This document shows, piece by piece, positions 1-64,000 of a stretch of DNA of 64,000 bases. Source of the stretch: Cephaloticoccus primus (GTDB lineage: Bacteria; Verrucomicrobiota; Verrucomicrobiia; Opitutales; Opitutaceae); NCBI RefSeq assembly GCF_001580015.1, contig NZ_LSZQ01000009.1, positions 1 to 64,000 of the forward strand, written 5' to 3'. Position 1 is the first letter of the stretch. Each line of letters opens with the position of its first letter. A program made the translations under genes and the position numbers. Under the pieces are notes generated by a model that was not told where the DNA came from, did no database searches, and worked only from the letters and a program-made list of their open reading frames with translations.

Positions 1-486
1 CCGCGCGGCCCCGAGTACGGCGGCGCGCAGGCGATCCTCCAGATGGGCGGCAACACCAAGCTGAGCCTGTCCAACCTGCATATCGAAAACCGTGGGACGA
101 TTGACTGGGTAGGTGGCGAAGTGGGCCGGGCCAACATCCTGTGGATCGATATGCTGACCTTCAGCAGCTCAGACGCGCAGCTCTTCATCCGCAACTGGTA
201 CGAATACGAAGACATCCTGCTGGTGAAGAGAGCCAACTTTAACTTCGCGACCCTCCCGCAAATCATCTTCGAAGGCTATCAGGACTACGAGACAACCTGG
301 AAACCCTACGACAACAACTACATCCAGATAACCCCCTTCGGCGCCGTCCCCGAACCCACCACCTACGGCGCCCTCCTCGGCGCAGCAGGCATCGGCCTGT
401 ACCTCCTCCGCCGCCGCCGCCGCTGCCGCAAGTCCTCGAGACCAGCCCTGCGCGGGCGGCGGTGGCGTGGCGCCACGTGCCATTAA
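1..486 (+). CDS. PEP-CTERM sorting domain protein, C-terminal part
   Basis: The reading frame is open from base 1, so the N-terminus lies outside the window. The visible part is a beta-rich passenger end followed by a sorting tail: VPEPTTYG, a hydrophobic stretch (ALLGAAGIGLYLL) and an arginine cluster. This is the PEP-CTERM layout, in which an exosortase cuts the tail at the membrane during export to the cell surface. A normal tail would stop just after RRRRR. Here the frame runs about 20 residues further, through the left end of a palindromic repeat (MPE-1), and its TAA stop at 484-486 belongs to that repeat. The last 65 residues before the tail align with the fragment at 36469-36903. Confidence 0.8.
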   Translation, partial: PRGPEYGGAQAILQMGGNTKLSLSNLHIENRGTIDWVGGEVGRANILWIDMLTFSSSDAQLFIRNWYEYEDILLVKRANFNFATLPQIIFEGYQDYETTWKPYDNNYIQITPFGAVPEPTTYGALLGAAGIGLYLLRRRRRCRKSSRPALRGRRWRGATCH

Positions 487-860
487 ATTTGCGATTTTGC
501 CCGTGCGCTGCGCGCCCGAACAAAATCGCAAATTTAACGGGTCATCCCCCTGTCGCGTTGCGACAGGCGGGGAATCCCAAAACGCGAATGAAGCGGGAAA
601 CCCATTGGGACGCGGCGGAAAAGTTTACGAGTTAAACTCCCACCTGAGCTCCGATCAGGGATTTCATTCAACTGTGCGGCCTCCGGTCACGGTCGGAGAG
701 TTAACCCGTAAACTAAAAGACCTGCCCCAACGGGTTTACGCTACATTCGCTCTCAGGGAACTTCATTCAAATTTGGGAATCGGGCTCCGGTGCGAAGCGC
801 CGAAGCCGATTCCCAAATTAAATGGCAGGGGACACCGTCCCCCGCTGCCCGCGCAGGGCC
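446..860. repeat. MPE-1, modular palindromic intergenic element
   Basis: This element fills the gap between two convergent genes. The left end overlaps the last codons of the PEP-CTERM gene. It holds a hairpin with 17-bp perfect arms (483-499 and 521-537, core AATTTGCGATTTTG), a short CTGTCGC-gtt-GCGACAG hairpin near 553, a stretch near 575-645 almost identical to MPE-2 (GTTTACGAGTTAAACTCCCACC), half of the TGTGCGG hairpin near 670, and a second long hairpin with 14-bp arms (770-783 and 806-819). The right terminal repeat is degenerate (CCCCGCTGCCCGCGCAGGG). No gene is seen between 487 and 920; the open frames there only read through palindromes. Confidence 0.8.
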
Positions 861-920
861 GCCCTCCCGCCCAGTGTGACGGCCCGTTCATCATGTGAGC
901 GGTCCGGGCGGCTTGCGTCT

Positions 921-3578
921 TTAGCGGTTGGTGCGGGCGGTGAGGGGCGGGTGGTTCTGGATCCAGTTGCTGGGGTCGTGGCCGAGGGCGATCACGTCGG
1001 CGACGATGCGCAGGCTTTCTTTGAGGTGGACGTCGACTTTGGCGTAGGCGCCGGTGTCGTCATCGAGTGGGTCGTCCAGGTCTTCGTCGTCGGCCTCCGG
1101 GGAGGCGGTGTCACCTGCGGTTTTGGCATGGGTTGTGCCCGCCGCCCCGGTATCTGCGGCGGCGAGCTGGGCGCCCGACGTGGGTTCTTGAGCGTTTTCG
1201 TCGCTGCTGTTGGCCGTGGTGTCGCCTGCGTCGGCGAGTGAAGGCGCATCTTGTTGCGCGGCCTCGGTGGCGCTGCTGCTGGTCGCGGCTTCGGTGCTGG
1301 CGCCAATTCGTTCTTCGGGAGGGCTGAGCCAGAATTCGTCGTAAGCGTAGTCGAGCTCGGCCAGGGTCTTGCGTTCGGCGATGAAGGCTTTGCGCAGGGT
1401 TTCGTTTTCTTCGCGTTGCCGGCGGCGTTTTTCCAGATTTACGGAGACGAGTTTTTCTTCCTGCCGTTGTTTGAACCAATCGACGTTGCGCCGTAGGTAG
1501 TCGAATTCGGGCAGGGCTTTTTGCCGCTCCAGGCTCTCGCTGCGCAGGGTGTGCAGGAGGTTGTCGTCGATGGGTGCGCCGTCGAAGAAGGAGCTGGGCA
1601 CCTTATCCCAGGTGAGCGCGCGCGGGAGCTCGGCTTCGCCGATGGGCAGGTGGTCTTCGATGGAGGGCAGGATGATGTCGGGGACGACGCCTTTGAGCTG
1701 GGTGGAGTCGCCGCTGGGCAGGTAGTACTTCTGGACGGTGAACTTGGTCGCGCCGGTTTTTACGCCTGCGCGGGCGATTTGCGGGAGGTAGCGGCGGAGT
1801 TCTTCGAGGGCCTGGACGGAGCCTTTGCCGTGGGTGGAGCTGTCGCCGACGATGATGGCGCGGCCGTAGTTCTGGAGGGCTCCGGCGACGATTTCGGAGG
1901 CGGAGGCGCTGAAGTGATCGACGAGGACGGCGAGCGGGCCTTCGTAGGCGATGCCGGGCGACTCGTCGGAGTTGACGCGGATTTCGCCGGAGTAGCTTTT
2001 CACTTGGACGACGGGGCCGCGCGGGATGAACAGGCCGGTGATGTCGATGGCCTCGCTGAGGAGGCCGCCGCCGTTGCCGCGCAGGTCGAGGACGAGGCCC
2101 TGGATGCCTTGCTCTTTTAGCTGGCCGATGAGTTTGGCGACGTCGCGCGTGGCGCTGGCGGCGGCGTCTTCGTCGTTAGGGTCGTACTCTTCGGCCGGGC
2201 CGTAAAAGGAGGGCAGGCTGATGACGCCTATCGGAATGGTGGTGGCGGTGGGCGCGGCCGCCCCGGCCTGTGCGCCGTCGGCAGTGGCAGCCGCAGCGGC
2301 GGCAGTGATGGTGTTTTTATCGGCAACGTTTACGGCTGCTGCCGCGCTCGGTACGTGGAAGAGGCCGGCGTGAGCGCGCGCGGAGTTGAGCTTTACGGTG
2401 TCGCGCACGATGACGACTTCGCGGCGGGCGGCGGGGTCGGTGGCGTTGCCGGGCTGGACGAGGAGGCGCACGGTGCTGCCTTTTTCGCCGCGGATCTGGT
2501 CGACGATTTTGCGCAGCTTCAGGCCGATGATTTCCAGAAACTCGCCGTCCTCACCTTGGGCGACGGAGATGATTTTGTCGTTGGGCTTGAGCTCGCCGCC
2601 GAGCGCGGCGGGGCCGCCGGGCACGAGCTCCTTTACCACGCAGTAATCGTCTTCGACGGTGAGCATGGCGCCGATGCCGACGAGCTCCAGCTTTAGCTGG
2701 ATGCTGAAGTCCTCAAAGCTGTCGCCCGAGAGGTAGGCGGTGTGCGGGTCGTAGAGGCGGGCGATGGTGGCGAGGTAGAGCTCGCCGATGTCGCTGGCCT
2801 CGATCTCGGCGATGTTTTTGAGGAGGCGCTCGTAGCGGGAGCGCACGGCGTCCTTTGCCTCCTCGGGGCTGCGTTTGTTGAGCAGCTCGGCGATGAGCTC
2901 GAACTTGAGCCGGTTTAGCCACAGTGCGTCGGCTTCGGCGGCGCTGCGCGGCCACTCGACTTTGCGGCGGTCGATGAGGTGGTGATCATCCGTATCGAGG
3001 TCGGCGAGCGCGGCGTCGATGTTTTGGAAAACCCAATCGACGCGCTCCTGCGTGCGCTGCTCGTAGCGGGAGAAGATCTCGTAGGCGGCGTCGATGTTTC
3101 CGAGGCGGCTGACGTTCCAGTAAAGGCTGGTGGAGTGTTTTTTCTCAAAAAATATGCGGTCGTCCCTGAGGAAGATCATCCGCTGGCCGTCGAGGGCGCT
3201 CATGTAGTCGGGGATGACTTCGGCGTAGTTGGCGCTGCGGACGGCGTCGCGGTTGTAGTGTGCCTGGGAGAGGAGTTGCACGACGATGCGCGCCTCGGTG
3301 GCGAGTGCGGGCGTGGTGCTGAATTGGCGGTCGCCTTGGCCGGCGCGTGCGGTAGCGCCGCCGCGGCTCTGGGGATCGGTGCTGCTGCCGCCACTCGCCC
3401 GCGCTGCGCCGGAGTTTGTTGCGGCAGTCGTAGTCGCGTTGGTCGCAGGGGCGGCCTTGGCGGCGCGCTGGGCGCTGGCCGGGTGGGGCGCCGCAATGGT
3501 GGTGGCGACGACGGCGGCGACCAGAGCGAGGGCGAGCGACAGCAGGGGGCGTGGACGGCGAAGTGCGGGCGAAGTCAT
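921..3578 (-). CDS. prc: Tail-specific (carboxy-terminal processing) protease, S41 family
   Basis: Periplasmic protease of the Prc/Tsp type, which degrades or trims proteins from their C-termini. The 885-residue protein begins with a signal peptide ending near ASA-Q at residue 36. A helical N-terminal domain is followed by a PDZ domain at about residues 285-375 (VGIGAMLTVEDDYCVVKEL) and the S41 protease core. The catalytic serine is Ser559 in FSASASEI and the general-base lysine is Lys585 in HGKGSVQ, spaced as in E. coli Prc. A helical C-terminal domain follows, ending in an acidic Ala/Asp-rich tail. An alanine-rich insert near residues 400-440 interrupts the PDZ-protease linker and is probably a loop. 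Start is ATG at 3576-3578. It converges on MPE-1. Confidence 0.92.
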   Translation of the reverse strand: MTSPALRRPRPLLSLALALVAAVVATTIAAPHPASAQRAAKAAPATNATTTAATNSGAARASGGSSTDPQSRGGATARAGQGDRQFSTTPALATEARIVVQLLSQAHYNRDAVRSANYAEVIPDYMSALDGQRMIFLRDDRIFFEKKHSTSLYWNVSRLGNIDAAYEIFSRYEQRTQERVDWVFQNIDAALADLDTDDHHLIDRRKVEWPRSAAEADALWLNRLKFELIAELLNKRSPEEAKDAVRSRYERLLKNIAEIEASDIGELYLATIARLYDPHTAYLSGDSFEDFSIQLKLELVGIGAMLTVEDDYCVVKELVPGGPAALGGELKPNDKIISVAQGEDGEFLEIIGLKLRKIVDQIRGEKGSTVRLLVQPGNATDPAARREVVIVRDTVKLNSARAHAGLFHVPSAAAAVNVADKNTITAAAAAATADGAQAGAAAPTATTIPIGVISLPSFYGPAEEYDPNDEDAAASATRDVAKLIGQLKEQGIQGLVLDLRGNGGGLLSEAIDITGLFIPRGPVVQVKSYSGEIRVNSDESPGIAYEGPLAVLVDHFSASASEIVAGALQNYGRAIIVGDSSTHGKGSVQALEELRRYLPQIARAGVKTGATKFTVQKYYLPSGDSTQLKGVVPDIILPSIEDHLPIGEAELPRALTWDKVPSSFFDGAPIDDNLLHTLRSESLERQKALPEFDYLRRNVDWFKQRQEEKLVSVNLEKRRRQREENETLRKAFIAERKTLAELDYAYDEFWLSPPEERIGASTEAATSSSATEAAQQDAPSLADAGDTTANSSDENAQEPTSGAQLAAADTGAAGTTHAKTAGDTASPEADDEDLDDPLDDDTGAYAKVDVHLKESLRIVADVIALGHDPSNWIQNHPPLTARTNR

Positions 3579-3713
3579 GGGAGCTGAGCTGCGGGACGGG
3601 GCGGGAGCGGAAGCGGAAGGTGAAAACGGTGCGCAGACTTTGTAACAGGAACTGTGGCGAAAAGTGGCCGCGCTGCGGGGGCGTTTTTTTACGCAGGGTG
3701 TGAGCGGTGTTGC

Positions 3714-4637
3714 TTAGCGGCGGCTGAGCAAATCTTTGGCACTATCGAGGAGTCGTTTTTCTTCGTCGGTCAACGCGCCGAAGCCTTTGGTGTTGATCTT
3801 GTCGAGGATGCGGTCGACCTCGGCGCGCAGGTCGGCAGGGTTGCTCATGTTGACGCGGTACTTGGGCGCGCTGGCGCCGCGCGCCGCCGTGGTGAGCCCC
3901 GCCTTCTTGTTGCGCCGCTTAAACCACCGCGGCAGCTCAAGGCTCACAGCCCCCCCCCGCCCCGTGCCCCAACGGCGCTCGTGCAGGTAGCGGTAGTAGA
4001 GCCAGCCTGTGAGCATCCCGCCTAGGTGCGCTGAGTGCGCGATCCCGAAGGGCGAGGCGGCCCCCATGATTTCGTAAAACAAAAAACCGCAGGCCGAGAG
4101 CCCCAGCGCGATAAAGGCGAGGTGCTTCGGCTTCACCGACAGCGGCATTATGAAAAACAGCAGCAGTGTGATTCGCCGGTCGGGGTAAAAGCAGGCGTAG
4201 ACGGTCAGCAGCCCGTAGACCGAAGCCGAGGCGCCGAGCAGCAAGCTGTAGTCGCGCCCGAGCCAGTGCGTGCCCAGCCACAGCAGCCCGCCCATCACCG
4301 TCGCCGCACCGTAGAAAATCAAAAAACGCCGTTCGCCCATGACCGGCAGCAGCTCGCGCCCAAGGAAATACAGCCCGAGCAGATTACCGCCGATATGCAG
4401 CAAATTCGTCGGATCGTGCAGAAACGCGTAGGTCAGCAGCGGCCAGACCTGGCCCGCCTTGAAGCCCATCGGGCTCAGCGCGAAAAGCTGCGTAAACGTG
4501 CGATTGACGCCAAACCAGCGCGAGAAAACCAGTTGCAGGACGAAGCCCGCGATCACCGCCGCGATTAACCAGACCAGCACCGATGTCTGCCTGTTCCGGT
4601 AGCTGCTATCCCGCATGTAAGGCCGGTCGTATAACAT
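3714..4637 (-). CDS. Rhomboid family intramembrane serine protease
   Basis: Six-helix rhomboid protease that cuts membrane substrates inside the bilayer. Counting from the ATG at 4637 (307 residues), the signatures are HIGGN at residues 81-85 (oxyanion Asn85), GASAS with catalytic Ser137, and AHLGG with catalytic His204. A soluble tail of about 90 residues ends in a short helical domain (EVDRILDKINTKGFGALTDE) often seen on rhomboids of Bacteroidota and Verrucomicrobiota. The open frame extends upstream to 4826, but that stretch is arginine-rich and not rhomboid-like. A second ATG at 4616 would also leave the first helix intact. No clear Shine-Dalgarno decides between them. Confidence 0.88.
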   Translation of the reverse strand: MLYDRPYMRDSSYRNRQTSVLVWLIAAVIAGFVLQLVFSRWFGVNRTFTQLFALSPMGFKAGQVWPLLTYAFLHDPTNLLHIGGNLLGLYFLGRELLPVMGERRFLIFYGAATVMGGLLWLGTHWLGRDYSLLLGASASVYGLLTVYACFYPDRRITLLLFFIMPLSVKPKHLAFIALGLSACGFLFYEIMGAASPFGIAHSAHLGGMLTGWLYYRYLHERRWGTGRGGAVSLELPRWFKRRNKKAGLTTAARGASAPKYRVNMSNPADLRAEVDRILDKINTKGFGALTDEEKRLLDSAKDLLSRR

Positions 4638-4938
4638 GAGCCGCGCAGTTAAGGGCTCCGCCCCGCGCAACACAAGGGGGCTTCGCTGCCTTTTTCGTCG
4701 TAGTCGCTGCGCGCGGCTGTTGGGCGGGGGAACTTGGAGGCTGCGGGCCGCGTTTTTGCGGTGCCTTGCGAGGGCGAGCGAGCGGGCGGTCTTCGCGTGG
4801 CGCTCCGCGCGCCGAAAATCCAGCAAGACCCAGAAGCCCCCGTTATAGGTGCGACGTAAAAAATAAGCCCGACACGGCTTCTTGAGTGGTTGAGTAGTTG
4901 ACTCTGCTTAAGCGCTGTTTTTGTGAGTCGCACGACCT

Positions 4939-5178
4939 ATGGCCAACAAAGCAGACAAATGGGAGAACAACGTGGCAGGCGCCTTCTACGTCGATCAGCA
5001 ATGCATCGACTGCGATTTGTGCCGCGAGACCGCGCCGGATTTTTTTAACCGCTTCGACGAAGGCGGCTACTCCTTTGTCTACAAGCAACCCGAGAGCGAA
5101 GACGACATCAGCCTGTGCATGGAAGCACTCGAAGGCTGCCCCGTGGAGGCCATCGGCAACGACGGCGCCGCCGCCTGA
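4939..5178 (+). CDS. Ferredoxin, single-cluster 4Fe-4S type
   Basis: Small acidic electron carrier of 79 residues. It has CxxCxxC (C22-I-D-C25-D-L-C28) and a distal EGCPVEAI, the pattern of the short monocluster ferredoxins found in many bacteria, which bind one 4Fe-4S (or 3Fe-4S) cluster. The hydrophobic FYVDQQCIDCDLC start and the CMEALEGCP end match the family. It stands alone, with no obvious redox partner next to it; menB follows after a palindromic element. The stop codon is 26 nt before the left end of MPE-2. Confidence 0.88.
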   Translation: MANKADKWENNVAGAFYVDQQCIDCDLCRETAPDFFNRFDEGGYSFVYKQPESEDDISLCMEALEGCPVEAIGNDGAAA

Positions 5179-5204
5179 GCGGCTCGCCAGAAAGCCGAGT
5201 CGAA

Positions 5205-5516
5205 GACTCCCCCGCGGGGCGGTGGCGGGTCGCCACTTCCATTCAATTTGCGATTTTGCCCGTGCGCTGTGCGCCCGAACAAAATCGCAAATTTAACGGG
5301 GCCTCCCCCAGTCGCATTGCGACTGGGAAGAAACTCAAAACGCGAATGGAACAGGAAACCCACTTGGGCGCGGCTAAAAAGTTTACGAGTTAAACTCCCA
5401 CCTGCTCCAGTCAGGGAGTTCATTCTACTGTGCGGCTTGCTTGGCGGGCGGAACGCCCGACGGCAAGCCGCACAGTAAATGGGTGCAGGCGCCGCCTGCC
5501 GCCCCACGCGCAGTGG
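5205..5516. repeat. MPE-2, modular palindromic intergenic element
   Basis: This copy lies between ferredoxin and menB, both rightward. The left terminal repeat is degenerate and the right one (GCCGCCCCACGCGCAGTGG, ending at 5516) is well preserved. Inside, in order: the AATTTGCGATTTTG hairpin (arms 5245-5258 and 5280-5293), a CAGTCGC-att-GCGACTG hairpin, the GTTTACGAGTTAAACTCCCACCTG segment shared with MPE-1, then the TACTGTGCGGCTTGC hairpin (arms 5426-5440 and 5463-5477). The module order is B then A, the reverse of MPE-5 and MPE-6. The gap 5179-5628 holds nothing else recognisable, so the menB promoter must lie in or just after the element. Confidence 0.85.
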
Positions 5517-5628
5517 GAGTCTTAGACCCGTTTTATTGGCCGCGCGTCAGCTCTGCGTGTTCCGCCGTTACGCGGCGAGGCGGATTCGGGGGTTGATGTG
5601 GGGTGGGTTTCGGGCTGCGTTGGGCGGC

Positions 5629-6465
<837 letters not shown>

Positions 6466-6489
6466 CGGCGGGGAGACGGCCGGGCCGCG

Positions 6490-6704
6490 ATAGCTGCGAC
6501 ACCATTTACCGGTGAAAAAAATCCGGCTATAGCGGGAAACCATTAGGCCGGGTTGAAGCAATTTACCGGTAAATCTTCTGCCCGACCAAGGGGCGGGCGT
6601 TTCCAACTGTGCAGCTCGTATATCGCGCGGAGCGTGATACGCGAGCCGCACGGTAAATGGGAGCAGGCACTGGCTTGCCGCCCTCCCACTCCCTCGCGCA
6701 GTGG
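6490..6704. repeat. MPE-3, degenerate palindromic element
   Basis: A worn copy between menB and the CorC-type gene. It keeps two TTTACCGGT(A/G)AA palindromes (near 6505 and 6571), a GCCCGACC-aaggg-GCGGGC hairpin, and a diverged long hairpin (AACTGTGCAGCTCG ... CGAGCCGCACGGTAAA, about 6604-6656). The right end CCACTCCCTCGCGCAGTGG is a mutated terminal repeat. The rest of the gap 6466-6865 shows no gene. Confidence 0.65.
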
Positions 6705-6865
6705 TGCTGCCTGAGCGCGCCCGGCAGCTGCTTGTCCTCTCGCGCGGCTTGAAAAAAATCCCCTGCCTTTTCGGTTGCGAAACCGGGTCGTAGAATCTCG
6801 ATCCTACGTAGGCTCTCTAACCGCAAGTTGCTCGCGCGAGGTGTGGCCCGCCCAGCAACCCATTC

Positions 6866-8269
6866 GTGAACGCTATCCTTTTAGAACTTCTGGTTATCTT
6901 TCTGCTGCTCCTGGCGAACGGCGCTTTTGCGATGGCGGAGATCGCCATCGTCTCCTCTCGCAAGGCGCGCTTGCAGGCACTGGCCGACGAGGGGGCGCCG
7001 CGCGCGCGTGCCGCGCTGAAGCTCGCCAGCGAGCCCACGCGCTTTCTCTCGACCGTGCAGATCGGCATCACGCTGATCGGCATTTTGGCGGGGGCCTTTG
7101 GCGGGGCGACGCTCTCGGATCACCTCGCGGCGCCGATTGCGACGATCCCGCTGCTTGCGCCTTACGCGAAGGTCTTGGCGATTTTCATCGTGGTGAGCGC
7201 GATCACGTATTGCTCGCTGATCGTTGGCGAGCTCGCGCCGAAGCGTATCGCGTTGGGAAACCCCGAAGCGCGCGCGATGCTCGTTGCGGGGCCGATGGCG
7301 CGGCTTTCGCAACTGGCCGCGCCGTTTGTCTGGCTGCTCACCATATCGACGAACGGGCTCCTGCGCGTTTTGGGCGTGGGCAAGGAGACGGAGCAGCCGC
7401 CTTCGGAGGAGGAAATCGCCAACCTCATCGAGGAGGGGATGAACGCCGGCGTGTTTCACAAAGCCGAGCGCGCGATGGTCGAGGGTGTCCTCAATCTCGA
7501 CGAGATGCCCGTCACCGAGATCATGACTCGCCGCCCGCAGATGGTGTGGTTGAACGTGGAGGACGAGGACGAGATCAACTGGCGCAAGATCGTCACCAGC
7601 GGCCACTCGCAGTTTCCCGTTTACGAAAACACGCGCGACCAGGTGATCGGCGTCGTCACGGTGAAATCGCTTTGGGCAAATGCCGCAATCGGTGTCTCCA
7701 ACAAACTGCGCGACCACCTCACTACGCCGCTCCTCGTGCCCGAATCGGTGAGCGCGATCCAGCTCCTCGAAACATTTAAAAAGACGGGCCGCCACCTCGC
7801 GCTCGTGACCGATGAGTTTGGCGGCATCCAGGGGCTCGTCACGCTGATCGACGTCATGGAAGCAATCGTCGGCGACATGCCGCAGCTCGGTGACCGCAAA
7901 GACCCGGGCATGGAGCAGCAGCCAGATGGCTCGTGGCTCGTCGATGCGGCACTCTCGATCGAAGACCTCGACCAGGCACTCGCCCTCCAGGCGGCCTCGC
8001 CGACGGCCAGTTACGAGACCGTGGGCGGCTTCATGATTCACCACTTCGGCCACGTGCCGACCGTGGGCGACGCCTTTCTCTGGCAAGGCTGGAAGCTGGA
8101 AGTCGCCGAGCTTGATGGGCACCGCATCGACAAGGTCCGCGCCCAGCCACTGGTCGCGCCGACAGCACCCGCGATTGCTGAGCCCTCTGCGCCTGCTGCT
8201 GCTGCGCCTGTAAGCGCGCCCAAAAGTATCGTCCCTGCAACGCCTCCCACCTCGGTGAAAGGCCTCTGA
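6866..8269 (+). CDS. CorC/HlyC-type transporter (CNNM + CBS pair + CorC_HlyC domain)
   Basis: Inner-membrane protein of the hemolysin C/CorC family, linked to magnesium or cobalt homeostasis. The 467-residue protein has an N-terminal CNNM membrane domain (residues 1-190; MAEIAIVSSRKARLQALADEG and GAFGGATL are typical), a tandem CBS pair at about 205-330 (VTEIMTRRPQMV, LVTDEFGGIQGLVTLIDVMEAIVGD) that usually binds adenine nucleotides, and a CorC_HlyC domain (about 340-430; ETVGGFMIHHFGHVPTVGD). A low-complexity Ala/Pro tail follows. The start is GTG at 6866. The stop is about 40 nt before MPE-4. Confidence 0.88.
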   Translation: MNAILLELLVIFLLLLANGAFAMAEIAIVSSRKARLQALADEGAPRARAALKLASEPTRFLSTVQIGITLIGILAGAFGGATLSDHLAAPIATIPLLAPYAKVLAIFIVVSAITYCSLIVGELAPKRIALGNPEARAMLVAGPMARLSQLAAPFVWLLTISTNGLLRVLGVGKETEQPPSEEEIANLIEEGMNAGVFHKAERAMVEGVLNLDEMPVTEIMTRRPQMVWLNVEDEDEINWRKIVTSGHSQFPVYENTRDQVIGVVTVKSLWANAAIGVSNKLRDHLTTPLLVPESVSAIQLLETFKKTGRHLALVTDEFGGIQGLVTLIDVMEAIVGDMPQLGDRKDPGMEQQPDGSWLVDAALSIEDLDQALALQAASPTASYETVGGFMIHHFGHVPTVGDAFLWQGWKLEVAELDGHRIDKVRAQPLVAPTAPAIAEPSAPAAAAPVSAPKSIVPATPPTSVKGL

Positions 8270-8311
8270 GAGTGACCCTACGCGGGTTTGATTGATGGAC
8301 TTGCAGACACT

Positions 8312-8603
8312 CCACTACGCGTGGGGCGGCAGGCCGGTGCCTGCACCCATTTACTGTGCGGTTTGCGTGTGCCGTGCGGAACGCACGGCACACGCAAACC
8401 GCACAGTAGAAAAAGCCCGCGACTTACCCGTAAATCATTTCGCTTCGCCTAAACGGGTTCCCTCCCTATCTGCGTTTTGGGCCCTGTTTCCTGTCGCAGA
8501 GCGACAGGATGCGAAATGTGGGAATCGTGCTTCACTGCCGACGAGCCGCCAGCGAGCGGCTCGCAAATAAAACGGGTCTATGACCCCGCCCCACGCGCAG
8601 TGG
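8312..8603. repeat. MPE-4, modular palindromic intergenic element
   Basis: Sits between two convergent genes. Left terminal repeat CCACTACGCGTGGGGCGGC (8312-8330), right CCGCCCCACGCGCAGTGG (to 8603). The main hairpin is the longest perfect one in the window: arms of 27 bp at 8352-8378 and 8382-8408 around a GAA loop. Further modules are a TTACCCGTAAA palindrome, CTGTCGC-aga-GCGACAG, GAGCCGC-cagcga-GCGGCTC, and GGGTC-TAT-GACCC (8574-8586). The AATTTGCGATTTTG hairpin is missing. The right end is only 10 nt from the stop codon of the leftward gene. Confidence 0.88.
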
Positions 8604-8613
8604 AGGCTTTGCC

Positions 8614-9336
8614 TTAGTGAAACTTGGGCTTCAGGCCTTTGCCGCTACTGTGTGAGTTGAGGTGCTGCTTCACGTGGCTCGCCTTGTGGCTGGGGACGTG
8701 GTTGCGGTAGTGGTGATGGCTTGGCCGATGGTGGTAATACGGCGGTGCGTAATGGCGCGGGTAGTGGCGGTAGCCGCTGTAGTGCGTGTAGCCTATGCCG
8801 ATGTGCACCGCCGGATAGCTGCTGTAGTAGTAAGGCGCAGGGGTGACGATGGTGGGCTGGACGACGACGGGAGCGGAGCTGTGAATGACACCACCGCTTA
8901 CCCAGACGCGCTCAACGTGAGTGACGTAGTGGCCGGGCTCGTAGCGGCGCACGGGGAAGCCGTAGCGATCGTAAGTGGTAATCCAGCGTGCAGGCACCCA
9001 AGTCTGGACGGGGCGCTCTTCCCAGTAGCCGCCGGAGCCGCCGCGGGTGACCACGGTTTCGGTAGTGGTGGTGACCGTCTGGGGTGGGGGCGGTGTGGGC
9101 ACGTTTTCGACGGCGGCGTCTTCAGGTGCGGGCGGCAGCTCACCCGGGACGGTCGTGCGCTCGATGACAACGGTCTCGGTGGTGTGCGTGTGGGTGCTGC
9201 CGACCTGGCTGCCGACGATCATGCCTCCGATGAATCCGCCGATGGCGGCAACGCCTTCACCGCCGGCGACTGCGGCGCGCGGGGCAAGCAGCAGGGCGGT
9301 GGCTGCGAAAAGGGGGAGTATGTTTTGGGTCTTCAT
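8614..9336 (-). CDS. Secreted glycine-zipper protein with His/Tyr-rich tail
   Basis: Hypothetical exported protein of 240 residues. The ATG at 9336 is fixed by an AAGGAG ribosome site (9342-9347) 5 nt upstream and by the signal peptide that follows (MKTQNILPLFAATALLLAPRAAVAGG). A short glycine zipper (GVAAIGGFIGGMIVGSQVG, residues 28-46) suggests membrane insertion or self-association. Then come a Thr/Pro-rich linker, a conserved-looking core (VQTWVPARWITTYDRYGFPV) and a tail very rich in His and Tyr. The function is unknown; the layout resembles small cell-envelope proteins of Verrucomicrobiota and Planctomycetota. The His-rich tail could bind metal, but that is a guess. Confidence 0.7.
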   Translation of the reverse strand: MKTQNILPLFAATALLLAPRAAVAGGEGVAAIGGFIGGMIVGSQVGSTHTHTTETVVIERTTVPGELPPAPEDAAVENVPTPPPPQTVTTTTETVVTRGGSGGYWEERPVQTWVPARWITTYDRYGFPVRRYEPGHYVTHVERVWVSGGVIHSSAPVVVQPTIVTPAPYYYSSYPAVHIGIGYTHYSGYRHYPRHYAPPYYHHRPSHHHYRNHVPSHKASHVKQHLNSHSSGKGLKPKFH

Positions 9337-9424
9337 GGGGTCTCCTTGTTGAGGTGAAAGTTCGTCGGCCAAGACGATTCGTTTTGGCGAAGGTTCCAAA
9401 AAAATGTTCCGCCCAGAAGATACG

Positions 9425-9455
9425 AAAAAACGCGCACCAGCAAGCTGATGCGCGT
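9425..9455 (-). terminator. Rho-independent terminator of the aldolase gene
   Basis: Read leftward, the stem ACGCGCATCAGC / GCTGGTGCGCGT (one mismatch, 2-nt loop) is followed by a run of six T. It lies about 40 nt past the fba stop codon. Confidence 0.8.
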
Positions 9456-9496
9456 CAGATCTCTGACGGAGAATGAGATGCGGAGCTCTCGGCGGC

Positions 9497-10447
9497 TTAG
9501 CTCGCCAAGGACTTGCGCAAGTCTTCGAGCTGGCCGGAGCTGCCGAGGAAGTCGTTTCGCGAGGCGATGAACTTCGCGTACTCGGCCATGAAGATCTTCC
9601 CGGGCGGGCGGAAGTCGAACTGCTCGGGGTTGTCGCGGAAAAACTCGCGGTGGACGCGCGTCCAGACGAGGCGCCCGTCAGTGTCGATGTTGACCTTGGT
9701 GACGCCTAGCTTGGCGGCCGGGAGGTACTCGTTGGGATCCACGCCCATCGAGTCCTGGATGGAGCCGCCAGCGGAGTTGATGCGGGCGACTTCGTCCTGA
9801 GGCACCGAGGAGGAGCCGTGCATGACGAGCGGAAATTGCGGCAGGCGGCTCTTGATTTGCTCCAGCACGTCGAAGTGCAGCGACTGGCGGCCCTTGAATT
9901 TGAAGGCGCCGTGGCTGGTGCCGATGGCGCAGGCGAGCGAGTCGCAGCCAGTTTGTTTCACAAACTCCTCGGCCTCGGCGGGGTCGGTGAGGCAGGCGTT
10001 TCCTTCGTCCACCTTGATGTCCTCTTCGACGCCGCCGAGCATGCCGAGCTCGGCTTCGACGGAGAGGCCCTTGGCGTGTGCGCGATCGACGACGCGCTTG
10101 GTGATGGCGACGTTTTCCTCGAAGGGATCGTGCGAGGCGTCGATCATGACAGAGCTGAAGAAGCCGGAGTCGATGCAGTCGTAGCAGGTTTGCTCGTCAC
10201 CGTGGTCGAGGTGGACGGCGAAGATGGCCTCGGGGTAGATCTCCGCTGCGCTGCGAATGATGGCCTCAAGCATGCGCTTGTCGGTGTATTTGCGCGCGCC
10301 CTTGGAGATCTGGATGATGAAGGGGGCCTGCGAGTCGATGCAGCCTTGGAACAGGCCCATCGCCTGTTCCGCATTGTTGATGTTGTAAGCCCCTACCGCG
10401 TATTTTCCGTAGGCGTGCTTGAAGAGTTGGGCAGTCGTAACGATCAT
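9497..10447 (-). CDS. fba: Fructose-bisphosphate aldolase, class II
   Basis: Zinc-dependent aldolase of glycolysis and gluconeogenesis that splits fructose 1,6-bisphosphate into DHAP and glyceraldehyde 3-phosphate. The TIM-barrel signatures are visible: AVHLDHGDE (zinc-binding His), EAELGMLGGVEED, GTSHGAFKF with a zinc His, VMHGSSSVPQD, and VTKVNIDTDGR for phosphate binding. The ATG at 10447 gives 317 residues beginning MIVTTAQLFKHAYGKYAVGAYN, the normal family start. The upstream open frame reads through MPE-5 and is rejected. A terminator follows. Some enzymes of this size prefer tagatose-bisphosphate; the sequence alone does not exclude that. Confidence 0.92.
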   Translation of the reverse strand: MIVTTAQLFKHAYGKYAVGAYNINNAEQAMGLFQGCIDSQAPFIIQISKGARKYTDKRMLEAIIRSAAEIYPEAIFAVHLDHGDEQTCYDCIDSGFFSSVMIDASHDPFEENVAITKRVVDRAHAKGLSVEAELGMLGGVEEDIKVDEGNACLTDPAEAEEFVKQTGCDSLACAIGTSHGAFKFKGRQSLHFDVLEQIKSRLPQFPLVMHGSSSVPQDEVARINSAGGSIQDSMGVDPNEYLPAAKLGVTKVNIDTDGRLVWTRVHREFFRDNPEQFDFRPPGKIFMAEYAKFIASRNDFLGSSGQLEDLRKSLAS

Positions 10448-10574
10448 GGAGCACCTAGGCAGGCGCACTCGCCCGTGGCAGACAAGATTATTGTAGGCGT
10501 GGCTACGACTGGTGAAGCCGCGCTGCTGGGCCCGAGTAGCCCGAGCGATAGGTAATGGGCGCAGGCAAGCCCTC

Positions 10575-10933
10575 CCACTGCGCGTGGGGCGGTGGCGTGG
10601 CGCCACGTGCCATTTACTGTGCGGTTTGCTTGTCGGGCGTCCCGCCCGACAAGCAAACCGCACAGTAAGGGATGACCGACCTTCGGTCGGGCAGAGATTT
10701 ACCCGTAAACTTTCTTGCCGCGCTCAAATGGGGTTTTCGCTTCATTCTCGCCCCGCTCTGGGGACAGCTGACGAGCCGCCAACGAGCGGCTCGCCAAATA
10801 GAACGGGGCTGCGCTCCTAGCAACGCGACGGGGGAAGTTCCTTAAATTTGCGATTTTGCCCGGGCGCTTTGCGCCCGGGCAAAATCGCAAATTCAATGGA
10901 AGTGGTCACTGACCACCGCCCCACGCGCAGTGG
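10575..10933. repeat. MPE-5, best preserved palindromic element
   Basis: Both 19-bp terminal inverted repeats are perfect: CCACTGCGCGTGGGGCGGT at 10575-10593 and its complement at 10915-10933. Modules in order: a GGCGTGG/CCACGTGCC palindrome; hairpin A with 26-bp perfect arms (10614-10639, 10643-10668, loop TCC); CCGACC-ttc-GGTCGG; TTTACCCGTAAA; GAGCCGC-caacga-GCGGCTC; hairpin B with 23-bp perfect arms (10845-10867, 10871-10893, loop TTT); and GTGGTCA-c-TGACCAC next to the right end. It lies between fba and ppdK, both leftward. Confidence 0.93.
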
Positions 10934-10983
10934 AGCCTTAGGTTCTTCTATTGGCCGCAGCGTTGTTGCCGCGGTTCGCGCGC

Positions 10984-11032
10984 AAAAAAAGCCGCCTCTG
11001 ACGCGGGGAGGTGTCGCCGAGGCGGCTTTTTT
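10984..11032. terminator. Bidirectional terminator after ppdK
   Basis: AAAAAAAGCCGCCTC and GAGGCGGCTTTTTT form a 9-bp GC-rich stem (10990-10998, 11019-11027) with A/T runs on both sides, so it can stop transcription from either direction. It lies about 70 nt past the ppdK stop. Confidence 0.88.
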
Positions 11033-11099
11033 AGAAAACGGAGCAGGGCGGCGCGGCGGGGCTGCAAGTGCCCACGCGCTGCCCTGCTTCGCGTGTGGC

Positions 11100-13889
<2,790 letters not shown>

Positions 13890-14234
13890 GTGTAGTTTTG
13901 TAGTTTTTGAGAGAAGGGTGTGTTCGGGAGACGCAGAGCAATGAATGCGCGTCGGGCGCAAAGGGCCCGCGAGTAGAGGGGCGCCCGAGGGACTGTCAAC
14001 GGTCTGCTTCGCCGAGCTGCTGTGGGGAGGGGGGCGCTGTGTGTGGCTTGCGCTGGCCGATAGGGCGTACTGCGCGCCCCTCGAAGAAAATGTGCATCAG
14101 CCGTTGCATTGAGGCGGGCCGCGCGGCAAGGCTGCCGCCTCTTTTGCTCAGCCCCTTCCCACCACTTGAAGAAAGACGAAGACATCTTTTCCGACTCCGC
14201 TGCCGAGCCCGAACTCGTGCGCGGAGGTAAGCCG
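13890..14234. other. Divergent intergenic region ppdK / tatC
   Basis: 345 bp between two diverging genes, so it must hold both promoters. No repeat element is seen. Near 14166 a TTG codon begins an in-frame acidic extension of TatC, a possible but less likely start. Confidence 0.5.
14223..14227 (+). promoter_or_regulatory. Ribosome binding site of tatC
   Basis: GGAGG lies 7 nt before the ATG at 14235. It is one of the few strong Shine-Dalgarno sites in the window and decides the tatC start against the upstream in-frame ATG (14109) and TTG (14166). Confidence 0.7.
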
Positions 14235-14981
14235 ATGGGCTTTTTCGACCACCTGGAGGATCTGCGCTGGACGCTGATCAAGTCCGCTGCGGCGTTCCTC
14301 GTTTTTGCGGTGCTGATCGGCCTGTTCATGCGGCAGTTTAACAATGCGCTGCTGTGGCCGCTGCGCTCAGTGCAGGAGGGGCGTCCCGAGCTGGCGCTCG
14401 ACCTGGGCACGGTGTCGATCATGGAGGGCTTCACGGTCGTGCTTCAGATGTGCTTCATGGGCGGGCTCATCCTCGCCGCGCCATTTATCCTGCTTTTTGT
14501 CGGGCAGTTTGTGAGCCCGGCGCTGACGCAGCGAGAGATGCGCGCGGTGCTGCCCCTGTGTGTGGCGGCGCTCGTGCTGTTCTTATGCGGAGCGTGCTTT
14601 GGGTACTTCGTCCTCGTGCCGAGCACCTTGGCCGTGTCCGTCGGGCTAAACGAGTACTTCGGCTTCGTGATGCGGTGGACGCCGGGCAGCTACTACGGGC
14701 TGCTCATGTGGCTGGTGCTCGGTGTGGGCGCGTCTTTCGAGTTTCCGCTGCTCATCGTGCTGCTGGTTTATATGGGCCTGATGAGCACAGCGACGCTCAC
14801 CAAGTACCGCCGCCACGCGGTCGTCGCGATCTTCATCATCGCGGCAATCGTGACCCCGACCCCCGATTTTGTGACGCAAACGATCTTTGCCGCCCCGCTA
14901 TACCTGCTGTTCGAAATCGCAGTCCTCGTCGGCAAACGCGTGGAGCGCAAACGCCACTCCCGCGAAGCCCTGACGGACTAA
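14235..14981 (+). CDS. tatC: Sec-independent (twin-arginine) translocase subunit TatC
   Basis: Multi-spanning inner-membrane receptor of the Tat pathway, which binds twin-arginine signal peptides of folded proteins. The 248-residue protein starts MGFFDHLEDLRWTLIK, the family N-terminus with the conserved glutamate used in signal recognition. Six hydrophobic helices follow, with FVSPALTQREMRAVLP, YFVLVPSTLAVSVG and AAIVTPTPDFVTQ as typical TatC stretches. No tatA or tatB lies next to it. Its last 146 bases overlap, on the other strand, the end of the solute-binding protein gene. Confidence 0.93.
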   Translation: MGFFDHLEDLRWTLIKSAAAFLVFAVLIGLFMRQFNNALLWPLRSVQEGRPELALDLGTVSIMEGFTVVLQMCFMGGLILAAPFILLFVGQFVSPALTQREMRAVLPLCVAALVLFLCGACFGYFVLVPSTLAVSVGLNEYFGFVMRWTPGSYYGLLMWLVLGVGASFEFPLLIVLLVYMGLMSTATLTKYRRHAVVAIFIIAAIVTPTPDFVTQTIFAAPLYLLFEIAVLVGKRVERKRHSREALTD

Positions 14982-16419
14982 AAGGTGCCCGGTTTTGGGA
15001 GCCGGAGAGGCAATCGCCCTGTGCTTCTAGTCGCTCGCCGAGTTGGAGCAGGGGTGCTTCGTCCTCTTTCAGAAACACGTTTCGAGAGATGAGTTTTAAA
15101 AGTCGGTTTTGGTAGTAATGAAGCAGGCGTAGGGCCTCGGGTTTCAGGACTTCGGCGTCGTAGAGGTTGTGTTTCTCGGCGTAAGCACGAAGGGCGATCG
15201 CGACGTTGGTGATGTAGGCATAGGCGATATTTGTGTAGGGGGAGGAGGGGCGCCGTGGTACGTTGGGCGCCGCCTCAATATAAAGCGTGCCGGAGGGCTG
15301 GCCGCATACATAAGGATCGGGCTCGTGGTAAAACGGCTCCTGCCAGAGTGTTTTCACTGGCGAGAGGATCATCGTTTTGCGCCACGTTTGCTCGGCGACT
15401 TCGGCCGAGGTATAGAGTGCTTTGGCCATTTCCCAAGCCTCCTCAATGTGTGCGCTGTATTTATTGATCCCGATCATGCAACCGCCTCGTGTACTGGTGC
15501 GACGACCGCCTTTGTGAAAGGCAGGCAGCGGCATGAGCTTGAGTTTCCCACCGAGCTGTGGGTTCTCGATTTTCCAGATGCCCAGCATCCAGTCGGGCAC
15601 AGTCGTGCCGATGACGAGCCCATCAAGATGCTGGCGGTGCCCCGACCCGTTGAACGGCACATCAATGGCTACACGCCCGGGCCCGGTAATCCATGTAGTG
15701 ATGGTAGCGAGCGTTTCGGCATTGCGTTCGTTAGCGAAGACAGGGGAGTCGCTCTCATCAAAAATCTGTCCATCGTTTTGGAGAATCAGGATGCTGATCA
15801 TGTCCTCTCTCATCTCCGAGAGATTGAGCAAGTAGCGGTCGGGCCGCCCATCGCCATCGCGGTCTTCCATCAGTGGGCGCATGAGGCGAAAGTAGTCGTC
15901 CCAAGTCTCAATCTGCGACACGTCGATTCCCGCTGCCTCCACAATATCTGCCCGATAGGCGAGTAGAACCGGGTGCACATCGTGAGGGAGTCCGAAGTGC
16001 CGCCCACGCGAGATTTGTTGGGAGAACGAAGGCTCGTTGATTTGCTCATAAAGCCCTTCTGCATGGAGCCGGTCGGTGATATCCAAAAAGCCGATCTGCT
16101 CAACTGGCCCGAGAAAAGCTTTTGGAAAGACGCCTTCATGAACCTCCAAAAGGTCGCCGACTGGCGTGCCTGAGAGAAATCCCGAGAGCATCCGTTGCTC
16201 CAACGCACGATCATGCAGGAGTGACATTACGAAGGGGTTTTGAGGGTGTTTGCGGTTCCACTCCTCAACTTTTTGGATGTAAGAGTCGCGTTGTATAAGA
16301 GAGAAGGTCCAAAACTGGATACCCTGCGGCTCATCCGCAGGCAGCAGCGCGACGATCAAGCTCGTTGCCAATGCCCCGACCAAGATGGCAAGTACGCCGG
16401 GAGAGCCGAACTTTCGCAT
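14836..16419 (-). CDS. Extracellular solute-binding protein, family 1 (sugar-type)
   Basis: Periplasmic binding protein of the MalE/UgpB class, 527 residues. It has a single N-terminal membrane segment (LAILVGALATSLIVALL) with no lipobox cysteine, so it is probably a signal anchor or signal peptide. Fold markers are FWTFSLIQRDSYIQKVEEWN at the start, GLPHDVHPVLLAYR, TWDDYFRLMRPL, and GRRTSTRGGCMIGINK in the C-lobe. The natural end is expected near LQLGERLEAQ; instead the frame continues about 55 residues through the intergenic region and into tatC on the other strand, so a stop codon has probably been lost. It sits 49 nt behind the TonB receptor gene and is likely co-transcribed. No ABC permease genes are next to it. 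Confidence 0.82.
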   Translation of the reverse strand: MRKFGSPGVLAILVGALATSLIVALLPADEPQGIQFWTFSLIQRDSYIQKVEEWNRKHPQNPFVMSLLHDRALEQRMLSGFLSGTPVGDLLEVHEGVFPKAFLGPVEQIGFLDITDRLHAEGLYEQINEPSFSQQISRGRHFGLPHDVHPVLLAYRADIVEAAGIDVSQIETWDDYFRLMRPLMEDRDGDGRPDRYLLNLSEMREDMISILILQNDGQIFDESDSPVFANERNAETLATITTWITGPGRVAIDVPFNGSGHRQHLDGLVIGTTVPDWMLGIWKIENPQLGGKLKLMPLPAFHKGGRRTSTRGGCMIGINKYSAHIEEAWEMAKALYTSAEVAEQTWRKTMILSPVKTLWQEPFYHEPDPYVCGQPSGTLYIEAAPNVPRRPSSPYTNIAYAYITNVAIALRAYAEKHNLYDAEVLKPEALRLLHYYQNRLLKLISRNVFLKEDEAPLLQLGERLEAQGDCLSGSQNRAPFSPSGLRGSGVCAPRVCRRGLRFRTAGIAGRQRSFASQNRGSGSRLPR

Positions 16420-16468
16420 GGTCGGAAGAGTGGGTTTACGCGGCGATGATAAACCGCCTTGTTGCAGC

Positions 16469-18772
16469 TTAAAACTTCATTGTTGTCTGGAGGCGGACGT
16501 TGCGGCCAGTGGCAGTTTCGATTCCGCTCTGGGAGAAGCGGCCACCTGAGCCCTTCACATAGCCCTTGTCGTCGGTGAGGTTGTCGACCATCAACCGGAG
16601 CTGGTAGCGGCTCCATGTATAAGCCCCACCTGCATTCCATGTTGTGTGACTTGGGACGAAAAAGCTGTTCTGTGTGGCCACGCCAAGTGGGGTGAAATCA
16701 ACGCTCGGTGTATCGCCCGCCCGTTCGCCTACGTAGCTAAAACCTGTGTACAGGCTGAGCCCTTTAAGGAGACCTTCATTAAAGCGATAATTGACCAAGG
16801 CCGCGCCAAGCTGATCCGAAACCGAGCGCACGTGGCGCCCGAGCGAATCGCGCATCCGTAGTCTGGTGAAACTCCCCATAACGGAGAGATTGCGTGTGAT
16901 TGCACCGTTGATCTCCACCTCGGTGCCGTGGTTACCGAAGTCGGAGAGGAAGGAAGGGGGCTGGCTCAGGTCTCCTGCGTAATACTCTATATTTGGAGTC
17001 GAAACATTGGTTTGGTTGATCTCGAAATAAGCGAGGTTCACCGCGAGGCGACGGTTGAAAAACTCCAGTTTTGCGCCCCACTCGTGCTGTTTTCCCTCGC
17101 GCCACAGTGGGGTGAAGTTGACCACAGCAGGCTGTGCGTTGGTCGAGTAGCTATAGTAAATGGATGCGGCAGGCGTTACTCGAACGAGGAGGCTTGCCAG
17201 GTACATATCTTTCGACTCGTCTAGCACGTCCTGCGGGTTGCTGGTAGCTTTATCGAGCGACTTGGTCTCTGTGTTATATCGCAGGTAACCGCCTGAAAGC
17301 GCGAAGCGGTCTTCCCAAAAAGTTACTCGCTGGTTGAGGTAGACCTGCCAATTGGTGTTTTCGTTTTTAACGTCACGGAAAAGCACTGTATCCCAAGCCA
17401 CGCTGCTGTCTTGGTTGGCGAGGTCGAAGAGATTGATCGGTGCGAGCGCACCATTGACCCGTTGATCTACCAACTCACCGTACACGTAGGCAAAGCCTGT
17501 GACTGTTTGTAGCCTCGCGAGCGGCGTCTCAAAACTGAGTGCCCAGTCGTTTTGGACCGCGTAGTTTTCAACTTGGGCTTTAATAATCCGCTCTCCGCGA
17601 ATCGGTACCGCGCTGGGGTCGTAATAGGGCGAAGAGGTTGCGATGTACGGGTTGAGCACTTCGTCGTAGTCGGCATTCGGATTGGCGAGCCCCCATACCT
17701 CGTCAGGCGTCGCGATACCTGTATAGGGATTGTAGCGAGCGGCCATACCAGGGGGGAAGAGAAAGGCTTGGTCGGAATACTCGTCAAAACGTTGGACGCG
17801 TCCCGCCAAGCGCATGACCAGGTATTGATTGAAAGAGGTGCTAAATGAGAGCGACAGACTGTGCTTCTGAAATGCGAGTCCGCTCCAGGGCGGCGTGCCG
17901 TTTAAGCCTTTGGGGCGAAAACCTGGGCCAAGGATTGGTTCTTGGCCGCGCCGTGTTACCGAGGAGTCTATGATCAGCGCGGGCTCGCGAAATACAGACG
18001 TCTCAAGGTAGTCGTAGCGCGCTACGAGTTCGCTCGTGGGGCTAACCCTCCACGTGAACTGTGGAGCGATTAGCTTGCTTCGCAGTTTCGCACTGCTCGC
18101 CCAATAGCGTTCTGTATCTTGGTAGGCAGCGATCAAACGGTAGGCAAAGTGATCGGAGCCAAACGGTGCAGTCGTATCGAGCGTAACTTTCTGCGCATCG
18201 AAGTTACCGATTAGGGCAGTAAGCGAGTGTTTGGGGATAAACTGTGGGGATTTGGTTACGATATTGATCGTGCCGCCGGGAGGGCCTCCGGGGGAGAGGA
18301 TGGCGTTGGGCCCTTTGCTCACTTCGATGCGCTCAATGAGAGACTCGTCGTAGTTGTGTGCACCGATGTCGCCGAAGTTATCGACTGTGCGGCTAAATGC
18401 CGACTCAAACCCGCGAATCATTATTCGGTCGCCATACATCGTACCTTCTCCGTCTTGGATACTTGCAATGTACTTAGCCGCATCGTGTATCCGTACAGGT
18501 GCGACGTCTTCCATAAAATCACGCGTAAGGACGCTGATTGAGCTCGGTGTTTCAATTAACTGCGTGCGTATCCGCACCGCAGAGACAGCCTCTGCCGCAC
18601 GATAACGATCAATCGTCTCGCTCGATACATTGAAAGCCGAGAGCACAACGAGCTCTTCGGCCTCTGGCTCGGCTTGTTCAGGGGAGTAAGGGCTCGGCTG
18701 GGCGCGCAGCCCGGCAGAAGTGGCAAGGGCGCAAAGGCCGAGCGCGAAGGGGACTAGCTGGGGGTATTTCAT
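16469..18772 (-). CDS. TonB-dependent outer-membrane receptor (first)
   Basis: Outer-membrane gated barrel for uptake of an unknown nutrient. The ATG at 18772 starts a signal peptide (MKYPQLVPFALGLCALATSAGLRAQ); the frame's earlier start at 18835 is not signal-like. A short TonB-box-like stretch (EELVVLSAFNVSSE) precedes the plug domain (SSISVLTRDFMEDV, RIMIRGFESAF, ERIEVSKGPNAILSPGGPPGGTINIVTKSP). The rest is a 22-strand-type barrel ending in GRNVRLQTTMKF with a terminal Phe. The plug resembles those of siderophore receptors, but Opitutaceae use such receptors widely, possibly for sugars. It heads an operon with the solute-binding protein. Upstream lie a terminator-like hairpin and an 8-mer tandem array. 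Confidence 0.92.
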   Translation of the reverse strand: MKYPQLVPFALGLCALATSAGLRAQPSPYSPEQAEPEAEELVVLSAFNVSSETIDRYRAAEAVSAVRIRTQLIETPSSISVLTRDFMEDVAPVRIHDAAKYIASIQDGEGTMYGDRIMIRGFESAFSRTVDNFGDIGAHNYDESLIERIEVSKGPNAILSPGGPPGGTINIVTKSPQFIPKHSLTALIGNFDAQKVTLDTTAPFGSDHFAYRLIAAYQDTERYWASSAKLRSKLIAPQFTWRVSPTSELVARYDYLETSVFREPALIIDSSVTRRGQEPILGPGFRPKGLNGTPPWSGLAFQKHSLSLSFSTSFNQYLVMRLAGRVQRFDEYSDQAFLFPPGMAARYNPYTGIATPDEVWGLANPNADYDEVLNPYIATSSPYYDPSAVPIRGERIIKAQVENYAVQNDWALSFETPLARLQTVTGFAYVYGELVDQRVNGALAPINLFDLANQDSSVAWDTVLFRDVKNENTNWQVYLNQRVTFWEDRFALSGGYLRYNTETKSLDKATSNPQDVLDESKDMYLASLLVRVTPAASIYYSYSTNAQPAVVNFTPLWREGKQHEWGAKLEFFNRRLAVNLAYFEINQTNVSTPNIEYYAGDLSQPPSFLSDFGNHGTEVEINGAITRNLSVMGSFTRLRMRDSLGRHVRSVSDQLGAALVNYRFNEGLLKGLSLYTGFSYVGERAGDTPSVDFTPLGVATQNSFFVPSHTTWNAGGAYTWSRYQLRLMVDNLTDDKGYVKGSGGRFSQSGIETATGRNVRLQTTMKF

Positions 18773-18820
18773 CGGGGTTTTGGGGTTTGGGGTTGTGGCT
18801 GCGTGCTCAGTAGCGGGCAC

Positions 18821-18856
18821 AAAAAAGCCAGTCACGGCGAAGGGCCGTCACTGGCT
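18821..18856 (-). terminator. Terminator-like hairpin in the leader of the first TonB receptor
   Basis: Read leftward, AGCCAGTGACGGC pairs with GCCGTGACTGGCT except for one central mismatch (18826-18838 with 18844-18856), followed by TTTTTT. It ends about 48 nt before the receptor ATG. No gene upstream on this strand obviously needs it, so it may act as an attenuator in the receptor leader. Confidence 0.7.
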
Positions 18857-18930
18857 AAAAAACGGGAGTGTCTATGAGCGTAACTTATTTTTAATAAATT
18901 ACTTGACAAGCTGGCGCCGTATTTTACATC

Positions 18931-18994
18931 AGCTTTCGAGCTTTCGAGCTTTCGAGCTTTCGAGCTTTCGAGCTTTCGAGCTTTCGAGCTTTCG
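18931..18994. repeat. Tandem array, 8 copies of AGCTTTCG
   Basis: Eight perfect head-to-tail copies of an 8-bp unit, followed by a partial AGCT. The flanks are mirrored: ATCAGCT on the left and AGCTGAT on the right. The array lies about 160 bp upstream of the TonB receptor start and about 20 bp before the candidate -35 box. Perfect short tandem repeats of this kind change copy number by slipped-strand mispairing. Confidence 0.95.
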
Positions 18995-19640
18995 AGCTGA
19001 TAGCGACAGCAGACGCGAAGCGTCTGCTCGCTTAGTCGGCGTGGGGGTGTGGGCCCGAGTAAACATTGCCAAGAGGGGGCTACGGCCAAACGGGTGTTTC
19101 GGTGTCGCCTGAATGCAAATCCGATTTTGAGCGGACGCTTTTATCCGCCCGAGCCAACTCCACGTACTACCTGCAAGCTATGGATTTGCAGGTTTGGGAT
19201 GACGAGATGGCTTTTTACTATGCGTAGGAGCGAAAGTGACCTGCGCGCAAAAAATCAAGAGAGCATCATCGTAAGTGGAGTTCGCCGTCTCGCGCACTGA
19301 CGCGGTTACCGGAGGGGAGCGGGGTGGGGTGGGGGCGCTTTTTCGCTCACAGCGCACGGAGCCCAGCAGCATGATGGTGAGGACGAGGGCCAAAAGCTGG
19401 ACGGGCAGCGCGATGCGTTGCCAATGGGAGCGCAGCGGAGGCGGGGCGGGTGTGCTCAGTGGTGAAGGCGTGGGTTGCATGAGCTGAATTGGCCGCAGCG
19501 GTGCGTACGTAATTGAGGGAGGGCGATTGGCACGAGGGCGGGGTGATGCTTGGGGAAGCGCGTCTCGCCCTCTCGTCTTTGGCTTTCCTGGCTTTATTTC
19601 TCTATTGCGGGTAGCCCCCGCACAACAATGGGCGCGTGCC

Positions 19641-20237
19641 TTAGCCCGCCACCGGCTCTGCTGGCGCGGGTGGCGTGAGCAGGGTGTGCTGCCCTGTGCG
19701 CAGGGCGGCGTATTCGAGCGCGACGGCAAAGAGGGCCGTAAAGCTCAGGTCGCTAAGGAGCGAGTTTCTGAAGAAGGATAAGGTCGAGGGGTACTCGGGG
19801 TGGCCGACTGTCAGTGCCTGCCACCAGCCTGCGAGTGTCTTGGCGTAAAATCCGTCTTCCGCCCAAGCCGCCGTGTTGGTGACGAGGTAGAACAGGAGCG
19901 AGGCCGCAAAGGCGCCGCCAAAGAGCGTGCCCCACGATTTGCGCCGCGCGATCAGGCAGCCGATGCCGATTGCGGCCACAAAGCAGAGCATGCGCAGGGC
20001 TACGCTGCTCCAGGGCATCTCGAAGAAGTCATACTCCGTGGCGTAGTGGTAGTTGACGTAGAGGTCGGAGAGGCCGAGCGCGGCGAGGGGCACGAGCCAT
20101 AGCCAGCGGTTGCGAAAGTACACGCCGCCGCAAAAGGCCAGGGCCATGAGCGGGGAAAAGTTTGCGAGCTCGGGGTGCCAAAGCGGGACGACTCGCCAAG
20201 CGGCGGCGAGCACGATGATCATTACTGCGTGCAACAT
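19641..20237 (-). CDS. DUF6580-like membrane protein (putative transport component)
   Basis: Integral membrane protein of 198 residues with about five helices. The N-terminus (WRVVPLWHPELANFSPLMALAFCGGVYF) matches the pattern of DUF6580 proteins, in which an R-x-x-P-H-P-x-N-F-x-P motif precedes the first helices. Family members are suspected transport proteins, possibly related to ECF substrate-binding components, but no substrate is established. AAIGIGCLIARRKSWGTLFGG, WAEDGFYAKTLAGWWQAL and a Pro/Ala tail follow. It is on the same strand as the TonB receptor but 868 bp upstream, so a functional link is only a possibility. Confidence 0.65.
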   Translation of the reverse strand: MLHAVMIIVLAAAWRVVPLWHPELANFSPLMALAFCGGVYFRNRWLWLVPLAALGLSDLYVNYHYATEYDFFEMPWSSVALRMLCFVAAIGIGCLIARRKSWGTLFGGAFAASLLFYLVTNTAAWAEDGFYAKTLAGWWQALTVGHPEYPSTLSFFRNSLLSDLSFTALFAVALEYAALRTGQHTLLTPPAPAEPVAG

Positions 20238-20507
20238 GAGGGGCGGAATGATGAGAAGAAGGGGGGAGTGTTTGGGGAAGGCGTGTGCGCTGCGGCGTTT
20301 GTTGATGGGTGGAGCGTTTGCCGTAGGGCAGGCGGTTTTGCCTTTTTGTCTCCGCGGCGCGTGGTGATAGCTCCTCGGGCGTTCGCGCGGTCACTCATGG
20401 GCGGGTGGCGAGACAGGGGGCGCGGGAGAGAGGTGGCGCTGATCAAAGCCGAGAGGAGAGAGCGGACAACAGGGATCGGACAAATAAAACGCCTTTCCGC
20501 GCCTGAC

Positions 20508-21125
20508 CTAAGCGGGGATCTTGGCCGCCTCTGCGAGTGTGGCGGCGTTTTTCTCGGCCTCGGTCGCCTTGGCGAGTGCCTTGATTGCGGGATCGACTTT
20601 GGTGCGGCTGCGGCGATCCAGCCGGTCGATAAAGAGCGTGCCCTTCAGGTGGTCGGCTTCGTGCTGGATGCAGCGGGAGAGCAGCCCGTCGGTTTTCAGT
20701 ACGTGGGGCACGCCGTGTTCATCCTGGTAGTGGACGGTGATTTTGTCGGGCCGCTCGACGTCGGCGCGGATGGGTTTTTCGCCGACCTTGGGGAAGGACA
20801 GGCAGCCTTCCTCGTAGATCGTGATCTCGTTTTTCGGGGCGAAGGTGATCTGCGGGTTGGCGAGCACCATCGGCATAAACAGGTCGAGCGGCGGGCGCCC
20901 GCCATCGAGTTCCCAGTCGAAGTCGATCTTCGATTTGCGCACATCGACGACGCAGAGCTGGATCGCGCGGCCTACTTGCTGGGCGGCCAGCCCGATGCCG
21001 CCCGACTCCTGCATAGTCTGGATCATGGCGGCGGCCAGCCCGCGCAGCGCAGTGTCAAACTCGGTCACGGGCGCGCCTTTTTCGCGCAGCACGGGGGAGT
21101 TGTAGTAAGCAAGCTCGAGGGTCAT
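20508..21125 (-). CDS. def: Peptide deformylase
   Basis: Iron/zinc hydrolase that removes the formyl group from the N-terminal Met of new proteins. All three motifs are present: GIGLAAQQVG, EEGCLSFP with the metal-binding Cys, and IQHEADHLKG with the HExxH metal ligands and catalytic Glu. The protein has 205 residues. An insertion between motifs 1 and 2 (KSKIDFDWELDGGRPPLDLF) and a helical Ala/Lys-rich end after RSRTKVDPAIKAL make it longer than the E. coli enzyme. The usual partner fmt is not adjacent. Confidence 0.94.
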   Translation of the reverse strand: MTLELAYYNSPVLREKGAPVTEFDTALRGLAAAMIQTMQESGGIGLAAQQVGRAIQLCVVDVRKSKIDFDWELDGGRPPLDLFMPMVLANPQITFAPKNEITIYEEGCLSFPKVGEKPIRADVERPDKITVHYQDEHGVPHVLKTDGLLSRCIQHEADHLKGTLFIDRLDRRSRTKVDPAIKALAKATEAEKNAATLAEAAKIPA

Positions 21126-21209
21126 AGGGAGTTTCTTTAATTAAATGAGGCAGCGTTGCGTTCATGCTTGGCGCGGAGCAATGCAATTGCAAAACCCGTG
21201 TCATCTAGG

Positions 21210-22943
21210 ATGAGTAAATTTACTCAGATTGCTGCTGTGGCTGCTTCCGTTCGCTTGCTTGCGGGTCTGGGGATCGGTGTTTTGGCGTGGCTGCTGCCGG
21301 TGAGTTTCAAGTCGCTTGGCCTGCCGCAGCTTGAGGCAGCGGGGCGGGGGACGCCAGGCCTCGCGGCGCTGGGTGAGCGTTTCGTGCATACGGAAAAACT
21401 GGGCCCTGCCCAGATCATCCTTACGACGGCGCGCGAGATCGGCTCGCCCGAGGCTGGGGCGATTGCGGAGTCGTTGGGCGGGCTTGCCGAGGCGCAGCCT
21501 GCGCTCGTGCGCTGGGGCGGCTGGGCGCCTGCGCTGGAGCCGCTCTTCGGGCTGGGGCTGGATGCTGAGCGCGGGGGTGGGGCACCGCTCGACGAGGCGG
21601 GCCACCTGCGCAGTACGCCCGTGTTTGAGCTGCTGGCGCCGGAGTCGGCGCGCGGGGCTCTACGCGCGTCGTTGAGCGGCACGCGCTCGCTGGGCGTGGC
21701 GGCGATTTTGGCGACGCGCGAGGTGGCGCAGGCGGGGCGTTTCGTGCCCGCGCTGCAACCCGGCGGGCAGCCGCTCGATGCGGTGATTTTGCTCACGGCC
21801 TTGCTGTACCAGGGCGAGCAGTTTTCGCCGGAGCTGCGCCGCGAGCTGCGCGACCTGGCGAGCGCGGCCAATCAGCAGGATGCGCTCGGGCATCTGGAGG
21901 AGGTTTACATCGACCTGCTCTCGCTCGCGCAGCGGCTCAACTGGGTGCAACTGGCGGAGCTGGTGAGCCGCAGCAGCACGAGCACGACGCTGGGCGAGTA
22001 CGCGCACCTGGCGCGAATCGCGCCGGACGAGCTGCCGATCATCTACACGGCGGCGCTATTTACCGACTCGGCGGACCGCGTGGCCCGCTACCTGATCCGC
22101 TACGGAAAAGCGGGCGCGGCGGATCTGCGCCTCGCGCTCGCGCTGGGCGGCGGCGCGGTGCAGCAACTGGTCACCCACCAGGTCCCGATCAAGCACAGCA
22201 GCCCTGCGCCCGTGTTTAGCGCAGCGGCGGTTTTCAGCCTGCGCTACCCCGGGCTCACTCTGGCGCTCAAGTACCTGGGCTACCTGGCCGCGGCCTTCCT
22301 GCTGTTTCGCGGGGTGGAGCGTGCGTTGCTTTCCTCGGTTTTGGGGCCGGGCGCAGATGTTTGGGGCCGCTCCGCCGTGCAAAGTGGTGTGCTCGCGATC
22401 TTTGCGGCAGGGCTCCTCATCCTCGCGACCGAGCCCTACCTGCTGGCCGCCAGCGAGCCGTTTTCCGAGTACCGTTTTCGCCTCTCGATCCCGCTCTTGG
22501 CCAATGTCGCGGCACTGGCCGAGTCACCTGAAACCCTCCCCTCCCCGTCTATGAATAGCTCGACCCTCATCTCGATTGCGATCTTCGCCCTGCTGCAAGT
22601 GGGGATCTACTTCATCTGCCTGCGAAAGATCGGAGAGATCCGCGCGCAGCCCCTCGCCCCGCTGCTCAAGCTCCGCCTCGTCGAAAATGAGGACAACCTC
22701 TTCGACAGCGGCCTGTACATCGGGATGATGGGCACGGCGACGGCCCTCGTCCTGCAAGTGCTCGGCGTGATCGACCACAACCTGCTCGCCGCCTACGCTT
22801 CCAATCTCTTCGGCCTCGTCTGCGTGGCCTTGGTAAAAATCCGCCATGTGCGCGGATTTAAAACCCGCCTCATCCTCGAAGCCGAGGCTGCCGCGAGTGC
22901 CGCCGATAAAGGCGCCGCCACCGAGCCCGCGCCCGCTGCTTGA
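21210..22943 (+). CDS. Multi-spanning membrane protein, possible MotA/ExbB-like subunit
   Basis: Not recognised by family. From the ATG at 21210 it has 577 residues. An N-terminal helix (IAAVAASVRLLAGLGIGVLAWLL) is followed by a soluble helical region (about 45-355) and then five membrane segments. The last two, in LYIGMMGTATALVLQVLG and YASNLFGLVCVALVKIRHVR, resemble the last helices of ExbB/TolQ/MotA proton-channel subunits, including a Thr in a small-residue GxxGT context. The resemblance was judged by eye and is weak. The next gene, 122 nt downstream, encodes a single-helix coiled-coil protein with an Asp inside its helix, which fits a two-subunit stator. The frame upstream of 21210 is ignored. 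Confidence 0.6.
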   Translation: MSKFTQIAAVAASVRLLAGLGIGVLAWLLPVSFKSLGLPQLEAAGRGTPGLAALGERFVHTEKLGPAQIILTTAREIGSPEAGAIAESLGGLAEAQPALVRWGGWAPALEPLFGLGLDAERGGGAPLDEAGHLRSTPVFELLAPESARGALRASLSGTRSLGVAAILATREVAQAGRFVPALQPGGQPLDAVILLTALLYQGEQFSPELRRELRDLASAANQQDALGHLEEVYIDLLSLAQRLNWVQLAELVSRSSTSTTLGEYAHLARIAPDELPIIYTAALFTDSADRVARYLIRYGKAGAADLRLALALGGGAVQQLVTHQVPIKHSSPAPVFSAAAVFSLRYPGLTLALKYLGYLAAAFLLFRGVERALLSSVLGPGADVWGRSAVQSGVLAIFAAGLLILATEPYLLAASEPFSEYRFRLSIPLLANVAALAESPETLPSPSMNSSTLISIAIFALLQVGIYFICLRKIGEIRAQPLAPLLKLRLVENEDNLFDSGLYIGMMGTATALVLQVLGVIDHNLLAAYASNLFGLVCVALVKIRHVRGFKTRLILEAEAAASAADKGAATEPAPAA

Positions 22944-23065
22944 GTCAGCCCGGTCCTTCGCGGCCCCCCTGCTCTCCCTCCCTCGCTTTGGCCCAACTAA
23001 ACCCTGCTGTGCGCGCGGCTCCGCGCTTCCCCTCACGCGCGCAGCAATAAAGCCCGTCGAAACCT

Positions 23066-24550
23066 GTGAACAAGACGCTGTTACTGATCATCATCGACTT
23101 TCTCTTCCTGAACCTCATCGCGCTCACGCAGTGGGAGAAGCTGGAAGTCTCGCGGCCCCCCGTCCGGCTCGGGCCGCAAATCCCGGCTGAGCCGGGGGAC
23201 GGGCCCGACCCGATTGAGAGCGACCTGGTCGCTGCGATGCAGCTCTCGCTGGCCGATGAGGCCGCCCGCCGCGCTGCGCTCGCCGCCGAGCTCGATGCAA
23301 CCGCGCAAGACCTCGCTGCCCGCGAGGCGCAGCTTGCCCGGACGCAGGAGTCGCTCCAGCAGCGCGAGGCCAACCTCCAACACCTCTCCGAAGCGCAACG
23401 CGCCGCCGAGCTCGCCCGCCAGCAACGCGAGGCCGAGGCCGCGCTGCTGGCCGAGGAAATCCAGCGCGCGCTCGCCCAAGCCCAGCGCGACGCCGCGCTC
23501 TCGCGCGAGCAGATGCAGCGCCTGCGACTGGAGCTTGAGGCCAAGGAGGCCGAAGCCGCCCGCCAGGCCGCCGAGATGGCCAAACTCGAAGAGCAACGCC
23601 TCGCCGCCGAGACCCGGGTCGCCGCAGCCCAAGAGCAAATCCAGGGGCTGAGCGTGGCCGTGCAAGTCGCCGAGCAGGAGAAGCAGTTTCTCCAAACGAT
23701 GGCCGAGACCTTTCGCAGCCAGGCCGACGCCGAGCGCGAAGACCGCGTCCGCGTGCAGGAGCACAGCGTGCGGCTGGCTCAGGGCATCGACGAGCTCGCC
23801 GAGGAGGCCGATGGCCTCAAGCGCGAGATCCGCGAGCACCGCCCGATCAACGCGAACCTCATATACGACGAGTTTCTCGCCAACCGGATCTCGGTGCGAC
23901 TGCGGGCGACGCGGCAGGGCGTGTTTGGGAAAAACACGCGCGACAAGTCTGCGCTGACCATCCTCGTCAACGACGGGCAGCAAACCTTCGTCCTGCTGCA
24001 CGTCGAGGACACGCCCTTCTCCGTGGTCGAGCAGGGCAGCGACTGGGAGCAGCTCAAGCTCTCGCTTACGCGCCCGCAGGAGCGCACACGCGTGGAGCCC
24101 GCGCAGCTCGCTTTTCTGGACGTGGATCCGCGCCTCGTCGCGCTGCCGATCAGCGAAGAAGAGGCCGCCAGCCTGGGGGTAAAAATCTACACGCTGGCTA
24201 CGGACGATCCCTTCAAGTTTCCCGAGGCCGTCCTCATCTCCGGCGGCGGTAAAGGCTACGGCGAAGTCCCCTTCAAGCTGAACCCGGCTTATGCGAGATA
24301 TGTGAAGCTGGACAACCGGCTGATCAAACGACTGCTGGGCAATTTCTCCCCCTCGCGCGGCGACCTCGTGTTTAGCAAAAGCGGCCAGCTCCTCGGCATC
24401 ATGGTCAACAAAGACTACTGCGCGCTGGTGACCCAGCTCAGCACCCGGCTGCGCATCAGGGCGGGCGACGACATCCGCGCCCAAAAAACCAGCACGATCC
24501 TGAATGCCGCTGGCGCCCGCTACCGCGCCCTCCCCGTAAACTTGTACTGA
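23066..24550 (+). CDS. Membrane-anchored coiled-coil protein with trypsin-like C-terminal domain
   Basis: Not recognised by family. GTG start at 23066, 494 residues. One N-terminal membrane helix (MNKTLLLIIIDFLFLNLIAL) carries Asp11 in its core, as in ExbD/TolR/MotB stator subunits. A coiled coil of about 210 residues, rich in Ala, Glu, Gln and Arg, fills residues 55-270. The C-terminal domain (about 275-494) contains SRGDLVFSKSGQLLGIMVN, which looks like the end of a trypsin-fold domain (GDSGGPLF..GxxxGI) with the catalytic serine lost. It may be an inactive protease fold used for binding. It is probably co-transcribed with the preceding membrane protein; MPE-6 begins 31 nt after its stop. 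Confidence 0.6.
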   Translation: MNKTLLLIIIDFLFLNLIALTQWEKLEVSRPPVRLGPQIPAEPGDGPDPIESDLVAAMQLSLADEAARRAALAAELDATAQDLAAREAQLARTQESLQQREANLQHLSEAQRAAELARQQREAEAALLAEEIQRALAQAQRDAALSREQMQRLRLELEAKEAEAARQAAEMAKLEEQRLAAETRVAAAQEQIQGLSVAVQVAEQEKQFLQTMAETFRSQADAEREDRVRVQEHSVRLAQGIDELAEEADGLKREIREHRPINANLIYDEFLANRISVRLRATRQGVFGKNTRDKSALTILVNDGQQTFVLLHVEDTPFSVVEQGSDWEQLKLSLTRPQERTRVEPAQLAFLDVDPRLVALPISEEEAASLGVKIYTLATDDPFKFPEAVLISGGGKGYGEVPFKLNPAYARYVKLDNRLIKRLLGNFSPSRGDLVFSKSGQLLGIMVNKDYCALVTQLSTRLRIRAGDDIRAQKTSTILNAAGARYRALPVNLY

Positions 24551-24581
24551 GCCCCGCGCATGATAAACCGGTCAACGATCG

Positions 24582-24927
24582 CCACTGCGCGTGGGGCGGT
24601 GGTCAGTGACCACTTCCATTTACTGTACGGTTTGCGTGTTGTGCGGAACGCACAACACGCAAACCGTACAGTAAGGAACTCCCGACCTCCGGTCGGGCGG
24701 AGAAGGCCGATGGGGAACCCGTTTGGGCGAATTTCGTTGGTTAACGCGTAAACGCTGTACCGGACGCGGCACAACGAGGCCGTCTTTATAAAGAGGTCTG
24801 AAGCCCCTGTCGCAACGCGACAGGGGGAGTTCATGTAAATTTGCGATTTTGTTTGGGCGCGTAGCGCACGTGGCAAAATCGCAAATTGAATGGCCGTGGC
24901 GACCCGCTACCGCCCCACGCGCAGTGG
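24582..24927. repeat. MPE-6, well preserved palindromic element
   Basis: Perfect 19-bp terminal inverted repeats (24582-24600 and 24909-24927). Inside: GTGGTCA-g-TGACCAC; hairpin A with 26-bp perfect arms (24620-24645, 24649-24674, loop GAA); CCCGACC-tcc-GGTCGGG; a GTTAACGCGTAAAC segment; CTGTCGC-aac-GCGACAG; and hairpin B with 14-bp arms (24838-24851, 24874-24887). Hairpin A reads TGTACGG where most copies read TGTGCGG, and the opposite arm carries the matching change (CCGTACA). The element lies between convergent genes, 15 nt from the marC stop. Confidence 0.93.
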
Positions 24928-24942
24928 GAAGAGAGGGGCGCG

Positions 24943-25524
24943 TTACTGGAATGACTCGATTGCGCCGACGCGGATCATGTGGATGGCGATGGCGGCCAGC
25001 AGCATGGAGACGATTTTGGAGATGGCGCGCAGCCCCGTCTGGCCGATCTGGCGGCCGAGCCAGTTACTGTACGCAAAGGCCAGTGCCATGATCCCGAGGT
25101 TGGCGACCAGGCCGCCGAGCGTCATCCACAGGCCAACCGTTTCGGAGAGGAGCAGGAGCGCGGCGATGGTCGCCGGGCCGGCGATGAGTGGCATGCCCAG
25201 CGGCACGACGCCGAAGCCCTCGGCCAGCGGTTCGGGCTTCTCGGCGGCGGAGCGGATCAGGTCTCGCGCGGCGAGGATGAAGAGGATCAGCCCACCGGCG
25301 ACCTGAAAGTCCCTGACGGAAATCCCCAGCGCGGTGAAAATGCTTTTGCCCAGGAACAGAAAAACGAGTGCAACGCCGCCGCCCGTGAGGATCGCGTGGC
25401 GGGCGATCCGCTGCCGTTGGCCGATCTCGGTGTCGCGCGATAGGGCGATGAAAATCGCGACCAGCCCGATCGGGTCTGTTGCCACAAAGAGCGGGATAAA
25501 CGCTTGAGCAAAGTGTTTGATCAT
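24943..25524 (-). CDS. MarC family integral membrane protein
   Basis: Inner-membrane protein of the MarC/UPF0056 family, whose molecular function is still unsettled. From the ATG at 25524 it has 193 residues and six hydrophobic segments. Family marks are PLFVATDPIGLVAIFIALS near the N-terminus, RDFQVAGGLILFILAARDL in the middle, GVVPLGMPLIAGPATIAALLL (the conserved P-L-x-P-x-x-x-G-P stretch), and RLISKIVSMLLAAIAIHMI-like helix 6. It is divergent from the GH88 gene. Its stop is close to MPE-6. Confidence 0.88.
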   Translation of the reverse strand: MIKHFAQAFIPLFVATDPIGLVAIFIALSRDTEIGQRQRIARHAILTGGGVALVFLFLGKSIFTALGISVRDFQVAGGLILFILAARDLIRSAAEKPEPLAEGFGVVPLGMPLIAGPATIAALLLLSETVGLWMTLGGLVANLGIMALAFAYSNWLGRQIGQTGLRAISKIVSMLLAAIAIHMIRVGAIESFQ

Positions 25525-25886
25525 AGAGGGCTCAGCATCGGGCTCCGCCGATTGCGCGCGCAAGGGGCCTCGGCGTCTTAAGGACGCGTCTCATTTTGGC
25601 GGCTGCACAGCGCGCCGGCTCTGCGCGCGCGTGGAGGGATTTCTATACCAGCCGCCCCCGCTTAACATTTCCCCGCCGGCTCTGCGTGCGCGGGAGCGGG
25701 TATCGCGTTGTGCGCAGCGCTTTTTTGTGCGGCTGGAGTTGATAAAGGCCGAGTCGCCCGTTGACGCAGGCGCGCGCGGCGGCTTGTGGTAGCGGCCGGA
25801 GTGTCCGCGCGCTTGTGGCGTGGCCCCGCCTCGCTGTGCGTGCGCGCTCACTGCGCTTTGCCAGTAGCCTCCCCCATTTCCTTGCC
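25525..25886. other. Divergent intergenic region marC / GH88
   Basis: 362 bp between diverging genes. It contains two similar short stretches, CGCCGGCTCTGCGCGCGCG near 25612 and CGCCGGCTCTGCGTGCGCG near 25674, about 62 bp apart. They could be paired regulator sites or small repeat remnants. No MPE module is recognised. Confidence 0.4.
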
Positions 25887-27350
25887 GTGAAAATCGATAC
25901 CACGCTCACCCCGCAAAAACTCCAGAAGAAGGTCGCTCGCGTCTTCGATTTGGCCGCCCAGAAAATCCGCTCCATCGACAAGTCCTGGGACAGCGCCAAG
26001 GGCACGCCCGTCTTCACGGTCAAGGGCCGCTACACGGCGCGCGGGTGGACGGAGTGGACGCAGGGCTTCCAGTTTGGCATGGCGCTGCTCCAGTTCGACG
26101 CGACGGGCGAGGAGGCGTTCCTCACGCTGGGCCGCGAGAAGACGCTGCGCTTCATGGCCTCGCACGTCTCGCACATCGGCGTGCACGACCACGGGTTTAA
26201 CAACGTCTCCACCTACGGAAACCTGCGCCGCCTCATGCTCGAAGGCGCCATGCCGTTTAATCAGGACGAGCTCAACTATGCGGAGCTCGCGCTAAAAGTT
26301 TCTGGCGCGGTGCAGGCCGCCCGCCACGCGCCGACTGATCAGCGCGAGCCCTGGTCGCCACTCGTCGGCCAGCTGCCCGGGGGCACGAAGTCGGCGGCAA
26401 AGTCCGCTCACCGGCGGCCCGCGCCGGGCCTCGTCCCCAGTGGTTATCTCTACTCGTTCAATGGCCCGCAGTCGCTCTTTGCCGACACGATCCGCTCGCT
26501 GCGCGCACTCGTCCTCGCGCACTCTCTGGGGCACGCGCTGATGGGCGAGGGCGACCGGCGGATAAACCTCCTGCACCGCGCCATCGAGCACGCGGCGACG
26601 ACCGCCCGCTACAACGTCTTTTTCGGCGCGGGCCGCGACAGCTACGACCTGCGCGGGCGGGTCGCCCACGAGTCGATCTTTAATCGCAACGACGGCCAGT
26701 TCCGCTGCTCCAGCACGCAGCAGGGCTACTCGCCCTTTACGACCTGGACGCGTGGCGCGGCGTGGATCATCTGCGGCTACCCCGAGCAACTGGAGTTTCT
26801 TGAAACCATCGACGATGCCGAGCTGCGCGCAGTCGGCGGGCGGCGCGCCGTGAGCGAGCTTTTCCTCGAAACCGCCAGGGCCACGAGCGACTACTACATC
26901 GACGGCTACTCCGCGCTCGACGGCGTGCCCTACTGGGACAGCGGCGCGGCCAGCATCCACGCGCTCGGCGACTACCGCGCGCGCCCGGCCGATCCCTACA
27001 ACCCGCACGAGCCGGTTGACAGCTCGGCCGCCGCCATCGCCGCCCAAGGGCTCATCCGGCTGGGCACTTATCTGGCGGACAAGGGCGAGCCGCGCGCCGC
27101 GCGCCGCTACATGCAGGCCGGCCTCACCGTCGCCAATACGCTTTTTGCCGAGCCCTATCTTTCCACCAATCCGCAGCATCAAGGGCTGCTCCTGCATAGC
27201 GTTTACCACCGGCCCAACGGCTGGGATCACATCCCCAAGGGGCAGAAAGTTCCCTGCGGCGAATCGTCGATGTGGGGCGATTACCACGCGATGGAGCTGG
27301 CACTCCTCATCCAGCGTCTGGCGGAGGGCGAGTATTACACCTTTTTCTAA
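25887..27350 (+). CDS. Glycoside hydrolase family 88 (unsaturated glucuronyl hydrolase type)
   Basis: Enzyme of the GH88 alpha6/alpha6-barrel family, which removes unsaturated uronic acid from oligosaccharides left by polysaccharide lyases. The GTG at 25887 gives 487 residues starting with KIDTTLTPQKLQKKV; the upstream frame is low-complexity. Family marks are WTEWTQGFQFGMALLQFD, HDHGFNNVSTYGNLRRL (with the catalytic-region Asp), GYSPFTTWTRGAAWIICGY, PYWDSGAAS, DSSAAAIAAQGLIRL, and the end motif CGESSMWGDYHAMELAL. No signal peptide is seen, so it is probably cytoplasmic. No lyase or transporter gene is next to it. Confidence 0.85.
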   Translation: MKIDTTLTPQKLQKKVARVFDLAAQKIRSIDKSWDSAKGTPVFTVKGRYTARGWTEWTQGFQFGMALLQFDATGEEAFLTLGREKTLRFMASHVSHIGVHDHGFNNVSTYGNLRRLMLEGAMPFNQDELNYAELALKVSGAVQAARHAPTDQREPWSPLVGQLPGGTKSAAKSAHRRPAPGLVPSGYLYSFNGPQSLFADTIRSLRALVLAHSLGHALMGEGDRRINLLHRAIEHAATTARYNVFFGAGRDSYDLRGRVAHESIFNRNDGQFRCSSTQQGYSPFTTWTRGAAWIICGYPEQLEFLETIDDAELRAVGGRRAVSELFLETARATSDYYIDGYSALDGVPYWDSGAASIHALGDYRARPADPYNPHEPVDSSAAAIAAQGLIRLGTYLADKGEPRAARRYMQAGLTVANTLFAEPYLSTNPQHQGLLLHSVYHRPNGWDHIPKGQKVPCGESSMWGDYHAMELALLIQRLAEGEYYTFF

Positions 27351-27535
27351 AAAAACACGCGGAGCTGCTCGCGGGTTGTAAAGGTCGGCAAGCGCGTCAC
27401 TGCCATCTTGCCCGAGCAAATACTTACGCTTTTCCCCGACCAGTCACTCCAGCCCTGAATACACAACAACGCTACCTCTATGAATACTATGGTCCGCCTG
27501 CACAGGGTAGTTATCCTCGCCCTGTTTCTTGCACC

Positions 27536-28669
27536 ATGACTCGCCTGCCCGTTGATTTGTATTCGCTGACGCGGGCGGAGCTGGGCGAGTCGCTGGCCGA
27601 GTGGGGCGTAAACCCCGTGCACGCGGGGCCCGTGTGGCGTGCGCTCTATTGGCACTGCGTGAGCGATTTTCGGGAAATGGAGGCGACCGCAGCCGTGCCG
27701 CCCCGCGTATGCGCGGTGTTGGCGGAGCGCGCCCGCCTTGGCGTTTTGCCAACTGTGCAGGCGGTCGATTCGAGCGATGGGTTTACGCGGAAATTCCTCC
27801 TCGGGCTGCACGATGCCGAGCGGATCGAGACCGTCCTCATGCGCTACACGGGTCGGGTGACGGCCTGCGTGAGCTCGCAAGTCGGCTGCGCGATGGGCTG
27901 CGTGTTTTGCGCGACGGGCCAGCGCGGCTACACGCGCCACCTCTCGGCGGGTGAGATCGTGGCTCAGGCCGTGCACGTGCAGCGCGAGCTACTCCGCGCT
28001 GCCGCCGCTGCCGATGGTGCCGGCCAAATCGCGGGCGGCTCTGGTGCGGCGCGTGCTGGGGAGCAGCGGTTGCGCAACATCGTGCTGATGGGGATGGGCG
28101 AGCCCCTGCACAATTACGAGGCCGTCATGCGCGCCGTAGACATCCTCAGCGACGGCACGGGGCTGGCGATTGCGGCCGAGCGGATCACGCTCTCGACCGT
28201 CGGTGTGGTGCCCGAGATCTTGCGGCTCGCGCGCGAACGGCGTCGGGTGCACCTGGCGGTTTCGCTGCACGCGGCGAGCCAGGCCGAGCGCGCCGCAATC
28301 GTGCCCACCGCGCGCAAGTGGCCGCTGGAGCAACTCATCGACGCCTGCCGGATTTACAGCGAGAGCACTGGACGGCGGATTTTTTACGAATGGACGCTGA
28401 TCGAAGGCCAAAACGACTCGCCCGAACAGGCGCGAGCCGTGGGGCGCCTGCTCGCAGGGCTGCCTGCGCAGGTGAACCTGATCCCGCTGAATCCGACGCA
28501 AGGCTACTCGGGCGCGCCCACACGCAGCGAGGCCGCCCGCCGCTTCCAGTCCGTGCTGATCGACGAATTTGGCATCCCCTCAACCGTGCGCCAACGCCGC
28601 GGGATCGATATCGCCGCCGGCTGCGGCCAACTGGCCGGCCCAAGTCCCGTTCCGCCGTTGACCGATTAA
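27536..28669 (+). CDS. rlmN: 23S rRNA (adenine-2503-C2)-methyltransferase
   Basis: Radical-SAM enzyme that methylates C2 of A2503 in 23S rRNA, and A37 in some tRNAs, through a methyl-cysteine intermediate. The 4Fe-4S motif CxxxCxxC is at Cys118, Cys122 and Cys125 (GCAMGCVFCATG). Other marks are NIVLMGMGEPLHNYEAV, ERITLSTVGVVPEI, HLAVSLHAASQAER, YEWTLIEGQND, VNLIPLNPTQG and the C-terminal TVRQRRGIDIAAGCGQL carrying the methyl-accepting Cys. An Ala/Gly insertion at about residues 160-178 (DGAGQIAGGSGAARAGEQ) is unusual. The ATG at 27536 is chosen; the upstream open frame overlaps the GH88 gene and is not conserved-looking. Confidence 0.93.
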   Translation: MTRLPVDLYSLTRAELGESLAEWGVNPVHAGPVWRALYWHCVSDFREMEATAAVPPRVCAVLAERARLGVLPTVQAVDSSDGFTRKFLLGLHDAERIETVLMRYTGRVTACVSSQVGCAMGCVFCATGQRGYTRHLSAGEIVAQAVHVQRELLRAAAAADGAGQIAGGSGAARAGEQRLRNIVLMGMGEPLHNYEAVMRAVDILSDGTGLAIAAERITLSTVGVVPEILRLARERRRVHLAVSLHAASQAERAAIVPTARKWPLEQLIDACRIYSESTGRRIFYEWTLIEGQNDSPEQARAVGRLLAGLPAQVNLIPLNPTQGYSGAPTRSEAARRFQSVLIDEFGIPSTVRQRRGIDIAAGCGQLAGPSPVPPLTD

Positions 28670-28723
28670 ACTCACTCCGTGGCTCGGTTCCTATCGCCTT
28701 TCCACTACAGGCGGACGCAGCGT

Positions 28724-28742
28724 GCCCCCTTGGTTTACCTAC
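28724..28742 (+). repeat. 19-bp direct repeat, left copy
   Basis: GCCCCCTTGGTTTACCTAC is identical to 31830-31848 in the same orientation. The two copies bracket about 3.1 kb that contains the 7-mer array and the second TonB receptor gene. Confidence 0.85.
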
Positions 28743-28973
28743 TGGCTGAGGCAGAGGGGCAGGGAATAACAGGCGGGAGAATCAAGCGGTCTGCTCTTCG
28801 GGGAGTTTATAGGGACTGATACGTATTTGGTGTAAAAATACTTGTCATCTGGGTGTCGGATTTTACCGAGTGCCTACGCTTCTCCTAACACCTGTCCCCG
28901 CCCCAATGTCTTCTGTCTGGATAACTCTATTGAGTTGTTTTTCCCTGCCTGACCGCTTGCGTTGCCGTTGCGG

Positions 28974-29029
28974 CTGCGGGCTGCGGGCTGCGGGCTGCGG
29001 GCTGCGGGCTGCGGGCTGCGGGCTGCGGG
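28974..29029. repeat. Tandem array, 8 copies of CTGCGGG
   Basis: Eight perfect copies of a 7-bp unit, followed by CTGATT. It lies 230 bp upstream of the second TonB receptor start. Like the 8-mer array before the first receptor it has exactly eight copies, sits upstream of a receptor gene, and ends in a GCTGAT sequence. Confidence 0.95.
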
Positions 29030-29258
29030 CTGATTTTTGCGCCTTTATTAGCGCGTCAAGTCTATATTTGCCGGACAAGCGGGAAGCGGGCGGATCCCAA
29101 GCGGTTTATTTTCGGGAGCTTAGCCGTATTGGGGCGCCCTTTTTCAGGCCTGCCATGCTCGCTGTTTATAAAGACGAGTAACGGATCTTTTGATGCTTTC
29201 CCTACATCGCCCTGCTTTGGGGCGATAGCTAGTAACATAAAACCCTAACTAAAAGCGT

Positions 29259-31655
29259 ATGACCCTACATCGAGTATTCACCCTGCTTGCAGTGGCTGTG
29301 CCTCTGACAAGTTTTGCTCAAAATCCCCCATCGAATCAATATATAGATCAGGCCAATGAAGATGAGATGGTCTATTTATCTCCCTTTGAGGTTTCTTCTG
29401 ATCGGGTGAGTGGCTATCGAGTGACTGACTCGGCTTCGATGCGTCTTCGCCGGGCACTGATTGATACACCGGCGACCATCAATGTTATTACGAGTGATTT
29501 TGTCGATGATATTGGCGCGGCCTCAATCCTGGATGCGACGCAGTATGTATCCGGGATGAGCACGCCTGTGCTTGGTGGCATAAATGGTATTCAAGAGCGG
29601 CAGACGGTGCGTGGCTTCGAGATCTTCGGGGCCACAGTGGATAACTTTACCGGCCTGGGCTCCTTCACTGCCAACATCGAGCCTCAGCTCATGGAGCGCA
29701 TCGAGGTGTTCAAAGGCCCCAATGCCATCCTCGCTCCCAATGGTGTGGTCGGCGGCTCGACCAATCTGGTGACCAAGTCGCCCAAGTTTGAGGATCCCGC
29801 GCACGTCGCCCGGGTGGAGCTGGCCGACCAGCACTATGGCAACCGCCTGAGCCTGGACTCGACTGGTCGCGTGCCCGGCACGGAGCGTTTTGCCTATCGC
29901 ATCGTCAGCAGCTATCGCGATGCGCCCTCGGTCGTGCCCGGGCGGCTCAAGAGCAAGACGTTTAACCCGATGCTCACCTGGGCGATCTCCGAGAAAACCC
30001 AGATCAAGCTGAAGGGCTTTCTCTTCAACTGGGGCCAATACGGAGCGACGGCGGCCAACGCCAATAACCTGCGCCTCAGCCACGACCACCCGCATGGAGA
30101 GGTGGTTTCTGTGGGCAGCCTCGCTCCGGGTTACGAAATCGGCAGCTCCAACGGGCAACCGGAGTGGACGGTGCGCGAAAACAAGATCCGCCGCGGCACG
30201 CTCGAAATTTTGACCGCGATCGGCGAGCACCTCAACCTGCGTGTCGCCACCCTCCAGCATTACTCGCATACCTACAATGATGGCGGGGAGGTCTTTTCGT
30301 GGCGGCCGGGGGACTGGAATGCCCGGCGTATTAACCCCGAAACCGGCGAATACAGCAATGTGGACTGGCAGCTACAGGACCCCACCCAGCCGTGGCACGA
30401 GGTGACCAATCGCTACGTGGGTAACGCCATTGATTTCTCGCCCGAATACAGCCCCAGCGCCTATGGCCCGGCGGCGGCGTGGGCGCGCGAGAGCTATAAC
30501 CACGACTGGGCGCGCGAGGCGCATTATCAAGTCGACCTTGCGGGCAAGTGGGAGTTTGGCGGGGCCTCGGGTGGCGTCCCTTTTGCTACGCTCAACACGG
30601 TCACTGGTGCCGCCCGCACGCGCAACTGGACGCATGCCAAAGCCTACAAAGTGCAGGAAGACCCCGTGCCGAACTACGATTTCAGCAAGCCCTTCTTCCC
30701 CCAGCCGCCGCGGCCGACTGGCACTCTGGGGCCCACCGTGATGGATCGGCACAATGGCCACCTGCGCCGCACGAAGAACCAGCTCTACGCCCATGCTCAG
30801 GTCGATACCTTCCGCGGGCGGCTGCTGCTCAGCGGCGGTGTCTCGTATCAGGAGCGCAACTACCGTGGTAACTACAACCGGCTCTCTGGCTCCGTGGGCA
30901 GCAAGGCCAAGGGCTCGAAGAAAGACCCTTCCTATGCCGCACTCTACAAAGTGACGCCCTGGGCCTCCGTCTACGGCAGCTACTCGACCAACTCCGACGT
31001 GGTGAGCGTCAATGGCAGCACCGGCGAAGTCAGCCTCTGGAGCGACGGCAAGCAGCAGGAGGGCGGCCTGAAGTTCGAGTTTTTCAACCGCCGCCTCTCG
31101 GTGACCACTGCCTATTACGAGCTGAAGAAAACCAACGTGGCGACCCCGCACCCGCTGCGCTGGCTCGACCCGACGCTCCCCGACAACCTGGCCGACATCA
31201 CCAACGAAGGCATCGAGTTTGATGTCGTGGGGCAGGTCACGACCAACCTCACCCTCATGGCCAGCTACACGGACATGAAGATGCGCGATCAGGTCGGCCG
31301 CCGCCGCGCCAACGTCCCCGACGTGATGTACAACGCGCTGCTCCGCTACGGGTTTTCGAGCGGCCCGGTGAAGGGCCTCAATGTGTACATCGGCTTCACC
31401 CACTCCGATGACTCGGTCGGAGAGAATCTCTCTGAGGATCGCACTTCGCTCGGTGAGATTATACAGCCCAGCTTCCGCCTCCCGGCGCGCACGGTCTGGA
31501 ATGCGGGGGCGAGCTACGACTTCGGCTCGCTGCGCTTCCAGCTCAACGTGGAAAACCTGATGGATAAGGAAGTGCTGATGTCCTCGGGCGGTCGCCACGC
31601 GATCGGGTTCCTGCCCGAGCGCAACATCCGCCTCACAACCTCGTATAGCTTCTAA
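29259..31655 (+). CDS. TonB-dependent outer-membrane receptor (second)
   Basis: Outer-membrane gated barrel, 798 residues. Signal peptide MTLHRVFTLLAVAVPLTSFAQ, then a TonB-box-like stretch (DEMVYLSPFEVSSD), plug domain (ATINVITSDFVDDI, QTVRGFEIFGATVDNFTG, ERIEVFKGPNAILAPNGVVGG) and a barrel ending RNIRLTTSYSF. It aligns along its length with the first receptor (for example SVYGSYSTNSDVV with SIYYSYSTNAQPAV, and KFEFFNRRLSVTTAYYE with KLEFFNRRLAVNLAYFE), so the two are paralogues. No transport or regulatory gene adjoins it. It lies in a segment bracketed by a 19-bp direct repeat, with a 7-mer array upstream, and is followed by a good terminator. Substrate unknown. Confidence 0.93.
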   Translation: MTLHRVFTLLAVAVPLTSFAQNPPSNQYIDQANEDEMVYLSPFEVSSDRVSGYRVTDSASMRLRRALIDTPATINVITSDFVDDIGAASILDATQYVSGMSTPVLGGINGIQERQTVRGFEIFGATVDNFTGLGSFTANIEPQLMERIEVFKGPNAILAPNGVVGGSTNLVTKSPKFEDPAHVARVELADQHYGNRLSLDSTGRVPGTERFAYRIVSSYRDAPSVVPGRLKSKTFNPMLTWAISEKTQIKLKGFLFNWGQYGATAANANNLRLSHDHPHGEVVSVGSLAPGYEIGSSNGQPEWTVRENKIRRGTLEILTAIGEHLNLRVATLQHYSHTYNDGGEVFSWRPGDWNARRINPETGEYSNVDWQLQDPTQPWHEVTNRYVGNAIDFSPEYSPSAYGPAAAWARESYNHDWAREAHYQVDLAGKWEFGGASGGVPFATLNTVTGAARTRNWTHAKAYKVQEDPVPNYDFSKPFFPQPPRPTGTLGPTVMDRHNGHLRRTKNQLYAHAQVDTFRGRLLLSGGVSYQERNYRGNYNRLSGSVGSKAKGSKKDPSYAALYKVTPWASVYGSYSTNSDVVSVNGSTGEVSLWSDGKQQEGGLKFEFFNRRLSVTTAYYELKKTNVATPHPLRWLDPTLPDNLADITNEGIEFDVVGQVTTNLTLMASYTDMKMRDQVGRRRANVPDVMYNALLRYGFSSGPVKGLNVYIGFTHSDDSVGENLSEDRTSLGEIIQPSFRLPARTVWNAGASYDFGSLRFQLNVENLMDKEVLMSSGGRHAIGFLPERNIRLTTSYSF

Positions 31656-31750
31656 AGGCGAAACCCGGGTGGCGCGTTTCCGCTGGAGCGCGCCGCCCTT
31701 GTTGAGTGCGCCCTGACTCGCCTCGCTCTTCTCCCCGGCGGGCTGCTGTG

Positions 31751-31770
31751 AAAGGCGGCCCGCCTTTTTT
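31751..31770 (+). terminator. Terminator of the second TonB receptor
   Basis: AAAGGCGG and CCGCCTTT form an 8-bp stem around one base, followed by a T run (31751-31770), about 95 nt past the receptor stop. Confidence 0.8.
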
Positions 31771-31782
31771 GTAGGCAAAGGA

Positions 31783-31809
31783 CTGAGTGCGCGCTTTCAG
31801 CGCACTCAG
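31783..31809 (-). terminator. Hairpin after the leftward hypothetical gene
   Basis: Perfect 10-bp stem CTGAGTGCGC / GCGCACTCAG with a 7-nt loop. Read leftward it is followed only by TCCTTTGCC, so it is a weak terminator or an mRNA 3' end stabiliser for the gene ending at 31845. Confidence 0.55.
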
Positions 31810-31829
31810 GCCATTTGGGAGGTGCGTGC

Positions 31830-31848
31830 GCCCCCTTGGTTTACCTAC
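31830..31848 (+). repeat. 19-bp direct repeat, right copy
   Basis: Identical to 28724-28742. This copy includes the stop codon (31845-31847, complement strand) of the neighbouring leftward gene. Confidence 0.85.
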
Positions 31849-33497
31849 AAGTCGAGCGCGCTGAGGGCTTGGGTGAGGAGGGGTTGGAGGGGCGGAGTCT
31901 CGGGGCTGTCGGACTCGCGGAGGGTGGCGGTGAGCTCTTCGAGAGTGGCGGGCTCGGCGGTGCCGAGTTCGCGGGCGCGGGCGAGCAGGGTTAGCGCGGC
32001 GAGCGCGGTTGCGGTTTCTTCGGGCGTGCCGCGTGTGCCGGTGGCGTGGTCGACGGCGGCGCGTAGCGGGGCGTCGAGCGGCGGGACTTGCCCGCGGTCG
32101 AGCACGTTTTTGCTCGCGAGGAAGAGCGTGAGTGAGGTGCCGAGTGTATCCAGCCAGCGGCTGGGCTGCGTGGGCGCGGCGTAGCGGAGGGGAGCGGCGG
32201 GAGGGGAGCCGCCCTCGCTCGCCCCTCCCTCCTCGGCTTCGCGCCCCTCCGGCCCTTCCCGCCACTCCATGAACTGGCGCAGGTAGGCGTGCAGTTTACT
32301 GAGCTCGGCATCGGCGGTGGCGGGCGTCCAGCGCAGGACGATTTTCTTGCGCTCGCGAAATTTGCGCACTTCCCACACGCGCAGCGTGAGCGTGTAGTCG
32401 CCGCTTCTTTGCTGGAGCGCGCCGGTGAAGATGTAGTCAAGCCCTCCCGCTCCTCCCGCCGCTCCCTCTTGGGCCGCCGACTCGACGAGCTGGCGGAGGT
32501 TGTCGGTGGTCCACTCGTTGGCGAAGAGCGCGTAGTGGCCGGGCTGGCCGGGCGTCCCTTGCACGCCGATTGCGGCGAGTGGCGCGTAGAGCGGCGAGTA
32601 GCTAAAAGTCTCGGCGAGCCATAGCGGGATCGCACGGCTGAGGCGGCCCATTTCTTCTTCGGGCTGGGCGGCCAGTGTCATGATGTTCTCCAGCCCCGGG
32701 AGTGCGAGCTGGGCGAAGGCCACGCGGCGCACGCCCTTCGCGCCTTCGCGCGCGGGGAAGAGCTCGCCGAGGGCGTCTTCCAGTCCGTAGCTCCAGATGG
32801 GTTTGCTGATGGTGACGAGGTTGACCCGCGCGGTTTCGTTTTGCTGGGTCGCCACCGAAGCGTCGAGGGCCCCGCCCTCGGGGCCAACGCTGGGGGAGAT
32901 GGGACCGTCGCTCGCGAACTGGCCCTGCGCCATGAGCTCGGCAATCGCGTTGGAAAAGCCGTGGAGCCGCTCTTCGAGCTCGGGGCGGCCCAGGCCGAAG
33001 AGGATGTCGAGGATGTGCTGCGCGGCATCGACGTTGCGCAGCGCGATGTAGGCTTGCAGGAGGTTGAGGCCGGTGGCGGGGCCGTGTTTTTGGGCGTCGT
33101 AGCGCGGGCCCACGATTTCGGTGATCTCGCGCAAGTGGCCCGTGCTGCCGAGATCGCCAGAGATGGTGACGAGCACATCGGCGCGTGCGCCCGCGCCGCC
33201 GGATTCGTCGGCGAGGAGCTCTTCGTAGATGGCGAGCGCGGCGGCGCTGTCTCTCGCGTCGAGCCGTTCGCGGGCCTCGACCAGCCGTTGCCGCGCGGAG
33301 CCTCGGGCCGTGCTGTGTGTCTCGGCTTCGCCATCGGTGCTGGCCGTGGTGTCCGGGCTTTGGTGCGCAGGGGGCACGGTGGCTGGGCTGCTTGCCTGTG
33401 AGGTCTGGCCTGCCGGCGCGGGAACCGATGCGCGCAAGGCAGGAGGGGCTGGGAGGGAGGGCTTGCGCGGGGTAAAGAGGCGGTCGAAAAGTCCCAT
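31845..33497 (-). CDS. Hypothetical protein with a TPR-like helical N-terminal half
   Basis: Not recognised. 550 residues, no signal peptide or membrane segment. A Pro/Ser/Thr-rich N-terminus (about 10-60) is followed by helical repeats that look TPR-like (RLVEARERLDARDSAAALAIYEELL, GLNLLQAYIALRNVDAAQHIL). The middle part (about 225-420) contains SYSPLYAPLAAIGVQ, HYALFANEWTTDNLRQLVESA, YIFTGALQQRSGDYTLTLRVWEV and RKKIVLRWTPATADAELSKL, which resembles beta-sheet ligand-binding regions. A Glu/Gly-rich insert precedes a helical C-terminal part. Start ATG at 33497, 145 bp from the divergent miaB. It is probably a cytoplasmic protein typical of this lineage. Confidence 0.7.
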   Translation of the reverse strand: MGLFDRLFTPRKPSLPAPPALRASVPAPAGQTSQASSPATVPPAHQSPDTTASTDGEAETHSTARGSARQRLVEARERLDARDSAAALAIYEELLADESGGAGARADVLVTISGDLGSTGHLREITEIVGPRYDAQKHGPATGLNLLQAYIALRNVDAAQHILDILFGLGRPELEERLHGFSNAIAELMAQGQFASDGPISPSVGPEGGALDASVATQQNETARVNLVTISKPIWSYGLEDALGELFPAREGAKGVRRVAFAQLALPGLENIMTLAAQPEEEMGRLSRAIPLWLAETFSYSPLYAPLAAIGVQGTPGQPGHYALFANEWTTDNLRQLVESAAQEGAAGGAGGLDYIFTGALQQRSGDYTLTLRVWEVRKFRERKKIVLRWTPATADAELSKLHAYLRQFMEWREGPEGREAEEGGASEGGSPPAAPLRYAAPTQPSRWLDTLGTSLTLFLASKNVLDRGQVPPLDAPLRAAVDHATGTRGTPEETATALAALTLLARARELGTAEPATLEELTATLRESDSPETPPLQPLLTQALSALDL

Positions 33498-33642
33498 AGG
33501 TTTTTGTACCCAAAGCAGCGGCGCCCCCGGCTGGCAATCCGCGTTTGACCGCGCCGCCGCCCACCCGCTTAAAGCTCTGCTTTTTTTCGAACTCCAACCA
33601 GCCGGAGCCCTGTCTCGGCTTCCCGCCCTCTTCTTCCTCCCA

Positions 33643-35118
33643 GTGAACCGCGTCTACATAAAAACCTACGGCTGCCAGATGAATGAGCGCGACAGCGAGG
33701 CGGTGGCGGCGATGTTGCGCGGGCGGGGCTACCGGATCGTGGACGATGAGAACGCCTGCGACATCATGCTGCTCAACACGTGCAGCGTGCGCGACGCCGC
33801 CGAGCAAAAGGCGCTGGGCAAGGCGGGCTACGTCTCCGCGCGCAAGAAGCGGCAGCCGGACTTCGTGATCGGGATCCTGGGCTGCATGGCGCAGAACCGT
33901 GGCGCGGCGATTCTCGATACGTTGCCCGACGTGGATCTGGTGATCGGCACGCAGAAGTTTCACCAGGTGCCCGACTACCTCGACAACCTGCGTGCGGCGC
34001 GCGAAGCGGGCGTGCCGATCGGCAGCTCGATCGTCGATATCGCCGAGGAGGCGGGCTCGCAAAACACGATCCGCGACCACCTGATCGATACGGCGGATGC
34101 GGGCGCGGGCCCCGACGGCGAGGGCCCCCCACCCGCGCCGCAAGTCAGCGCCTTCGTCTCGATACAGCAGGGCTGCAACATGGACTGCCACTTCTGCATC
34201 GTCCCGAAAACGCGCGGCGACGAACGCTCGCGCCCGATGGAGGCGATCGTCGCCGAGTGCCGTTCGCTGGCCTCGAAAGGCGTGCGCGAGATCACTCTGT
34301 TGGGCCAGATCGTGACGAGCTACGGGCGGCGCGACTACGCGCACACGGGCGGTGTCAGCCCCTTCGTCCAATTGCTGGAAAAGGTGCACGAGATCGAGGG
34401 CATCGAGCGGATCCGCTTCACCTCGCCGCATCCGCGCGGGTTCAAGGCCGACCTGGTCGAGGCCTACGCGCGGCTGCCCAAGCTCTGCGAGTACGTGCAC
34501 CTGCCGATGCAGAGCGGCAGCGACCGGATCCTGCGCGCGATGAACCGGCCCTACTCGCGCGAGCGCTACCGGCAGATCGTCGAGGCGCTGCGCGCCGCGC
34601 AGCCCGACATGTATTTCTCGACCGACATCATCGTCGGCTACCCGGGCGAGACCGAGGCCGACTTTGAGCAAACGCGCGAGCTCTTCGAGGCCTGCAACTA
34701 CGACATGGCCTACATCTTCAAGTACTCGATCCGCAGCGGCACCGTCGCCGCCGAGCTCGCCGACCAGGTGCCCGAGGCCGAGAAAGAGCGGCGCAACCAG
34801 GTGTTGCTCGACATCCTGCGGCGCAACTCCGGGCGGCGTACCGCGAGCCTCATCGGCACCACGCAAGAGGTGCTCGTCGACGGGCCCGACAAGACTGGCC
34901 GCCGCTTCACGGGCCGCACGCGCGGCAACCGCGTGTGCATCTTCGACGCCGATCCGCGGCTCATAGGCCAGCTCGTGCCGCTGCGGATCGAGCGCGCCTC
35001 GGTCAGCACGTTGTACGGCTCGCTCGTCCTCGCCGGTGTGGACGCGACTGCTGCCGAGGGAGCTTCCGCCGCGACTCCGCTTGGCGCTGCGCGTTCTCCC
35101 CACGTTTCTGCCGCTTGA
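33643..35118 (+). CDS. miaB: tRNA-2-methylthio-N6-dimethylallyladenosine synthase
   Basis: Radical-SAM methylthiotransferase acting on i6A37 of tRNAs that read UNN codons. The GTG at 33643 gives 491 residues starting NRVYIKTYGCQMNERDSE. The N-terminal cluster domain has Cys11 with NTCSVRDAAEQKALG and LGCMAQ. The radical-SAM Cys residues are Cys178, Cys182 and Cys185 (QQGCNMDCHFC). YVHLPMQSGSDRILRAMNRPYSRERY and DIIVGYPGETEADFEQT follow, then a TRAM domain (EVLVDGPDKTGRRFTGRTRGNRVCIF). A spacer of about 20 residues (ADAGAGPDGEGPPPAPQ) between the first two domains is longer than usual. The open frame further upstream is not used. Confidence 0.94.
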   Translation: MNRVYIKTYGCQMNERDSEAVAAMLRGRGYRIVDDENACDIMLLNTCSVRDAAEQKALGKAGYVSARKKRQPDFVIGILGCMAQNRGAAILDTLPDVDLVIGTQKFHQVPDYLDNLRAAREAGVPIGSSIVDIAEEAGSQNTIRDHLIDTADAGAGPDGEGPPPAPQVSAFVSIQQGCNMDCHFCIVPKTRGDERSRPMEAIVAECRSLASKGVREITLLGQIVTSYGRRDYAHTGGVSPFVQLLEKVHEIEGIERIRFTSPHPRGFKADLVEAYARLPKLCEYVHLPMQSGSDRILRAMNRPYSRERYRQIVEALRAAQPDMYFSTDIIVGYPGETEADFEQTRELFEACNYDMAYIFKYSIRSGTVAAELADQVPEAEKERRNQVLLDILRRNSGRRTASLIGTTQEVLVDGPDKTGRRFTGRTRGNRVCIFDADPRLIGQLVPLRIERASVSTLYGSLVLAGVDATAAEGASAATPLGAARSPHVSAA

Positions 35119-35184
35119 TAAAAACTCACTCCTCCGCCCTCTCGCTCTCTTCACGCTCTCGCCGCACTTTTATCCAAACGAACC

Positions 35185-35724
35185 ATGTCACTCACGCTCG
35201 CCACACTGATTCCCGCCGCCCTGCTCCTCGGCCTTGGCCTCGCGCTGCTCAGCGGTCGGGCGATTGTCGCCGCCCTGTGCAAGCAGTGGCCGCGGTCGAG
35301 CGCGGCGGCGCTACTGCTCTTTGGCGGCGCGGCACTGTGGTTTCTCTACAAAGTGTGGCACCTGCCGGAGGCCGACTTCGGCAGCCACCGCACCTTGCTT
35401 GCGATTGGGTTTGGGGCGATTGCCGCGCTGTCCTTCAAGTACGTGCCTGACTTTTTGGCGGTGCGCGGGGTGGCGATCCTCGTGCTCCTCGGCGCCTCGC
35501 CGCTGCTGGATGCGGCCTACATGAAGTACGAGCTGCCGCAGCGGCTGTTTCTCGTGAGCCTGGTTTATCTGGCGATTGCACTGGCGCTGTACCTAGGGGC
35601 GGTGCCCTACCGGTTGCGCGATTTCTTTGAGTGGCTGTTCGGCCGCCCCGCGCGTAGCCGTGTCTTTGGCGCGATGCTCGCGGCCTACGGTGCGCTGCTC
35701 GTTTTTGTCGCCACCACATACTAA
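35185..35724 (+). CDS. Hypothetical integral membrane protein
   Basis: Not recognised. 179 residues with about five membrane helices: an N-terminal LATLIPAALLLGLGLALL, then AAALLLFGGAALWFLYKVW, TLLAIGFGAIAALSF, VRGVAILVLLGASPLL, FLVSLVYLAIALALYLGA, and a final FGAMLAAYGALLVFVA. The polar parts are short. It lies between miaB and gmk, all rightward, 66 nt after miaB and 103 nt before gmk, so it may share their transcript. Confidence 0.75.
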   Translation: MSLTLATLIPAALLLGLGLALLSGRAIVAALCKQWPRSSAAALLLFGGAALWFLYKVWHLPEADFGSHRTLLAIGFGAIAALSFKYVPDFLAVRGVAILVLLGASPLLDAAYMKYELPQRLFLVSLVYLAIALALYLGAVPYRLRDFFEWLFGRPARSRVFGAMLAAYGALLVFVATTY

Positions 35725-35827
35725 AGTCAGCGCTTACCCGTGCGGGCGATTTTTTCGGTTAACGGGATTTTTCGCCGCTGCGGGTTTTCTCTCACTTCCC
35801 CCACCGACTGACTTCCTCCCTTTTCCC

Positions 35828-36439
35828 GTGTCTGTGACTGCTCAAAACCGAAATCCTTTATTCGTTGTCATTGCTGGCCCGACTGCCTCGGGGAAAAGCA
35901 CGCTTTGCGAGCGGCTCGTAAAGGAGCCCCAGCTCGGCTTCGAGCGCGTCATCACGACGACCACGCGCGCGCCGCGCCCGGGCGAAATCGATGGGGTGCA
36001 CTACCACTTTTTGAGCCCCGAGGTTTTTGAAGAGAAGGTGCGCGCCGGTGAGTTTCTGGAGTGGGCCTGGGTGCACGGCGACCGCCGCTACGGGACGCTC
36101 GCCTCGTCGGTGATCGAGCCGCTCAGCCGCGGGCAAAACCTCGTCGCCAATGTGGACGTGCAAGGCGTCGCCAGCCTGCGCGCGTGCTGCCCGCGCTTTC
36201 CGCTGTTGGCGCGAAGCCTGGTTCCCGTTTTTATCAACATCACGCCCGAGGAGCTCCAGCAGCGGATTCGCGCGCGCGGGACGGACGATGAGGCGGAGAT
36301 CGCCCGCCGGATGGCCACCGCCGAGAAAGAGCGCGCTGCGGCCAGCCAGTTTGAGCACCAGATCCACAGCGGCAGCCGCGACGAAGACTTCGCCGCCCTG
36401 CTCGAAATCATTGAGCAGGCGAAATCCCATCGGGGCTGA
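35828..36439 (+). CDS. gmk: Guanylate kinase
   Basis: Phosphorylates GMP to GDP with ATP. The GTG at 35828 gives 203 residues; a second in-frame GTG at 35834 is equally possible. Family marks are the P-loop AGPTASGKSTL, the GMP-binding TTTTRAPRPGEIDGVHYHF (usual Arg and Tyr), EFLEWAWVHGDRRYGT, NVDVQGVASLR, VFINITPEELQQRIRARGTDDEAEIARRM for the lid, and the C-terminal helix DEDFAALLEIIE. The possible terminator for this strand is found only at 36969-37003, beyond the PEP-CTERM fragment. Confidence 0.94.
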   Translation: MSVTAQNRNPLFVVIAGPTASGKSTLCERLVKEPQLGFERVITTTTRAPRPGEIDGVHYHFLSPEVFEEKVRAGEFLEWAWVHGDRRYGTLASSVIEPLSRGQNLVANVDVQGVASLRACCPRFPLLARSLVPVFINITPEELQQRIRARGTDDEAEIARRMATAEKERAAASQFEHQIHSGSRDEDFAALLEIIEQAKSHRG

Positions 36440-36468
36440 ACTCCTGTCGCGCCCGCTCGGGTGCTGCC

Positions 36469-36903
36469 TCAGGCGACGCTTGGCACGCGCTGCTGAGCGA
36501 TGTATCTGCGGCGTTGTTTCTTCCCCCAATACCAAAGCCCGAGGCCGATTGCGCTGAATATTTCGCCGTAAGTCGCGGGTTCGGGGAGGCCGGGGATGAT
36601 TTCCCAATACGTATTGTCATACGACCTGAGGCTCCCTTTGGGAAGGTGTGTGCCTTCAAATTCTATATTCTCGAGGATATCGTCTAAAAACCAACTGTCC
36701 TTGCGAACAAACAGGCGGTGAAGCCCACTTTTCCAGCCCGTGACGAGAAGATGGCTGTCGCCCTCGAAAATCAAGTTGTCGAGGAAAAGATGACGGATGC
36801 CATCCCGCCGTGATCGGTAGCCGAATGACAAGATGCCTTCTCCTTTTATGCGGATCAGCCAAGTCGAGCATCGGCGGTGGGAATGCACGTACTTTGGTCC
36901 CAA
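36469..36903 (-). pseudogene. Fragment of a PEP-CTERM protein
   Basis: The frame encodes only the end of a PEP-CTERM protein: LPEPATYGEIFSAIGLGLWYW followed by GKKQRRR. There is no ATG (a TTG at 36903 opens the frame) and no signal peptide, which a PEP-CTERM protein needs. The part before the tail aligns with the protein at the left edge of the window (LDNLIFEGDSHLLVTGW with IDMLTFSSSDAQLFIRNW; YDNTYWEIIP with YDNNYIQITP). It is best read as the 3' remnant of a related gene that lost its 5' part. Three short AAA(T)CGATTA repeats lie just upstream (36903-36961). Confidence 0.65.
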
Positions 36904-36968
36904 AACGATTATCTCTGCGCTAAATCGATTATTTTAGGGGGGAAAGGTACAAAATCGATTACGGCACC

Positions 36969-37003
36969 GAGGAGGCGGCAATTGAGAGTCCCTCCTCTTT
37001 TTT
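36969..37003 (+). terminator. Rightward terminator, probably originally that of gmk
   Basis: GAGGAGG (36969-36975) pairs with CCTCCTC (36991-36997), followed by six T. It works only for rightward transcription, but the nearest rightward gene is gmk, 530 nt upstream, with the leftward PEP-CTERM fragment in between. Confidence 0.65.
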
Positions 37004-37024
37004 CGAGCCGGATTTGGGGCGGCG

Positions 37025-38623
37025 CTACGTATTGGCGGGGCGGCCGGTGAACTCGGCTTCGCTGCCGTTGGCCACGTAGTGGCAGCCTTTGCTGATGGGG
37101 TTGAGGCTGGCGGCGCGGACGACGAGGAGTGCGGTCTCCACGGCGTTGCGCAGCTCGACGAGTTCGCGGGTGACGCGGCAGTCGCGGTAAAAACTCTGAA
37201 TCTCCTCGCGCAACTCCAGCAGGATCCGCCGCGCGCGGGTGAGCCGCTTGTCGCTGCGGACGACGCCCGCGTAGTTCCACATGGTCGAGCGCAGCAGTTG
37301 CAGGTCCTGGCGGATGAGGGTCGGGTCGGCATCGCGTCTGGCGGCTTGCCAGGCGGAGGGCTCGGGCAGGCGAAAGCCCGTCGGGCCGAGCGCGGCGATT
37401 TCCTGCGCGTCGGCCAGCGCGGTAAACTGCGCGCTCGTCAGGCACTCCAGCAGCGAGGTGCTCGCCAGGCGGTTCGCGCCATGAAGGCCAGTGCAGCCAG
37501 TCTCGCCGATGGCGTTGAGGTGGCGCACATTGGTGCGGCCTTGCAGGTCGGTGTGCACGCCGCCGCAGGAGAAGTGCGCAGCGGGGACGACCGGGATCGG
37601 CTCGCGCGTGATGTCGACGCCGTACTCGGCACAGCGCGCGAGAATCGCGGGGAAGCGGTCGCGGATGAACTCGGGCGCGAGCGCGGAGAGGTCGAGGTAG
37701 ACGCAGGGCTCGCCACTGGCGGCGAGTTCTTCGTGGATGGCGCGCGAGACGATGTCGCGCGGCGCGAGCTCGCCGAGCGGGTGGGCGGCCTCCATGAAGC
37801 GCTGCTTGCGCGCGTTGATGAGGACGGCGCCCTCGCCGCGAATCGCTTCGGTGATGAGGAAGCGCGGCGCGTTTTTCTTGAAGAAAACGGTGGGGTGGAA
37901 CTGCACGTACTCGAGGTCGATCAGCCGAGCGCCCACGCGGTAGGCCATCGCGATGCCGTGGCCGACGCTGCCGGGCTGGTTGGTCGAGTGGCGGAAGATC
38001 TGGCCCAGGCCGCCGGTAGCCAGTACGGTTTTTTTGGCAATGATGGCGTGTACCTCGCCGCTCGCCACATCGAGCACGTAGGCGCCGAAGCAGGTGAGTG
38101 GCGCGTAGCGGTCGGCGGGCCTGCGGCTGTTGTGCGAGAGGGTGAGCAGGTCGATCGAGACCCAGCCGCTGCGGCGCGTAATCTCCGGTGTGCGCTCCAC
38201 GCGCGCGGCGACCTTTCCCAGAATCGCGTGGCCGGTGGTGTCCTTGGCGTGGATGATCCGGCGGGTGGAGTGGCCGCCCTCGCGGGTGAACTCGAGGTCG
38301 CCCTGAGCGTCGCGATCAAAGGCGACGTCGAGCTCGTCGAGCAGGAGTGCCTTGAGCGCGGCGGGGCCTTCGCGGACGAGGTGCTCGACGGCGGCGGGGT
38401 TTGCCGTGCCATCACTGGCGGTGATGATGTCGCTGGCGAGCCGCTCGGGAGTGGCCGAGTTTTCGTAAATGATGCCGCCCTGGGCCCAGTCGCTGTTGGC
38501 GGCCAGCGGTGCGTCGAGGCAGAGCAGCTCCACGCGCAATCCGGCGCGTGCGGCATGCAGCGCGTAGGCCGAGCCCGCGAGGCCCGCGCCGATGACGAGG
38601 CAATCTGTGCGAATGATCTGCAT
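37025..38623 (-). CDS. nadB: L-aspartate oxidase
   Basis: FAD enzyme that oxidises L-aspartate to iminoaspartate, the first step of de novo NAD synthesis. From the ATG at 38623 it has 532 residues. Marks are the dinucleotide fold CLVIGAGLAGSAYALHAARAG, NSDWAQGGI, TREGGHSTRRIIHAKDTTG, VLATGGLGQIFRHSTNQPGSVGHGIAMAYRVGA (here only partly quoted by position, residues about 205-235), GEGAVLIN, HFSCGGVHTDLQGRTNV and GANRLASTSLLECL. It is the last gene of the pan-coa-nad operon, 68 nt after nadC. It supplies iminoaspartate directly to NadA, whose gene lies just upstream. Confidence 0.94.
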   Translation of the reverse strand: MQIIRTDCLVIGAGLAGSAYALHAARAGLRVELLCLDAPLAANSDWAQGGIIYENSATPERLASDIITASDGTANPAAVEHLVREGPAALKALLLDELDVAFDRDAQGDLEFTREGGHSTRRIIHAKDTTGHAILGKVAARVERTPEITRRSGWVSIDLLTLSHNSRRPADRYAPLTCFGAYVLDVASGEVHAIIAKKTVLATGGLGQIFRHSTNQPGSVGHGIAMAYRVGARLIDLEYVQFHPTVFFKKNAPRFLITEAIRGEGAVLINARKQRFMEAAHPLGELAPRDIVSRAIHEELAASGEPCVYLDLSALAPEFIRDRFPAILARCAEYGVDITREPIPVVPAAHFSCGGVHTDLQGRTNVRHLNAIGETGCTGLHGANRLASTSLLECLTSAQFTALADAQEIAALGPTGFRLPEPSAWQAARRDADPTLIRQDLQLLRSTMWNYAGVVRSDKRLTRARRILLELREEIQSFYRDCRVTRELVELRNAVETALLVVRAASLNPISKGCHYVANGSEAEFTGRPANT

Positions 38624-38691
38624 GAAACGTGATGTGTTTTGGGCGAGCCGCGCGCGGGGAAGGAAGTCGGGCGCCGCTCGCTGCCCCGTTT

Positions 38692-39639
38692 TTATTTGTG
38701 CATGGCTCGCGTGCGGCCTGTGGCAGGCGCGGGCTTCGTTTCCCGGGCCTTCGCCTTTGACCGGGCGGCGTTGCCCTTGTTCGCACTGCGCGGCCTGGCC
38801 GTTTTTTCGGGGAGGATGTCGAGGCTCAGATCGGCGGCGCTCACGCTGTGGGTGAGGGCGCCGATGCTGATCAAGTCCACACCGGGCAGCGCGTAGTCGC
38901 GCAGCGTGTCGTAGGTGACGCCGCCCGAGACTTCGACGAGTGCGGCACCGGCGATTGCAGCGACTGCGGCCTCCACTTGCCGGGGCGTCATGTTGTCGAG
39001 CAGGACGATCTCTGCTCCGGCGTGGATGGCCTCCTTTACCTGCGCGAGCGTGGCAGCCTCGACTTCGATTTTTGCACCGTGCGGCGCGGCGCTGCGGCAG
39101 AGCTCGACGGCGCGGGTGAGCGAGCCCGCGGCGGCGATGTGGTTGTCTTTGATAAGCACGAGCTCGCCGAGCGAGAAGCGGTGGTTGTGTGCGCCGCCGC
39201 AGCGCACGGCGTACTTTTCGAGTGCGCGCCAAGCGGGTGTGGTCTTGCGCGTATCGACGATGCGCACGCCCGTGCCTTCGACGGCCTGCGCGTAGCGGCG
39301 GGCTTGAGTGGCGATGCCGCTGAGGCGTTGGAGAAAGTTTAACGCGCTGCGCTCGGCAGTCAGCAGGGCGACCGTAGGGCCGGTGATGTGGAGGACGGCG
39401 TCGCCTGCGGCCAGCGTATCGCCGTCGCGCGCGGTGAGCGTGACCTCAAGGCGCGGGTCGACTCGCGCGAAAACGCGCGCCGCGATTTCGGCGCCGCAAA
39501 GGACGAGCGGCTGCTTGGCCTTGATGAGGGCGCGCGAGCAATGCTCTGGCGGAAAAATCGCCCGACTGGTGAGGTCGCCCAGCGCGGCGTCTTCGTCGAG
39601 AGCGAGGTCGATCAGGTGGTCGGTGCGAGGTGTGAGCAT
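38692..39639 (-). CDS. nadC: Nicotinate-nucleotide pyrophosphorylase (carboxylating)
   Basis: Quinolinate phosphoribosyltransferase: quinolinate + PRPP to nicotinate mononucleotide + CO2 + PPi. 315 residues from the ATG at 39639. Marks are DLALDEDAALGDLTSRAI at the start, ERSALNFLQRLSGIATQ, VDTRKTTPAWRALEKYAVRCGG, HNHRFSLGELVLIKDNHI, KIEVEAATLAQVKEA, ILLDNMTP-type VLLDNMTPRQ, and VEVSGGVTYDTLRDYALPGVDLISIGALTHS. The core ends near SLDILPEK; a further 30 residues form a Lys/Arg/Ala-rich tail (ARSKAKARETKPAPATGR) not typical of the enzyme. It lies between nadA and nadB. Confidence 0.94.
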   Translation of the reverse strand: MLTPRTDHLIDLALDEDAALGDLTSRAIFPPEHCSRALIKAKQPLVLCGAEIAARVFARVDPRLEVTLTARDGDTLAAGDAVLHITGPTVALLTAERSALNFLQRLSGIATQARRYAQAVEGTGVRIVDTRKTTPAWRALEKYAVRCGGAHNHRFSLGELVLIKDNHIAAAGSLTRAVELCRSAAPHGAKIEVEAATLAQVKEAIHAGAEIVLLDNMTPRQVEAAVAAIAGAALVEVSGGVTYDTLRDYALPGVDLISIGALTHSVSAADLSLDILPEKTARPRSANKGNAARSKAKARETKPAPATGRTRAMHK

Positions 39640-39747
39640 GCGTGTGGGCGGGCCGGGAGGAGAGAGGCGGGTGGGCTGATGGGGCGTTTCGCGCGCGAGC
39701 GCGCGGCGCGGCCTCGGTGTGCGAAGGCGGTGCGAGTCGGGCTGGGC

Positions 39748-40830
39748 TTAGCTGGCAGCGGGCGTGAGCTCAAACATCCGGTCGATGCAGCGCGCGGCGC
39801 GCAGGCGCAGGTCTTCGGGCAGGGTGATGACTTGCTCGGGGCGGGGAGCGCGCAGCAGGTCGCGGATTTTCTCCAGCGAGTTGAGCTTCATGTAGGGGCA
39901 CAGGCGGCAGCCGCCGATGAAGCTTTTCTCGGGGCTCTCGACTTCGAGCCGGCCCACGAGGCCGCACTCGGTGAGCATCAGGAAGTAGGGCGCCTGCGTG
40001 CTCTTCACGTAGCGCATCATCTCGCCCGTGCTGCCGACGAAGTCGGAGGCCTGCGCGACGGCTTCGGTGCACTCGGGGTGCGAGACGACCTTGAGCCCGG
40101 GGAACTGGGCGCGGGCTTGGGCGATCTGGGCGACGTCGAACTCCTCGTGCACCATGCAGGTGCCGTCCGAGGAGATGATCTCTTTCTCGATGCCGAGCTT
40201 GGAGAGCTCGTTGCGGATGTTGTCGGCCATGAGCCGGTCGGGGACGAAGATGATCTGCCGCTGGGGGAGCGCGGCGATGATCGCGTAGACGTTGCCGCTG
40301 GTCACGCAGACGTCGCACTCGGCCTTCACCTCGGCGGTGCTGTTGATGTAGCAGACGACGGCGGCCTCCGGGTAGAGGGCCTTCATCCGGCGCACGTCTT
40401 CGCCGGTGATCGAGTCGGCGAGCGAGCAGCCGGAGCCGCGATCAGGGACCAGGACGGTGGCTTGCGGGGAGAGGATCTTGGCGGTCTCGGCCATGAAGAC
40501 GACGCCCGCAAAGAGGATCACATCGGCCTGCGCCTCCTTGGCCTTGAGGCTGAGGAAGTACGAGTCGCCCATGTAATCGCCCACGCCGTACACGATCTCC
40601 GGCTCCACGTAGGAGTGGGTGAGGATGACGGCGTTTTTCTCGCGCTTCAGCGCGTTGATCTCGAGCGTGAGCGGCGCGATTTCCAGGCAGGTCTCGTAAT
40701 TCCAGCGGCGGCCCTTGGGGTCGCACTCGACGTTCATGAGTGCGCGCAACAGCCGCTCGGCTTCCGCTTCGATCTCGGGCGTGGTGGCGACCGCGTGGCT
40801 GGGGGCTTCGGCTAAATTGGGAGTGATCAT
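39748..40830 (-). CDS. nadA: Quinolinate synthase A
   Basis: 4Fe-4S enzyme that condenses iminoaspartate with dihydroxyacetone phosphate to quinolinate. From the ATG at 40830 it has 360 residues. Marks are NAVILTHSYVEPEIVYGVGDYMGDS in the first domain (positions about 67-90), VVFMAETAKILSPQ, SGCSLADSI, CYINSTAEVKAECDVCVTSGN with a cluster Cys, VVSHPECTEAVAQASDFVGST, and FIGGCRLCPYMKLNSLEKI with the third ligand. The distribution of Cys fits the three-Cys cluster. It lies 51 nt downstream of panD in the same operon and 108 nt before nadC. Confidence 0.94.
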   Translation of the reverse strand: MITPNLAEAPSHAVATTPEIEAEAERLLRALMNVECDPKGRRWNYETCLEIAPLTLEINALKREKNAVILTHSYVEPEIVYGVGDYMGDSYFLSLKAKEAQADVILFAGVVFMAETAKILSPQATVLVPDRGSGCSLADSITGEDVRRMKALYPEAAVVCYINSTAEVKAECDVCVTSGNVYAIIAALPQRQIIFVPDRLMADNIRNELSKLGIEKEIISSDGTCMVHEEFDVAQIAQARAQFPGLKVVSHPECTEAVAQASDFVGSTGEMMRYVKSTQAPYFLMLTECGLVGRLEVESPEKSFIGGCRLCPYMKLNSLEKIRDLLRAPRPEQVITLPEDLRLRAARCIDRMFELTPAAS

Positions 40831-40881
40831 GGCGAGGGGGGAGCGCGGAACTGAGCCGCGACTTGGGCGCACCGCAAGTGC

Positions 40882-41253
40882 TCAGGCCGGATTGACCGTG
40901 GCGTCGCGCTGGCTGGTGATGGCGTTATCCGCACCGATCTGAAGCACGGTGACACGGTGGGCGGTGACTTCCTCGGGTGCGAGCGCCGCGTAGGCGGCGA
41001 TGATGATGCGGTCGCCCACGTTTACGAGCTGGGCCGCGGCGCCGTTGACCTGCACCTGACCGGGCTCGCCGTAGATCACGTAGGTGGTGAAGCGCACGCC
41101 GTTGCTGATGTCGTACACGCTGATCTCCTCAAACTCGAGCAGCCCGGCGGCGCGGCACAGGGCGCGGTCGATCGAGACCGAGCCTTCGTAATCGGGATCG
41201 GCAGCCGTGATCGTGGCGCGGTGGAGTTTGGCGCGTAAAAAAGTTCTGAGCAT
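40882..41253 (-). CDS. panD: Aspartate 1-decarboxylase
   Basis: Pyruvoyl enzyme that makes beta-alanine from L-aspartate for pantothenate. 123 residues, full length. The self-cleavage site Gly24-Ser25 (YEGSVSID) creates the pyruvoyl group; Lys9 (RAKLHRATIT) and the ISNGVRFTTYVI stretch are the usual active-site parts. It lies 39 nt after coaX and 51 nt before nadA. Because both PanD and NadB use aspartate, its position marks the join between the CoA and NAD halves of the operon. Confidence 0.95.
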   Translation of the reverse strand: MLRTFLRAKLHRATITAADPDYEGSVSIDRALCRAAGLLEFEEISVYDISNGVRFTTYVIYGEPGQVQVNGAAAQLVNVGDRIIIAAYAALAPEEVTAHRVTVLQIGADNAITSQRDATVNPA

Positions 41254-41292
41254 GGGAGTAAGCGCGTGGGTGGGCGGACTGCTGCGGTTTCT

Positions 41293-42252
41293 TTAATGGG
41301 AGGCCGCGAAGGCTTGGAGGCCGTGCAAGGTGAGCGCGGGTTCGCTTACCGTAAAGTCGCTTTCTGCGGCGAGCAAGGGGGCTTGGCCGCCCGTGCCGAT
41401 CACGATTGGTTGGGCGTTGGCGTCGCGCGGCCCAAAGGCGTCGCGCGAGCCGCGCTGCACGAGCGCGCGAATCGCGCCCGCATGGCCGTAGAGCAGCCCG
41501 GCGCGAATCGCGCCCGCGGTATCGGTGGCGACAGCGGGGAGCGGTTGCGGCTGCGCAGGCGCGTGCGCCCGCACCTTGGCGACTGTGCGCGCAGTTTGGG
41601 GCGAGCGTGCCGCTGAGTGTGCAGTCTTGGGCAGCGTGACTTTGGGGAGCTGCGCGGTGGCGCGTGCGAGCGCGTCGGCCCAGAGGCCGAGGCCGGGGAG
41701 AATCGCCCCGCCGAGGAGGACTCCGTCGCGGGAGATAAAGGTCAGCGTAGTCGCCGTGCCGCAATCGACGACGATGAGGTTTTGCTGCGGGTAGAGTTTG
41801 CGCGCGCCGAGCGCGGCGGCGAGCCGGTCGGCCCCTAGTTGGGCAGGGCGGCGGTAGTTGAGCTTGAGCCCGTGCCTGGCGCGCGGCGTGAGCAAGCGCG
41901 GGCGCGTGCCGAGCGCGCTTTCGAGCGCGTCGCACAGCGGCTCGGTCAACGCAGGCACCACCGAGCAAAGGGCCAAGGGCCCTTTTATCGTGCGCGGCGT
42001 CGTTGCCGCCGCGTCAGTCCAAAGCAGGCGCGAGTGGGAACTTTGATTTCTGCGCGCTTCCGTTGGAGGCGCGTCGGCTGTGCGCGGGCGGGCATTGACG
42101 AGTTTGGCGACTTTTGCGGCGAGTGCCTGCGGGCTGTGCTTGGCGACGGGCAACGTGACGTGGGTGACGAGTTGCTCGCCCGCGAAAATGCCTACGGCGA
42201 GGGTCGAGTTGCCGAGGTCGAGCGCGAGGGTAGTGGGCGTGTGGCGGCTCAT
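41293..42252 (-). CDS. coaX: Type III pantothenate kinase with in-frame repeat insertion
   Basis: ASKHA-fold kinase that phosphorylates pantothenate, the first committed step to CoA. Marks are LALDLGNSTLAVGIFAGEQL (phosphate-1), CSVVPALTEPL, YRRPAQLGADRLAAALGAR, NLIVVDCGTATTLTFI (phosphate-2), GGAILPGLGLWADALARATAQLP and VIGTGGQAPLLA. At 319 residues it is about 60 longer than usual. The excess falls in two places. The first (about residues 60-90) includes WTDAAATTPRT, encoded by 41992-42017, which matches a segment of MPE-8 perfectly over 26 nt. The second is an Ala/Pro/Thr-rich loop (about 205-240). The core motifs are intact, so it is probably functional. Its ATG overlaps the coaB stop by 4 nt. 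Confidence 0.9.
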   Translation of the reverse strand: MSRHTPTTLALDLGNSTLAVGIFAGEQLVTHVTLPVAKHSPQALAAKVAKLVNARPRTADAPPTEARRNQSSHSRLLWTDAAATTPRTIKGPLALCSVVPALTEPLCDALESALGTRPRLLTPRARHGLKLNYRRPAQLGADRLAAALGARKLYPQQNLIVVDCGTATTLTFISRDGVLLGGAILPGLGLWADALARATAQLPKVTLPKTAHSAARSPQTARTVAKVRAHAPAQPQPLPAVATDTAGAIRAGLLYGHAGAIRALVQRGSRDAFGPRDANAQPIVIGTGGQAPLLAAESDFTVSEPALTLHGLQAFAASH

Positions 42253-43013
42253 CGCTGCGGCGCGCGGGCGCGCAAAAATTGGTCGAGCCGCTGGGCGAGG
42301 GCTGCGGCGTTGGCCAGCACTGGCGGCGACTCATCGGCGCGCGTGAAAAACCGGAAGGGGTGCGGAGTGCTGCTTGTTGCCAGCTTGTTCGTAGGGCGCG
42401 CTTCGGCGCCATTCGCGCTGTGCTGCGCCTCGGCTCTGGCGGCTTCGATTTCGCTAAAATCGTTGTGGACGACGGCATCGACAGCGCTGCTGGCGAACTG
42501 TTTTTGCACGGCGGCGCGGCGCGCGGCCTCGCCCTCCCGCTCCTCCCGCCCCTCCCTTCCACCCGCGCCGACGGTGAGCTTGAAGCCGATGAGGCACAGC
42601 GGGCGCGGCGAAAACTGGCGGAGCTGCGGCAGGAGCTTGGGCACGCGGACGAGCCGCAGGGTGAGTGCGTCGCTGTCGGAGTCGATTTTACCGCCCTGCG
42701 CGGAGCTGGGCTTGGGCCGGTAGTCGGCCACGGCGGCGGCCATGATCACGGCGTCAAACGCGCCGGTGCCGAGTCGCGCCCGCAGTTGCGTTTCCAGATC
42801 GGCAGTGGTCGTGAAGCTTGGCCCGAGGGAAAGGTTGGCGTGTGGCGGCACTGCGGCGGTCGCGTACTTGCTGAGGAGGAGCTCGACCGAGTGGCCGCGT
42901 GCAGCGAGCTCGGCGGCCAGTGCGGCTCCGGTCGCGCCCGTGCTGGTGTTGGCGAGACTGCGAACGCGGTCGATTGGCTCGCGTGTGCCGCCTGCGGTGA
43001 TGAGGAGCTTCAT
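42249..43013 (-). CDS. coaB: Phosphopantothenate-cysteine ligase, stand-alone
   Basis: Joins cysteine to 4'-phosphopantothenate. From the ATG at 43013 it has 254 residues. Marks are LLITAGGTREPIDRVRSLANTSTG at the N-terminus (positions about 3-26), VIMAAAVADYRP, the SGKI-like GGKIDSDSDALTLRL, VPKLLPQLR, CLIGFKLTVGAG and VVHNDFSEI. In most bacteria this domain is fused to CoaC as one CoaBC protein; here the two domains are separate genes 34 nt apart, with the ligase second. A Glu/Arg/Gly-rich insert (GREGREEREGEAARR) and an extra loop near residues 195-220 are present. Confidence 0.9.
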   Translation of the reverse strand: MKLLITAGGTREPIDRVRSLANTSTGATGAALAAELAARGHSVELLLSKYATAAVPPHANLSLGPSFTTTADLETQLRARLGTGAFDAVIMAAAVADYRPKPSSAQGGKIDSDSDALTLRLVRVPKLLPQLRQFSPRPLCLIGFKLTVGAGGREGREEREGEAARRAAVQKQFASSAVDAVVHNDFSEIEAARAEAQHSANGAEARPTNKLATSSTPHPFRFFTRADESPPVLANAAALAQRLDQFLRARAPQR

Positions 43014-43047
43014 CGGAGGGCGGGAAAGGCGTGTGTGCGTGCGCTTG

Positions 43048-43686
43048 TCATTCGACCGGCTTTGGGGGCGTAGCGGTGTGCCCGGAGGCTGGGCTGCCAT
43101 GCGCTTGCCTGAGCGCGTTGCCGCCTGCCTGGCCCGCGCGCTGGCGCAGCGCGTGCAACACCTCGGCCGCGATTTGCTCTGGATCGGCGAGCCGGCCCAC
43201 ACCGCTGTCGCCGCAAGCGTGCGGGCCGTCGGCCGGCTCGATGATACGCAGGCCCCAGCCGCGCAGTTTTTCGAGCGCAGCGGTGGTGCTCGGGTGCTGC
43301 CACATGTGGGGATTCATCGCGGGTGCGATCCACCAGGGCTTCTCTCTTTCCCAGGCGAGGAAGAGCGTGCCGAGCGCGTCGTCGGCGAGACCCGCAGCGA
43401 GTCGGTTGATCGTGTTGGCCGTGGCGGGGCAAACGAGTGCGAGGTCGGCGGCGCGCGCGAGGGCGATGTGGTCGAGCGCGCGGCCTTCTTCCCACAGGTC
43501 GCAGAAGACAGGGCGGCCGCTCAACCCTTCGAGCGTGGCCCGGCCGATGAAGCGCAGCGCGGCAGGCGTCGCCGCGCACTGCACCTCGACACCGGCTTGT
43601 ACGAGCCGCGAGATGACGGTGCACGCCTTGTAGGCGGCGATCGAGCCGCTGAGCATGAGGAGGACTTGGGGGGCGGTAGCACTCAT
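43048..43686 (-). CDS. coaC: Phosphopantothenoylcysteine decarboxylase, stand-alone
   Basis: Flavin (FMN) protein that decarboxylates 4'-phosphopantothenoyl-cysteine to 4'-phosphopantetheine. 212 residues. Marks are VLLMLSGSIAAYKACTVISRL, the catalytic-region His in LDHIALARAADLALVCPATANTINRLAAGLADD (about residues 71-104), APAMNPHMW, and the flexible-flap GPHACGDSGVGRLADPEQI with the conserved Cys. The last 25 residues are low-complexity. It overlaps the panC stop by 4 nt and is split from the ligase domain CoaB, which follows. Confidence 0.92.
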   Translation of the reverse strand: MSATAPQVLLMLSGSIAAYKACTVISRLVQAGVEVQCAATPAALRFIGRATLEGLSGRPVFCDLWEEGRALDHIALARAADLALVCPATANTINRLAAGLADDALGTLFLAWEREKPWWIAPAMNPHMWQHPSTTAALEKLRGWGLRIIEPADGPHACGDSGVGRLADPEQIAAEVLHALRQRAGQAGGNALRQAHGSPASGHTATPPKPVE

Positions 43687-44480
43687 GAGCGGGCAATGGG
43701 CAGGCTGACGTTGTCGATCAAGCGCGTGGAGCCGAGCCGGGCGGCGGCCAGGCGGCGCGTGCGCTCGGGGGCTTCGGAAAGGTCTTCGACGTAATCGACC
43801 GCGAAGCCGAGCGCGGCGAGTCGCGCAGTGGCGCTCGCGGCATCGGGCGCGGTGCAGAGTGTTTTGTAGAACTGTGGGGCCAGTGCGCGCTCGGCGGGGC
43901 TCAGGTGGCGGTTGCGCGAGCTGAGGGCGAGCCCGTCGGCCTCGCGCAGGGTCGGGCAGGCGACGATCTCGGTCTCCAGGAAAAACGCGGCGGCCATGCC
44001 GCGCACGAGCTGGAGTTGCTGCCAGTCCTTCTCGCCAAAGTAGGCGCGGCTCGCAGCGGCGATTTGCAAAAGCTTGAGCACGACGGTGAGGACGCCGGTG
44101 AAGTGCCCGGGGCGATGCGCGCCGCAGAGCGTGCGGCTAAATTGATCTTCCTGCACGGTGTAGCGCGTGCCGGTGTCGCTCGGGTAGAGCTCCCCGACCG
44201 GCGGCGCGAAGACGGCATCGACGCCCGCCTCGGCCATGAGTGCGAGGTCGGCGTCGAGCGTGCGCGGGTAGCGTGCGAGGTCGGCCGGGTCGTCGAACTG
44301 CGTGGGGTTTACGAAGAGCGTCGCGAGGACGAAGTCGCAGTCGCGCCGCGCCGCGCTGAAGAGCGAGGCATGCCCGGCGTGTAGCGCGCCCATCGTGGGG
44401 ACGAGCCCGATTTTCGCGCCCGGGCTCAGGCCCGCTTTGCGCGCCCGCCACTCGGCGACTGTGTGCAAAACGGCTGGCAT
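43683..44480 (-). CDS. panC: Pantothenate synthetase
   Basis: ATP-dependent ligase joining pantoate and beta-alanine. From the ATG at 44480 it has 265 residues. Marks are GLVPTMGALHAGHASLF with the HxGH nucleotide motif, FVNPTQFDDPADLARYPRTLDAD (around residues 59-82), HRPGHFTGVLTVVLKLL, YFGEKDWQQLQLVRGM, and LREADGLALSSRNRHLSPAER carrying the KMSKS-like loop. The frame upstream of 44480 overlaps panB and is ignored. The ATG lies 4 nt after the panB stop, so translation is probably coupled. Confidence 0.94.
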   Translation of the reverse strand: MPAVLHTVAEWRARKAGLSPGAKIGLVPTMGALHAGHASLFSAARRDCDFVLATLFVNPTQFDDPADLARYPRTLDADLALMAEAGVDAVFAPPVGELYPSDTGTRYTVQEDQFSRTLCGAHRPGHFTGVLTVVLKLLQIAAASRAYFGEKDWQQLQLVRGMAAAFFLETEIVACPTLREADGLALSSRNRHLSPAERALAPQFYKTLCTAPDAASATARLAALGFAVDYVEDLSEAPERTRRLAAARLGSTRLIDNVSLPIARS

Positions 44481-44484
44481 GCTT

Positions 44485-45273
44485 TTAGAAGGATTCCGCC
44501 CCACTGGGAAACTGGCCCGTGCGCACGGCCTCGGCGTAGGCGGTGAGCGCTCCGCGGTGGATGGTCGCTGCATCGCCAAAGTGGCGCACGAAGCGGGGCT
44601 TGAAGGCGGGATTGAGCGCCAGCAGGTCATGCCAGACGAGGACCTGGCCGTCGCAGTGCGGCCCCGCGCCGATCCCGATTGTGGGGATGTTTAGCTTGGC
44701 GGTGACTTCGCGTGCGAGCTCCTGGGGGATGCACTCCAGCACGAGCGCGAAGGCTCCGGCCTCCTCCAGTGCGTGGGCATCGGCGAAGAGCGCGGCGGCC
44801 TCGGCCTGCTCGCGCGCTTGCACGCGGTAGCCGCCGGTCGCGCGGACGCTCTGCGGCTGGAGGCCGAGGTGGCCCATGACAGGGATCCCCGCCTCGACGA
44901 GCTCGCGAATGATGGGGAGCTGGCTGCCTGCGCCCTCGATCTTTACGGCGTGGGCGCCGGCGCGCAGCAGTGCAGCGGCTGCGTCGAGCGCGTGAGCGAT
45001 GCCGCGCCGCGCCGCGAGGAAGGGCATGTCGCCGACGATCACGCAGCCCGGCTGCCCGCGAGCGACGGCGGCGGTGTGCAGCGCCATGATCTCGGGCGTC
45101 GCCGCGAGGGTGTCGGCGTGCCCGTGCACGGCCATCATCACGCTGTCGCCCACCAGCACGCAGTCGATGCCGCTGCCCGCGATGAGGCGCGCGCTGGGCG
45201 CGTCATAGGCGGTGACCATTGCAATCTTGGTCCCCGAGTGTTTGGCCGCAGCAAAGTCGCGGAGGGCTTCCAT
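44485..45273 (-). CDS. panB: 3-methyl-2-oxobutanoate hydroxymethyltransferase
   Basis: Transfers a hydroxymethyl group from methylene-tetrahydrofolate to ketoisovalerate, giving ketopantoate. 262 residues, full length. Marks are MVTAYDAPSARLIAGSGIDCVLVGDSVMM (about 19-47, with the metal Asp), IVGDMPF, HAVKIEGAG, PVMGHLGLQPQSV, and FALVLECIPQELA with NIPTIGIGAGPHCDGQVLVWHD. It is the first gene of the operon; the promoter should lie in the 211-bp divergent gap shared with the OppA-like gene. The next enzyme, ketopantoate reductase (panE), is not in the window; IlvC may replace it. Confidence 0.94.
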   Translation of the reverse strand: MEALRDFAAAKHSGTKIAMVTAYDAPSARLIAGSGIDCVLVGDSVMMAVHGHADTLAATPEIMALHTAAVARGQPGCVIVGDMPFLAARRGIAHALDAAAALLRAGAHAVKIEGAGSQLPIIRELVEAGIPVMGHLGLQPQSVRATGGYRVQAREQAEAAALFADAHALEEAGAFALVLECIPQELAREVTAKLNIPTIGIGAGPHCDGQVLVWHDLLALNPAFKPRFVRHFGDAATIHRGALTAYAEAVRTGQFPSGAESF

Positions 45274-45484
45274 AGGTGGCTACTAGCCAATGGGCGAACG
45301 GACGCGAGCTTCAAGGTATCATCGCCACTTTTATTTGGTCGGAGGGCGGGGGGAGGCGGGATGGGCGGGCGGGCGCGTTTTGGTCGGTTTTTCAAGTGAG
45401 GCGAAAAAAATGAGGGGGCGGCTTGTGCGTATTCTGTGCGCTCGCCTGATCTCCTTTTATTCGTAGTAGTACGCTGCGTATCCT

Positions 45485-47122
45485 ATGCAGTCCTGGCTAA
45501 AATTCCTCGGCCCAGTAGCCGTCGTCTTCTCCATTTTTCCGCTCCTGCTAGGGGCCTGCTCCAAGCGCGAGACGGTGGTCGATCAAGCGACCCGCGAGGG
45601 AATCATGATCGTGGGAAATGGTGTGGAGCCCGCCGTTCTCGACCCGCAGACGAATACGGGGCTCGCGGAGGGGCACATCCTCGACACCTTGTTCGAGGGA
45701 CTCGTGCGCACCGACCCCGAGACGCTGGAGGCGATCCCGGGCGTGGCGACCCACTGGGAGGTCTCGGAGGATGGGCTGCGCTACACCTTCTACCTGCGTC
45801 ACGATGCGTCCTGGTCGGATGGGCGGGCGGTCACGGCACACGATTTTTATGCATCCTACAGGCGGGTGCTCTCCGTGTGGACGAACTCGGAAAACGCTGA
45901 GCAGTTTTACCCGATTGCGGGGGCCGAGCTCTATCACAAGGGGAAGTTAAGGGATTTTACTCAGGTGGGCTTTCGGGTGATCGACGATCACACCCTCGAA
46001 TTGCGGCTGCGCCACGCCACGCCACTTCTCCCGCAGTTGATGACGGGGCGCGCGTGGTACCCGGTGCCGATGCATGTGCTGGAGCGGCTGGGGGATCCCC
46101 TGGCCCCGGGGAATCCCTGGACGCGGCGCGTGGAGACTTTTGTCAGTAACGGCCCCTTCAAACTCAAGGCGTGGAGGCGGGGGGAGTTTCTGGAGGTCGA
46201 GCGCAATCCGCACTACTGGGGCCGCGACACCGTGCGGCTAAACGGCGTGCGTTTCGTCCCGATCAGCGGAGAGGCCGAGGAGGCGGCCTTTCTCTCGGGC
46301 AAGCTGCATAAGACGATCTCTGTGGTGCTGGGGCGTACCGAACGGTACGCGCGGGAATCTCCGTCGCCCCTGCGGTCGTCGCCTGCATCGGGGATTTACT
46401 TTTACCTGTTCAATGTGAAGCGCGCCCCCTTCACGGATGTGCGTGTGCGGCGGGCTCTCGCGATGGCTGTCGATCGGGAAAAACTGGTGAGCGAGGTCAC
46501 GCGCAGCGGCGAGCGGCCTGCCTATCACTTAACCCTGGAAGAGGAGGGGACAGGCTATTCGGGCCGTGCTCGCACGCGGCTCGACTACGATGAGGCGCGG
46601 CGCCTCCTGGCCGAGGCGGGCTATGCGGGGGGGGAGGGGCTGCGGCCGATCACGCTTTTGTACAACATCAACTCGGGCTGGCACCAAAGCATAGCCGAGT
46701 CGATTGCCGAGGACTGGCGGCGCGAGCTCGGCATTCAGGTAGCGCTGGAGGGGCAGGAGTGGGCGGTGTTTGGCGAGCGGCTCAGGCTTCAACTGTTTCA
46801 GCTCGCCCGCGCAGGAATCATTATCGAGCCCTACACGCCGCTGCGCTTCTTGAAGACATTCACCTCCACCTCGGCTTTTAATAACACGAGCTGGCAAAAC
46901 GCAGACTACGACCGGCTCGCTGCGGAGGTTGAGCTGCTTGATGACGAGGCCGAACAAAACGCGCGCATGCGGCGGATGGAGGAGATCTTGATGGAGGAGA
47001 TGCCAATGATCCCGATCTACTATTACACGACCCAGTACCTGCTTCACCCGAGCGTAAAGGGCTGGGTAGATAACATCAGCCGGCGGATGCCCTTCGAGCG
47101 CGCCTGGCTGGAAGCACGCTAA
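45485..47122 (+). CDS. OppA-type peptide-binding lipoprotein (SBP family 5)
   Basis: Periplasmic oligopeptide-binding component, 545 residues, anchored as a lipoprotein (lipobox LLGAC, lipidated Cys near residue 25). Family marks are EPAVLDPQTNTGLAEGHIL, LFEGLVRTDPET, GVATHWEVSEDGLRYTFYLR (all near the N-terminus), WSDGRAVTAHDFYASYRRVL, FVSNGPFKLKAWRRGEFLEV, NPHYWGRDTVRLNGVRF, VRRALAMAVDREKLV and the C-terminal EEMPMIPIYYYTTQYL. No oppBCDF genes adjoin it. The gene is divergent from panB. Its TAA stop forms part of a stem with 47170-47179. Confidence 0.9.
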   Translation: MQSWLKFLGPVAVVFSIFPLLLGACSKRETVVDQATREGIMIVGNGVEPAVLDPQTNTGLAEGHILDTLFEGLVRTDPETLEAIPGVATHWEVSEDGLRYTFYLRHDASWSDGRAVTAHDFYASYRRVLSVWTNSENAEQFYPIAGAELYHKGKLRDFTQVGFRVIDDHTLELRLRHATPLLPQLMTGRAWYPVPMHVLERLGDPLAPGNPWTRRVETFVSNGPFKLKAWRRGEFLEVERNPHYWGRDTVRLNGVRFVPISGEAEEAAFLSGKLHKTISVVLGRTERYARESPSPLRSSPASGIYFYLFNVKRAPFTDVRVRRALAMAVDREKLVSEVTRSGERPAYHLTLEEEGTGYSGRARTRLDYDEARRLLAEAGYAGGEGLRPITLLYNINSGWHQSIAESIAEDWRRELGIQVALEGQEWAVFGERLRLQLFQLARAGIIIEPYTPLRFLKTFTSTSAFNNTSWQNADYDRLAAEVELLDDEAEQNARMRRMEEILMEEMPMIPIYYYTTQYLLHPSVKGWVDNISRRMPFERAWLEAR

Positions 47123-47179
47123 AGAGGATGGCGGCAGGCTCTGATTTTGAGCCAATGAAGGGGAGCTCGATCCTCTTTA
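47120..47179 (+). terminator. Possible terminator of the OppA-like gene
   Basis: TAAAGAGGAT (including the stop codon) pairs with ATCCTCTTTA at 47170-47179; an inner stem GGCTC-tgatttt-GAGCC adds to it. The T run is only three bases, so termination strength is uncertain. Confidence 0.45.
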
Positions 47180-47229
47180 ATCCTGATCTAATCCCAATTT
47201 TTAAAAAATTAGGATTAGATCAGGATTAA
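47177..47229. repeat. AT-rich palindrome, downstream of fic
   Basis: A 53-nt near-perfect palindrome: TTAATCCTGATCTAATCC and its complement around TTTTTAAAAAA, with one mismatch. Related palindromes lie at 48967-49003 and 49018-49044 on the other side of fic. It is unlike the GC-rich MPE modules. Confidence 0.9.
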
Positions 47230-47233
47230 GCTT

Positions 47234-47538
47234 CCACTGCGCGCAAGCCGCACAGTTGGAAATGCTCCGATCTCTGGTCGGGCCTACAGGTCTGTATTTA
47301 CCCGTTAACCCAAAAACTCGCCCAAGCGGGTTTTTGTTTCATTCGCGCACGGGCTGAGGCACCTGACGAGATGCTAGGCGGGAGGGCGAGCGGCTCGCAA
47401 AATGGAGCGGTCGAAGACCGTGTCGCAACGCGACAGGGAATTGTTCAGCGTTTTGTTTTCGTTTCTGCGCCGCAGCGCAGAGCGAAAACAAAACCTTGAA
47501 TGGCCTGTGGCGCCCCGCCACCGCCCCACGCGCAGTGG
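47234..47538. repeat. MPE-7, palindromic element
   Basis: Left end CCACTGCGCGC (47234), right end a perfect ACCGCCCCACGCGCAGTGG (47520-47538), 11 nt from the fic stop. Hairpin A is reduced to one arm (AAGCCGCACAGTTGG). It keeps a CCCGTTAACCC segment with CGCCCAAGCGGG, the GAGCGGCTCGC piece, CGGTC-GAA-GACCG (47408-47420), TGTCGC-aac-GCGACA, and a variant of hairpin B with altered base (GCGTTTTGTTTTCG and CGAAAACAAAAC). Confidence 0.82.
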
Positions 47539-47549
47539 GAGCCCTCGCT

Positions 47550-48962
47550 TCATTTCTTGGCGAGTCGGGCCAGGCGGCTTTGCAGGCTCTTGGTGGGGCG
47601 AAACTGGTAGCGGCGGCTACTGCGGCTGGCTTCGAGAAAGCCGCGCTCCACGAGCTCAAACAGATCATCGCGTGCCGTCTGGTGGGTGACGCCGTGACTG
47701 CGAGCATGCGCGTAGATTTCGTATGCGGCACCCGGCTCGCGCAGCGCGTGCGCGAGCAGTGCTTGTTGGCGCGCGTTGAGCTCCGGGTACTTGTCCAGAA
47801 AACGCCCCACAGCATTGAGCTCGCGCGCCTTTTGCTCGCGTTGCTTGTACCGCTCTTCAATTGCCGCGCGGATGACTCCGACCTGGTGGAGGATGAAGTA
47901 GGTCAGGTCGTTGTCATCGGTCTCGGTGTGGAGGTAGGCTCTCGCGTAGCGAGTGGGCGCGCGGAGGATCACCTGCGAGATCGAGATCAACTCAAAGAGC
48001 GGGTAGCCCGTGCGCAGCATCGACCAGTAGAAGAGCGCCCGCGCGGTGCGGCCGTTGCCGTCGTAAAACGGGTGCAGGTAAGCCAGCCAGAAGTGCAGGA
48101 TGATCGCGCGCAGGACGGGGTGGATGAAGTCCGGCGCAGCGTCCTCGGCGCTGTTTGCGTTGTCTGCGTTATTTGCGGTATGATCGCTCGCGAGCGGGTT
48201 CCCCGCATTGGCAAATGCGAAGAACGCCTTCAGGAGCTTCGGCAGTTTTCTGGCATCCGGCGGGATGTGGAAATCCACTTCGCCAGTGAAGTCGCTCACG
48301 CGAATCTTCTCGCTGGCGAGGCGTAGCCGCCCCGAAGCATCGGGCTTTTCCAGTGTGTCTTGGGTCACGATCCGGTGCAGCTCCAGCAGGCGCTTCAGGT
48401 TCAGCGGCTGCGCAGCGACTTTGCGCAGGTGCTGCATCGCCCGGTAGTTGTTAAACACCATCTGCTCGCTGTTGTCTCTGGGTTTGCGCGCGGTGCGCAG
48501 CATCTCCTTGGCCACAGCGTGAGTCGTCCGTGCGCCTTCTAGTTGGCTGGAGGTAATCGCCTCTTCCACAAGCGTGCTGATCGTTGCCCGCTCGCTCCTG
48601 GCCTTCGCTTCGGTCTGCGAGTCATCCAGTGCTCTGGCGGCCCCTGCGAGCCCTTCTCCGAGGTCGAGTTGTTGTAAAAACGCACTGAGCGTCCACGGCA
48701 TCCCAAACACAAAGGGCTGCCCCTTGGCGTCGTGCAGGTCGATCTCGCGGTAGCTCGCGCTGCGGATCGTCTTCAGGATGAACCAGCATTCCTCAGCGCT
48801 GAATCCTGCGGGCATCTTCTTCCTCCTGAACTCATCCCAGTGCAGGTAGCGCGCGTCGTTTTTTACCCAGTAGGCGCGTTGGGCATGCAGCTCTAGTTGC
48901 CTCGCCTTCGGTATCTGGCGGGCGAGCTCAATCCAGCTGGGCGGCGACTTCGGGAATCTCAT
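47550..48962 (-). CDS. Fic domain protein with inhibitory helix and winged-helix end
   Basis: Likely AMP-transferase (or other NMP-transferase) acting on Ser, Thr or Tyr of target proteins. From the ATG at 48962 it has 470 residues; the frame's first codon at 48968 is TTG. An N-terminal helical domain contains the inhibitory motif SSQLEG (residues 138-143, S-x-x-x-E-G), typical of class II Fic proteins that are self-inhibited. The Fic core is HPFYDGNGRTAR with catalytic His297. The C-terminal 80 residues look like a winged helix (LNARQQALLAHAL, THQTARDDLFELVERGFLE), suggesting DNA binding. The gene stands alone, without an antitoxin gene, and is bracketed by AT-rich palindromes. Confidence 0.9.
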   Translation of the reverse strand: MRFPKSPPSWIELARQIPKARQLELHAQRAYWVKNDARYLHWDEFRRKKMPAGFSAEECWFILKTIRSASYREIDLHDAKGQPFVFGMPWTLSAFLQQLDLGEGLAGAARALDDSQTEAKARSERATISTLVEEAITSSQLEGARTTHAVAKEMLRTARKPRDNSEQMVFNNYRAMQHLRKVAAQPLNLKRLLELHRIVTQDTLEKPDASGRLRLASEKIRVSDFTGEVDFHIPPDARKLPKLLKAFFAFANAGNPLASDHTANNADNANSAEDAAPDFIHPVLRAIILHFWLAYLHPFYDGNGRTARALFYWSMLRTGYPLFELISISQVILRAPTRYARAYLHTETDDNDLTYFILHQVGVIRAAIEERYKQREQKARELNAVGRFLDKYPELNARQQALLAHALREPGAAYEIYAHARSHGVTHQTARDDLFELVERGFLEASRSSRRYQFRPTKSLQSRLARLAKK

Positions 48963-48966
48963 TTCC

Positions 48967-49003
48967 AATCTAATCCTGATTTTTAAAAAATTAGGATTAG
49001 ATT
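48967..49003. repeat. AT-rich palindrome abutting the fic start
   Basis: AATCTAATCCTGATTTTT followed by its near-complement (one mismatch). It begins 4 nt upstream of the fic ATG and so covers the ribosome-binding region. It could be an operator or an RNA hairpin controlling fic. Confidence 0.85.
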
Positions 49004-49017
49004 AGGATTAAACTGCA

Positions 49018-49044
49018 AATCCTGATTTTTAAAAAATCAGGATT
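49018..49044. repeat. AT-rich palindrome upstream of fic, second copy
   Basis: AATCCTGATTTTT and AAAAAATCAGGATT form a perfect palindrome sharing its core with the copies at 47177 and 48967. It lies about 55 nt upstream of the fic ATG. Confidence 0.88.
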
Positions 49045-49060
49045 AGATTGGGATCAGGCT

Positions 49061-49386
49061 CCCGCTGCGCCTGGGGCAGGGGGACGGTGTTCCCTGCCAT
49101 CTAATTTGCGATTTTGCGCGTGCGCCCTCCCTCCTGGCGTCTCGTCAGGTGCATCAGCCCGTGCGCGAATGAAGCGGAAACCAACTTGGGCGGATTTTTC
49201 GGGTTAACGGGAAAATGCTGGTCTGACGCGGCGGCAACGACGCCGCGCAAAATGAGTTGCTGGAAGACCGCCCGATCAGAGATCGGATATTTCCAACTGT
49301 GCGGTTTGTTTGGCGGGCGGAACGCCCGCCAAACAAACCGCACAGTAAATGGCAGGGGACACCGTCCCCCGCCCCACGCGCAGTGG
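49061..49386. repeat. MPE-8, palindromic element
   Basis: Lies between the fic start and the gnd stop. The left end is mutated (CCCGCTGCGCCTGGGGC); the right is GCCCCACGCGCAGTGG. Hairpin B is reduced to its left arm (near 49103). Hairpin A is intact with 24-bp perfect arms (49296-49319, 49323-49346, loop GAA). Between them lie GAATGAAGCGGAAACC, GGGTTAACGGG, and a GCGGCG-gcaacga-CGCCGC hairpin within 49223-49248, the stretch also found inside coaX. GGGGACACCGTCCCC precedes the right end. Confidence 0.88.
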
Positions 49387-49437
49387 GAGCCTAGGACCCT
49401 GTTTATCGGGCATGCGCCCCCGAAGGGGCGCTCTCGT

Positions 49438-50955
49438 TTACGCCTTGAGCTGCGGGCGCGCCGCGTCGGGCCAGTCGATGTGGAAGAAGGCACCGCGCTT
49501 TTGGTCGACGCGTTCGTAGGTGTGTGCGCCGAAGTAGTCGCGTTGCGCTTGCAGCAGGTTGGCGGGCAGGCGGGCGGAGCGGTAGCCGTCGTAGTAAGCG
49601 AGCGCCGAGGCAAAGGTCGGCACGGGGATGCCGTTTTCGGCGGCCAGGCTCACGACTTTGCGCCAGTTGGTCTGGGCGTCCTGGATCGTCTTGTTGAAGT
49701 ACGGGTCGAGCAGCAGGTTCGCGAGCTTCGGGTTTTTCGCGTAGGCCTCGGTGATCTTCTGGAGGAAGGCCGCGCGGATGATGCAGCCGCCGCGCCAGAT
49801 TTGGGCGATCTTGCCGAAGTTGAGCTTCCAGCCGAACTCGTCCTGAGCCTGGCGCATGAGCTGGAAGCCCTGTGCGTAGGAGCAGATTTTCGAGCAGTAG
49901 AGCGCGTCGCGAATCGCTTCGATGAGTGCTTTCTTTTTGGCGGACGAGACGGCGGCGGCTTTGGCGACCTTGGGGCCTTTCAGGATTTTGGCGGCGGCGA
50001 CGCGCTCTTCCTTGATGGCGGAGAGGCAGCGCGAGAAGACGGACTCGGTGATGGTCGGCGCGGCCACGCCCATATCGAGCGCGTTGACGGAGGTCCACTT
50101 GCCGGTGCCTTTTTGGCCGGCGGTATCGAGGACGACATCGACGAGCGGTTTCTTCGTGACGGGGTCTTTCTGTTTTAAAATGTCGGCGGTGATCTCGATC
50201 AGGAAGCTGTCGAGCACGCCTTTGTTCCAGTCGGTAAAGATCGCGCCCATCTCGGCGGGCTTGAGCCCGAGCAGGCCCTTCATCAGGTCGTAGGCTTCGC
50301 AGATCATCTGCATGTCGCCGTACTCGATCCCGTTGTGAACCATCTTCACGTAGTGGCCTGCGCCGTTTTCGCCGATGTAGGTGGTGCAGGGGACGCCGCC
50401 TTTTACGGGCTTGCCCGCGCTGGCGCCGAGCAGCGGTTTACCAGTCGTTTTATCGACCTTGGCGGCGATGGCCTTCCAGATCGGCTCCAGGTGTTTGAAT
50501 GCATCGCGGTCGCCGCCGGGCATGAGTGAGGGGCCGAAGCGCGCGCCTTCCTCGCCGCCGGAAACTCCGGAGCCGATGAACAGGAAGCCCTTTTCTTTGA
50601 GCGCTTTTTCGCGGCGGATCGTATCCGTCCACAGCGCGTTGCCACCGTCGATGATGATGTCTCCGGGCTCGAAGACTTCGCACAGGCCGTCGATCACCGC
50701 GTCGGTAGGGCGGCCGGCCTGGACGAGGATGATCGCCTTGCGCGGGCGGGCCAGCGATTGGGCGAATTCCCTGAGCGTTTTGGTGGCGACGAGGCCACCG
50801 GGCGTGTCGGGATTTTCGGCGACGAACTTTTCGGTCTTCTCGGTCGTACGGTTGTAGACCGAGATTTTGAAGCCGTGGTCGGCGATGTTAAGCGCGAGGT
50901 TTTGACCCATCACGGCGAGCCCGATGAGTCCGATGTCGGAGCGTTCTTTGGCCAT
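49438..50955 (-). CDS. gnd: 6-phosphogluconate dehydrogenase (decarboxylating)
   Basis: Pentose-phosphate enzyme: 6-phosphogluconate + NADP to ribulose 5-phosphate + CO2 + NADPH. 505 residues. Marks are [74 protein letters not shown] (substrate loop), [22 protein letters not shown] with the catalytic Lys, [26 protein letters not shown] (around residues 262-288), and [14 protein letters not shown] with FHIDWP at the end. It stands alone; zwf is not adjacent. Confidence 0.95.
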
Positions 50956-50999
50956 AAGTAGGCCGAGGTCACTAGAGGGCTGGCCGTGCGCAGCAACCG

Positions 51000-51092
51000 T
51001 TTATTGGGCCGAGCGCCGCCGCATGAATAAAAACGTATCGGCCATTGACGGATTGCGCTGCGGCTCTCGCAAATTAAACGGGTCTGCGACCC
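51000..51092. repeat. MPE remnant at the RNase D start
   Basis: Shares CTCGCAAATTAAACGGGTC and GGGTC-TGC-GACCC (51080-51092) with MPE-4 and MPE-1 but has no terminal repeats. The GGGTC hairpin ends 3 nt before the rnd ATG, where a ribosome site would be expected. It is the only piece of the family found between diverging genes. Confidence 0.6.
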
Positions 51093-51095
51093 AAA

Positions 51096-52277
51096 ATGAT
51101 AGCCTACCTCCCAGCGGCGTTGCGCCGTCTTTTCAAGCTCACAGTGCCTTCGCCTCCGCCTGCCTACACACTCATCGACCAGCCGGGGCAGCTCCAGCCG
51201 CTGCTCGACGCGCTCGCGGGTGTCCCCGAAGTGGCCTTGGACACCGAGGCCGATAACATGTACCACTACAAGACCCGCGTGTGCTTGCTCCAGTTTCTGG
51301 TCGGGCGGGAGGTCTTCATGGTCGATGCGCAGGCGCCGCTGCTAAAGCTCGACCCGCTCTGGGCCGCGCTCGCCGACAAGCACCTGATCATGCACGGTAG
51401 CGACTTTGACCTGCGGCTTTTGCACGACCTGTGCGGCTTCAGCCCGAAGAGCATTTTTGACACGATGCTCGCCGCGCAGCTCCTCAATCGTCCGCGCGTG
51501 GGGCTGGCCTCGCTCCTCGAAGATCACTTTCAGGTAAAGCTCTCGAAGGACTCGCAAAAGGCGAATTGGTCGAAGCGCCCGCTTACGAAAAAGATGCTCG
51601 ATTACGCGGCGCTCGACGTGTGGCACTTGCCCGCCCTGCGCGACATTCTCACGCGCGAGCTCGTGCGCCGCCGCCGCCTGGGCTGGCTCCAGCAGCAATG
51701 CGCTGCGCAGATCAAGTCGGGCCTCTCGGGCTTTTCCCCGCGCGACGAAAATGCGTGGCGGATCGGCAGGACGGAGAAGCTCCGCGATCGCGGGCTCAGC
51801 GTCTTGCATGCCGTGTGGCATTGGCGCGAAGAGACTGCCGAGCGGCTCGATGTGCCGGCCTTCAAGGTGTGCAATAACGAGCGCTTGTTCGCACTCGCGC
51901 AGGCCGCAGATGCGGGCGGTACGCTCGAATCGATCCTCGCGGGCGTCAACCTGGGCCGCCGCCACGAACGCTTGCTGCCGACCCTCACCGCGGCGCTGAA
52001 GCTGGGCCTTGAGCGCGACCCGCAGACCATTGAGCTGCGCCGCCGCCGCCGCCGCGACCCCAACAACATCCCGCTCACGCAAGCCGAGGTCGATCTCCAG
52101 CAGCGCATCCGCGAAGACCGCGACCGCGTCGCCCAAAAACTTTCGCTGGAGCCCACCCTCATCGCCAACCGCACCCAGCTGGCGCGAATCGCACGCGAGC
52201 CCCACGCGCTCGACGAAATCCTCCTGCCCTGGCAGGCCGAGCTCATCCGCCAAACGCCCGCGCTAAAAAGCGTGTAA
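51096..52277 (+). CDS. rnd: Ribonuclease D
   Basis: 3'-5' exoribonuclease of the DEDDy class that trims tRNA precursors and other small RNAs. 393 residues. Exonuclease motifs: VALDTEADNMY (Exo I, D and E), LIMHGSDFDLRLLHDL (Exo II), and KKMLDYAALDVWHLPAL (Exo III, Tyr and Asp). HRDC-like helical domains follow (WRIGRTEKLRDRGLSVLHAVWHWREETAE and a second repeat), as in RNase D proper. The ATG at 51096 follows an MPE remnant with no ribosome site. Confidence 0.92.
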   Translation: MIAYLPAALRRLFKLTVPSPPPAYTLIDQPGQLQPLLDALAGVPEVALDTEADNMYHYKTRVCLLQFLVGREVFMVDAQAPLLKLDPLWAALADKHLIMHGSDFDLRLLHDLCGFSPKSIFDTMLAAQLLNRPRVGLASLLEDHFQVKLSKDSQKANWSKRPLTKKMLDYAALDVWHLPALRDILTRELVRRRRLGWLQQQCAAQIKSGLSGFSPRDENAWRIGRTEKLRDRGLSVLHAVWHWREETAERLDVPAFKVCNNERLFALAQAADAGGTLESILAGVNLGRRHERLLPTLTAALKLGLERDPQTIELRRRRRRDPNNIPLTQAEVDLQQRIREDRDRVAQKLSLEPTLIANRTQLARIAREPHALDEILLPWQAELIRQTPALKSV

Positions 52278-52305
52278 AGCACGTGTGCGGCGCGACGGAA
52301 GACCG

Positions 52306-54441
52306 ATGAGTGTGGAGGGCGGAGCAAACATCGCGCGGCACCTCACCGCGATGGTGGCGCGCGAAGCCGAAGCCATCCGCGAGAACGAGCCGAGCAGGGA
52401 AGTGGGCAGCGCCCCCTCGACGGCGGGGCAAGGGCCCACCGCAAAAACAAGCGCGTCTGCGGTTCCGTGCCAAAACGAAGGGCCTGCGACTTCGCTCTCG
52501 GCCTCGCTCTGCGCGCTCAAAGTGCCGCGCGGTCGCCGCGGTGATGGGCGGGAGGGGCGGATCGACTACCTGACACTTTCCTTTGCGCAACTGGAAGCCG
52601 AGGTCGATGCGTGGTGCGCGCGGCTGTGCGGCGGCACCCGCGCGGCGAGCCAGTGGCGCGGTGTGCGCACGCTGGTGATGCTGCGGCAGGGGCTGCCGCT
52701 TATCGCGGTCGTGTTTGCACTCTTCAAACTCGGGGCGGTACCGATCGTGATCGACCCGGGCATGGGTTTGAAAAACTTCCTGCGCTGCGTGGCGCGCTCG
52801 CGCCCAAAAGCGCTCGTGGGGATCCCGCTCGCGCAGTGGCTTGGCCGCCTTTTCTTTCGCAAGTTTCGCAGCGTCGAGTGGCGTGTCTGGGCGAGCGGCT
52901 CGCTCACGCATCAACTCAGCCGCAGCGCGAACAAGGCGGCTTCCCGCGCGGGCGATTTTTCCGGTGCAACGGGTAACCCCGCTGCGCCGACGGCCTTTCC
53001 GGCAGTGACCGTTTCCGCAGATGAACTCGCGGCGATTTTATTCACGAGCGGCTCCACCGGCTCGCCGAAGGGTGTGTGCTACACGCACGGGATTTTTGAG
53101 GCGCAGCTCCGCCTGATTCGCGAGCACTACGGGATCGCGGCGGGCGAGGTGGACCTGCCGATGCTGCCGATCTTTGCGCTCTTTAATCCGGCGCTGGGGA
53201 TGACGACGGTCGTGCCCGAGATCGACCCGCGGCGCCCCGCCCAGGTCGACCCTGCAAAAATCGTGCAGGCGATTTTACAGGAGCGCGTGAGCAACTCCTT
53301 CGGCTCGCCGACACTGTGGTTGAAGATCAAGCGGCACTGCCTCGCGCGCGGCATCCAGCTTCCCTCGCTGCGGCGGATCCTCTGCGCGGGCGCGCCCGTG
53401 CCTGCCGAGCTCTGGGAGGATAACGCGCGCTGGCTGCCCAACGGCCAAATCCACAGCCCTTACGGGGCGACGGAGGCGCTGCCAGTTTGTTCGATCTCGG
53501 CAGGCGAGCTGGCGGAGCAGTTTTGCCCGCTTCGGCCCGCTGACGCACCCACCGATGCGCGACCATCGGGAGTGCGCCGAACGGGCCGGTCGGAGACCGC
53601 GCCAGGTAAAACGGCCTGCGCCCGTTGGGGCGCGTGTGTGGGGCGGCCGCTGCCCGGGATCGGCGTCAAGATTATCGAGATCGTTGATGGCCCGATTGCG
53701 ACGCTGGCAGAGGTGCGCGAGCTACCGCGCGGCGAAGTGGGTGAGATCGTCGTTTCCGGCCCCGTCGTCACCGAGTGCTACGACGGTCTGCCCGAAGCGA
53801 CCGCCCGCGCCAAGGTCTTCGACCTTCCCAATGAGACGGGCCGCTCGCTGACGCCTTCGCCCGATTTACTTAGCGGTGACTTGGCAGAACAGTCGCCCCC
53901 GCCTGGCACCGACGGGCGTCTAGCGGACGTGCGACCATCGGAAGCACGCCCAGTAAATCGGTCTGCGACCGCGCAAGATAACCGATGCTGCGTAGCCCAC
54001 CGGATGGGCGATGCGGGATATTTGGACGAGGCGGGTTTTCTTTGGTTTTGCGGGCGAGTGGTCGAGCGCGTGCAGACGCCGGGCGGCACGCTCTACACCG
54101 AGCCCTGCGAGCAAGTTTTTCGCAGTCATCCGCAGGTCGAGCGCTGCGCCTTGATCGGGCTGGGTGAGCCCGGCGCGCAAGTGCCCGCACTCGTTGTACA
54201 GCCCCGTGAGGCGGGCGCGACCGCGGAGGCGGGAGCTAGCGAATACAGCCGCGCCGACCTCGCACGCGAGCTTCGCGAGCTCGCCCTCGCGCACGAACAC
54301 ACCCGTGGAATCGAGCGCTTTTATTTTCATCCGAGCTTCCCCGTGGACGTGCGCCACAACGCAAAAATCCATCGCCACACGCTCGCTCGCTGGGCTTCGC
54401 AGAGTCGGGTCGCGCGGGTCTACATCCCTCAGGAAACATGA
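52306..54441 (+). CDS. oleC: OleC-like AMP-dependent synthetase (beta-lactone synthetase) with in-frame insertions
   Basis: ANL-superfamily enzyme; OleC converts a long-chain beta-hydroxy acid to a beta-lactone in head-to-head olefin synthesis. The ATG at 52306 has GGAAG 4 nt upstream and gives 711 residues, against roughly 550 in the family. Motifs: NIARHLTAMV start, LFTSGSTGSPKGVCYTHGIF (A3), YGATEALPV (A5), MGDAGYLDEAGFLWFCGR (A7), HNAKIHRHTLARWA (A10). The excess lies in three low-complexity blocks: about residues 28-70, 410-440 and 510-565. The last two contain palindromes and a GGTC-nnn-GACC hairpin shared with the intergenic elements. Overlap of 4 nt with oleD supports the assignment. 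An alternative is another long-chain acyl-CoA ligase. Confidence 0.82.
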   Translation: MSVEGGANIARHLTAMVAREAEAIRENEPSREVGSAPSTAGQGPTAKTSASAVPCQNEGPATSLSASLCALKVPRGRRGDGREGRIDYLTLSFAQLEAEVDAWCARLCGGTRAASQWRGVRTLVMLRQGLPLIAVVFALFKLGAVPIVIDPGMGLKNFLRCVARSRPKALVGIPLAQWLGRLFFRKFRSVEWRVWASGSLTHQLSRSANKAASRAGDFSGATGNPAAPTAFPAVTVSADELAAILFTSGSTGSPKGVCYTHGIFEAQLRLIREHYGIAAGEVDLPMLPIFALFNPALGMTTVVPEIDPRRPAQVDPAKIVQAILQERVSNSFGSPTLWLKIKRHCLARGIQLPSLRRILCAGAPVPAELWEDNARWLPNGQIHSPYGATEALPVCSISAGELAEQFCPLRPADAPTDARPSGVRRTGRSETAPGKTACARWGACVGRPLPGIGVKIIEIVDGPIATLAEVRELPRGEVGEIVVSGPVVTECYDGLPEATARAKVFDLPNETGRSLTPSPDLLSGDLAEQSPPPGTDGRLADVRPSEARPVNRSATAQDNRCCVAHRMGDAGYLDEAGFLWFCGRVVERVQTPGGTLYTEPCEQVFRSHPQVERCALIGLGEPGAQVPALVVQPREAGATAEAGASEYSRADLARELRELALAHEHTRGIERFYFHPSFPVDVRHNAKIHRHTLARWASQSRVARVYIPQET

Positions 54442-55463
54442 GTGAAGCAGGAGCGACATTGGTCACCGGTGGCACGGGTTTTCTGGGGCGGCGGCTCGTG
54501 CTGCGGCTCTTGGCGCAAGGCCGCCGCGTCACCGTGTTGAGCCGCCGCGCCGATGCCGAGCTGGCCGCGCGCGGCGTGCGCTTTGTTTGCGCATCTCTTG
54601 ATGATGCGGCTGCGGTGCGCGCGGCTTGTGCGGGTGTGGGCACGGTTTTTCACACGGCGGCCAAGGTCGGTGTCTGGGGCCGCTACGCTGAGTTTTATAA
54701 GACCAACGTCCTTGGCACGCGCGCGCTGATCGAGGGCTGCCGCGCGCATGGCGTGTCGCGGCTGGTTTATACGAGCACGCCGAGTGTGGTGTATAACGGG
54801 CGCGATATCGCGGGCGGTGACGAGACGCTGCCGCTCACGACCCGCTGCCCGAGCCCGTATCCGCTGACGAAGGCGATTGCGGAGCGCGAGGTCTTGGCGG
54901 CGAGCTCGGCTGCACTGCGCACGGTCGCGCTGCGGCCGCACTTGATCTGGGGTGTGGGCGATCCACATCTGGTCCCGCGCTTGCTGGCGGCTGCGCGGCG
55001 TGGGCGGCTGCGCATCGTGGGATCGGGGAGAAACCGCGTGGACATGGTGCATGTCGAAAACGCGGTTGATGCGCACCTGTGCGCAGAGGCGCAGCTCGCG
55101 CAGGACACGGGCTGCGCAGCTTGCGGTGGCCGCGCGTACTTCATTACCAATGGCGAGCCAGTCGTGCTCTGGGATTGGGTAAACGCGCTGCTCGCCGCGC
55201 TGGGTGAGCCGCCGATTGCGCGAAAAGTTTCGCTGCGCGCGGCGATGGCGATTGGTGCATTGTGCGAAGCCATTTGGCGCGTGTTGCCGCAGCGGATGCT
55301 GCCGGGCCGCGAGCCGCCAATGACACGCTTCATCGCGGCCGAGCTTGCACACGATCACTGGTTCGACATCTCGGCATCGCGTCGCGAGCTTGGCTACTCA
55401 CCGCGCATCACGATGGCACAAGGCACCGCCGAGCTTGTCGCCTGGCTGCGCGCGTCGCGTTAA
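54438..55463 (+). CDS. oleD: OleD-like NAD(P)-dependent 2-alkyl-3-oxoacid reductase
   Basis: Extended short-chain dehydrogenase of the 3-beta-HSD/epimerase type; OleD reduces the keto acid made by OleA. 341 residues. Marks are TLVTGGTGFLGRRLVLRLL (dinucleotide binding), FHTAAKVGVWGRYAEFYKTNVLGTRALIEG (about residues 71-100), YTSTPSVVYNGRDIAGGDE, the catalytic YPLTKAIAE (Tyr-x-x-x-Lys), LRPHLIWGVGDPHLVPRLL, and VDMVHVENAVDAHL. The start overlaps the oleC stop (ATGA). OleA and OleB genes are not in the window. It could be another sterol-dehydrogenase-like reductase, but the pairing with OleC is characteristic. Confidence 0.85.
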   Translation: MSEAGATLVTGGTGFLGRRLVLRLLAQGRRVTVLSRRADAELAARGVRFVCASLDDAAAVRAACAGVGTVFHTAAKVGVWGRYAEFYKTNVLGTRALIEGCRAHGVSRLVYTSTPSVVYNGRDIAGGDETLPLTTRCPSPYPLTKAIAEREVLAASSAALRTVALRPHLIWGVGDPHLVPRLLAAARRGRLRIVGSGRNRVDMVHVENAVDAHLCAEAQLAQDTGCAACGGRAYFITNGEPVVLWDWVNALLAALGEPPIARKVSLRAAMAIGALCEAIWRVLPQRMLPGREPPMTRFIAAELAHDHWFDISASRRELGYSPRITMAQGTAELVAWLRASR

Positions 55464-55500
55464 CCTTTCGCAAAACAAAATCCGCCCCCGTTTTTCCAGA

Positions 55501-56037
55501 ATGGCTCTCCGAACCCTTTTTTTTCCCGCGCTGGCAATGGCGGCTGTGGTGCTGCTGTCGAACTGGCTCGTGCAGTACACGATTAACGAGTGGCTGACTT
55601 GGGGCGCTTTTTCGTACCCGCTCGCGTTTTTGGTCACCGATGTGTGCAACCGGCTGCTGGGCGCGCGCGCCGCGCGCCGCGTGGCACTCGTGGGCTTCGT
55701 GTTCGGGCTCGCCAGCTCGGCACTGCTTGCGCCGATGCGGATCGCGGCGGCGAGCGGGTCGGCATTCCTCGTGTCGCAGCTTCTCGATATCTCGGTGTTT
55801 AACCGCCTGCGGCAGAAGAGCTGGTGGCAAGCGCCGTTTATCGGCTCCTGCGTGGCCTCGGTCATCGACACGGCGATTTTCTTTAACATCGCCTTTGGCG
55901 GGACGGGGGAAAACTGGCTCCAGCTCGGCGCGGGCGATCTGAGCGTGAAGCTGGCGATGGCTGTCCTGCTCCTGCCGGCCTACCGCCAGCTCATCCTGAA
56001 GCTCGGTGCCATGCCCGCGCCCGCGAGCGCAGCCTGA
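55501..56037 (+). CDS. yhhQ: Queuosine precursor transporter, VUT family
   Basis: Integral membrane protein of the YhhQ/VUT family, which imports queuosine precursors such as preQ0 or preQ1. From the ATG at 55501 it has 178 residues. Marks are TWGAFSYPLAFLVTDVCNRLLGARAARRVALVGF (positions about 30-65, with the family's Y-P-x-x-F-L-x-T-D pattern), ASGSAFLVSQLLDISVFNRLRQKSWW, and SVIDTAIFFNIAF. About five to six helices are seen. It follows oleD by 37 nt and may be co-transcribed, but its role is tRNA modification. Confidence 0.85.
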   Translation: MALRTLFFPALAMAAVVLLSNWLVQYTINEWLTWGAFSYPLAFLVTDVCNRLLGARAARRVALVGFVFGLASSALLAPMRIAAASGSAFLVSQLLDISVFNRLRQKSWWQAPFIGSCVASVIDTAIFFNIAFGGTGENWLQLGAGDLSVKLAMAVLLLPAYRQLILKLGAMPAPASAA

Positions 56038-56060
56038 CTTCGCGCGTGCGAAAACTCCCG

Positions 56061-56297
56061 ATGAAACCGGAAGAACAAACAGAAGCGCTCCGGAGCCTGG
56101 CCGAGCGGCTCACCGCGCTGGAGCGACACGTCTTTGAGCAGGACAAGGAAATGCTGGCCCTGTCGCGCGAGCTGGAGCGCTTGCGCGGCGGGCTGGTGGG
56201 CCTGCGCGATTCGGTGCTTGGCGACACAGGCGAAGGAGTCGCCGGCGGCACAACTTCGCCCGCCGCCTCCGCCCCCGAGCGCCCCCCGCATTATTAA
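56061..56297 (+). CDS. slyX: SlyX family protein
   Basis: Small coiled-coil protein of unknown function, 78 residues from the ATG at 56061; a GTG at 56046 would add five residues. The coiled coil (LAERLTALERHVFEQDKEML and LSRELERLRGG) and the terminal PERPPHY match SlyX, which is widespread in proteobacteria and also found in this phylum. It lies just after yhhQ and converges on the next gene. Confidence 0.8.
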   Translation: MKPEEQTEALRSLAERLTALERHVFEQDKEMLALSRELERLRGGLVGLRDSVLGDTGEGVAGGTTSPAASAPERPPHY

Positions 56298-56379
56298 GAC
56301 TCTGAGCAAGGGACGCTCCGGGGAGAGTGGAGGTCGGAGCATCCTTTGCTGTGTGCGGCGTCCTTGGGGGGCGTGTTGA

Positions 56380-57831
56380 TCAGTCGATCACGAGGATCGA
56401 GTCCGGGACGGGGCGCTCAATGCCGTCCCCGTGCTCGAACTGGACATTGTAGGGGTGGTTGGCGACTTCGCCATTGATAGCCATTGTGGTGGAGCCGCCG
56501 CTATCCAGATGGATCGCATTGATGGCACCGAGGTGCTGAAAGATGGCGGTGAGCTCGGCGTAGCTGGCACCGACACTGCCGAGGCGCCCATCTGCGGGGG
56601 GATCGTAGGCATCGCCATCTACCGTGAGGATGTAGACTCTCCCCCCGGCATCCGCTCCCATCGCGGTACGCGAAGTGCGGTGGTAGGGGCGGCCCACTTG
56701 CACGACATTGGGCTGCCCATCACGGATTAGAACAGGGATGCCATAAGCGGCGTTTAGCCCCGGGCGTCCCGGGACGCGTAGATCGACTGGTTTCATGCGC
56801 TCGCCCGAGGTGATGGTTTGTTCGAGGAGTGTTCTTCCTTTTCCTCGCGCGAGTAGTACCAGGCTTCTGGGATCCCAGTGACTGGCACTCACGATCGGGA
56901 TCAGCCTCCCATCTTCCCAAACCTGGGCAGCGAGGACTCCCTCGGGCAAGAAGTGCGAGAGCTGCGATGTCGCAAAAATTTCGGGCCGCAGCACGGTGAT
57001 CTCGTCACCTCTGGGCATGCGGCCGATGCCGTTTAGCGGGGCGGTTTTTCCGCTGGCCCACTCGATTACGGGGACTGGCGGTGGATCGTAGCTGATGGAG
57101 AGCCGCGGCCCCTCTGGAGTATTTTCGATAAAGAGGATCGAGCCGCCGTTGGGCTCGTTGTACCACTCGCCTTGCATGATCGCAGTACCGGCTGGCACGC
57201 CATCAAGGTCGTCCAGCGAGAAGTGGAAGAGGCTGGCATTAATGGCTACAAGAGCGCCCCGCTTGCGCGCGAATTCCGAGGGGCGGATGCTCCGCTCTTC
57301 GCGCGCGGCGACGATTTTCCCGTGAAAGTGCTTTGGGTCGACAATGACGAGATCAAGCATCCAGGGCCCACCGTCCCAGTCGTCCAGCCCTGCACGGTTT
57401 CTTACCTGGAGCACCTCGCGAAAGGAGAGCCCCAGCAGCGCGCGCCTCGCATCAAGTTTTGTGTCAAACTCTCCAGCGAGCAGCACGCAGTAAGGCTCAC
57501 CGTCTGATGGAGATTTGAACCAGTGCTCATCGACACGCCTCAAGCCCGCTTCGCGGAGCCGGTCGCGCAAGGTGGCGACCTCGCTTTTGTCGGTCATCGA
57601 CCTGGATTCGAGTGCCCAGCCTCGCCCCGTCGGTTTGCGCCCACGCTCGACGTGCAGGTGGGTGACTCCGGGGCTTAGGGGAGTAATGGTGCGAGTCTCG
57701 GGAAGATCGGCCTTGCCGAGGGGGAAGGGTGCTTCTGGGAGCTGGGGCGTCTGGGCGACCAGCGGCATACTGAGCAGAGCGAGGATCAAGCTCCACTTTG
57801 CGGGGGCGATTGGGAGGAGAGGATAAGGCAT
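56380..57831 (-). CDS. Secreted phosphodiester glycosidase (NAGPA-like) with SPOR-like region
   Basis: Exported protein, 483 residues from the ATG at 57831. A signal peptide (LILALLSMPLVAQ) is followed by a segment that looks like a SPOR domain (about 75-135; DKSEVATLRDRLREAGL, PYCVLLAGEFDTKLDARRAL), which would bind denuded peptidoglycan glycans. The C-terminal 330 residues fit the phosphodiester glycosidase domain (DUF2233/NAGPA): VAINASLFHF, RTAMGADAGGRVYILTVDGDAY, GASYAELTAIFQHLGAINAIHLDSGGSTTM. Members include human uncovering enzyme and bacterial wall-associated proteins. The combination suggests a cell-wall sugar-phosphate function. Upstream lies MPE-9. Confidence 0.78.
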   Translation of the reverse strand: MPYPLLPIAPAKWSLILALLSMPLVAQTPQLPEAPFPLGKADLPETRTITPLSPGVTHLHVERGRKPTGRGWALESRSMTDKSEVATLRDRLREAGLRRVDEHWFKSPSDGEPYCVLLAGEFDTKLDARRALLGLSFREVLQVRNRAGLDDWDGGPWMLDLVIVDPKHFHGKIVAAREERSIRPSEFARKRGALVAINASLFHFSLDDLDGVPAGTAIMQGEWYNEPNGGSILFIENTPEGPRLSISYDPPPVPVIEWASGKTAPLNGIGRMPRGDEITVLRPEIFATSQLSHFLPEGVLAAQVWEDGRLIPIVSASHWDPRSLVLLARGKGRTLLEQTITSGERMKPVDLRVPGRPGLNAAYGIPVLIRDGQPNVVQVGRPYHRTSRTAMGADAGGRVYILTVDGDAYDPPADGRLGSVGASYAELTAIFQHLGAINAIHLDSGGSTTMAINGEVANHPYNVQFEHGDGIERPVPDSILVID

Positions 57832-57919
57832 GATAGAAAGCAGTTTTTCTTGGGGGGGGCTGATAGATAAAGAGGCGTTGGTCACTTTCTGGGGAGGCAG
57901 AAAAACGGGCACTTACTGC

Positions 57920-58110
57920 GTCCAACACCGTGTTTACTCGTTAACCCAAAAAATCGCGCAAGCGGGTTAATTCTTGGCCTGATCAGAGGTCGGGCACTTT
58001 CAACTGTGTGGTTCGCTTATCGCGCGAAACGCGTGATAAGCGAACCACACAGTGAATGGGAGCAGGCACTGCCATAAGACCGGTCTGCGACCGCCCCCCA
58101 CGCGCAGTGG
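57920..58110. repeat. MPE-9, left-truncated palindromic element
   Basis: The right terminal repeat CCCCCCACGCGCAGTGG ends at 58110, 5 nt from the stop of the leftward oxidoreductase gene; the left one is missing. Modules: GTTAACCC with CGCGCAAGCGGG, hairpin A on the variant base ACTGTGTGGTTCGC (58003-58024 with 58030-58053, nearly perfect), and CGGTC-TGC-GACCG (58081-58093), a 13-mer also found inside oleC. The variant TGTGTGG is matched by CCACACA in the other arm. Confidence 0.85.
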
Positions 58111-58115
58111 GCCTT

Positions 58116-59234
58116 TTATCGATTCCGCAGGTGGGCGGCCTTGATCGGGCCGGCGCCGCCGTTGAGCGCGTCGTAGAACGGGTCGCCGGGCTGGATGTTG
58201 CCGCGCGTGACGGGCTTGCCGGTAAAGGCCGATTTGTAGAGCGAGCTCAGGAACTCGATCGTGCGCCGCGCTTCCGCGCCGCTGGTGATCGGGCAAGTGC
58301 CCTCGTCCATGTTTTTAAGCAGGGCGGTGACCTGGGCGGTGTGGTAGGCGCGGTGATCGGTTTCGAGCTGCTCCCATGCGTCGTTTATCTCGGCGGCGCG
58401 TGCGCTGTCGCGCGCGGCGAGCGAGCTGGGGGTCAGCCGCCAGTTCGCGTTTTTGTAGCTGTAGAGGTAGTCGGCCTCGATGGTGGCGTGTTCGCAGTCG
58501 ATCCGGATCTTGGTCTCTTCGCGCGGGGAGATGGAGCTGTTCATGATCGCGGCGCGCGCACCGTTGGCGAATTTGACGTGGGCCATCGAGACGTCCTCGA
58601 CGTCGATGTCGTGAAACAGCGTGTCGGCCACGGCGTGTACTTCCTCCCATTCGCCGAGCAGGTACAGCAGCAAGTCCATCGTGTGGATGCCCTGATTCAT
58701 GGTGGTGCTGCCGAGCATGGTCTTGGCTCGCCAGGGGATTGCATAGTAGCTGCGGTCGCGAAACCATAGCGTGTTGGCGAGCCCGACGAAGGGGCGACCC
58801 AGTGTGCCGTCGGCGATGAGTTTGCGCGCGTGGACGCCTGCCGAGCCGAAGCGCATCTGGAACACGCTGGATGTGCGGGTGCCGGTGCGCGCCTCGACGG
58901 CGGCGATTTGGTCGAGCTCGGCCAGCGAACAGCACAGCGGTTTCTCGCAAAGCACCCAGGCGCCGACCTCCATCGCGGCGATGCTCATCGGGGCGTGCAT
59001 GGGCGGCGGCGTGCCGATGATCACGAGGTCGGGCTTCTGCTCGCTGAGCATCAGCTTGTAGTCGGAGTACGCCTTGGGGATGGCGTTGCGCGTGCAGTAG
59101 GCGGCGAGCTTGTCCGCATCGACGTCGCAGGCGGCGACGACCTGGGCGCGATCCTTGGAGTAGGCCACTGCATTGAAGTGGGCTTGGGCGATGCCGTCGT
59201 TGGCGCCGATGATGGCGACGCGATAGGTTTTCAT
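58116..59234 (-). CDS. Gfo/Idh/MocA family oxidoreductase
   Basis: NAD(P)-dependent sugar or inositol oxidoreductase of unknown substrate, 372 residues. Marks are YRVAIIGANDGIAQAHFNAV (nucleotide binding, N-terminal Rossmann fold), ACDVDADKLAAYC, DLVIIGTPPPMHAPMSIAAMEVGAWVLCEKPL (about residues 70-101, with the family's E-K-P-L), GLANTLWFRDRSYYAIPWRAK, and MNQGIHTMDLLLYLLG with the catalytic-region His. No signal peptide. In this lineage such enzymes often work in polysaccharide or inositol breakdown. Confidence 0.88.
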   Translation of the reverse strand: MKTYRVAIIGANDGIAQAHFNAVAYSKDRAQVVAACDVDADKLAAYCTRNAIPKAYSDYKLMLSEQKPDLVIIGTPPPMHAPMSIAAMEVGAWVLCEKPLCCSLAELDQIAAVEARTGTRTSSVFQMRFGSAGVHARKLIADGTLGRPFVGLANTLWFRDRSYYAIPWRAKTMLGSTTMNQGIHTMDLLLYLLGEWEEVHAVADTLFHDIDVEDVSMAHVKFANGARAAIMNSSISPREETKIRIDCEHATIEADYLYSYKNANWRLTPSSLAARDSARAAEINDAWEQLETDHRAYHTAQVTALLKNMDEGTCPITSGAEARRTIEFLSSLYKSAFTGKPVTRGNIQPGDPFYDALNGGAGPIKAAHLRNR

Positions 59235-59549
59235 AACGAGGAGTTGGGGGGCTGGGATTTTAGCTACGGGAGCTTTTCTGTTGTGGGTGTGCCGTGCGGC
59301 CCGCCGGGTGTCTGCTTTTGCGTACAGTCAAGCGGACGGGAAACAGGGCGAAAGGGCGGCTAGCTAGGGAACCGCGCGCGGCGCTGGCAACTCGGTAGCT
59401 GCCGCCAGCGCACTTTTATTCAGCCTGCTTTGCAGGGGTAGTAGGCGCGCGCCTTGGGCTCTCCGGTTTGCACAAAAAAGCCGCCCGTGAATCGGGGCGG
59501 CTGGAGAGATCAATTTATAGCGCTCGGGAAGAGCGGTGGGCCTCGCCCG
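59235..59549. other. Intergenic region with terminator, oxidoreductase / barrel gene
   Basis: 315 bp between two leftward genes. It contains a GCGCTGGC / GCCAGCGC hairpin near 59381-59412 and the terminator at 59473-59503. The rest should hold the promoter of the oxidoreductase gene. No MPE module is seen. Confidence 0.5.
59473..59503 (-). terminator. Terminator of the barrel protein gene
   Basis: Read leftward, AGCCGCCC / GGGCGGCT with an 8-nt loop is followed by TTTTTT, about 47 nt past the stop codon at 59550. Confidence 0.88.
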
Positions 59550-60098
59550 TCAGAAGCGGAATGAGAAGCTGGCTTCGATGCCGATGTCGTCGCCGAGATC
59601 GGCGGTGAGTCCGGCGATTTTGGCGTCATCAATCCAGATGTAGCGCGCGCCGAGCGAGGCAGAGACCGCGGGTGTGAAATTGTACTTCAGTCCGGCAAAA
59701 GCTTGCGCGGCGAAGACCGCGTCGTCGTCGGAGTAGCCGTAGAAGTTGTCCGCGAGGTCTACGATGGCGAAGCCGATTCCCGCGCCAAAGTACGGGACGA
59801 AGCCCAACCCGTGGCTCTCGCCGCGGTAGTTGAGGAACAGGGGAGTGATGTCGAAATCGACCGGGCCCTTGCTCAGGTCGATGTAGCCGAGCTCGATCTC
59901 CAGATTGTGCGAAAAGCGGTTTGGCAGGTCAGCCGGAGCCTGCTGCGCCAGCTCCATACCAGCGCGGATCGTGAAGTAGGACTCCTCGGCATCGACGAGG
60001 TAGCCCAAGCTGACCCCCACGTAGGGAGAGTTGGCGGCGTGTGCACTGGTGAGGCTCAGCCCGAGCAGGGCGAGCGCGAGGCTTAGGGTGTTCTTCAT
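59550..60098 (-). CDS. Small outer-membrane beta-barrel protein
   Basis: Exported protein, 182 residues from the ATG at 60098. Signal peptide MKNTLSLALALLGLSLTSAHA is followed by alternating strands (SPYVGVSLGYLVDAEESYFT, HNLEIELGYIDL, ITPLFLNYRG, GFVPYFGAGIGFAIVDL, AFAGLKYNFTPAVSASLGARYIW) and a C-terminal Phe (SFSFRF), the signature of OmpA/OmpW-like eight-stranded barrels. The function is unknown. It has its own terminator and is isolated from the kinase gene upstream by another. Confidence 0.8.
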   Translation of the reverse strand: MKNTLSLALALLGLSLTSAHAANSPYVGVSLGYLVDAEESYFTIRAGMELAQQAPADLPNRFSHNLEIELGYIDLSKGPVDFDITPLFLNYRGESHGLGFVPYFGAGIGFAIVDLADNFYGYSDDDAVFAAQAFAGLKYNFTPAVSASLGARYIWIDDAKIAGLTADLGDDIGIEASFSFRF

Positions 60099-60155
60099 GG
60101 GTTTGTTGAGTTTGCGGCCGCGCATAGGAGGTGCGCCTCGGTACTTTTCAAAGCC

Positions 60156-60187
60156 AAAAAAACGCCGTCCGCGAAATGCAAACGGCG
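60156..60187 (-). terminator. Terminator of the BadF-type kinase gene
   Basis: Read leftward, CGCCGT / ACGGCG with a 13-nt loop is followed by seven T, about 77 nt past the kinase stop at 60264. Confidence 0.75.
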
Positions 60188-60263
60188 CCGGGATTGCTGG
60201 AAAGTGTGGAGCGGCCCGCGCCTCGCGAAATGGTGCGTGAGGCTGCTCCGCTCGCTCGCCGGC

Positions 60264-61439
60264 TCACAGTCGGGCGAGGAGCTGGCGCAGCCCTTCGAGC
60301 GGTGGCTGGGTAATCAGGTGGAGTTGGTGCTGCGGGCCGAGCACTTGGGCGACGACGTGGCGGGCCGTTTCGCTTTGCAGGATGGGCCCACTGAGTCCCA
60401 CGCGGATGTGCGGGGAGGGGAGGGGCTGCGCGCTCGCAGGGATGCGCGGTCCCTCCCGCACATCCGCTCGATTTTTTCCGTCGGCGTTGTGGCTTGGCGC
60501 TTCGGCTGCGGTTTCTGTTTCTCCAAAGAGGCGTTCGCTGACGGTACGCGCGAGTCGGGCAAACTCGTGAACCGAGTCGTGGAGAATCTCGGTCGCGGCG
60601 GGGTCGCCTTGAGCGGCCAGCGCAGTGACTAGCGGCGCGAGTGAGGAGAGCGTAACCGCCGTGCCGACTGCGCCACTGGCGGGCGTGTCGTAGATGTGCT
60701 GGAGCAGGGCGCCGGCGGTGTGAATGCCGAGCTGCTCGCACACGGCTTTCCCGAGCGCTGAGGGGCGGGGCGGGCGGGTCCAGCCCTGGAGCTCAAGGAG
60801 CGCGCGCTCGGCGGCGCGGCGCCCCAGGTCGTAGGCGCTGCCTTGGTCGCCGATCCGCCAGCCGAGCCCGCCTGCGTAGTGGGGCTGCAAGTCGGGCCCG
60901 CGCGCGGCGACGAAGGAGCCCGTGCCGCTGTGCAAAACGAGCCCGGGCCCGCCGCTAGTGGCGAGCTCCAGGACGGGCAGCGAATCGTCAAAACTGTGGA
61001 CTTGCCCGAGCGGGGTTGGGCCGCTCGCGAGCTCGGCGGCGAGCTCGCGCCAGAAGGGCGGCGCGCCCGCCGTACACAGGCAGCAATGCGTGATCGTGGG
61101 CTGCGGGCCGCTGTCGGGCGCGGGAGAGTGCTCGGCGACTTCGCCCAGCAGTGCGGCGATGTTTTCGGTGATCAGCCGCCGGATCGTCGCCTTGTCGAGG
61201 TGGCTGGGGTTGCACCCGGGCGCGCGCCGCTGCGCGAGCAGGCTGCCACTCACGTCGTCGATCAGGATGAAGTCGGTCTTGGTACCGCCCCCATCAACAC
61301 CGATCCGCACCGCACGGGTGGCACTTGGGGAGGCGGGAGCCTCGGGCGCGCCGGGGGGGGAGGAAGGAGTGTGCGGCAAAGTGGTTTGCGGCTGTGCCGT
61401 CGTTTTCTGTGGGGCGGCTTGGAGTTGGGGCGGGTTCAT
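60264..61439 (-). CDS. BadF/BadG-type ATPase, N-acetylglucosamine kinase-like
   Basis: ASKHA-fold kinase of the group that includes N-acetylglucosamine and N-acetylmuramic acid/glucosamine kinases. 391 residues. Marks are VRIGVDGGGTKTDFILID (phosphate-1), RRAPGCNPSH, LCTAGA, GLVLHSGTGSFVAARG (adenosine/phosphate-2 region), GGLGWRIGDQGSAYDLGRRA and VGLSGPIL. A Pro/Ala/Thr-rich N-terminal tail of about 40 residues and an in-frame insert (about residues 315-345) are unusual; the insert contains a 13-bp perfect palindrome (60402-60414 with 60455-60467). The SIS protein gene upstream supports an amino-sugar role. Confidence 0.82.
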   Translation of the reverse strand: MNPPQLQAAPQKTTAQPQTTLPHTPSSPPGAPEAPASPSATRAVRIGVDGGGTKTDFILIDDVSGSLLAQRRAPGCNPSHLDKATIRRLITENIAALLGEVAEHSPAPDSGPQPTITHCCLCTAGAPPFWRELAAELASGPTPLGQVHSFDDSLPVLELATSGGPGLVLHSGTGSFVAARGPDLQPHYAGGLGWRIGDQGSAYDLGRRAAERALLELQGWTRPPRPSALGKAVCEQLGIHTAGALLQHIYDTPASGAVGTAVTLSSLAPLVTALAAQGDPAATEILHDSVHEFARLARTVSERLFGETETAAEAPSHNADGKNRADVREGPRIPASAQPLPSPHIRVGLSGPILQSETARHVVAQVLGPQHQLHLITQPPLEGLRQLLARL

Positions 61440-61579
61440 CGGGGAAAGGGAAGGCGCGAGGAGTTGCCGCGACTTCGAACGAATGGCGAGTCCCTTAAGG
61501 TGACCGGTTAATGAAACTTGGTGGAGATTGCTTTGGTTGGTGTGCCGGCCTGTTCAGTTCAAATTGGGACAAACCGGAT

Positions 61580-61993
61580 CCACTGCGCGTGGGGCGCGGT
61601 CGCAGCCCCACTTATTTAGCGAGCCGCTCGTTGGCGGCTCGTCAGTGTCGCCACTTCCATTGAGTTTGCGATTTTGCCCGTGCGCTTTGCTCCCGCCCTC
61701 CCGTCCAAAATCGCAAATTTCGCTCCCCCTGTCGCGCTGCGCTGGACAGGAGATGGAGCTCAAAACGCGAATGGAGCGGAAACCCCTTTGGGCGGATTTT
61801 TGGGTTAATGGTTCAAACGGCTGTTCTGACGCGATGGCCCCCAGCGATATGCAAAATAAGGCGGTGAACGCCTCGACTGACACCCGTTGGTTGGTCCTTT
61901 TCAGCCATGCGGTTTGCTGCCGTGCGGAACGCACGGCAGCAAACCGCATGGTAAATGGCCCGTGGCGCCCCGCCACCGCCCCACGCGTAGTGG
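61580..61993. repeat. MPE-10, palindromic element
   Basis: Fills most of the 582-bp gap between two leftward genes. Terminal repeats CCACTGCGCGTGGGGCG (61580) and ACCGCCCCACGCGTAGTGG (61975-61993), 28 nt from the SIS gene stop. Order: GAGCCGC-tcgttg-GCGGCTC, hairpin B (arms 61663-61676, 61706-61719), CCTGTCGC/GGACAGG, AAAACGCGAATGGAGCGG with CCCCTTTGGGCGGATT, then hairpin A with 22-bp perfect arms (61905-61926, 61930-61951, loop GAA) whose base reads CCATGCGG instead of TACTGTGCGG, again changed on both arms. Confidence 0.88.
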
Positions 61994-62021
61994 AGACTTG
62001 GGCCCCCACCCGCCCTTTCGC

Positions 62022-62873
62022 TCAGGCGAGTTGGTGCGAGAGGCGGTGTTTATAGGGCTTGGCGATGTGGCGGTTGTGCTCAATGGCGCCCGGGAGGTTT
62101 TGGCTGCGCAGGATGGGAAGGGCGTGGCCCTGCGCCTGCATCCACGTGCAGGTTTCGAGCATCAGGAGGTTGAGGAGCATGGCACCGACGAGTGTTGAGG
62201 TGGGGCCGGATATCAGCGGGGGCGTGTCGTTACTCGGGGTGTTCTGCGCAGGGCTGGGCGGCGTACCGTTGTTTGTGTCGCTTGCGGTGCCCTGTGCACG
62301 GTCGCTTGGTGCGAGCTCGACGAGCGTGTCGCCACGCACGCCGAGGTTGTCGAGCAGGTGGTCGGCGATCTCGTGCAAGCGCTTGCCGCCCGGGTGGACG
62401 GTTGGCGTGGTGCGCGACATTTGCTCCGAGCATAGGCCGATCACGTGCAGGCCCTTTGCTTTGGCGTAGAGGGCAACTTCGATCGGCGAGGCGTTTTTTC
62501 CTGAGTTGGAGATCACGATAATCGCCTCGCCCGCGCGCAGTTCGCAGCGGCGGTCGTAGCGGGCGACCAGCTCGGTGCCGTAGCCGACGAGGTTTTCGAC
62601 AAACCCTTCGGTCGGGTCGGGGATGCCGTTGATGCAAACGAGGCCGCCTGCGCGGCCGATGATTTCGCGCGCGAGGACTGCACTGTGTCCGCTGCCGAAG
62701 ACGTGAAGCATCCCGCCTGCCGCAAGCGATTGTCCGATGATCGGAGCGAGGGCGCGGATCGTGTCGCGGTTTTTCTCGCGCGCGGTGGCGATTAGCGCGA
62801 GCGAGCGCTCGTAAAACGTGTCGGCCGGGCTTCGTTGGCCGGAGGCTGCGGGGGGCGGTGTGGAGCTGGGCAT
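62022..62873 (-). CDS. SIS domain sugar-phosphate protein (UPF0309-like)
   Basis: Sugar isomerase (SIS) fold, 283 residues from the ATG at 62873. Marks are GGMLHVFGSGHSAVLAREI, RAGGLVCINGIPDPTEGFVENLVGYG (about residues 72-97), GEAIIVISNSGKNASPIEVALYAKAKGLHVIGL (SIS phosphate-binding loop) and the C-terminal MLLNLLMLETCTWMQAQG. This fits the UPF0309 group, which is thought to act on phosphorylated amino sugars. An insert of about 30 residues rich in Thr, Asn and Pro lies near residues 195-225. The frame extends upstream to a GTG at 63053, but that part is Lys-rich and unlike the family. It precedes the kinase gene on the same strand. Confidence 0.8.
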   Translation of the reverse strand: MPSSTPPPAASGQRSPADTFYERSLALIATAREKNRDTIRALAPIIGQSLAAGGMLHVFGSGHSAVLAREIIGRAGGLVCINGIPDPTEGFVENLVGYGTELVARYDRRCELRAGEAIIVISNSGKNASPIEVALYAKAKGLHVIGLCSEQMSRTTPTVHPGGKRLHEIADHLLDNLGVRGDTLVELAPSDRAQGTASDTNNGTPPSPAQNTPSNDTPPLISGPTSTLVGAMLLNLLMLETCTWMQAQGHALPILRSQNLPGAIEHNRHIAKPYKHRLSHQLA

Positions 62874-63143
62874 CGGGCTGGCAGGAGGAGGCGAGACATC
62901 CCACCTCTGGCGAGGCAATTTCTTGGTGGCAGCTCCGGTCTTGGCGCTATTTGGCTTTCTCGAGGCACTTCCGGCTATTTGTGAGGATTCCTTGGGCTCT
63001 TTCTTGACGGGTGAAACGAAAGCGCCCTCACTCCCGCCCCGTTTTCGCCCCACATTTCGGCCACTGATTTTAACCCCCTTCTGAAAAACTCAGTAAGCAT
63101 ACGTGTGGGGACCAACCCTAAAAGTAAATCAAAAGGCTTATCT

Positions 63144-63887
63144 ATGTTACTCTCCATGCAGTTGTTTTCGACACATAGGTTTCAGAACTATGTGCAGTTT
63201 ATTAAAAATCTTGGCGAAATGGGCTATGATGCGGTCGAGGGCTATCCGGCCAATTTTGAAGATAGGCATAATATTCGCGCCGCCCTTGATGGGGCCGGAA
63301 TGACGATGCCCACCGTCCATATGGGCCTGCCAATGCTGGAAGATGAGTTTGATACAGCCTTGGGTATTTGCCGCGATCTGGGCGTAAAAACAATCTACGT
63401 GCCTGGCTATGATACATCGAAGTTTAAAACGGTCGCCGACTGGTCGGCTTTTGCAAGGCGACTGGGCGAGGTGGGGAAGCGCGTGCAGGATGCGGGCTTC
63501 GGCTACGGTTGGCATAACCATACGGACGAGTTTAAACGCCTGGAAGACGGGCGTTATATAATGGAAGTGCTCCTCGATGAGGCGCCGAATATCGAATGGC
63601 AGGCCGATATTGCCTGGGTGGATAAGGGCGGGGCCGATCCGCTCGAACTGACGGGGAAATATAGCAATCGCGTTACTGCTCTGCACTTTAGGGAGCTCAC
63701 CCAACACAGTGAGTCGGCTGGCCCGCTCGGCCGTTTGCTCGACTGGGATGCCTATTTCGCCCCGGAGCGGAATTCTAAAATCAAGCTCATTGTCGTGGAG
63801 CATGAGGCGCAGCCCACAGCCGAGAGTTTATACAGGTTTGCAAAGGAACTCGCTGATACATACAAAACAATAAAAACCAAGTCATGA
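63144..63887 (+). CDS. Sugar phosphate isomerase/epimerase (xylose isomerase-like TIM barrel)
   Basis: AP-endonuclease-2-like TIM barrel, 247 residues from the ATG at 63144, which has AAAAGG about 7 nt upstream. Marks are MGYDAVEGYP, MGLPMLEDEFDTALGICRDLGVKTIYVPGY (about 58-87), FGYGWHNHTDEFKRL with metal-site His, EWQADIAWVDKGGADPLEL and KLIVVEHEAQP. No signal peptide. Its stop overlaps the ATG of the next oxidoreductase gene (63884-63887), forming an operon. The DNA is poorer in GC than the rest of the window, which may point to later arrival. Confidence 0.85.
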   Translation: MLLSMQLFSTHRFQNYVQFIKNLGEMGYDAVEGYPANFEDRHNIRAALDGAGMTMPTVHMGLPMLEDEFDTALGICRDLGVKTIYVPGYDTSKFKTVADWSAFARRLGEVGKRVQDAGFGYGWHNHTDEFKRLEDGRYIMEVLLDEAPNIEWQADIAWVDKGGADPLELTGKYSNRVTALHFRELTQHSESAGPLGRLLDWDAYFAPERNSKIKLIVVEHEAQPTAESLYRFAKELADTYKTIKTKS

Positions 63888-64000
63888 CCAAAGTAATGAA
63901 CGTGGGAATCATGGGATGTGGAAACATCTCTAAAAGCTACCTGAGCCTGGCGCCGCTTTTCCGTGGCATAAAGATCGTAGCGGTGGCCGATGTGGTCGCC
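63884..64000 (+). CDS. Gfo/Idh/MocA oxidoreductase, N-terminal part
   Basis: Only the first 39 codons are in the window. MTKVMNVGIMGCGNISKSYL and GIKIVAVADVVA form the start of a Rossmann fold with G-x-G-x-x-G-like spacing, as in Gfo/Idh/MocA enzymes. It overlaps the preceding isomerase gene by 4 nt, a common pairing in sugar or inositol pathways. Confidence 0.75.
   Translation, partial: MTKVMNVGIMGCGNISKSYLSLAPLFRGIKIVAVADVVA

Follow-up and report, generated by a model that had tools for sequence, protein, structure and literature searches.

Evidence for in-frame insertion of a small dispersed palindromic element in coaX of Cephaloticoccus primus

Introduction

The window analysed here is a 64,000-nucleotide stretch of the Cephaloticoccus primus genome (contig NZ_LSZQ01000009.1, positions 1 to 64,000). 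It contains coaX (41293-42252, minus strand), which encodes a type III pantothenate kinase of 319 amino acids. An earlier note on this DNA reported that 26 nucleotides within coaX are repeated in reverse complement in MPE-8, an intergenic repeat. This raises the question of whether a repeat has entered a conserved gene and is carried there as a new peptide segment, or whether the match is ancestral coding sequence. The answer reached is that the coaX segment is a lineage-specific, in-frame insertion of a small dispersed palindromic element, with a probability of about 93%. Whether such inserts are junk that is tolerated or a means by which proteins gain new segments is an old question, and here it can be tested in one small gene of known activity.

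The window's own genome (G000) comprises 2.36 Mb in 72 contigs and is 98.8% complete. It was compared with the closest genome of the genus, that of a sister species (G001), and with further relatives. Two covariance models of the element were used. R1 was built from 18 copies. R2 was built from 148 copies, with coaX left out and at least one other in-gene copy (GH2) included.

The match between coaX and MPE-8

The 26 nucleotides at 41992-42017 were confirmed to be the exact reverse complement of 49223-49248. The exact match extends to 27 nt (41991-42017 and 49223-49249) and 30 of 31 nt are identical. The match had been judged to be beyond chance, and this held: no match arose in 100 dinucleotide shuffles and no other site in the window lay within 3 mismatches. 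In the coaX frame the 26 nt encode TDAAATTPR, as reported, which corresponds to CoaX residues 79-87.

The pairing of coaX with MPE-8 was borne out in part. The MPE-8 copy (49221-49273, plus strand; R1 and R2) has a hairpin 1 identical to that of coaX. The pairing is not exclusive, as six sites in the genome have the 20-nt core without a mismatch. When 56 nt are compared, the coaX copy agrees with the C61 copy at 43 positions and with MPE-8 at 38. Direct transfer from MPE-8 to coaX is not supported, given the six sites with the exact core and the closer C61 copy.

Structure of the coaX insert

The earlier note described a piece of the element in coaX. Element sequence is indeed present, as a full-length copy with a weaker second module and not as a mere piece. 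The complete two-hairpin element lies at 41967-42019 (minus strand) and consists of hairpin 1, an A-rich spacer and hairpin 2 (R1 66.4 bits, R2 56.8 bits). It is covered by positions 1-53 of the 53 positions of R2, the model built without coaX, with an E value of 1.4e-11 over the window. On the coding strand the unit reads GACTGACGCGGCGGCAACGACGCCGCGCACGATAAAAGGGCCCTTGGCCCTTT. Hairpin 1 (41992-42017, minus strand) is the reported 26 nt, comprising the stem-loop CGCGGCG-GCAACGA-CGCCGCG with short flanks. Hairpin 2 (41967-41985, minus strand) is AAAGGGCC-CTT-GGCCCTTT. The second module (42030-42079, minus strand) is diverged, reads GACGCGCCTCCAACGGAAGCGCGC and encodes ADAPPTEARR. R2 scored it at 19.3 bits (E 1e-4) over 981 nt and at 18.9 bits (E 0.008) over the window.

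DNA alignment with the sister species and protein alignment of orthologues placed an insert of 102 nt (34 codons) at 41976-42077 (minus strand), with alignment-derived edges that are uncertain by several bases. This imprecision reflects the variability of the region and an identity of only about 63% between the CoaX proteins of the two species. The 5' arm of hairpin 2 lies inside the insert. Its 3' arm (41967-41974) aligned to native coaX, with GGCCCT identical in the sister species (TGGCCCT). The right boundary of the insert does not fall cleanly at the element end because this 3' arm overlaps the native codons for LAL.

The two modules, one diverged and one well preserved, would jointly give about 34 extra residues between the helix at residues 41-53 and the strand at 93-97. 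The earlier note proposed modelling the structure to see whether the segment is a surface loop. In an AlphaFold model based on a 16-sequence alignment (mean pLDDT 81.6, pTM 0.80) the kinase core was predicted with confidence and the segment fell in a stretch left unstructured. Residues 60-82, in the loop between the helix and the strand, had pLDDT values below 50, which are expected for an insert lacking aligned relatives and so are weak evidence for disorder. The roughly 34 added residues probably form a flexible loop. A second expansion of CoaX at residues 211-233 or thereabouts (window approximately 41553-41622) is also predicted to be disordered and is absent from orthologues. It was rejected as another element as the covariance model gave no match. 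The adjacent coaB (window 42249-43202) carries an extra stretch compared to the sister species, AEAQHSANGAEARPTNKLATS, possibly another degraded repeat.

Comparison of coaX with its orthologues

The earlier note stated that CoaX is longer than its family at this position, between intact motifs, and the orthologues agree. The DLGN-to-SVVP spacing is 84 residues in this CoaX, compared to 45 in that of the sister species and 40-66 among the remaining orthologues that were measured. The GN of DLGN, SVVP, G.DR and DCG.ATT are preserved and occupy columns that are invariant in the orthologue alignment. Searches of the genome gave a single coaX and no gene for a type I pantothenate kinase. CoaX is probably the cell's sole pantothenate kinase of types I and III, and for the same two reasons it is probably in use. 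That coaX is essential, as the earlier note took it to be, is supported only indirectly.

Gene order around coaX is the same in the sister species, and its coaX has a clean 102-nt (34-codon) gap at the insert. A further insertion was found in the same operon. The coaC gene of the sister species (L279:5923-6573, minus strand) has an element-coded N-terminus, NDVPPASGAPNKTASG, and its coaX is free of the element. In C. primus the element is in coaX and none is in coaC. The simplest reading of these sequences is that independent insertions occurred in coaX and coaC after the species split. The sister species therefore supplies both empty and filled sites in one operon.

The note had named as its refutation the finding of the same residues in CoaX proteins of distant relatives. 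Were the 26 nt ancestral coaX coding sequence, the intergenic copies would derive from coaX or would have converged in GC-rich DNA. Short GC-rich palindromes can recur, and CoaX varies in the loop that precedes the SVVP strand. Against this, the residues of the TDAAATTPR segment occurred in no orthologue examined, no chance matches are expected, and the family numbers at least 150 copies including that in coaX, its commonest hairpin-1 variant being different from the coaX one. Ancestral origin is extremely improbable and is refuted by the orthologue comparison.

The element family

The element is approximately 53 nt long. It has a 5' CTGA, a hairpin 1 of 7-8 bp, a spacer like CAAATAAAA and a hairpin 2 of 5-8 bp, usually with a 3-nt loop. 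The 20-nt core was found within 3 mismatches at 28 places in the C. primus genome, compared to 3 for a reversed control. The major hairpin variant, GACGAGCCGCCAACGAGCGGCTCG, was found within 3 mismatches at 92 places and its control at 0. Several of these had compensating changes in the stem.

R1 identified at least 150 copies in C. primus and at least 110 in the sister species. A search of seven other genomes of the genus with R1 gave no copies. The family was absent from 59 sampled relatives in other Opitutaceae genera, save for one isolated match in one genome (G043). Apart from that match, the only carriers among 61 Opitutaceae genomes are C. primus and its sister species.

Stem covariation was high in the R2 alignment, with 316 double-change cells compared to 91 after shuffling and 91% of cells paired compared to 29-43% in slid controls, figures that are flattered by the fitting of this alignment to the structure. 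An unfitted alignment (A1) gave the same trend (35 compared to 12.9). The dispersed copies are one structurally conserved family. Among the 150 copies listed the hairpin-2 loop was GAA in 49, TGC in 27 and AAC in 11. Hairpin-2 stems vary widely in sequence and pair perfectly. Nineteen pairs of neighbouring copies within 400 bp were present among the 150, seven tail to tail, seven in the same direction and five head to head. A search of the window against Rfam gave no family above the gathering score, and identity with an RNA family known there was rejected.

Further copies in the window lie at 8536-8589 (plus strand; R2 65.7 bits), 10766-10819 (plus strand; R2 56.8 bits) and 61594-61647 (minus strand; R2 58.2 bits). 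A copy at 10930-10982 (minus strand; R1 and R2) is tail to tail with that at 10766. The copy at 47361-47423 (plus strand; R2 39.8 bits) has an enlarged hairpin-1 loop.

Copies in other genes

A gene for an AMP-binding protein (52285-54441, plus strand) carries at least two copies in frame. The first (53538-53602, plus strand; R2) encodes PADAPTDARPSGVRRTGRSETAP and the insert is absent in the sister species and in G003. The second (53922-53974, plus strand), identified with R2 and by orthologue comparison, encodes LADVRPSEARPVNRSATAQ. A weak third match lies on the opposite strand at 53811-53865. The AMP-binding gene of the sister species has what appears to be an element peptide of its own near the last site, VDTPPTSGGQNRASPG. 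PurL (L252:1745-4051, plus strand) carries several copies and has several extra segments compared to solved PurL and to orthologues in the genus, which lack these segments or differ in them. At least three of the segments resemble element-coded peptides. Three GH2 paralogues (L022, L023 and L024) have one in-frame copy in common, SGRGGNDTAPNEQ, at a position where solved relatives or orthologues have a gap. This copy was either inserted before the duplication or spread by gene conversion. The proposal in the earlier note that module sequences can enter genes and be tolerated as peptide segments is supported, at the level of sequence, by the copies in coaX, PurL, GH2 and the AMP-binding gene.

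Approximately seven of the 150 R1 copies listed lie deep within convincing coding frames (coaX, PurL, the three GH2 genes, L021 and L268). Roughly eight more R1 copies are close to a predicted N-terminus, and in these cases the real start codon may lie further downstream. Bacterial DNA is mostly coding, and in-gene copies are therefore strongly under-represented. Such scarcity is as expected if most in-gene insertions are removed.

In each of the two consensus variants five of the six frames are open, and a TAA in the spacer closes one sense frame. Sense frame 1, which gives DEPPTSGS.NK or DAAATTPR, is free of stops in 137 of the 150 copies listed. The coaX copy and most of the in-gene copies seen are read in this frame. 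The GH2 copy is read in frame 3 and the first copy in PurL in frame 2.

These observations suggest how a copy might come to persist within a gene. Selection would presumably remove most in-gene insertions. The survivors would be copies whose length preserves the host frame, that are read in a stop-free frame and that fall within a surface loop. The peptide added would be hydrophilic, probably disordered and of little effect.

Instead of having little effect, the insert could have been co-opted, with the hairpin or the peptide regulating CoaX synthesis or activity, for example through an mRNA hairpin that slows translation or decay, or through a new interaction surface. The predicted folding energy of the 53-nt coaX element is strong (-27.3 kcal/mol), the stems are kept throughout the family by compensatory change, and for REP hairpins a possible role in mRNA is known (PMC3733652). 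The hairpin is, however, conserved in dispersed copies whatever the host gene, and its conservation is thus not specific to coaX. The host genes are functionally unrelated and the coaX of the sister species has no insert. Co-option is considered quite unlikely.

Spread of the element

Under the preferred reading, that of an inserted and tolerated element, the copies would have been spread by an activity that recognises the DNA hairpin. We infer from the compensating changes across dispersed copies that a hairpin-recognising enzyme, or template-switch repair keeping the arms perfect, would fit the family. Neither a mobilising enzyme nor a target-site duplication was identified. No PF01797 match, as would mark a Y1 or RAYT transposase, was found in C. 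primus; the sister species and most members of the genus have matches. The candidate of a RAYT-driven REP was rejected on the lack of a Y1 transposase in C. primus. One strong Y1 transposase is encoded in the sister species (L280, G001:C59:25108-25434; E 1.2e-38) and may be a past mobiliser. Spread by phage was also rejected, as the main hairpin had no exact match in viral contigs.

The mobile unit may differ from the 53 nt described above. Hairpin 2 could lie outside it, being formed during insertion through inverted copying of the target or reflecting a preference for landing beside small target hairpins. GGCCCT in the coaX 3' arm is native, hairpin 2 of PurL runs into the native-aligned LAV, and the stems pair perfectly despite their wide variation. 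In the AMP-binding gene, however, both arms are inside the insert, which contradicts a hairpin 2 that is always derived from the target. Most intergenic copies have a few hairpin-2 types and loops in common, and the PurL 3' arm is unmatched by the sister DNA at the native position (TTAGTGGTA). A hairpin 2 external to the mobile unit is unlikely. A broader version, that spread in the two sister species is transposase-free and templated by the hairpin, with arms kept complementary by template switching at the replication fork and hairpin 2 regenerated from the target at some insertion sites, is very unlikely.

Comparison with known palindromic repeats

The earlier note likened the coaX insert to rickettsial palindromic elements (RPEs). 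RPEs are dispersed palindromic repeats between and inside Rickettsia genes, where they lie in frame in conserved proteins (PMC2229807, Delihas review). They are 105-146 bp long, with long stem-loops and terminal inverted repeats, and a guanylate kinase containing an RPE is both translated and enzymatically active (PMC2229807). The Cephaloticoccus element is similarly repeated and palindromic, its stems are supported by the copies, and it lies in frame in genes that are conserved without the insert in relatives. It differs in its length of about 53 nt, its two small separate hairpins, its sequence and its occurrence in another phylum, in Opitutaceae.

GTAG REPs are found inside many Opitutus terrae genes, sometimes twice per gene (PMC3733652). 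These are also short in-gene palindromes and occur in the same family, Opitutaceae. They have an unpaired GTAG tag and a possible RAYT association, whereas the Cephaloticoccus element has no GTAG, a conserved 5' end of CTGACG and no Y1 transposase found in its genome. CGTC REPs, which include RPE-4 and RPE-6, are likewise small palindromes with in-gene units and no dedicated transposase known, and the end GACG of the Cephaloticoccus element is CGTC on the other strand. In CGTC REPs the tag is unpaired, the stem is 8-9 bp, the loop is 4-5 nt and head-to-head dimers predominate. In the Cephaloticoccus element the CG of the tag is paired, the stem is 7-8 bp, the loop is 6-7 nt, a second hairpin is present and orientations are mixed, with dimers not predominant. 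The element is outside the strict definitions of GTAG REPs, CGTC REPs and rickettsial RPEs. It belongs to the protein-coding palindromic elements as a kind.

A literature search for such repeats in Verrucomicrobiota returned the Opitutus terrae report only. In-gene palindromic repeats as such are already known, and the present family adds a well-supported case of protein-coding palindromic elements in this phylum. Protein length outliers in the lineage may be element insertions.

Other repeats in the window

Two further palindrome families, beginning AAATTTGCGATTTTG and ACTGTGCGGTTTGC, lie near element copies in mosaic arrays (483-540, 5242-5299 and 10842-10899; 10616-10668, 49296-49348 and 58003-58055). 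A tandem array with an 8-bp unit, AGCTTTCG, is present at 18923-19002.
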